NCBI GenBank assembly: GCA_030840285.1
Contig: JAVEES010000416.1
Span: 1-37,783 of the forward strand
Source of the DNA: Pseudonocardiales bacterium
GTDB lineage: Bacteria > Actinomycetota > Actinomycetes > Mycobacteriales > Jatrophihabitantaceae
DNA: 37,783 nt
Direction: 5' to 3'
The notes beneath the pieces are model-generated. The model had not been told where the DNA came from. It searched no databases and saw only the letters and a list, made by a program, of their open reading frames with translations. Shown here piece after piece: positions 1-37,783 of the stretch. A program made the position numbers and the translations under genes. The first letter of the stretch is position 1; each line of letters opens with the position of its first letter.

Positions 1-96
1 GTCAGCCGAAAGCAGCGCGGGCCGCCGGGCGGAATCTTGGCCGTCACCAGCCAACGATCCACCGGAGGCCCGCCCCGGCTGCGCAGCAGAGACAGC

Positions 97-1290
<1,194 letters not shown>

Positions 1291-1328
1291 AAAAAACTCC
1301 AGTTTCTCTACGCGGATAGGTTCAAAGT

Positions 1329-2594
1329 CTAGCGGTTCAGTCGATAAACAACGGCATCCAAGACCGCTGAGGCCAGGACCGTCTTGGGGCCCAGTGAGAC
1401 CTCGGTCTCACTGCCGTCGGCGTCCAGGATCACCGCGGCGTTGTCGGGCCGGCCGAAAGCCCTGCCGTCTCCGACGGCGTTGACCACCAGCACGTCGCAG
1501 CCCTTACGGGCCAGCTTGGCCCGGCCGTGGGTGAGCACGTCAGCCTCCGCATCGCCGGTTTCCGCCGCGAACCCGACGATCACCAGCTGCGCTGGCAACT
1601 CACCGGCCGCCCGCAAGGACACCAGCTCGGAAAGGACGTCCGGATTGCGGCTGAGCTGAACCGGGCTCGGATCGGCCTCGGACTTCTTGATCTTGCTGGC
1701 AGCGACGGCTGTGGGCCTGAAGTCGGCCACCGCCGCGGCCATCACGACCGCATCGGCGCTCTTGGCCGCAGTATGGGTCGCTGCCCGAAGTTGTTCGGCG
1801 GTGCTCACCCGGATGACGTCGCTGCCTGCCGGCGCCGGTGCCTCGACATTCGCCGCGATCAAGGTGACCTGTGCGCCGCGGGCGGCAGCCACCGTGGCCA
1901 GGTCGAAGCCTTGCCGTCCCGATGACCGGTTCCCGAGGAATCTCACCGGGTCCAGCGGCTCGCGGGTGCCGCCGGCCGTGATTACCAGGTGCCGTCCGGT
2001 CAGATCCGAGGGCAGGCCCAGACCGCGGTGCAGCAGCAGCTGAGCCAGCCGGGCTATCTCCTCCGGCTCTGGAAGGCGGCCCTTGCCGGTGTCCGCCCCT
2101 GTCAACCGTCCGGACGCCGGCTCCAGAACGGTCGCGCCGCGCCGCCGAAGGGTAGCCACATTGTCGGCCGTCGCCGGGTGCTGCCACATCTCGGTGTGCA
2201 TCGCCGGAACGAACAGGACCGGGCAGCGGGCGGTGAGCAGGGTGTTGGTGAGCAGATCGTCGGCCAGCCCATGCGCGGCTTTGGCCAGCAGGTCGGCGGT
2301 TGCCGGGGCGACCACGACCAGCTCGGCTCGGCGACCGATCGCGACGTGCGGGACATCCTCGGCATGCTCGAACACCCCGGTGGCAACCGGATTGTGCGAC
2401 AGTGCTGCCCAGGTCGGCTCGCCGACGAATTGCAGGGCGGCAGCCGTCGGCACGACGGTCACGTCGTGCCCTGCCTCGACGAGCTTGCGGAGCAGATCTG
2501 CCGCCTTGTAGGCGGCGATCCCGCCGGCCACCCCGAGCACGACCCGCCGAGCGCTCGCGGGAACGGGATCGCTGGTCGAGTCGGGACGGGTCAC
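1329..2594 (-). CDS. coaBC: Bifunctional phosphopantothenoylcysteine decarboxylase/phosphopantothenate-cysteine ligase
   Basis: [23 protein letters not shown] flavoprotein start and [25 protein letters not shown] ligase motif. ORF opens to 2660 but that overlaps rpoZ; GTG at 2594 is the likelier start. Confidence 0.95.
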
Positions 2595-2613
2595 CGAAGG
2601 GCTCGCAGCCAGA

Positions 2614-2898
2614 TCAGGCTTCGGACGGCTTGAACTCGATGAGGTCGGTGTTGATCTCACGCAGCGCGATCGACAGGGCCTTCTCCTGCGGCGCTGTCTC
2701 GACCATCGGACCGACGTACTCGAGCAGGCCCTCGCCGAGCTGACTGTAGTAGGCGTTGATCTGGCGGGCGCGCTTGGCCGCGACGATGACGAGCGCGTAC
2801 TTCGACCCCGTCCGGTCGAGCAGTTCGTCGATCGGCGGGTTGGTGATGCCTTCGGGTGTCGACGCGATTCCGGTCACGGGTGGCCTCAAATCCTTCAT
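2614..2898 (-). CDS. rpoZ: DNA-directed RNA polymerase omega subunit
   Basis: 94 aa; [48 protein letters not shown] is typical actinobacterial omega; position next to coaBC-metK. Confidence 0.97.
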
Positions 2899-3223
2899 CT
2901 AGGCTTCGAACGTCCGTCGCTGCTGCGCTCAGGTAACCGGCCAGCTACGTACCCAGATGCTTACCCAGATACGGACAGGTGTCGGTTTCCCGCCGACGGA
3001 GCAGCGGCGCATAACGCAAATTCACCTGAGTTTACCAACTCTGGCACGCCCGGATCGCCAATCGGGGCGAATGGCGGCTCAGGCGCGCCACCCTGGTCCA
3101 GTGTGACCGAGGTTACCAATGTGGCGGGCTCGGGCCCGATACTGTCCGTTCCACCGGTCGTCCGGTTCCGACTTCTGGAGTGCGGCGACCAGCGAGGGCT
3201 GAATCGCGTGGAGGCGACCGAAG

Positions 3224-4387
3224 ATGAGCTTGCAGCAGGTGGGCGCGATCGGCGTCCTGGCCGAAGCCGCGCCCGGCGAGCGGCGAGTCGCCCTGGACCC
3301 CGACGGCGTCACCCGACTCGTCCGCGCCGGATTGACCATCATGGTCGAGAGCGGGGCCGGAGCCCAGGCTTGGTTCACCGACGACGCCTACCGCGAGGCC
3401 GGCGCGACCGTGACCGCCCGCGATCAGGTGATCGCCGAGGCAGGGGTGCTGCTGCTGGTGTCGCGGCCGGACGCCGACCTGCTCGGCGCCCTGCGCACCG
3501 GTCAATGCATCATCGGCCTGCTGGCCCCGCTGACCAATCCCGACCTGGTCAACGAGCTGGTCAAGCGCGGCGTCACGGCGATAAGCCTGGACGGGCTGCC
3601 GCGCACGATCAGCCGAGCGCAGGGCATGGATGCGTTGAGCTCACAGGCGAATGTGGCCGGCTACCGTGCTGTACTCGTCGCGGCGAACCACTTTCCACGC
3701 TTCTTCCCACTGCTGATCACCGCAGCGGGAACCTCCAAACCGGCCAACGTCATGGTGCTCGGTGCCGGTGTTGCGGGCCTGCAGGCGATCGGCACGGCCC
3801 GCCGCCTGGGCGCGCTGGTGACCGGCTATGACGTCCGGCCTGCCGCCGGGGACGAAGTTCGCTCCCTCGGAGCGAAGTTCCTGGAGCTGTCCACCGCGAT
3901 CACGGCGGCCGGCGAAGGCGGCTACGCACGCGAGCTGACGGCGGACGAACGCCAGGCGCAGCAGGCCGAACTCAGCTCCTACATCGCCAAGCAGGATGTG
4001 GTCATCACTACGGCGCAGGTCCCGGGGCGCAAGCCACCGCTGCTGGTGACCGAAGAGGCGCTGGCCGGCATGAAGGCGGGATCGGTCGTTGTCGACATGG
4101 GGGCGAGCGAGCTCGGTGGCAATGTCGCGGGCTCGATAGCCGGCCAGACCGTCCGCACCCCCAACGGTGTGACGATCGTCGGCGCCTCGAACCTGCCCTC
4201 GGACATGCCGAGCAGCGCCTCGCAGACCTACGCCCGCAACATCAGCGCGCTGCTGACGTACCTGCTCGACGAGCAGGGTGCTTTGAAGCTCGACACCTCT
4301 GATGAGATCACTCGGGGCGTGCTGATCACCGAGAGCGGGCGCATCGTGCATCCGGCGACGGCCGCGGCTATGGGAGTACAACAGTGA
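3224..4387 (+). CDS. pntAA: NAD(P) transhydrogenase subunit alpha, NAD(H)-binding part (split alpha)
   Basis: IGVLAEAAPGERRVALDPDGVTRLVRAGL, GAGVAGLQAIGTARRLGALVTGYDVRPAAGDEVRSLGAKFL; 387 aa. Confidence 0.95.
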   Translation: MSLQQVGAIGVLAEAAPGERRVALDPDGVTRLVRAGLTIMVESGAGAQAWFTDDAYREAGATVTARDQVIAEAGVLLLVSRPDADLLGALRTGQCIIGLLAPLTNPDLVNELVKRGVTAISLDGLPRTISRAQGMDALSSQANVAGYRAVLVAANHFPRFFPLLITAAGTSKPANVMVLGAGVAGLQAIGTARRLGALVTGYDVRPAAGDEVRSLGAKFLELSTAITAAGEGGYARELTADERQAQQAELSSYIAKQDVVITTAQVPGRKPPLLVTEEALAGMKAGSVVVDMGASELGGNVAGSIAGQTVRTPNGVTIVGASNLPSDMPSSASQTYARNISALLTYLLDEQGALKLDTSDEITRGVLITESGRIVHPATAAAMGVQQ

Positions 4388-4704
4388 GCACTGGATTCAT
4401 CGGAGACCTCACCATCTTCGTGCTGGCCCTACTCGTCGGCTTCGAAGTGATCAGCAAGGTCCCGGCGACCCTGCATACCCCGTTGATGTCGGGTGCGAAC
4501 TCGATCCACGGTGTGGTGCTCGTCGGTGTGGTCATCCTGGCCTCGTTCGTCAACGGGCCGCTGGGCTACCTGTTGACGTTCATCGCGGCCGCGTTCGCCG
4601 CGGCCAACGTGGTCGGTGGTTACGCCGTGACCGACCGGATGTTGCAGATGTTCCGCAAGCGGCCGGTGCCGGCCAAGCCGGCCGAGCAGGAGGCCGGTCG
4701 ATGA
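4384..4704 (+). CDS. pntAB: NAD(P) transhydrogenase subunit alpha part 2 (membrane)
   Basis: 106 aa, TM helices, FVLALLVGFEVISKVPATLHTPLMSGANSIHGVVLVG; GTGA overlap with pntAA. Confidence 0.95.
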   Translation: MSTGFIGDLTIFVLALLVGFEVISKVPATLHTPLMSGANSIHGVVLVGVVILASFVNGPLGYLLTFIAAAFAAANVVGGYAVTDRMLQMFRKRPVPAKPAEQEAGR

Positions 4705-6092
4705 CCCTGCAGGACGGTGTGCGACTGGCATCGCTGATCGGTGCTTCGGGTTTCGTGCTCGGACTGCACCTGATGAATTCGCCCGCCACGGCTCGCCGCG
4801 GCAACCAGCTGTCCGCTCTCGGAATGCTGGTCGCGGTGGTCGCGGTCCTGGTCGAGGTCGGGCACGGCGGGACGATGAGCGCGGCACGGTGGCTGGTGCT
4901 GATCAGCGGCGCGCTGGTCGGCGGGGCGGCCGGGCTGTACTCCGCGCGAACCGTCGCGATGACCTCGATGCCTCAGCTGGTCAGCCTGTTCAACGCGGTC
5001 GGTGGTGGTGCCGCGGCGCTGATCGCGGTGGCCGACTATCAGCATGAGCCATCGGTGTCGGCCGGCACCGCGACCGCGACCGTGCTGGACGTCCTGATCG
5101 GCTGCGTGACGTTCTCGGGCTCACTGATCGCCACGGCCAAGCTGCAGGGATACCTCAGCCAGCCGGTGAGCTTTCCCGGATCGCGCGCGAGTTCGGCGGT
5201 GCTGACGCTGGTCGTCGCCGCGGCCGGTATCGACGTCATCGCCGGTGCGGACAATGCCTGGATCCTGCTCATCGCCGTTGTCGCGGCCGTGGGCTTGGGC
5301 ATCCTGATGGTGCTGCCGATCGGTGGCGCCGATATGCCCGTGGTCATCTCGCTGCTCAACGCCTTCACCGGTACCGCGGTCGCGATGGCCGGCTTCGTCC
5401 TGCAGAACGCGACGCTCACCATCGCCGGGGCACTGGTCGGCGCGTCCGGCGGGATCCTGACGAAGTTGATGGCCGACGCTATGAACCGTTCGGTGCTGTC
5501 GATCATCGCGGGCGGGTTCGGGACCGGGGCCAGCGGGATCGCGCCGGTGGCGGCCGGCGGCGGCAACGTCAAGTCCATCGCCATCGATGACGCCGCGCTG
5601 CAATTGGCCTATGCCAGCAAGGTAATCATCGTTCCGGGCTACGGCCTGGCCGCGGCACAGGCGCAGCACGAGGTCCGCGAGCTTGCCGAGCTGCTGGAGC
5701 AACGCGGGGTCGAAGTTTCGTACGCGATCCACCCGGTGGCCGGACGGATGCCCGGGCACATGAACGTCCTGCTCGCCGAGGCCAATGTGCCCTACGACCA
5801 GCTGCGCGAGATGGAAGAGATCAATCCGGAGTTCGACCGGACCGATGTCGCACTGGTCATCGGCGCCAACGACGTCACCAATCCTGCCGCCCGCCGAGCA
5901 GGAAACGCGGTGTCGGGTATGCCGATTCTCGATGTGGATCACGCCCGCAGCGTCGTGGTCATCAAGCGCTCGATGGCCTCGGGCTACGCGGGTATCGACA
6001 ACGAGCTGTACAGCGATCCCAAGACCAGCATGCTGTTCGCCGATGCGAAGAAGGGCCTGGCCTCACTGGTCGCCGCGACCAAGGCTGTGTGA
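4701..6092 (+). CDS. pntB: NAD(P) transhydrogenase subunit beta
   Basis: 463 aa; multiple TM helices, C-terminal NADP domain PGYGLAAAQAQHEVRELAELLEQRGVEVSYAIHPVAGRMPGHMNVLLAEANVPYD; ATGA overlap. Confidence 0.97.
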   Translation: MTLQDGVRLASLIGASGFVLGLHLMNSPATARRGNQLSALGMLVAVVAVLVEVGHGGTMSAARWLVLISGALVGGAAGLYSARTVAMTSMPQLVSLFNAVGGGAAALIAVADYQHEPSVSAGTATATVLDVLIGCVTFSGSLIATAKLQGYLSQPVSFPGSRASSAVLTLVVAAAGIDVIAGADNAWILLIAVVAAVGLGILMVLPIGGADMPVVISLLNAFTGTAVAMAGFVLQNATLTIAGALVGASGGILTKLMADAMNRSVLSIIAGGFGTGASGIAPVAAGGGNVKSIAIDDAALQLAYASKVIIVPGYGLAAAQAQHEVRELAELLEQRGVEVSYAIHPVAGRMPGHMNVLLAEANVPYDQLREMEEINPEFDRTDVALVIGANDVTNPAARRAGNAVSGMPILDVDHARSVVVIKRSMASGYAGIDNELYSDPKTSMLFADAKKGLASLVAATKAV

Positions 6093-6113
6093 GCTCGTGC
6101 GGCCCGGAAGCGA

Positions 6114-6707
6114 TTAGTCGCGGGCGGGGGTGCTGGCCGCCTCGATCAGAGCTACCAGCGCTGACGCGGCATGACCGACGTCGTCGTTGACGATCACATG
6201 ATCGAACTCGTCCGCGGCCGCCAGCTCAATCTCGGCCCGCGCCAGCCGCGCCTCGAGATCGGGCGGGCCCTCGGTGCGGCGGCCGAGCAAGCGATCGCGC
6301 AACTCGCCCATCGAGGGCGGCGCGAGCAGGACGAACTGCGCCTCGGGCATGGACTCACGGATCTGGCGAGCGCCCTGTAGCTCGATCTCCAGCACCGTCG
6401 GACGACCCGCGGCCAGATGCTGATCTACCGGCTTGCGCGGCGTCCCGTAGCGGTTTCCGGCAAACGTCGCGTACTCGAGCAGCTCGTTGTCGGCGATCAG
6501 CTGATCGAATTGCGCGTCGCTGAGGAAGTAGTACTGCACTCCGTCGGACTCCCCCGGCCGCGGCGCGCGAGTGGTGCAGGACACCGAGACCCACACGTGC
6601 GGAAACAGCCTGCGTACCTCCGCAACCACGGTGCCCTTGCCGACGCCGGACGGTCCGGACAGCACGGTCAGCCGGGCACGCGGGTTGTCGGTAGGGCCAG
6701 AGGTCAT
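6114..6707 (-). CDS. gmk: Guanylate kinase
   Basis: [22 protein letters not shown]-loop, [28 protein letters not shown]. Confidence 0.97.
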
Positions 6708-6819
6708 GCAGGCATTGTGCCGAACGTCGCGGCGCTGCTACCGGGCGGCTACCGAATCCCGCGCACCCCGAGCGCGTGCCCGCAGAGCGAACCTCCGGGG
6801 TAACCGCCCCGATTCGGTC

Positions 6820-7647
6820 TCAGTGGCGCAGGAAGGCGAAGTCCTGGGCGGTCCTCAGCACCGCGGCGCGAAGGTCGGCCGGCTGCGGACCGGCCTTGAG
6901 CACCTCCCGGGACACGCTCGGCACGACCGCGGACAGCGACGATCCGAAGATCCGCCGGACGTCGGCCGCGGTGCCCCCCTGTGCTCCGATACCGGGCACC
7001 AGCAACGGCCCGTTCAGCCCGGCCAGCTCGGCCACCGATTCGCCGATCGTCGCTCCCACCACGACCCCGAACGAGCCCAGCGGCGAGGAGCCCGCATTGC
7101 GCGCGGCCACCTCGTCGATGACGGACTGAGCCACACTTCGGCCATCAGCCAGCCTGGCGTGCTGCACCTGCGGTCCTTCCGGATTCGAGGTCAGGGCCAG
7201 CACGAACACACCCGCGCCAGCGGAGGCTGCGAGCTCGAATGCCGGTTCGAGCGAGCCGACCCCGAGGTACGGGCTGAGTGTCAGCGCATCGACCGCAAGC
7301 TCGGCGGACGGGTCGAGATAGGCCTGCGCGTAAGCGGTCATGGTCGATCCGATGTCACCGCGCTTGACGTCGAGCAGCACCAGCGAGCCGGCCTCGCGCA
7401 GCATGACGATCGTCTTCTCCAGGACCGCGATCCCCCGCGAGCCGAACCGCTCGAAGAACGCCGACTGCGGCTTGACCACTGCCGCGGTCTCGCCGAACGC
7501 CTCCGCGCAGGTCAGCGCGAACTTCTCCAGTGAGACCAGGTCGTCGGCCAGGCCCCACTGCTGGAGCAACCCGGGGTGCGGGTCTATGCCGACGCACAAG
7601 GAACCGCGTTCGTCCAGCGCCGCCGCCAGCCGTTTTCCGAAGCTCAT
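6820..7647 (-). CDS. pyrF: Orotidine 5'-phosphate decarboxylase (actinobacterial long type)
   Basis: Start MSFGKRLAAALDERGSLCVGIDPHPGLLQQWG; VLLDVKRGDIGSTMTAYAQAYL catalytic motif; ATGA overlap with pyrD at 7644-7647 fixes the start. Confidence 0.95.
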   Translation of the reverse strand: MSFGKRLAAALDERGSLCVGIDPHPGLLQQWGLADDLVSLEKFALTCAEAFGETAAVVKPQSAFFERFGSRGIAVLEKTIVMLREAGSLVLLDVKRGDIGSTMTAYAQAYLDPSAELAVDALTLSPYLGVGSLEPAFELAASAGAGVFVLALTSNPEGPQVQHARLADGRSVAQSVIDEVAARNAGSSPLGSFGVVVGATIGESVAELAGLNGPLLVPGIGAQGGTAADVRRIFGSSLSAVVPSVSREVLKAGPQPADLRAAVLRTAQDFAFLRH

Positions 7648-8636
7648 CGGCCCACCGGTACCGCGGTCTGCGCGGCGAAGTAGGCCGCCTGCTGCTCGGA
7701 GGACAGGTGTGCGAAACCGATCGCGTCGCGAAGCGACGAGAAGCCGCGAGCCGCGAGTTCGTCGCTGAGCTCGGCGATGATCCTGATCGGCGCGGTCGGA
7801 TCGTGGAAGACCGCGGTACCCACCGACACGGCCGATGCGCCGGCGAGGATGAATTGCAGCGCGTCCTTGCCGGTCTTGATCCCGCCCATCCCCAGCAGCG
7901 GCAGGTGGGGCACCGCCTGGTGCACCTGCCATACGCAGCGCAACGCCACCGGGCGGATGGCCGGACCGCTCAGCCCTCCGGTGACCCCGCCCAGCGCCGG
8001 CCGCAGGGTGTCCAGGTCGATGACGAGGCCCAGCAAGGTGTTGATCAGCGAGATGCCGTCGGCACCGGCCTCAGCGACCGCCCGGGCGATGTAGCCGATG
8101 TCGGTCACGTCAGGCGTCAGCTTCGCGAAGATCGGCACATTCGGGTTTGCGGCTCGCCGGACGGCAGAGATCACCCGGGTAGCGGCAATGGCGTCGCAGG
8201 CGAAGACCTGTCCACGGTTCTCGACGTTAGGGCAGGAGATGTTGACCTCGAGAAGATCCATCGGCTGGTCATAGAGCCTTCTGGCCAGTGCCACGAACTC
8301 ATCTGTGTTGTGTCCGGCGATCGAGACCACGGTCCGTGCGCCGGACTCGTGCAGCCATTTCAGGTCATGCTCGATGAAGGAATCCACACCAGGGCCCTGC
8401 AGCCCGATCGAGTTCAGCATGCCGCTCGGCGTTTCGGCCATCCGTGGCGTCGACCGCCCCGAACGCGGCTTCATCATGATCGACTTCGTGACGATGCCGC
8501 CGAGTTCGGCGACGTCGAAGAACGGGCTCAGCTCCCGGCCCGCCGCCGCGCAACCCGAGGCGGTCAGCACCGGATTCGGCAGCTCGAAGCTCGCCAGCGA
8601 GGTCGAGATATCAACCGTGGGTGTGCCCACACTCAT
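7644..8636 (-). CDS. pyrD: Dihydroorotate dehydrogenase, class 1B catalytic subunit
   Basis: LPNPVLTASGCAAAGRELSPF, LLEVNISCPNVENRGQVF, FAKLTPDV; partner pyrK next to it. Confidence 0.95.
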   Translation of the reverse strand: MSVGTPTVDISTSLASFELPNPVLTASGCAAAGRELSPFFDVAELGGIVTKSIMMKPRSGRSTPRMAETPSGMLNSIGLQGPGVDSFIEHDLKWLHESGARTVVSIAGHNTDEFVALARRLYDQPMDLLEVNISCPNVENRGQVFACDAIAATRVISAVRRAANPNVPIFAKLTPDVTDIGYIARAVAEAGADGISLINTLLGLVIDLDTLRPALGGVTGGLSGPAIRPVALRCVWQVHQAVPHLPLLGMGGIKTGKDALQFILAGASAVSVGTAVFHDPTAPIRIIAELSDELAARGFSSLRDAIGFAHLSSEQQAAYFAAQTAVPVGR

Positions 8637-8639
8637 CTC

Positions 8640-9506
8640 CTAATTCCCATCAGCGCCGAAGAGATCCGCGGGCACGGTTCCGACATCGGCCCATCGGATG
8701 CGGCCGGCGTCGAACACCGGGCCCTCGACGCAGGATCGAACGAAACGCGAGACCCCATCGCCGTCGCGTACCGGCAGCACGCAGGTCATGCACACTCCGA
8801 TCCCGCAGGCCATCGACTCCTCGACCGCGACCTGGGCGGGGATGGCGTGCGCACCGGCGACCTCTCCCACGGCGCGCAGCATGCCCATCGGGCCGCAGGC
8901 GTAGACGATCTCGGCTCCGAGGCGCTCGATCGCCGACGGCAGCGGATCGGTGACCCAGCCGCGCTGACCGGCCGTGCCGTCGTCCGTGGTGACCGTCACC
9001 TTGCCGATGATCCGCTTGGCCTGCATCTCGCCGAAGAGCCTGCTCGCGGTCGCGGCACCCACGATCATCTCCACGTCGCTGCCCTGAGCCAGTAGCACCT
9101 GTGCCAGCGGAAGCAGCGGGGCGGTGCCGTAGCCGCCGCCGACCAGCACCGCGGGCACCGAGGCCCGGGGCAGCGGGAAGGGCACGCCCAGGGGTCCGAC
9201 CAGATCGAGGGTGTCTCCGATCTGGCGACGCAGCAGCCACTCGGTGCCACCGCCCTTGGCCGCGACCACGAACTGGATCGTGCCGGCGAATTCGGCTCCC
9301 GGCTGCACGCCGTACAGCGCGAAGGACCGGCGAAGCAGCATCGAGGTGTCCCGGCCACCTACCGCGATCGCGACGAACTGTCCCGGTTTGAATCCCCGTG
9401 CCACGCCCGGCGCAACCACGGTGAACTGGGTGTATTCGCCGAGCCGGGTGACATCGAAGATCTCGCCCGTCTCCTGAACCGGTCCGGGCAGGACGTCGCT
9501 GGTCAT
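8640..9506 (-). CDS. pyrK: Dihydroorotate dehydrogenase electron transfer subunit (FAD, [2Fe-2S])
   Basis: [10 protein letters not shown]...SC cluster ligands (C-x4-C-x2-C), [17 protein letters not shown]; start MTSDVLPGP set by overlap with carB stop. Confidence 0.93.
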
Positions 9507-12500
9507 GACCGGCCGCCGTTCCGCCATGCGGCGAGCGTCAGGTGATGCGATTGCAGCGAGGCAACCCCGACCTCGTCGCGGGCCAGTTCCTCGATGCCCT
9601 GGACGGCGGCCGCGGCGGCCTGCACCGTGGTCAGGCAGGGAATGCCCGCTTGCACCGCGGCTGTCCGGATCTCGTAGCCGTCCACGCGTGGCCCGGAATT
9701 ACCCGGCGAGCCGAAGGGCGTGTTCAGCACCAGATCGACGTGCCCCGCGAGGATTTCCTCGACGATGTTGCCCGGCCCCTCGGAGAACTTGCCGACCACC
9801 TCGGCCGCGACGCCGTTGCGCCGCAGCACCTGTGCCGTGCCCGCGGTGGCCAGGATCCGGAAGCCGAGGTCGTGCAACCGTTTCACCGGGAAGATCGCGG
9901 CTCGCTTGTCCCGGTTGGCAACCGAGACGAAGACGGTGCCCTTGGAGGGCAACGAGCCGTAGGCCGCCGCCTGTGACTTGGCGAAGGCGGTGCCGAACAC
10001 CCGGTCCAGCCCCATCACCTCACCCGTCGACTTCATCTCCGGCCCGAGTATCGAATCGATGGAATCGCCTGCGGGGGTACGGAATCGGTGGAACGGAAGC
10101 ACCGCTTCCTTGACCGCGATGGCGGCGTCCGCGGGCAGCTCACCGCCATCGCCGCTGGTGGGCAGCATGCCCTCGGCCCGCAGTTGCGCGATCGAGGAAC
10201 CCACCGCGATCCGCGCGGCGGCCTTGGCCAGCGGCACGGCGGTCGCCTTCGATACGAAGGGCACGGTGCGGCTCGCCCGCGGGTTGGCTTCGAGCACGAA
10301 CAGCACGTCACCGGACAGCGCGTACTGGACGTTCATCAGGCCCCGGACGCCGATCCCGCGCGCGAGCTCGAGGGTGGCCTCGCGCACCTTGTCGATGACG
10401 GATGAGCCGAGCGTGATCGGTGGCAGCGCGCAGGCCGAGTCGCCCGAATGGATACCGGCCTCCTCGATGTGCTCCATCACGCCGCCGAGGTACAGCTCGC
10501 TGCCGTCATAGAGCGCGTCGACGTCGATCTCCACCGCGTCGTCGAGGAACCGGTCGACGAGCACCGGACGATCCGGTCCGATCTCGGTCGCCTTGGCAAT
10601 GTAGGAGGCCAGGCCCTGCTCGTCGTAGACGATCTCCATGCCGCGCCCACCCAGCACGTAGGAAGGCCGCACCAGCACGGGATAGCCGATGCCGTCGGCC
10701 ACCGCCTTGGCCTGGTCGAAGGACACCGCCGTGCCGTGCTTGGGCGCGAGCAGGCCCCTCTCAGCCAGCACCCGCCCGAACTCACCCCGGTCCTCGGCCA
10801 GGTCGATCGCCTCTGGTTGGGTGCCCAGTACCGCAACGCCGGCGTCCTTCAGCCGCTGAGCCAAGCCGAGCGGGGTCTGGCCACCGAGCGTGCAGATCAC
10901 GCCGGCGACGGTGCCCGACTGCTGCTCGGCATGCACGACCTCGAGCACGTCCTCGAAGGTGAGCGGCTCGAAGTACAGCCGGTCGGCGGTGTCGTAGTCA
11001 GTGGACACCGTCTCGGGGTTGCAGTTGAGCATGACGGTCTCGAAGCCGGCCTCGCGCAGGGCCATCACCGCGTGCACGCACGAGTAGTCGAACTCGATGC
11101 CCTGCCCGATCCTGTTCGGGCCGCTGCCGAGAATCAGCACTTTCGGCTTGTCCGGTTGGGGCGCTACCTCGGTCTCGAGGTCATAGGAGGAGTAGTGGTA
11201 GGGCGTGATGGCAGCGAATTCGGCCGCGCAGGTGTCGACGGTCTTGAACACCGGACGGATCCCCGAGCGGTGCCGCAGCGATCGCACGCCGTCCTCACCG
11301 GCCAGTTCCGGACGCAGGGCAGCGACCTGCCGGTCCGACAACCCGTGCCGCTTTGCCAGCAGCAGCAATTCCGGCGTCAGCACCGGCGCGTCGGAGATCT
11401 GCCGGCCAACCTCGAGGATCAACCCGAACTGATCGACGAACCACGGATCGATGCCGGTGGCCTGCGCTACCTGCTCGACCGTCGCACCCGCCCGCATCGC
11501 ACGCTCGATGGCGTACAACCGTCCGTCGGTCGGCACCGAGGCGATGCCCAGCAGCTCGTCCACCGATGCCATCTCGGCCTCGGCCGGATCGAAGGTCCAG
11601 AATCCCGCGGCCTTGGTCTCCATCGACCGCATCGCCTTGCCGAGCGCCTCGGTGAAGTTGCGCCCGATCGACATCGCCTCGCCGACAGACTTCATGTGGG
11701 TGGTGAGCACGGGGTCAGCTCCGGGGAACTTCTCGAACGCGAAGCGAGGGATCTTGACGACCACGTAGTCCAGGCTGGGTTCGAAGGAAGCCGGCGTGGC
11801 CTTGGTGATGTCGTTGCGGACCTCGTCCAGGGTGTAGCCGACGGCCAGTTTCGCGGCGATCTTGGCGATCGGGAAGCCGGTCGCCTTGGAGGCCAGCGCG
11901 GACGAGCGCGAGACCCGGGGGTTCATCTCGATCACGATGAGACGTCCGGTGTCGGGGTTGACAGCGAACTGGATGTTGCACCCCCCGGTGTCGACGCCCA
12001 CCGCGCGCAGTACCGCGATGCCGATATCGCGCATCTGCTGGTACTCCCGATCGGTCAGGGTCATCGCCGGTGCGACGGTGATGGAGTCACCCGTGTGCAC
12101 GCCCATCGGGTCGATGTTCTCGATCGAACAGACGACGACCACGTTGTCCTTGCGGTCACGCATCAGCTCGAGTTCGAATTCCTTCCAGCCGAAGACGCTC
12201 TCCTCGACCAGCACCTCGTGGACCGGCGAGGCGGCCAGCCCACGCGCGGCCTGGACCCGTACTTCCTCGGCGGAGTTGGCCATTCCGGAGCCGAGGCCGC
12301 CCATCGTGAAGGACGGCCTGATGACCACCCGGTTGCCCACCGTCCCGGCGAAGGCAATCGCTTCATCCAGCGTGTGGCACACCGCCGACGAGGGCACGTC
12401 ACCGCCGATCGAGCGGACGATGTCCTTGAACTTCTGGCGATCCTCGCCCCGCTGGATCGCGTCGATGTCGGCCCCGATGAGCTCGACGCCGTACCTGGCC

Positions 12501-12823
12501 AGCACGCCCGAATCGTGCAGGCTCACCGCCAGGTTCAGCGCGGTCTGGCCACCCAGCGTCGCAAGGATCGCGTCCGGACGCTCGACCGCGATGACCTTCT
12601 CCACGAACTCCGGCGTCAGCGGTTCGATGTAGGTGGCGTCGGCAAACTCCGGATCGGTCATGATCGTGGCGGGGTTGGAGTTCACCAGGCTGACCCGAAA
12701 GCCTTCGCTACGCAGCACCCGGCATGCCTGGGTCCCGGAATAGTCGAACTCGCACGCTTGCCCGATCACGATCGGCCCGGAGCCGATCACCAGGATGTGT
12801 GAGATGTCAGTGCGCTTGGGCAT
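9503..12823 (-). CDS. carB: Carbamoyl-phosphate synthase large subunit
   Basis: 1106 aa with duplicated ATP-grasp halves ([23 protein letters not shown] / [22 protein letters not shown]). Confidence 0.99.
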
Positions 12824-13935
12824 CAGCGAGCCACCTTGGTGGAGAGCAGTTCGGTGAACCGGTCGAACAGATACGCCGCATCGTGCGGGCCCGCTGCCGC
12901 TTCGGGGTGGTATTGAACGGAGAACGCTGGGACGTCGCGCGCTCGCAGGCCTTCCACGACATCGTCGTTGAGGCAGACGTGGCTGACCTCCACCTCGCCG
13001 AACTCGGTGGCAGATGCCCGGTCCAAGGGTGCGTCCACCGCGAAGCCGTGGTTGTGTGCGGTGACCTCGACCTTGCCGGTCGCGCGGTCCTGTACCGGCT
13101 GGTTGATCCCTCGGTGGCCGTAGCGCAATTTGTAGGTACCGAGCCCGAATGCCCTGCCCAGCAACTGGTTTCCGAAGCAGATGCCGAACAGGGGCACCTC
13201 TCGCGCGAGAAGCCCGCGCACCACCGCGACGGCGTGATCAGCGGTCGCCGGGTCACCTGGACCGTTGGACAGGAACACCGCATCGGCTCCGGTGGCGAGG
13301 ATCTGCTCGACGTCGTAGGTGGACGGAAGCACGTGGCTCGTGATGCCCCGTTCGGCCATCCGGCGTGGCGTCATCTTCTTGATGCCGTAGTCGATCGCCG
13401 CGACCGTGTACCGGGTTTCACCTTCGGCGGCAACGGTATATGGCTGCGTGCAGGTGACCTCGCTGCTGAGATCGGCACCGGCCATCTCCGGCGATGCGCG
13501 CACCTTGGCCAGCAGCGAATCGGCATCGAGGTCCACCGAGGAGATCACGCTGCGCATGGCGCCGCGCTCGCGCAGGTGCCTGGTCAGAGCCCGGGTGTCG
13601 ATGCCGGAGATCCCGACCACGCCGCTGTCCTGAAGTTCATCATCCAGGCTGCGCTGGGCTCGCCAATTGGAGACCCGGCGGGCGGGATCGCGTACCACGT
13701 AACCGGCGACCCAGATCCGCCAGGATTCACGGTCCTCGTCGTTCACGCCGGTGTTGCCGATGTGCGGCGCGGTCTGCACGACGATCTGCCGGTGGTAGGA
13801 CGGGTCGGTCAGGGTCTCCTGGTAGCCCGTCATGCCGGTGCTGAAAACGGCCTCGCCGAAGGCCTCGCCCTGTGCACCGTACTGCTCGCCGTGAAAGACC
13901 CGGCCGTCCTCCAGAACCAGAAGTGCCTTACTCAT
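12823..13935 (-). CDS. carA: Carbamoyl-phosphate synthase small subunit
   Basis: [42 protein letters not shown] and glutaminase motif [17 protein letters not shown]. Confidence 0.98.
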
Positions 13936-14449
13936 CGGCCGTTGTTCCCTGTCCGTCGTTGCTGATTGTCGAGTCGTTGATCGCCGTTACCCAGTCGGGG
14001 TAGAGCGACTTGTCATCCGCCCTGAACCCGGTGTCCAGTTCGATACCGCCATGCTGCCAGCGCAGCACCAGCAGGCCGCCTTGCCCGACCACCTTGCCGG
14101 CCAGCGCCGGTTCGAGCCGTGCGTCGAGCAGCGCCTGCGCCGGGATGAAGATGGTGCCTGCGCCCTGACGCTCGATCACCGCACCTGCCCGCCCGAGCCG
14201 TGCGACCGCGTCTGCCCGCTGGCCGAGGGTGTGGACCACGATGCGGTTCTGCCACTCGGTGGCCACGGTGGTTCCGACGTACAGCCCGGATAGTTCCGGC
14301 GCCTGCGGAGCACCGAGATCCGGCGGGGTCGCAGGTAAGGCCGGCAGTTCGCTCTGCCGTCGCGCTCGACCACGCCAGCCCGACCACAGGCCGAGCATCG
14401 CCAGCACGAACAGCACGATGAAGAGCAGCACGAGTTCCGGACGTGTCAC
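13928..14449 (-). CDS. Conserved actinobacterial membrane protein, PH-like domain, function unknown (Rv1382-like)
   Basis: GTG start overlapping pyrC stop (GTGA 14446-14449); single N-terminal TM helix [21 protein letters not shown], then LYVGTT...[16 protein letters not shown]...[10 protein letters not shown]. Confidence 0.85.
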
Positions 14450-15765
14450 GCCGGCACCTGTTCGCCGGTTGCCAGCAGCCGGTCGCACACCGTGGCGCGG
14501 CCGCGCAGGAAAGTTGCCAGCACCACGCCTGGCAGGCTCCTGCCCGCGAACGGCGTGTTGCGCGACAACGACGCGAGGTTCGCCGGATCAACGACCCAAC
14601 GCTCGTCCGGCGCGATCACCGTCAGGTTGGCCGGCTCACCGATCCGCAGCGGCCGGCCATGCCCGCTCACCCGGCCGATGCGCGCCGGCGCGATGCTCAT
14701 CCGGTCGGCCACGCCGGCCCAGTCCAGCAGGCCGGTGTGCAGCATCGACTCCAGAACCACCCCGAGCGCCGTCTGCAGGCCCAGCATTCCGAAGGCCGCG
14801 TCGCCGAAGGCGTGGTCCTTGTCGTGGGCAGCGTGCGGTGCGTGATCGGTCGCAACCGCGTCGATGGTTCCGTCGGCGAGTCCGGCCCGCAGCGCGTGGA
14901 CGTCCTCTGCCGGGCGCAACGGCGGATTGACCTTGTAGACGGGGTCATAGCCGGTGAGCAGGTCGACGGTCAGCAGCAGATGGTGCGGGGTGACCTCGGC
15001 GGTCACGTCCACACCGCGGGCCTTGGCCCAGCGGATGACCTCGACGCTACCGGCGGTCGAGACGTGGCAGACGTGCAGCCTCGACCCGGTGTGCTGGGCG
15101 AGCATCACGTCGCGGGCGATGATGCTCTCCTCGGCCACCGAGGGCCAGCCGGCCAGTCCGAGGCGGCCCGAGATCTCACCCTCATGCGCGCAGCAGGACG
15201 CATCGGCCAGCCGCGGGTCCTGGGCGTGCTGGGCCAGCACTGCGTCGAACGGCTTCAGGTACTCCAGCGCGCGGCGCATCAGGCGCGCATCGGACACGCA
15301 GTGCCCGTCGTCGCTGAAGACCCGGACGGCCGCATCGGAGCGAGCCATGTTGCCGATCTCAGCGAGCTGTTCACCCGCAAGACCCTTGGAGACCGCACCG
15401 ACCGGACGCACGTCCACCAGACCCACCCGACGCCCGAGCCGCGCCACCTGCTCGACTATCTCGGCGGTGTCGGCGACCGGATTGGTATTGGCCATCGCAT
15501 GCACGCAGCCGTAGCCACCCAGGGCCGCGGCGGCAGAACCCGATTCGACCGTTTCGGCGTCCTCGCGGCCGGGTTCACGCAGGTGGGTGTGCAGGTCGAC
15601 GAAGGCCGGGAGGACGACCGCGCCATCCGCCTCGATCACCGCTGCGCCCTCCGGCGCGGTCAGGGCTGCCCCGATGCCGGCGATCCGGCCGTCCACCAGC
15701 AACATGTCGGTGCTGGGCTCACCGAGCGGGCGAACGTCGCGCAAGAGGGTGTCCCGGGTGGTCAT
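14446..15765 (-). CDS. pyrC: Dihydroorotase
   Basis: [47 protein letters not shown]. Confidence 0.97.
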
Positions 15766-16724
15766 GCCGAAGCCTCCTCGAGGGCCGCGGCCGGTTCATC
15801 GGCCCCGGCCAGCAGGTGATAGAGCACGGACATCCGAACGGCCACCCCGGCCCGCACCTGGTCCAGCACGATCGATCGATCGCTGTCGGCGGCCGCGGAC
15901 GAGATCTCCAGCCCGCGGTTCATCGGCCCGGGATGCAGCACAACGGCGTGCTCGGGAAGCAAGGCGAGGCGGCGGGGGCTGAGCCCGTAGCCGATGGCGT
16001 ACTCCCGCTCGGTCGGAAAGTAGCCGCCACTCATCCGCTCGCGCTGCACCCGCAGCATCATCATCGCGTCGACCGGCCCGTCGACCTCACCGGCGAGCAC
16101 CGCGTCGAGATCCCAGCTGAGCCCGCACTTCCATGTTGCGACCCCGGCAGGCATCAGCGTCGGCGGCGCCACCAGGGTGACCCGCGCGCCCAGCGTTCGC
16201 AGTAGCAGCACGTTGGACCGGGCCACCCTGCTGTGTGTCACGTCGCCGACGATCGCGACGTGCCGCCCGCTCAGCTCACCCAGCCTGCGCCGTATCGAGA
16301 AGGCGTCGAGCAGGGCCTGGGTGGGGTGCTCGTGGGTGCCGTCCCCCGCGTTGATGACGTGACAGCCCACCCACTCGGTGATCCGCTGGACGGCGCCCGA
16401 GGCGGCATGCCGGACCACCACCGCGTCCACTCCCATCGCCGCCACGGTAAGCACGGTGTCACGAAGGCTCTCGCCCTTGCTCACGCTGGACCCCTTGGCG
16501 CTGATGTTGATCACATCGGCCGAAAGCCACTTGCCTGCGATCTCGAAGGACGAGCGGGTGCGCGTCGAGTCCTCGAAGAACAGGTTCACCACCGTGCGCC
16601 CGCGCAGTGCCGGCAGCTTCTTGACCTGGCGCGCCTGGATCGCATACATCTGCTCGGCGGAGTCGAGGATCGTGGTGGCCTCGGAGGCGGACAGGTCGCC
16701 CGCGGACAGCAGATGCCGCGTCAT
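15762..16724 (-). CDS. pyrB: Aspartate carbamoyltransferase catalytic subunit
   Basis: [52 protein letters not shown]. Confidence 0.98.
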
Positions 16725-17332
16725 GACGGCTGAACCGGCTGATAGATGTTCACGGCATCGACTCCGTCGTACTCGGCGAGACTGACCCTGACCTGTTCGT
16801 CGCGGGAGGTCGGCAGGTTCTTTCCGACGTAGTCCGCGCGGATCGGCAGCTCCCGGTGCCCTCGGTCGACCAGCACCGCCAGCTGCACCGCGCGCGGCCG
16901 GCCGAGATCGGTCAGCGCATCCAGGGCCGCCCGAACCGTGCGGCCGGAGAACAGCACGTCATCGACCAGGATCGCCAGCTTGCCGTCGATGCCACCAGCC
17001 GGCTCGACCGTGCGGCCGATGGGACGGACCGCCTGGGTGCGCAGGTCGTCGCGATGCAAGGTGATGTCCAGGCTGCCCAGGCCGACCGAGATCTCGCCGA
17101 AGGTCTGGATGCGAGTGGCCAGCCGCTCGGCCAGAAAGGTGCCGCGGGTGGGGATCCCGAGCAGCACCACGTCCTCGCCACCCCGGGTCTTCTCCAGGAT
17201 TTGGTGGGCGATCCGGTCGAGGATGCGCCCCACGTCATCGGCCAGCAAGACCGTTTTGGCCGGGCCGAGATCTGCGGGCTGGGACGGTAGCAAGGACGCA
17301 GGCGGGTGCGTCGAGTTCGACTGCGGCGACAT
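16721..17332 (-). CDS. pyrR: Bifunctional pyr operon RNA-binding regulator / uracil phosphoribosyltransferase
   Basis: [47 protein letters not shown] motif; ATG 17332-17330 is preceded by GAGGAAGGGGG, better than the upstream in-frame GTG at 17362. Confidence 0.95.
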
Positions 17333-17352
17333 GGCGGCAGCGGACCCCCTTC

Positions 17353-17370
17353 CTCGCCTCACAGGACGAG
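17353..17370 (-). promoter_or_regulatory. Candidate PyrR-binding RNA stem-loop in pyrR leader
   Basis: Minus-strand RNA CUCG-U-CC-UGUGA-GG-CGAG; core GUCCUGUGAGGC fits the PyrR binding-loop consensus (RUCCNGNGAGGY), perfect CUCG/CGAG lower stem, directly abuts the SD GAGGAAGGGGG. Confidence 0.75.
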
Positions 17371-17503
17371 TCGTTAAAGGACGTCGGGTTCGCGCGCTCC
17401 GCTGAAAGCTCGGCGCGCGTCACTGACGGTAGCAGCGCCACGGCGGGATTTCTTCTCCGGGGCCCGGTTCTACAGAAACTCCGGCCAGGAGCTGGTGCTG
17501 CTG

Positions 17504-17516
17504 TTACCCTGTGTGG
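17504..17516 (+). promoter_or_regulatory. Candidate BldD box upstream of bldD
   Basis: TTACCCTGTGTGG versus TNACNC(A/T)GNGTNA: one mismatch (last A to G); overlaps a possible -10 TACCCT. Confidence 0.6.
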
Positions 17517-17589
17517 TCTAAAGGCAGTGGGGGCGGATGTCTAGCGGCAGTTCCGTGACCGAGAGTTGCCAACCGCTTGGACAAGGGAT

Positions 17590-18177
17590 ATGGGAACGAA
17601 CGTGACGGAGCAGAACCGGGGCGAGGTGACCGAGTCCAGCAGTATCGCTGGCATGTCGGACGCCGTCGCCGAAGCACCTGATGATCGCGAGTACGCGCGT
17701 GCTCTGGGCAGCCGCCTTCGGGCCGTGCGTTCCCAGCAGCGGCTGTCCTTGCACGGCGTGGAGCGCAAGTCGGCCGGCAAGTGGAAGGCGGTGGTCGTCG
17801 GCTCCTACGAGCGCGGTGACCGCGCAGTCTCGGTGGCCCGGCTGGCCGAACTCGCCGAGTTCTACGGCGTTCCCATCTCTGAACTGCTGCCCTCGGAGGA
17901 GGGCGTGGCCAGTGCCCGCGCCGAGGCCTCGGGCAAGATCGTGCTCGACCTGCAGCGAATGCAGGGGGTGCCCGCCGAAGAGGCCGCACCGCTGATTCGC
18001 TACGCGCAGTCCATCCAGCGCCAGCGCGGGGACTACGGCAACAAGGTCCTGTCCATCCGCGGCGAGGATCTGCGGGCTCTCGCGCTGATGTTCGACACCT
18101 CGCTGGAACAGCTCACCGACAAGCTGGTCGGCTGGGGTGTGCTTGCCCCGGGCTCCATCGGACACCCGGGCGACTGA
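17590..18177 (+). CDS. bldD: BldD family developmental regulator, c-di-GMP responsive
   Basis: HTH YARALGSRLRAVRSQQRLSLHGVERKSAGKWKAVVVGSYERGDRAVSVARLAELAEFYGVPISELLP; C-terminal RGDYGNKVLSIRGED; ATG 17590 (upstream in-frame ATG at 17566 also possible). Confidence 0.95.
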   Translation: MGTNVTEQNRGEVTESSSIAGMSDAVAEAPDDREYARALGSRLRAVRSQQRLSLHGVERKSAGKWKAVVVGSYERGDRAVSVARLAELAEFYGVPISELLPSEEGVASARAEASGKIVLDLQRMQGVPAEEAAPLIRYAQSIQRQRGDYGNKVLSIRGEDLRALALMFDTSLEQLTDKLVGWGVLAPGSIGHPGD

Positions 18178-18211
18178 TCCGGGCAGCGGCGGTGCGGCCT
18201 GGCTTCAGCGC

Positions 18212-18622
18212 TCAGCCGCCGGTCGGGATCTGATCTCGCAGCACCCGGCCGAGGATGCCGTTGATGAACTTCGGCGACTCGTCGGTAGATAGCGCCTTTG
18301 CCAGCTCGACGGCCTCGTCGATCGCGACGGCGTCGGGCACCCCGTCGGCCCACAGCAGCTCGAAGAGCCCGACCCGCAGGATGGCCCGATCGACTCCCGG
18401 CATCCGTGCCAGCGTCCAGCCCTCGGAGTAATCGGTCAGCAGCCTGTCGATCTCGGCGCGCCTCGCGGTGACGCCCTCAACCAGGTCGATCGTGTAGTCG
18501 TTGATGGGCGGATCGGCCAGGGCGATGCGCTCGGCAAGTGTCGAGACCGGATCATCGCCACGCAGGTCGGCCTCGTACAGGAGATCGACGGCGCGTTTGC
18601 GGGCCTTGCTGCGAGCTGCCAT
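18212..18622 (-). CDS. nusB: Transcription antitermination factor NusB
   Basis: RSKARKRAVDLLYEADLRGDDP; INDYTIDLVEGV; AIDEAVELAKALSTDESPKFINGILGRV. Confidence 0.97.
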   Translation of the reverse strand: MAARSKARKRAVDLLYEADLRGDDPVSTLAERIALADPPINDYTIDLVEGVTARRAEIDRLLTDYSEGWTLARMPGVDRAILRVGLFELLWADGVPDAVAIDEAVELAKALSTDESPKFINGILGRVLRDQIPTGG

Positions 18623-18643
18623 GAGTAGGTCGTCCGGATCCGA

Positions 18644-19207
18644 TCAGCTGTTGATGCGGCCGAGATAACGGCCGTCGCGGGTGTCGACCTTGATCTTCTC
18701 GCCCGTTGTCACGAACAGCGGTACCTGGACCTCAGCACCAGTTTCCACCGTGGCGGGCTTGGTACCCCCGGTCGCCCGGTCCCCCTGCACGCCCGGCTCG
18801 GTATAGGTGATCTGCAGTTCCACCGAGGTCGGCAGTTCGATGTAGAGCGGGACGCCCTCGTGCACCGCCACGACCGTCTCGGCGTTGTCGAGCAGGTAGT
18901 TGGCGCCATCGCCCACCACGGCCGCGGGTACGTGCAGCTGGTCGTAGGTGTCGGCGTCCATGAAGACGAAGTCCGCACCCTCCTTGTACAGGAAGGTCAT
19001 CGCCCGCTTGTCCACAGTGGCCGTCTCGACCTTGGTGCCGGCGTTAAAGGTCTTGTCGACAACCTTGCCCGAGAGCACGTTCTTCAGCGTCGTGCGCACG
19101 AATGCGCCGCCCTTGCCCGGCTTGACGTGCTGGAACTCCACGACAGCCCAGAGCTGGCCGACGAGTTTGAGTACAACGCCGTTCTTCAAGTCGTTGGTGG
19201 TGGCCAT
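18644..19207 (-). CDS. efp: Elongation factor P
   Basis: Start [60 protein letters not shown] extension to 19444 is upstream noncoding. Confidence 0.97.
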
Positions 19208-19311
19208 GAAAGTATGTGTCTCCTCGAGCTCTTCGTTCGTCGTGGACGGGGCGCTTCGCTGCACCGCTGAGTCGCCACGGGCATGCGGTACGCCATGGGC
19301 GCCAGCGGATG

Positions 19312-19317
19312 AGTCTA
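19312..19317 (-). promoter_or_regulatory. Possible -10 element for efp-nusB
   Basis: Minus-strand TAGACT (TANNNT) about 105 nt upstream of efp; no convincing -35 at normal spacing. Confidence 0.2.
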
Positions 19318-19349
19318 CCGGCTGCCCCACAGGCACCCAGCCACCCAGG

Positions 19350-20252
19350 TCAACCGGCCGGGGTGAAGCCGAGTACCGGTCGCGCGCGTCCACCACTGTC
19401 CTGGAGCAGGGCGACGGCGGCGCCCTCCTCGTCCAGCGCGCCATAGGTCACTGTCAGGCCGCGTTCTCCGATCGTCCGGCCGAAGCTGAGTTCCCGCGCC
19501 TCGTCGGCGGAGACCGTGCGAACCGGCATCGCCAACGCGATCGCGTCAGGCAGTGGCAGCACGATCGGATCGGCCAATTCGGCCAGCGCCTCCAGGGTTA
19601 CCGCCTCGGCAAGCGTGAACGGACCGACCCTGCGGCGACGCAATGCCACCAGGTGGCCGCCGGTGCCCAACGCCTGCCCCAGGTCGCGAGCCAGAGCCCG
19701 GACGTAGGTGCCCGACGAGCAGTCGACGACGACGTCAAGATCGAGGAATGACCCGCGGGCCAGTGGCTCGGCGATCAGCTCGAAGCGACTCACCGTCACG
19801 GGCCTCGCTGCCAGCTCGACGAGCTCGCCGGCCCGCACCCGGTCATAGGCACGCTGCCCGGCCACCTTGATCGCCGACACCGACGAGGGCCGCTGCATGA
19901 TCTCGCCGGTCAGGGGCAGCATCGCCGCCTCGATCTCGGCGGTACCGACCGCTGAGGCATCGGCCGTGTACCTGAGCTCGCCCTCGGCGTCGTCGGTGCT
20001 CGTGGCAGCTCCCAGCCGGATGGTCGCGAGATAGCTCTTGTCGCTCAGCACCAGGTGGTTGAGCAGCTTCGTCGCGCGTTCCACGCCGATCACGAGCACG
20101 CCGGTTGCCATCGGGTCCAGGGTGCCGGCATGCCCCACCCGACGGGTCCCCGCGATCCGGCGCACCTTCCCGACGACATCGTGAGAGGTCATGCCCGAGG
20201 GCTTGTCGACCACGATCAGGCCACCCGGCCCAGCCGGCGGTTTACGGCTCAC
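19350..20252 (-). CDS. truB: tRNA pseudouridine(55) synthase
   Basis: [55 protein letters not shown]. Confidence 0.98.
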
Positions 20253-20303
20253 GGTATGCCCGGCTCTTCGCGCGAGCGCTCATCGCTGAATTCGCTCCGC
20301 TCG

Positions 20304-21611
20304 TCATACGCTCTCACCAACTACCAGCCAGCGGCCGCCGCGGGTACGCAGCCCCATCCCGACGAACCGGATCGCGATGAACAGGGCGAGACCGGCCCAG
20401 ACGCCGCCGAGACCCCAGCCGAAGTGCAACGATGCCAGAGCCAACGGCACATAGCCGAGCAGTGCAGCGATGAGGGTGATGCTGCGCATGAAGGCGTTGT
20501 CGCCGGCACCGAGCAGCACGCCGTCGAGCGCGAAGACGATGCCACCGGCCGGCATCATCGCCACCAACCAAGGCCACAGCACATGCGCCTGATGCTGGAC
20601 CGCCGCATCCGAGCTGAACGCCAGGGGGACGATCATCCAGCCGGCGGCCATCACGGCGCCGAACACGACCCCCGCGGCCAGGCCGTAGCGACTGACCCGC
20701 CAGGCGGTGTGCCTGGCCGCTTCGACGTCACCGCTTCCCAGCGCGGCACCCACCAGGGATTGGGCCGCGATGGCGAAGGAGTCCAGCAGCAGCGCAATGA
20801 ACTCCCAGAGCTGCAGGCCGATCTGATGGGCGGCTAGCTGGGCAGCGCCCATCCGTCCGGCCACTCCCGCCGCCGTCAGGTACGCCGTCTGAAACGCCAC
20901 GGCGCGCAGCACCAGATCGCGACTGACCACGAGCTGCTTGCGCATGATCAGCCATTGCGGGCGCAGCGGCACCGCCTCGCGCCGGATGGCCAGGACGCAC
21001 AGCAGCGCCCCGACCCACTGGGCAAGCGCATTCGCGATCGCCGAACCCGCTAGCCCGAAGCCGAGCGGGTAAACCAGGACGGGTGATGCGATGGCTGAGC
21101 CGACGTTGGCCAGTACCACGATCCGAACTGGCGTCCGGGTGTCCTGCACGCCACGAAACCAGCCGTTGCCGGCCAGCACCAGCAGCACACCGGGCAAGCC
21201 GAGGATGGCGATCCGCAGCCACGATTCGGCGTCGCTGGCCACGGCGTTCGAGCCTCCGGCAATCAGGCGCGCGATCGGGCCGGCCAAGAGCTCGCCGACC
21301 ACAACGGCCAGCAGCCCGATCAGCACTGCCAGCCAGGATGCCTGCACGCCCTCGTTGACGGCCGCGTCACGACGGCCCGCGCCGAAGAAGCGCGCCGCAC
21401 GACCCGTCGTGCCGTACTCGAGTGACGTGCCGATGATGGCGAGCAGCGTCATGATCGTTCCGCCGGCGCCCAGCGCGGCGAGCTGAATGCGGCCGAGGTG
21501 GCCGACCACCGCCGTGTCGACAAGCAGGAAGAGCGGCTCGGCGGCGAGCACGACGAAGGCCGACGCCGCAAGCGACACGATTCGCCTGGTACTTACGGAC
21601 GGCGTGGTCAT
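20304..21611 (-). CDS. MATE family efflux transporter (DinF-like)
   Basis: 435 aa, about 12 TM helices, VDTAVVGHLGRIQLAALG, LDGVLLGAGDNAFMRSI. Confidence 0.92.
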   Translation of the reverse strand: MTTPSVSTRRIVSLAASAFVVLAAEPLFLLVDTAVVGHLGRIQLAALGAGGTIMTLLAIIGTSLEYGTTGRAARFFGAGRRDAAVNEGVQASWLAVLIGLLAVVVGELLAGPIARLIAGGSNAVASDAESWLRIAILGLPGVLLVLAGNGWFRGVQDTRTPVRIVVLANVGSAIASPVLVYPLGFGLAGSAIANALAQWVGALLCVLAIRREAVPLRPQWLIMRKQLVVSRDLVLRAVAFQTAYLTAAGVAGRMGAAQLAAHQIGLQLWEFIALLLDSFAIAAQSLVGAALGSGDVEAARHTAWRVSRYGLAAGVVFGAVMAAGWMIVPLAFSSDAAVQHQAHVLWPWLVAMMPAGGIVFALDGVLLGAGDNAFMRSITLIAALLGYVPLALASLHFGWGLGGVWAGLALFIAIRFVGMGLRTRGGRWLVVGESV

Positions 21612-22102
21612 AGCGGCCGGAACATGATCAGAAGCTCGACGAAGCCCTGGCTTGGATGACGGAACCCACCGGGAATGCGGCCCACCACCTCGAAACCGAG
21701 ATCTGAGTACAGCCGCACCGCGCCGAGGTTGCTCGCGGCGACGGCGTTGAACTGCATCCCGCGGTAACCCGCTTCACTCGCCTGCTCGATCGAGTGCACA
21801 ACCATCGTGCGGCCGATCCCCAGGCCTCTGACGCCAGCGCTGACCATGTAGGAGGCATTGGCGATATGCGATCCAGGACCGGCATGATTCGGCCCGAGGT
21901 GATACGTAGCCACGAGTTCGGATCCGAGCTCGGCGACCCAGGTCTGCTCGGGTGGCACACCGAACCACAACGCCCGCCCGGCTGCGCTGTCGATGTCGGG
22001 TGGGTAGGCGTAGGTGTCGCCGGCTGCGACGATCTCGTGCCAGAAGGGCCAGATCTGCTGCCAATCCGATTTATCGGCTCGGCGGATTCTGGGCGCGGCC
22101 AT
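21608..22102 (-). CDS. GNAT family N-acetyltransferase
   Basis: IRRADKSDWQQIWPFWHEIVAAGDTYAYP; VSAGVRGLGIGRTMVVHSIEQASEAGYRGMQFNAVAASNLGAVRLYSDLGFEVVGRIPGGF; ATGA overlap with the MATE gene. Confidence 0.92.
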   Translation of the reverse strand: MAAPRIRRADKSDWQQIWPFWHEIVAAGDTYAYPPDIDSAAGRALWFGVPPEQTWVAELGSELVATYHLGPNHAGPGSHIANASYMVSAGVRGLGIGRTMVVHSIEQASEAGYRGMQFNAVAASNLGAVRLYSDLGFEVVGRIPGGFRHPSQGFVELLIMFRPL

Positions 22103-22112
22103 CGGTTACCGC

Positions 22113-22565
22113 TCAGTCTTCGTCGTCGGTTTCACGGGCCTTGCGATAAGGGTCGGCGTCACCGGCCGGCAGGGCATTCGCCCGAACTCGCTCGACCTCG
22201 GCGTCTGCCTGCCGGGCCACCGCCAGCAGATCATCGATGTGCCGGGCCGACTCGGGCAGTTCGTCGAGCAGGAACGTCAGAGTCGGGGTGAACTTGACGC
22301 CCGTCTGGCGACCGACCTCGGTACGCATCTGGCCCTTGGCGGCCTCCAGCGCGGCTGCGGAGTCGCTACGCTCGCCCGCGTCGCCGTAGACGGTGTAGAA
22401 GATCGTGGCGTCATGCAGGTCACCGGTCATCCGGACTTCGGTGATGGTCACCATGCCGAGCCTCGGATCCTTCAGCTGGCTCTCGATGTACGAGGCGACG
22501 ATCTGCCGGATCCTGCCCGCCAGTCGGCGAGCCCGTGGCGAATCAGCCATTGTCGTTCCTTCCAC
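22113..22565 (-). CDS. rbfA: 30S ribosome-binding factor A
   Basis: RARRLAGRIRQIVASYIESQLKDPRLGMVTITEVRMTGDLHDATIFYTVYGD. Confidence 0.96.
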   Translation of the reverse strand: MEGTTMADSPRARRLAGRIRQIVASYIESQLKDPRLGMVTITEVRMTGDLHDATIFYTVYGDAGERSDSAAALEAAKGQMRTEVGRQTGVKFTPTLTFLLDELPESARHIDDLLAVARQADAEVERVRANALPAGDADPYRKARETDDED

Positions 22566-22573
22566 ACGTGAAT

Positions 22574-22612
22574 CGGGGAGTCTCCGAACCCCATGGATTC
22601 GGAAACTCCCCG
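22574..22612 (-). other. Strong RNA hairpin in the infB-rbfA intergenic region
   Basis: Minus RNA CGGGGAGUUUCCGAA-UCCAUGGGG-UUCGGAGACUCCCCG: 15-bp stem with one wobble and a 9-nt loop; no U-tract follows. Confidence 0.85.
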
Positions 22613-22622
22613 ACTTCGGTTC

Positions 22623-25448
22623 CTAGCCGCGAGGCTTCTCGCGCATCTCGAACGTCTCGATCACGTCACCGACCTTGATGTCGTTGTACGAGCCGAGGCC
22701 GATACCGCATTCGAAGCCCTCGCGAACCTCGGTCGCATCGTCCTTGAACCGCCGCAGCGACTCGATCGACAGGTGCTCGTTGACGACGATGCCGTCGCGA
22801 ACCAGCCGCGCCTTGGAGTTGCGCCGGATCGTTCCGGAACGGACCAGGGAGCCCGCCACGTTGCCGATCTTCGGCACCCGGAACACCTCGCGCACCTCGG
22901 CGGTGCCCAGCTGCGCCTCTTCGAACTCGGGCTTGAGCATGCCCTTGAGCGCAGCTTCGACCTCGTCGATGGCCTGGTAGATGACCGTGTAGTACCGGAT
23001 GTCGACGCCTTCGCGATCAGCGATCTCCCCCGCCTTGCCCGCGGGCCGGACGTTGAAGCCGATGACCACGGCGTCCGAGGCGATCGCCAGGTTGATGTCG
23101 TTCTCGTTGATCGCACCCACGCCACGACCGATGACCCGCAGCGACACCTCGTCGTTGCCGTCGTTCAACTCGATCTTGAGCAGGGCATCCTCGAGAGCCT
23201 CCACCGAACCGGAGACGTCACCCTTGATGATGAGGTTCAACTGCTGAACCTCACCGGCCGCCAGCGCCTTGTCCAGATCATCGAGAGAGATCCGGCGCCG
23301 GTTGGCTGCCAGCTGCGCGTTGCGCTCGCGAGTCGAGCGGCGGTCGGCAATCTGACGGGCGATCCGGTCCTCTTCGACGACGATGAACGAGTCACCGGCA
23401 CCCGGCACAGACGTCAGGCCGAGCACCATGACCGGAGTTCCAGGCCCCGCCTCTTCGACGTTTGCGCCGTCGTCGTCGAGCATCGCCCGCACCCGCCCGA
23501 AGGCGTCGCCGGCCACGATCGAGTCGCCGACCCGCAGCGTTCCGCGCTGGACCAGGACGGTCGCGACCGGGCCGCGACCTCGGTCCAGGTGTGCCTCGAT
23601 GGCAACACCCTGCGCGTCCTGCGTCGGGTTTGCCCGCAGGTCCAGTGCCGCGTCGGCGGTGAGCAGGATGCCTTCGAGCAGGCCGTCGATGTTGAGGTTG
23701 GCCCGCGCCGACACGTCCACGAACAGCGTGTCGCCGCCGTACTCCTCGGCCACCAGCCCGTACTCGGTGAGCTGCTGGCGCACCTTCGCCGGGTTGGCGT
23801 CCTCCTTGTCGATCTTGTTGACCGCGACCACGATCGGCACCTCTGCCGCCTGAGCGTGGTTGAGCGCCTCGATGGTCTGCGGCATCACGCCGTCATCGGC
23901 GGCCACGACCAGCACCGCGATGTCGGTGATCGAGGCACCGCGGGCACGCATGGCGGTGAACGCCTCGTGTCCCGGGGTGTCGATGAAGGTGATCGCCCGA
24001 TCGTCGCCCTCGTGCTCGACGTGAACCTGATACGCACCGATGTGCTGGGTGATACCGCCGGCCTCGCCCGCGATCACGTTCGACTTGCGGATCGCATCGA
24101 GGAGGCGGGTTTTACCGTGGTCGACGTGACCCATGACGGTCACCACCGGTGGACGCGCGACGAGCTGGTCCTCGTTGCCTTGGTCGGCACCGAAGGTCAG
24201 GTCGAAGGATTCGAGTAGCTCGCGGTCCTCATCCTCTGGGCTGACGACCTGAACGTTGTAGTTCAGCTCCTCGCCCAGCAGCTGCAGCGTCTCCTCGTTG
24301 ACCGACTGGGTAGCGGTGACCATCTCGCCGAGATGGAACATCACGGTCACCAGCGACGCCGGGTTGGCGTTGATCTTCTCGGCGAAGTCGCTCAGCGAGG
24401 CACCACGGGGCAGTCGCAGGACCTCTCCGCTGCCGCGGGGAACCTGCACGCCACCCAGCGACGGCGCCGACATGTTGTCGAATTCCTGACGCCGCTGCTT
24501 CTTGCTCTTCTTGCCACGGACGGGACGACCACCCTGGCGACCGAACGCGCCCGCGGTACCAGCACCGCGCCCGCGGCCACCGGGGCCACCGCCACCGGGA
24601 CGGGGACCGAAGCCGCCCCCACCAGGGGCGCCGCCGGGTCCGCCGCGGTAGTTGCCGCCGCCACCAGGGGCGCCGCCGGGTCCGCCGCGGTAGTTGCCGC
24701 CACCCGCGCCAGCACCTGGTGCACCGCCCGGACGACCAGGTCCACCGGGACGTCCTGCTCCAGCGCCGCCAGGTCCTGGACGGCCGGGAGCGCCCGGTCG
24801 ACCAGCACCGGGGCCGCCCGGACGGCCCGGAACCATGCCGGGGTTCGGGCGGGGCGGCATCATGCCGGGATTGGGTCGGGGCCCACCTGGGCCGGCACTA
24901 CCCCCGGGACGGGAGCCTGCCGGCCGTGGGGGCAGCTGTCCCGGTCCGGTTGGCGAGCCGCCCGGACGAGGCGCCGCCGGACGGGCCGGGGCCTGACCTC
25001 CACCCACTCCGAAGGGGTTGTTCGCAACTCGGGGAGCGCCGGGACGAGGTGTGCCCGGACGTGGTCCAGGACCAGCCGAGGGCCGCTGTGTCGCCGAATG
25101 ATCCTCGACGGGTGCGACGCTGGCTGCCGGTGCAACCGGGGCAGCCGGAGCGACCGGCTCCGGCGCGGGTGCGGGTGCGACCTCGACTACGGGAGCCGGG
25201 GCTGCTGCCACCGGCTCGGGTGCGGGCTTGGGTGCCGGCCGCGGCGCGGCCTTCTTCGCCGGAGCGGCCGAAGCCGCCGGGAACGCTTCGCGGAGCCGAC
25301 GCGCCACGGGCGCTTCGACGGTTGATGAGGCACTCTTGACGAACTCGCCGAGTTCGCTCAGCTTTGCCAGAACTTCCTTGCTAGGTACGCCAAGCTCTTT
25401 CGCGAGCTCGTGTACGCGGGCCTTGCCTGCCACTGGACTCCTTGTCAC
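22623..25448 (-). CDS. infB: Translation initiation factor IF-2
   Basis: [37 protein letters not shown]; long Pro/Gly/Ala-rich N-terminus. Confidence 0.99.
24619..24702 (-). repeat. 42-bp tandem repeat, two copies, inside infB
   Basis: CCACCAGGGGCGCCGCCGGGTCCGCCGCGGTAGTTGCCGCC(G/A) at 24619-24660 and 24661-24702, one difference; encodes [14 protein letters not shown] twice. Confidence 0.95.
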
Positions 25449-25495
25449 AGGACCGGGCGGCGACCCGCTCGATCCCGATTAGGTGGGAAACGCAC

Positions 25496-25906
25496 TCATG
25501 GTTGGCGCTTCATCGGGTGCTCATAGCTCTCAGTCTCACTTTCGCGGGTTTCCCCTACGTCTCGTCCGGCGGGAGCTGGACGGGATGGTACTGATCCGGT
25601 CAGCCCCTCGATGTACTCACGAACCGGTGCCGGATCGGCCGCTGCGATCAACCGCAGTGCTCGCCCGAATGCCCGGCGCCGCTCAGCGAGGGCCACGCAC
25701 GCCGGATCGGGATGCAACCATGCTCCCCTACCGCGCGCGCGGCGCCGTGGGTCGGGCCGGATCGGTATCGGGAGACCCGCCACCTGCTCCGGCCGATCCG
25801 CGGTGACGCGAAGCAACTCGGTGGCCGTCGATCGCTGGCGGCAGCCGATACACGTGCGGATTACCGCTGGTGCAGCAAGGACTGCCGTCGGTGGGTTGAC
25901 GGCCAT
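25496..25906 (-). CDS. ylxR: YlxR family RNA-binding/nucleoid-type protein (DUF448)
   Basis: VIRTCIGCRQRSTATELLRV...GRGAWLHPDPACVALAERRRAFGRALRL; between nusA and infB. Start uncertain. Confidence 0.9.
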   Translation of the reverse strand: MAVNPPTAVLAAPAVIRTCIGCRQRSTATELLRVTADRPEQVAGLPIPIRPDPRRRARGRGAWLHPDPACVALAERRRAFGRALRLIAAADPAPVREYIEGLTGSVPSRPAPAGRDVGETRESETESYEHPMKRQP

Positions 25907-25974
25907 CGATCAGTCTACTCCCCCGCGGCGATCACATAGCCCACCGGTGCGCGCCCGGTGCCGGTCAGCGATCA

Positions 25975-27003
25975 CTACGCGAGTCGCTCACGCGGCGAAT
26001 CGGTCACCGCTCCACCACCGGCGAACTCGGCGTCGGAGTGGATGTCGATGCGCCAGCCGGTCAGCCGGGCGGCCAGGCGCGCGTTCTGTCCCTCGCGTCC
26101 GATCGCCAGGGACAGCTGATAGTCAGGCACCACGACCCTGGCCGCCTTCGCCACCGGATCCACGACGGTGACCTCCTGGGCCCGGGCCGGTGACAGGGCG
26201 TTGCCGACGAAGGTGGCCGGGTCCTCGTCGTAGTCGATGATGTCGATCTTCTCGCCGTGCAGTTCGGCCACCACGTTGCGCACCCGCTGACCCATCGGCC
26301 CGATGCAGGCACCCTTGGCATTCAGGCCATCCACGGTGCTGTGGACCGCAATCTTGGTCCGGTGGCCGGACTCGCGGGCGACGGCCATGACCTCGACGCT
26401 GCCGTCGGCGATCTCGGGCACCTCGAGCGCGAACAGCTTCTTGACCAGATTGGGGTGCGTGCGGCTCAGCGTGATCTGCAAACCGCGCATTCCGCGGGTC
26501 ACCGCAACCACGTAGGTCTTGATGCGCATGCCGTGCTCATACACCTCGCCGGGCACCTGCTCGGACTGCGGCAGGACGGCCTCGATCTTGTTGTTCAACT
26601 CGATGATCACCAAGCCGCGCTGCGCCGCCTGCGCGTCGGCCTGGATCACGCCCGTGACGATGTCGCCTTCGTGGCCGGAGTACTCGCCATAGGTGTGATC
26701 ATGCTCGGCATCACGTAGCCGCTGCATGATCACCTGCTTCGCCGTCATCGCGGCGATCCGCCCGAAGTCGGTAGGCGTGTCGTCGAACTCCTCGACCAGC
26801 GTGCCGTCGGCGGCGTACTCGGCAGCCCAGACCGTGACCGAGCCCGTCTTGCGGTCGATCTCGACCCTGGCGTGCGGCATCGGGTGGTTGGTGTGCCGGT
26901 AGGCCGTCAGCAGAGCGGTCTCCATCGCCTCCATCACGGTGTCGAAGGAGATCTCCTTCTCACGTTCGATGCTGCGCAGCGCAGCGATGTCTACCGAAAC
27001 CAT
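25975..27003 (-). CDS. nusA: Transcription termination/antitermination protein NusA
   Basis: [37 protein letters not shown] region [57 protein letters not shown]. Confidence 0.98.
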
Positions 27004-27008
27004 GCGGG

Positions 27009-27575
27009 TCAGGCCTCCTCGTCCTCTTCGGACAGTGCGTCCTCGTCCTCTTCGGACAGGTCATCCTCGTCCTCTTCGGACAGGTCATCGAGAACCTCCG
27101 ACTGGCCCGGACGGGAGAACTCGATCTGGATCTTGCCGCGCCCGAGCGCACTGAACGGGTACGCATGTTCGGTGCCGTCGACCTGCAGCGTGACCTCATG
27201 ATCGTCGGCCGAGAGGACGCGCGCGGTCACCGGGCGGCCGTCGGCCTCTACCGTCACCAGCCGACCGACGGCTCGGCGCCAATGACGCGGTTCGCTCAGC
27301 GGACGATCGGTGCCGGGCGAGGACACCTCCAGCACATAGGGACCGGCGAAGGCCCCGCCGCCGTCCTCCGCACCGTCGAGGACCTCGGAGACCGCTCGAG
27401 ACACGTCGGCCACCGCGTCGAGATCGATTCCGTCGTCGCCGTCGACAATGACCCGGATAAGGCTGCGACGACCCGCCGACGTCACCGACAGGTCCTCCAG
27501 GTCGTAGCCCCGAGACGTAATCACCGGGCCGAGCAGCTCGGTGAGCTGCTGGCTTCGCGGCGTTCGCGCAGTCAT
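27009..27575 (-). CDS. rimP: Ribosome maturation factor RimP
   Basis: [59 protein letters not shown]; start MTARTPRS at 27575; acidic repeat tail. Confidence 0.95.
27017..27088 (-). repeat. 24-bp tandem repeat, three copies, in the 3' end of rimP
   Basis: CCTCGTCCTCTTCGGACAG+5 nt at 27017, 27041 and 27065; last two copies identical over 24 nt; encodes DLSEEDED-type octapeptide repeats. Confidence 0.95.
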
Positions 27576-27663
27576 GGCTGTTCGCGCTCCCGTCGATGTC
27601 CAGTTGTGGTTTCGAGTCGTACTGTGCGACCAGCGTACCGGCATCTGAAAGACTGTTCAGGCC

Positions 27664-28209
27664 ATGGCTCAGATATCTCGACGTGCGTTGCTGGGCAGCA
27701 CCGTCATCGCGATCGCCGCGGCCACCGGCGCGGCTCTGGGTACGAGCAAGTCGGTTCATCACAAGATCGCCGTCCCGCCCCCGCAGCCGCCGTCGGCGCT
27801 GACTGATGCGCTCGCGGCCCAGCGGCGGTTGCTGGCAGGTTATGACGCGGCGATCGCGGCCTCGCCCTCCGCCTTGCTGAGCGCATTGCGCGCCGATATC
27901 GCCAGTCACGCCGAGGCTCTTGGCGCCCTGCTGGAGAACTACCCGGGCTGGCGGCTCGCCCACAACGTAGCTGGCACCCCGGTGCCGAGCACCCTCGCAT
28001 CAGCCACGTCAGCCCCGGCGACGCCAGGGGGCGGGCAGGCCGTGGCGGGGACGGTGGTGGCCTTGGCCTCGGCAAGTTCGGCGCTGGAGTCCCGGCTCGC
28101 GACAGAGTGTGTCCAGTGGCCAGCTACTGACCGCAACGCGGCAGCGGCAGTCCCCCTGCTCGGCAGCATGTCTGCCTGCTTGTCCGCCCACCTGACGGTG
28201 CTGCGATGA
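27664..28209 (+). CDS. Tat-signal (SRRALLG) secreted small protein, function unknown (Rv2843-like position)
   Basis: MAQISRRALLGSTVIAIAAATGAALG signal; divergent from rimP; coupled to DUF4439 gene. Confidence 0.8.
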   Translation: MAQISRRALLGSTVIAIAAATGAALGTSKSVHHKIAVPPPQPPSALTDALAAQRRLLAGYDAAIAASPSALLSALRADIASHAEALGALLENYPGWRLAHNVAGTPVPSTLASATSAPATPGGGQAVAGTVVALASASSALESRLATECVQWPATDRNAAAAVPLLGSMSACLSAHLTVLR

Positions 28210-28664
28210 CGACGCCTTCGACGGCGCCCACCATGGACGCGCTGCAGCGGGTGCTCGCCGCCCATCACCAGGCAGTGTTCGCCTATTCGGTTATCGGCGT
28301 GCACCTTGACGATGCCGAGCAGGTCGCGCACGCTCGATCGTTTCAGCAAGCACACCGTGACGCGCGGGATGTGACCGCCGGCCAGGTGGCCGCGCTGGGC
28401 GCTACTCCGGTGCCGGCCGCCGCGTCCTACCAGCCGAATGAGCACGTCACCGACGCAGCTACCGCTCAGCGCTGGGCGTTGCAGGTCGAGCAGGATGCGG
28501 CAGCCGCTTACCGGTACCAGCTGCTGAGTACGGCCGCTTCGGACTCAGCCACCCAGACCCGCAAGTCAGCACTCGCCGGCTTGCGTGGCGGCGCCGAGAA
28601 CTCGCTGTACTGGCGGGCGTTGCTGACCCCCGCTACGCCGACGGTGCCCTTTCCCGGCGGCTGA
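28206..28664 (+). CDS. Ferritin-like domain protein (DUF4439)
   Basis: LQRVLAAHHQAVFAYSVIGVHL...FQQAHRDARDVTAGQVAALGATPVPAAASY; ATGA overlap with upstream gene. Confidence 0.82.
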   Translation: MTTPSTAPTMDALQRVLAAHHQAVFAYSVIGVHLDDAEQVAHARSFQQAHRDARDVTAGQVAALGATPVPAAASYQPNEHVTDAATAQRWALQVEQDAAAAYRYQLLSTAASDSATQTRKSALAGLRGGAENSLYWRALLTPATPTVPFPGG

Positions 28665-28709
28665 GTCGCGTCGAGTGCGGCTGGTCGCCGCGTTGAGTCC
28701 AGTGGCCGA

Positions 28710-29387
28710 TCAGCTCCACCCATCCAGGACGGCGGGCAGTTCCGACAACTCGCTGATCACGGCGTCCGGCCGCCCCTCCACTCCAGTCGTCTGCCAGGCC
28801 GGGATCTGGCTGTGCGGGATATGCACGGCACGCATGCCGACCTGCTGCGCTCCGTAGATGTCTTCGAACAGCCGGTCGCCGACGAAAACGGCCCGGGCGG
28901 GATCGGTGACTCCGACAGCGTCCATCGCCGCGCGGAATGCCTGCGGGTGAGGTTTCACCCAGTCGATCTCGGAGGAATAGACCGAGCCGTCGATGAGGTG
29001 GTGAATCGCATCGCGCTCGAAGATCCTTTCGTGCTCGGCGCGCGGCCACACCGTGTTCGACAGGATGCCGATCTTGATTCCGCGCGCCCGCAACTCTCTC
29101 AACATCGGCTCGGCCTGCGGATCGGTGAAGCTGTGCTCGTCCCACCACTGGTAATAGGTTCGAAGCTGGGTCTCGGTCAGCACCAGTTCCGCTCTCGAGA
29201 GGATGTCGTCCATCGTGCCGCTGCGATGCGTGTCCTTGACTGTGGCCCACACCAGCGCCTCGGCCTCGTGCAGGGCCTTGGCCTGGGCCTCGTCCTGGAT
29301 TACCGAAAGCCAGCAGGCGAAGGGGTCGATGGTGTGCCAGGGGGTCAGGGTGCCGCCCCAGTCGAAGAGCACTGCGTCGATCGTCAT
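28710..29387 (-). CDS. HAD family hydrolase
   Basis: MTIDAVLFDWGGTLTPW motif I; IGILSNTVWPRAEHE; VKPHPQAFRAAMDAVGV; VFVGDRLFEDIYGAQQVGMRAVHI. Confidence 0.93.
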   Translation of the reverse strand: MTIDAVLFDWGGTLTPWHTIDPFACWLSVIQDEAQAKALHEAEALVWATVKDTHRSGTMDDILSRAELVLTETQLRTYYQWWDEHSFTDPQAEPMLRELRARGIKIGILSNTVWPRAEHERIFERDAIHHLIDGSVYSSEIDWVKPHPQAFRAAMDAVGVTDPARAVFVGDRLFEDIYGAQQVGMRAVHIPHSQIPAWQTTGVEGRPDAVISELSELPAVLDGWS

Positions 29388-29446
29388 AAGAGATGCGTAC
29401 CAGAGCTATCCGACAAGTGCTGGGGATCGATCACCACAAGCCCGTC

Positions 29447-29570
29447 AGTTGATCAACGAACCAGACCCAGCCGGTGATCATCTCGCGTTAGACGCTGCTA
29501 TGGCGACTGCTATGGCGACCACAGACGTGAGTTGATCAACGAGCCCGTACCCCAGCCGGTGATCAACGAA
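29447..29570. repeat. Composite intergenic repeat: two direct 34-36 bp copies flanking an inverted repeat and a 12-bp tandem
   Basis: AGTTGATCAACGA...CCCAGCCGGTGATCA at 29447-29480 and 29530-29565; inverted arms 29475-29491 / 29522-29538; TGCTATGGCGAC x2 at 29496-29519. Confidence 0.8.
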
Positions 29571-29579
29571 CAGAGGGCA

Positions 29580-30434
29580 TCAGAACAGGACTGTGCTCAG
29601 GGTGCTCTGCTGCTGCATGCCGAGCCTGGCGTACATCCGGCGCGCAGGCTCGTTGAAGTCGTTGACGTAGAGGCTGACCGACGGGGCGCGTTGCAGGGCA
29701 TAGGCGATGACCGAGGCCATCGCCGCGGTTCCGATGCCCCGACCCCGCAGATCCGGCCTGACCCAGACGCCTTGGATCTGCGCGGTTCCCGACCCGAGCG
29801 CGCCGATCTCCGCCTTGAACTCGACCGCACCGGCCTGGTCGAAGCGCGCGAAGGCGCGTCCACTGGCGATGACCTCGGCGACCCTCGCGCGATAGCTTGC
29901 CGCGGTCCCGTGCGCGAGCGGCGATATCCCGAGTTCTTCGGTGAACATCGCAGTCGCGGCGGGTAGGAAGCGCGCAAGCTCCGAAGGCGCGACCGGCCGG
30001 ACCAGCGGGTCCGCTGACATCGCCGCGCGCTGCCCCGTCACCAGCAGCGGTTGACGGTGTCTGCGGGCTCGGCTCGGTCCCCAGTGCGGGGCCAGGACCG
30101 GCCAGATCGCATCGACGCTGGCCGCGGGGCCCACGATCGAGGAACAGCCACGCGCGCCACGGGCGAGCTGCTCGGCGATGGCAATGAGCCCTGCTGCGTC
30201 CTGGCCCACCGGGATCAGGTTGCCGCCGTGGAAGACCGCCGCGCGCAGCACGGGCGCATCGGCATCATCGATCCCCCAGATGAAACCACCCAGGCGCCGG
30301 GAGTCGAGGTCTGGTGCCAGGGCGAGCCGCGAATCCAGCACGCAATTGACTACCAGGTCACGCTCGACCAGCGCGCGCAGTCCGTCCGCATCGCGCGCGG
30401 TGAGGACCCGCGGACGGGTCTGCAGCGCGGTCAC
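29580..30434 (-). CDS. GNAT N-acetyltransferase with DUF4081 domain (Rv2867c-like)
   Basis: VTALQTRPRVLTARDADGLRALVERDLVVNCVLDSRL; IQGVWVRPDLRGRGIGTAAMASVIAYAL...SLYVNDFNEPARRMYARLGM. GTG start 30434. Confidence 0.9.
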   Translation of the reverse strand: MTALQTRPRVLTARDADGLRALVERDLVVNCVLDSRLALAPDLDSRRLGGFIWGIDDADAPVLRAAVFHGGNLIPVGQDAAGLIAIAEQLARGARGCSSIVGPAASVDAIWPVLAPHWGPSRARRHRQPLLVTGQRAAMSADPLVRPVAPSELARFLPAATAMFTEELGISPLAHGTAASYRARVAEVIASGRAFARFDQAGAVEFKAEIGALGSGTAQIQGVWVRPDLRGRGIGTAAMASVIAYALQRAPSVSLYVNDFNEPARRMYARLGMQQQSTLSTVLF

Positions 30435-30457
30435 ACCGCCGAGGCTACCGGTCCGTC

Positions 30458-31660
30458 TCAGAAAGCCGTGCCATGAAAGGGCGCTCGTTCGGCCTGGAAG
30501 GCGAGATCGAGCCTGCGCAGCGCCGCACTGTCCGTGCTCTCCACCCGTCCGGCCGCGGCCAGCGCGCCGAGTCGCTGACCCCCCAGATAAGCCGAGCCGA
30601 GCGCGTCGACGGTCAGACTGAGGTCCGCGGACGTGGTTGTCGGCGTGCATTCGGCGCCGTCCGGACCACCGCGCAGGCGATAGGTGGTGTCGCCGCGCAA
30701 CGGGTCCATCACGCGCAGCACGACGTCGACCTCGACACCGTAGCGGCGCGCGGTGAGGCTGGCCGGCAGGTCGAGCGGACGTACCCAGACGCCGTCGTTG
30801 AGCGCGGTGGTGCGGAGCAGCCGTCCGTTGTCGAGCAAATGCGGTAGCGGGTCATCGATCGGGATCTGATGGCTCTCGATCGTGCCGACGAGATCCATGG
30901 CCAGCAGTACCTGCCACAGTGCCGTGTGCGCCTCGGGGGTGGCTGCGGCGTAATCGGTGATCCAGCAGGTGTGGGCAGGGTGACCGTCGGCCCAGTGCTC
31001 CTTCAGCCGATAGACGACGTAACCATCGGGATGGACGAGATAAAACTTTGCACTCATGCCATCGCGGACGCTCTCGCGGTCGACGAAGTGGTAGTCCCAT
31101 CGGCCCTCGGTCCGGTTTATCGCTCCAGGCACCAGCTGGCGCCAGCGGCGGTGGATCTCTGGCAGCCTCGCGCGAGCCTGCTCGGCGGTGAGAAGTTCGA
31201 CGGAGCCCCCGCTGGCCGGCGCCACCAGCCGAGCGGGCCGACGATCCAGGACCGTGCGCCGTACCTGCGTCGCGGCGCCGTAACCGAAACGCCGGTAGAT
31301 GCCGCCCTCGCTGGCGGTGAGGATCGCCATTGCCTCGCCGCGTTCGGCGTAGTCGTTGAGCTGATGATCCATCAGCTGTCGCAGGATGCCTCGCCGGCGA
31401 TGGGTCGGGCTCACCGATACCCACGTCACGCCCGGGACGTCGATGGATCCGCCACCCGGCGTGGTCATCGTCAGCGGGTAGTCACCAGTGACGCCCACGA
31501 TCCGGCCGTCATCGATGGCGAGCCAGAACCGATCGAGGTCCACCACGAGCAGCGCATCGGCGAGGTCCTGCTCGGTATAGGTCACGCCGAAGGAGGCGCC
31601 ATCCACCCGAGCGATCTCGTGCAGGTCATCGGGACGGCCGCGCCGAATAGAGATATCCAC
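30458..31660 (-). CDS. Eis-like GNAT acetyltransferase (SCP2-like C-terminal domain)
   Basis: PGVTWVSVSPTHRRRGILRQLMDHQLNDYAERGEAMAILTASEGGIYRRFGYGAAT; 400 aa ending in Phe. Confidence 0.9.
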   Translation of the reverse strand: MDISIRRGRPDDLHEIARVDGASFGVTYTEQDLADALLVVDLDRFWLAIDDGRIVGVTGDYPLTMTTPGGGSIDVPGVTWVSVSPTHRRRGILRQLMDHQLNDYAERGEAMAILTASEGGIYRRFGYGAATQVRRTVLDRRPARLVAPASGGSVELLTAEQARARLPEIHRRWRQLVPGAINRTEGRWDYHFVDRESVRDGMSAKFYLVHPDGYVVYRLKEHWADGHPAHTCWITDYAAATPEAHTALWQVLLAMDLVGTIESHQIPIDDPLPHLLDNGRLLRTTALNDGVWVRPLDLPASLTARRYGVEVDVVLRVMDPLRGDTTYRLRGGPDGAECTPTTTSADLSLTVDALGSAYLGGQRLGALAAAGRVESTDSAALRRLDLAFQAERAPFHGTAF

Positions 31661-31710
31661 CTGCTGGACTGTTCTCTGCCCGGCTGTTGCCTGACAACCG
31701 AATTACGCCC

Positions 31711-32907
31711 TCAGCTCACCGACACGCTCGGAGCGCCCGAGGTGATGCCGGCCGCTTCCATCTCTTCGGCCAGTCTCAGCGCCTCATGGATCAGGGTCTC
31801 GACGATCTGTGATTCCGGAACGGTCTTGACGACCTCGCCCTTGACGAAGATCTGCCCCTTGCCATTGCCGCTGGCGACACCGAGGTCAGCCTCCCTCGCC
31901 TCGCCGGGACCGTTGACCACGCAACCCATGACCGCCACCCGCAGCGGCACCTCGACGCCTTCAAGCCCCGCCGTGACCTTCTCGGCCAGGGAGTAGACGT
32001 CGACCTGCGCGCGGCCACAAGACGGGCACGAGACGATCTCCAGCCGGCGTTGCCGCAGGTTCAGCGATTCGAGGATCTGCAGGCCTACCTTGACCTCTTC
32101 GACCGGTGGCGCGGACAGCGATACCCGGATCGTGTCGCCGATGCCGCGGCTGAGCAGCGCACCGAACGCCACCGAGGACTTGATGGTCCCCTGGAAGGCG
32201 GGCCCCGCCTCGGTGACGCCCAGGTGAAGCGGGTAGTCACACTGTTCTGCCAGCTGCTCGTATGCGCGGACCATGATCACCGGATCGTTGTGCTTGACCG
32301 AGATCTTGAAGTCACGGAAGCCGTGTTCCTCGAACAGCGATGCCTCCCACAGTGCCGATTCGACCAGCGCCTCGGGGGTTGCCTTGCCGTACTTCTCCAG
32401 CAGTCGCTTGTCCAGCGATCCGGCGTTCACACCGATCCGCAGCGAAACCCCCGCATCGGCAGCGGCGCGCGCGATCTCGCCCACCTTGTCGTCGAAGGCA
32501 CGAATGTTGCCCGGATTCACCCGTACCGCTGCGCAACCGGCGTCGATGGCCGCGAAGACGTACTTGGGCTGGAAGTGGATGTCGGCGATAACCGGGATCT
32601 GGGATTTTCTCGCGATAGCCGCAAGGGCATCAGCGTCGTCCTGGCTCGGGCAGGCCACTCGCACGATGTCACAGCCGGACGCGGTCAGCTCAGCGATCTG
32701 TTGCAGCGTCGCGTTGATGTCAGAGGTCAGGGTCGTGGTCATCGACTGCACCGAGATCGCGGCGTCGCCGCCGACCGCTACCGAGCCGACCTTGATCTTG
32801 CGAGAAACACGCCGCGGCGCGAGCACCGGCGGTGGCGCTGCCGGCATGCCCAGCGGAATCGGTGTGGCCATCGTTGGAGTCCTCGATCCTGTTTCTGGCT
32901 CAGGCAT
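31711..32907 (-). CDS. ispG: 4-hydroxy-3-methylbut-2-en-1-yl diphosphate synthase (flavodoxin)
   Basis: [73 protein letters not shown]. Start could be the internal ATG at 32871. Confidence 0.98.
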
Positions 32908-32923
32908 TGTGGTTCAGGGCGTT

Positions 32924-33301
32924 CTAGCGCAGGTCGATCAGGTCGACCACGAAGATCAGCGTCTCGCCGCCCTTGATGGCGCCACCCGCACCACGATCGC
33001 CGTAGCCCAGCTGCGGCGGAATGATCAGCTCCCGGCGGCCACCGATCTTCATCCCCTGCACACCCTGATCCCAGCCGGCGATGACCCTGCCCTCGCCCAG
33101 CGGGAAGGTGAACGGTGTGCCGCGGTTGTAGCTGGCGTCGAACTCCTCGCCGGTGGAGTGCGCGACGCCGACGTAGTGCACTACCGCCTGCTGGCCGGCA
33201 ACCGCGGTCGGACCGTCGCCTTCGACCAGGTCACGGACCTGCAGTTCACCGGTGAGCTCGCCGGTCGGGAACTCGACCTCTGGCTTGGACGGAACGGTCA
33301 C
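32924..33301 (-). CDS. FKBP-type peptidyl-prolyl cis-trans isomerase
   Basis: GDGPTAVAGQQAVVHYVGVAHSTGEEFDASYNRGTPFTFPLGEGRVIAGWDQGVQGMKIGGRRELIIPPQLGYGDRG. Confidence 0.96.
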   Translation of the reverse strand: MTVPSKPEVEFPTGELTGELQVRDLVEGDGPTAVAGQQAVVHYVGVAHSTGEEFDASYNRGTPFTFPLGEGRVIAGWDQGVQGMKIGGRRELIIPPQLGYGDRGAGGAIKGGETLIFVVDLIDLR

Positions 33302-33340
33302 AACATTCTCCTTGCGGAATCGGATGGTGCGGTTGGTGGA

Positions 33341-34630
33341 TCAGTTGATCGAGATCGGTTTGACGATGTCTGCGTACATGACGAGCACCGAGAAGACGAT
33401 CAGGACGCTCGCGACCACGTACATCACCGGCACGAGCTGGGCGACGTCGACGAAGATCTGGCGCGGACGGTTGCGCAGCCGGGCGAACCCGCGCCGAACC
33501 GATTCCACGATGGCGCCGGCCACGTGACCGCCGTCCAGCGGCAACAGCGGTAGCAGGTTGAAGAAGAACAGCAGCAGGTTCACCCCGGCCAGCAGGCTGA
33601 TCAGGTTCACGATCTTGTCCATCAGCGGAATCGTCGTGCTGTCGGCGATCTGGCCACCGATGCGTCCCAGCCCGACAACCCCGACCGCACCCTGTTGGTC
33701 GCGTGGCTTTCCTTCGAAGACCGTGCCGAACAGGCTGCCGATCTTGGCCGGGAACTGCTGCAGCGCGCGTACCGAGAGCCCGAGCTGGGACCAGATCACC
33801 CGTCCGGTGTCGGCAATCCCGAGCGACTGGTACGCCTCGGTGGTCCCGATCCCGATGAACCCGGCCTGCTTGGTCTTCGTCCCGTCGGCGTTGGCGTACT
33901 TCGTCGTCTGCACCGGCGTCAACGTCAGGGTGACCGGCTTGCCGGCCCGTTCGACGGTCACGGTGAGCGCCTTGCCGGCCGATGCCTCGATGATGTTCAC
34001 CGAATCAGACCACTTGTTGATCGCGGTGCCGTTGATCGAGGTGATCTTGTCGCCCGCCTGCAACACGCCGTTGGCCGGCGCCTTGACGTAGTCGGGGCTG
34101 TTCGGCGCAGGGCAGGTCGTCACGGTCGAGGTGGCGGGGACGACGCACTTGCTCACTGACGCGACCGTGGTGGTCGGCACCTTCACGCCGATCGCCAGGC
34201 ATACGAACAGGGTCAGGATCAGGAAGATGAGCAGGTTCATCGTCGGCCCGCCGAGCATGATGATCATCTTCTTGCCGGGGGTCAGCCGGTAGAACTGGCG
34301 GTTCTCGTCGGATTCGTCCACCTCGGCGCGGCTGGTGGCGCGGAACTCCTCGACCAGACCCGCCATCCGGCGTGGCCAGCGGGATCGCTTGCCGTCCCTG
34401 CGCGGCGGCACCATGCCGATCATCCGGATGTAGCCACCCATCGGAATCGCCTTGATCCCGTATTCAGTCTCTCCGCGGCGCCTGGACAGCAGCGTCGGAC
34501 CGAAGCCGACCATGTACTGCGTCACCCTGACGCCGAACTTCTTGGCCGGGACCAGGTGCCCGATCTCATGCAGTGCGATCGACAGGAGTAGCCCGAGGGC
34601 GAAGGCGATAACGCCGAGGGCGTAGAGCAC
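33341..34630 (-). CDS. Site-2 metalloprotease (RseP/Rip1 family) with PDZ domain
   Basis: IALHEIGHLVPAKKFGVRVTQYMVGFGPTL (HExxH), internal PDZ-like region GVLQAGDKITSINGTAINKW, NLLPLLPLDGGHV; GTG start VLYALGVIAFALGLL at 34630. Confidence 0.94.
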   Translation of the reverse strand: MLYALGVIAFALGLLLSIALHEIGHLVPAKKFGVRVTQYMVGFGPTLLSRRRGETEYGIKAIPMGGYIRMIGMVPPRRDGKRSRWPRRMAGLVEEFRATSRAEVDESDENRQFYRLTPGKKMIIMLGGPTMNLLIFLILTLFVCLAIGVKVPTTTVASVSKCVVPATSTVTTCPAPNSPDYVKAPANGVLQAGDKITSINGTAINKWSDSVNIIEASAGKALTVTVERAGKPVTLTLTPVQTTKYANADGTKTKQAGFIGIGTTEAYQSLGIADTGRVIWSQLGLSVRALQQFPAKIGSLFGTVFEGKPRDQQGAVGVVGLGRIGGQIADSTTIPLMDKIVNLISLLAGVNLLLFFFNLLPLLPLDGGHVAGAIVESVRRGFARLRNRPRQIFVDVAQLVPVMYVVASVLIVFSVLVMYADIVKPISIN

Positions 34631-34727
34631 GCGGTCATCCTTTCGAACATGGTGGGCAAGCGGAGGCTGTTCCATTGTGCGCCTGCGCGCCGCCCATTGT
34701 GCGCCGGCCAGCTGTGCCTGGCAGCAG

Positions 34728-35939
34728 TCAGCTACCCGCAAACCCGGCCAGAGCGCGCCTGACCTGTGCGCGAGCCCACTGTTCAGCCTGCTCAACATCG
34801 GCGACATCGCGAGGGTTCCCAGCTGCGCCGTGCTCTGAACTTAGCCACAGCTGCAGGACCCGCTCGGTGATGTCGACGATGTCCAGGAAGCTCGAGCGCC
34901 CCTGGTGAAAGGCCGCTACCAGCTCCTCGTTCGCCGCGTTGAAAACCGCCGGCGCGCAGCCACCGGCGACTCCTGCAGTACGGGCGACGCCGATCGCGGG
35001 GAAGGCTGCCTCGTCCACCGGCTCGAAGCTCCAGTTCTGGGCGGCGCTCCAATCCAGCCCGGGAGCCGCTCCGGGCACCCGGTGCGGCCAGCCAAGAGCC
35101 AGGGCGATCGGCAACCTCATATCGGGCGGGCTGGCCTGCGCCAGCGTCGAGCCGTCGTGGAATTCGACCATCGAGTGCACCCTCGACTGCGGATGCACCA
35201 CGACGTCGATCGCCGGGTAGGCGACGTCGAAGAGCAGGGCGGCTTCGATCAGCTCGAGGCCCTTGTTGACGAGCGTGGCCGAGTTGGTGGTGATCAGCTT
35301 GCCCATCTGCCAGGTCGGATGCGCCAACGCATCGTGCGGTGAGACGTGCTCGAGTTCGCTTCGGCTGCGCCCACGAAAGGGACCGCCGCTGGCCGTCAGG
35401 ACGAGCCGCCGCACCTCATCCTTCGTTCCGCCGCGCAGTGCTTGGGCCAGCGCCGAATGTTCGGAGTCGACCGGTACCAGCTGGCCCGGACGGGCCGCAT
35501 CGAGGACCAGCGGGCCACCGGCGACCAACGACTCCTTGTTCGCCAGCGCCACGGTCCGCCCGGCCCCCAGAGCCGCCAGGGTTGCCCTCAGGCCCTGCGC
35601 GCCGGCCACTCCGTTGAGCACGACGTCGCATTCCAGGGTGGCCAGCTCTTCGGTGGCCGTGCGCCCGGCCAGCACCGACGGAAGCGCGTCCCCGCCAGGC
35701 CACCGCGCAGCGAGCCGATCACGCAACTCAGCCTCCGCGCCGGGATCCGACACGGCCACGTGGCTCACCGAATGCTCGATCGCCTGCTGCACGATCAGGT
35801 CCAGTTGGTGGCCGCCCGCGGCGATGCCGACGACCCGGAAGCGATCCGAGGCCCGACGGACGACATCGAGGGTCTGGGTACCGATCGAACCGGTCGATCC
35901 CAGGACGATGACGCTACGAGTTTCGGCAGGGCGAGTCAC
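34728..35939 (-). CDS. dxr: 1-deoxy-D-xylulose-5-phosphate reductoisomerase
   Basis: [80 protein letters not shown] start 35939. Confidence 0.97.
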
Positions 35940-36010
35940 CGGGCCATTGTGGCCGATGCCAGAATGTGCACCGTAGGTCGCAGCCATCTTCGAGTACAGG
36001 AGCGAAAAAC

Positions 36011-36268
36011 GTGGCAACCGAACGCGGTCACCAGCTCACCGATGGATCCGGCCACGAGCACGAACGGCCCGAACAGTGGGGTTGGCATCACGAGTTCGGC
36101 AAGGGTCGCCAGATCATGGGCTGGTTCTCGGTCCTCGTACTGGCCCTGATGCTCACCACGACCCACTACAACCTCGCCGGCGCCCTGGCCATCGTCCTGA
36201 CGATCCTGGCCCTCGCCGGCGGCCTGCTGTGGGACCGCCAGCGGACCAGAACCCAATGGCGTCGCTGA
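36011..36268 (+). CDS. DUF2631 small membrane protein
   Basis: [61 protein letters not shown]; divergent from dxr; GTG start. Confidence 0.85.
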
Positions 36269-36279
36269 CCCGAGCGGGC

Positions 36280-37293
36280 TCAGCGATCCTCTAGCAATGG
36301 TTGCCGCGGGTCCCAGCTAGTGCCCTCAGCGGCATCCCGGCGGCGCCGGGCGATTCCGGACAGCACCTCGAGTACGACCCGGTTGGCCAGGAACGATGTG
36401 ATGTCTGCGTGGTCGTAGGGCGGCGAGACCTCCACCAGGTCCACCCCGACCACGGGTAGCTCGTAGGCGATCCGCCTGACCGAGTCGAGCAGTTGCCGCG
36501 CGGTCAGCCCACCTGGTTCGGGAGTTCCGGTCCCCGGTGCATGTCCCGGGTCGCACACGTCGATGTCGACGGACAGGAAGACCCCGTCGCAATCGTCGGT
36601 GGCTATGCCGAAGGCCTCGGTGAGGCACTCGGTGAGTCCACGCGCGCCGATCTCGCTCATCTCATAGGAGCGCATGTTCTGCTGCGCCATCCAGCTCAAC
36701 GTCTCCGGCGGCGGCCAGTAACCGCGCAGTCCGATCTGCAGGAATCGGTCGCCCCGCAGCGCTCCGGATTCGATCAACCGTCGCATCGGCTGGCCATGCC
36801 CGATCAGGGAACCGAACTCGATGTTGCCGGTGTCGGCATGCGCGTCGAAGTGGATCATCGAGATCCGGCCCTGTCCGAGGTGCTGAGCCACCCCCGCGGC
36901 ATCTGGCCACGCGATCGTGTGGTCACCGCCCAGGACCAGTGGGATCGCGCCGTTGGCGGTAACCGCGTGCACGGCCTCCTGCAGGTCCTTCACCGACCGG
37001 GCAGCATCGCCGGAGAAAAGCTCCACGTCGCCGGCGTCATAGACCCTCAGATCCTGCAGCCCGTCCACCCGCATCGCCAGGGACGGCCTGCTGCCGTCGT
37101 GCGGCAGGTAGCAGGTCTGCCGGATGAACTGCGGGCCGAAGCGGGTCCCCGACCTGTGCGAGGTGCCGCCGTCGAAGGGTGCGCCCAGGATCACGACGTC
37201 GGCGTCTGAATAGCTGGCCGGATCTGCCCAGTCACAGCGGTCGACGCCGAGAAAGGTGATGTCCGGACCGAACTGCGCTCCATAACGAACCAT
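36280..37293 (-). CDS. Agmatinase/ureohydrolase family (arginase-like) enzyme
   Basis: LGGDHTIAWP, MIHFDAHADTG, LSVDIDVCDPGHAPGTGTPEPGGL Mn-binding motifs; exact substrate not determinable. Confidence 0.92.
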   Translation of the reverse strand: MVRYGAQFGPDITFLGVDRCDWADPASYSDADVVILGAPFDGGTSHRSGTRFGPQFIRQTCYLPHDGSRPSLAMRVDGLQDLRVYDAGDVELFSGDAARSVKDLQEAVHAVTANGAIPLVLGGDHTIAWPDAAGVAQHLGQGRISMIHFDAHADTGNIEFGSLIGHGQPMRRLIESGALRGDRFLQIGLRGYWPPPETLSWMAQQNMRSYEMSEIGARGLTECLTEAFGIATDDCDGVFLSVDIDVCDPGHAPGTGTPEPGGLTARQLLDSVRRIAYELPVVGVDLVEVSPPYDHADITSFLANRVVLEVLSGIARRRRDAAEGTSWDPRQPLLEDR

Positions 37294-37302
37294 GGGAAAG
37301 GC

Positions 37303-37783
37303 TTACCACTTCGCCTTGTTGCGACGGCTTGCCACCAGCTGGCCCGCGCCCACCGCGAGGATCGCGATGAGAAACATCGCCGTTCCGATGACGTTGATCT
37401 GCACGGGGGTTCCGCGCTGTGCGGCACCCCAGACGTACATCGGAAATGTCACCGAGGAACTGGAGGCGTTGAAGTTGGTCACGATGTAGTCGTCGAAAGA
37501 GAGCGAGAAGGCCAGCAATGCTCCCGCTGCGATCCCGGGCGCGACCAGCGGCAAGGTGATCCTGGTGAACGTCTGGAGCTCGTTGGCATACAGGTCTGAG
37601 GCAGCCTGTTCCAGCCGCGGATCGAGGCTGGCGATACGCGCCTTGACCGTGACGACCACATAGCTCAGGCAGAACATCACATGCGCGATGAAGATCGTCT
37701 TGGCGCCCAAGGGCAGGCCGAAGCTGACGAACAGCGTCAGCAGCGAGGAGCCCATCACGACCTCAGGCGTTGCCATCGGCATG
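37303..37783 (-). CDS. ABC transporter permease, spermidine/putrescine (PotC) type, truncated by the window end
   Basis: TPEVVMGSSLLTLFV...EQAASDLYANELQTFTRITLPLVAPGIAAGALLAFSLSFDDYIVTNFNAS (EAA loop); reading frame continues past the window edge. Confidence 0.9.
   Translation of the reverse strand, partial: MPMATPEVVMGSSLLTLFVSFGLPLGAKTIFIAHVMFCLSYVVVTVKARIASLDPRLEQAASDLYANELQTFTRITLPLVAPGIAAGALLAFSLSFDDYIVTNFNASSSSVTFPMYVWGAAQRGTPVQINVIGTAMFLIAILAVGAGQLVASRRNKAKW

Follow-up and report, generated by a model that had tools for sequence, protein, structure and literature searches.

Results

Structure of the repeat patch between the GNAT and HAD genes

The window analysed here was the whole 37,783-nucleotide stretch of a Pseudonocardiales bacterium contig (JAVEES010000416.1, assembly GCA_030840285.1), and it contained a patch of repeats between two genes of the minus strand. 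One of them encoded a GNAT acetyltransferase with DUF4081 (29580..30434, with the start possibly further out in an ORF reaching to 30650), and the downstream one encoded a HAD-family hydrolase (28710..29387). The stop codon of the GNAT gene was located 35 nt, and the start of the HAD gene 81 nt, from the match of a covariance model of the repeat (R2, described below). The first-pass annotation had assigned the patch to the upstream region of the HAD gene, but its association with the GNAT 3' end was at least as close. Further along, a small DUF4439 protein was encoded at 28233-28664 beside an unassigned 173-aa ORF (27688-28209), convergent with the HAD gene.

At the centre of the patch was a 64-bp imperfect palindrome (29475..29538) that ran from TGATCA to TGATCA and represented a long variant of the element. 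Its left arm TGATCATCTCGCGTTAG (29475..29491) faced the right arm CAGACGTGAGTTGATCA (29522..29538) with 13 Watson-Crick pairs out of 17, two wobbles and two mismatches. The loop held a tandem duplication of the 12-bp TGCTATGGCGAC (29496..29519), which gave the length of 64 bp instead of 52 bp. An outer TGATCA box was present on each side, namely GTTGATCAACGA on the left (29448..29459, box at 29450) and GGTGATCAACGA on the right (29558..29569, box at 29560). Starting from 29440, the segments followed each other as the GTTGATCAACGA box, GGTGATCATCTCGCGTTAGACGC, two copies of TGCTATGGCGAC, CACAGACGTGAGTTGATCAACGA and GGTGATCAACGA. There were also direct copies: AGTTGATCAACGA occurred at 29447-29459 and 29530-29542 with a spacing of 83 bp, CCCAGCCGGTGATCA occurred at 29466..29480 and 29551..29565 with a spacing of 85 bp, and the palindrome GTTGATCAAC was found at 29448-29457 and 29531-29540. 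The arms, loop repeats, outer boxes and CCCAGCCGGTGATCA copies are all given as read on the plus strand. All four of these observations (direct copies, inverted arms, tandem and palindrome) had been made in the first-pass annotation and were exact when the sequence was re-read; the element itself, however, was better delimited as 29475-29538, to which the outer boxes (29450 and 29560) were added.

The window repeat exceeded chance. Its plus-strand RNA fold had a z-score of -3.7 and was not equalled by any of 200 shuffles. R2 matched it at 29468-29545 on both strands with 54.5 bits (E 1.2e-12) and 50.4 bits, scores that were not independent of the model because the window copy was among its 31 training sequences. 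The codon-usage gene call placed no gene over the element, which agreed with the earlier remark that no ORF explained it. The Rfam search produced no match above the gathering score and nothing overlapping the element, and the phage and plasmid records contained no match to the window region.

A dispersed family with a common architecture

The source genome was a 3.8 Mb draft consisting of 461 contigs. A blastn search of this genome with the window region alone returned 59 matches besides the region itself (60 in total), many of them on both strands because the element was a palindrome. The R2 model, built from 31 non-redundant aligned copies, identified 82 complete places at E < 1e-6, plus fragments, in 698 kb of element-bearing contigs together with the window. 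The basic unit was 52 bp long, exactly so in 41 of the 51 strictly palindromic copies, and the longer copies included forms of 61, 64 and 66 bp with a duplicated loop. Central duplications of 8-14 bp, like the 12-bp one in the window, were present in other copies as well. In the aligned copies the flanks were symmetric, being C-rich and then having TTTCGG ahead of TGATCA on either side. Generic 3'-end or rut composition was considered as a source of the C-rich flanks and rejected, since they were present on both sides regardless of the neighbouring gene end and exceeded generic 3' regions.

The outer boxes of the window copy also had their counterparts elsewhere. Within 80 nt outside the copies, we found 49 extra TGATCA-type boxes against approximately 9 expected from other intergenic DNA (about a fivefold excess), and 34 of the 82 copies had at least one such box beside them. 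Longer partial arms next to the elements kept their own side in the well-matched cases, left-type arms standing on the left and right-type arms on the right. The composite neighbourhood was a general property of the family and was not peculiar to the window. The partial arms looked like tandem half-arm duplications produced by slippage at the hairpin, and the 12-bp loop repeat would fit the same process. No offset-specific direct repeat indicative of target-site duplication was detected in 81 pairs of flanks, and no gene was seen between two unpaired facing arms, the layout of an autonomous element, in the 698 kb read from the source genome.

Two individual copies had additional features. At L140:4105-5370 (contig C46), the loop of a copy was interrupted by a minus-strand gene for a 392-aa protein that, on visual inspection, looked like an IS30-type transposase; IS30-type insertion sequences prefer palindromic targets. 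At L087:12900-13200 (contig C60), the element was preceded by a small tandem array of CGGCTGATCCCCGCT-like units and followed by one of GGTGGAATGCGGGC units.

Lineage-specific gain of the window copy

The order of the GNAT gene followed by the HAD gene was conserved in 11 readable genomes of the same family (G001, G002, G003, G004, G005, G007, G008, G010, G011, G013 and G019). In all 11, the intergenic stretch was short and lacked such a palindrome. Since the site was empty in every readable same-family genome, the window copy was gained in one lineage. Two of the genomes that were empty at this site, G004 and G007, carried their own copies elsewhere. The reverse case was also found, namely two G007 copies located between genes whose orthologues in the source genome stood approximately 31 bp apart without a copy. 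A single convergent site had the element in both the source genome and G007, each with the stem version of its own genome; this one case is equally compatible with inheritance and with repeated insertion. The GNAT-HAD gap itself (L151, L150) contained a short tandem repeat acacgggtgttgtccggcga in about three copies in G004 and a shorter version of it in G007.

Position relative to gene ends and stop codons

According to a simple codon-usage gene finder applied to the draft genomes, 81 of the 82 copies in the source genome were intergenic, with 25 between convergent, 38 between tandem and 13 between divergent genes, and 5 at contig edges. The background gaps of at least 70 nt were distributed as 49 convergent, 200 tandem and 98 divergent, so that convergent gaps were over-represented among the copies (p = 2.7e-5 by gap count). 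The pattern was stronger in other genomes, where 47 copies were convergent, 40 tandem and only 4 divergent. In tandem gaps the element was closer to the stop of the upstream gene, and over all sides in the source genome the median distances to a stop and to a start were 44 and 106 nt, respectively. Moreover, the terminal TGA of the TGATCA end was the exact stop codon at 25 gene ends in all genomes together, compared to only about 4 genes that ended elsewhere inside an element. Dispersal, an intergenic position at gene 3' ends and lineage-specific gain at the window site can be considered established.

An early sign of a wobble-favouring strand had suggested an RNA strand preference. This candidate was dropped when the better-scoring strand in tandem pairs proved to have the same orientation as transcription in 20 cases and the opposite one in 19, a split that is expected if either strand serves. 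No terminator-like site with a U-tract was called at the elements, and the consensus flank was opposite to that of a terminator, being T-rich before the hairpin and A-rich after it.

Relatives and covariation of the stem

The first-pass annotation had mentioned similar motifs in other actinobacteria, and model searches of other genomes found them. The R2 model had matches in 19 of 61 genomes, counting the source genome. The carriers on public contigs included the metagenome-assembled genomes Pseudonocardiales bacterium RYN_165 and Actinomycetes bacterium Emb289P4bin49. In the relatives, too, TGATC stood at either end of the element, and the centre was often CATRG- or CAGGG-like. The length was nearly constant within each genome (mostly 51, 52 or 62 bp, with other genomes ranging from 46 to 64 bp), but the stems differed, as in TGATCACCACCGGTTTTTCGTCGCCATGG... 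of G041, which belongs to a different family of the order, and TGATCAAGAGGGCGTCGTGG... of G011. Within one genus, the copy number varied from none detected up to tens.

A more general model of the element form (R3) matched 51 of 250 genomes of the order at E 1e-4. In the class sample at E 1e-5 it matched many genomes of the family f34, which is outside the order, and some of these copies shared even the inner stem with the source genome (e.g., GGTTTGGTGTCGCCATGGCGACACCAAACC in G418). Because a limited number of candidates was scored per genome, these counts for relatives were lower bounds, and they were obtained from draft genomes with rough model calibrations. R3 produced only two matches in a phylum-wide draw of 297, the source genome and one weak single, and no match in 200 kb of the element-free G005. 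Therefore, the model was specific.

Twenty-four 52-bp elements from several genera could be aligned without gaps, with invariant TGATC ends and a well-conserved centre. Between genera, 19 of 26 pairs had changed on both sides, and there were 109 double-change cells compared to 38 in shuffles and at most 44 with slid partners; the elements of other genomes were partly chosen for palindromicity, which inflated the pairing but not the number of different stems. Double changes were also in excess within G014 (25 against at most 14 in shuffles). In the source genome, compensatory change of the arms was not above shuffles, and the claim of compensation therefore rests on the between-genus comparison and G014. 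Taken together, the architecture stayed constant while the stems changed in a compensated manner, both from genus to genus and in one other order, and the terminal TGA served as the stop codon of many neighbouring genes.

Palindromes of other types were also observed in the relatives. G016 had a second, unrelated family of 57-59 bp palindromes CTTTGCACCTTTCAGCGCCCC...GGGGCGCTGAAAGGTGCAAAG with at least 3 copies in about 126 kb (L212:5143-5201, L213:6496-6552 and L217:5101-5157), and a strong palindrome AACGCGATCGTGTAACAACCGGC...GCCGGTTGTTACACGATCGGGTT was located at L171:1605-1661 of G007.

Discussion

Comparison with known systems

The element resembled the REP elements and BIMEs associated with RAYT transposases (PMC2817692) in having tens to hundreds of intergenic hairpin palindromes per genome, a lineage-specific sequence and composite neighbourhoods. 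Unlike them, its carriers lacked a RAYT: the Y1_Tnp domain of this family (PF01797) was absent from the source genome, 18 other genomes of the family and 12 further element-bearing genomes including complete ones, with all five control genomes positive. In addition, the aligned copies did not have a GTAG or CGTC tag at one end but symmetric TTTCGG|TGATCA flanks, and the unit of 52-64 bp with a 20-26 bp stem and TGATCA at both ends differed from the 20-40 bp units of GTAG/CGTC REPs (PMC3733652). Thus, the earlier designation as a REP/MITE-like dispersed intergenic element held in kind, given at least 82 copies, their nearly exclusive intergenic location and the empty orthologous sites, but not in the strict sense of REP, for which the Y1_Tnp domain, the tag and target duplications were missing. 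We found no description of this repeat in open-licence papers, and an earlier account elsewhere is possible. A paper on HIP1 named TGATCA, but only among the hexamers that are over-represented in some cyanobacteria (PMC4390886), and the REP papers that we searched did not mention the word 'actinobacteria'.

Similar to MITEs, the element was a short, dispersed, non-autonomous inverted repeat that varied between relatives, but it was palindromic almost throughout and had neither target-site duplications nor an end-matched transposase that we could find. Intrinsic terminators include a U-less hairpin type that has been discussed for actinobacteria. The element was like them in forming a long stable hairpin right behind stop codons, often between convergent genes, and unlike them in being a member of a dispersed sequence family, in lacking a U-tract and in having some copies between divergent genes. 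In Neisseria and Pasteurellaceae, inverted uptake-signal sequences of approximately 10 bp, present in about a thousand copies, double as terminators. These are also short dispersed sequences paired as inverted repeats at gene 3' ends; however, the unit described here was a 52-bp palindrome whose stem varied between genera.

Alternative explanations

We consider it about evenly probable that the TGATCA-bounded palindromes of this high-copy, REP-like, non-RAYT family, the window patch among them, act as a two-sided gene end composed of a stop codon and a hairpin. A module that works through a hairpin in either transcript would be consistent with the position behind stops, the convergent preference, the stop codons embedded in the element and the compensation in the stems. 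The missing U-tract, the terminator-reversed flank, the 13 divergent copies of the source genome and the non-compensatory arm variation within that genome speak against it.

The main rival is a purely selfish non-autonomous repeat tolerated behind genes, which we regard as possible but clearly less probable. In this case, a nuclease or transposase would recognise the TGATCA-bounded hairpin in single-stranded DNA and copy it, there would be no host function, and the copies would survive mainly behind stop codons because insertions in promoters and genes are selected against. Lineage-specific gain and the wide range of copy numbers within one genus are consistent with such a repeat, as are the genome-specific stem version and nearly fixed length (51, 52 or 62 bp), which resemble a coevolving repeat and enzyme. 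However, the partner enzyme was not found, Y1_Tnp being absent from the carriers, and there were no target-site duplications. Tolerance alone does not readily explain why genes end exactly on the terminal TGA, or why there is a convergent excess, which was observed outside the order as well.

The second rival is a protein site at the DNA level, with the palindrome between transcription units serving as the target of a nucleoid, topoisomerase or regulatory protein. The TGATC ends invariant in 24 of 24 aligned elements, the conserved CATRG-like centre and the lack of strand preference relative to transcription argue for it, and so does the sharp length per genome, often exactly 52 bp or about five helical turns. 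Nevertheless, it seems unlikely to us, since the stem between the ends and the centre varied freely as long as it was paired, which a duplex-binding protein would not need, and since the elements of other genomes, with lengths from 46 to 64 bp, do not keep to a strict helical phase.

True REP/BIME elements moved by a RAYT transposase, the partner suspected in the first-pass annotation, would share the high copy number, the intergenic palindromes and the mosaic neighbourhood. This explanation is very improbable: given the Y1_Tnp results, the missing tag and the length, it is refuted for the searched genomes, unless the enzyme has diverged beyond the reach of PF01797. The first-pass annotation had also considered a recombination scar, and the direct copies with their spacing of 83-85 bp might suggest such a one-off event or a local repeat without a family. 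The 82 places in the genome, together with the related elements of other genera, of other families and of a second order, refute this explanation with near certainty.

A possible two-sided gene end and its significance

If the elements are indeed two-sided gene ends, the TGA at either edge would close reading frames arriving from both sides. The 20-26 bp hairpin, formed by either transcript, would then end or shield the mRNA and limit read-through into the opposing or next gene; it is from position, embedded stops and stem compensation that we infer such an effect on transcription or mRNA. New copies would be made by a DNA-level process without a Y1 transposase. Similarity between the arms may be maintained by selection for the hairpin, by template switching from arm to arm in the course of replication, or by both; template switching would also account for the extra half-arms and for the duplicated 12 bp in the loop. 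As a broader and more tentative proposal, to which we give somewhat less than an even chance, such gene-end modules may occur across at least two orders of Actinomycetes, with stems rewritten in each lineage, persistent ends, centre and length, and multiplication without any known REP transposase.

In Proteobacteria, short palindromic repeats have been described extensively and are tied to RAYT transposases. If our proposal is true, a transposase-less counterpart across actinobacterial orders, its frame constant and its stems freely compensated, would raise two testable questions. One is what copies the repeat, and the other is whether a mobile repeat has been recruited in actinobacteria to serve as a gene end that combines a stop codon with a hairpin. 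The family offers ready covariation for separating structural selection from arm-to-arm template switching.
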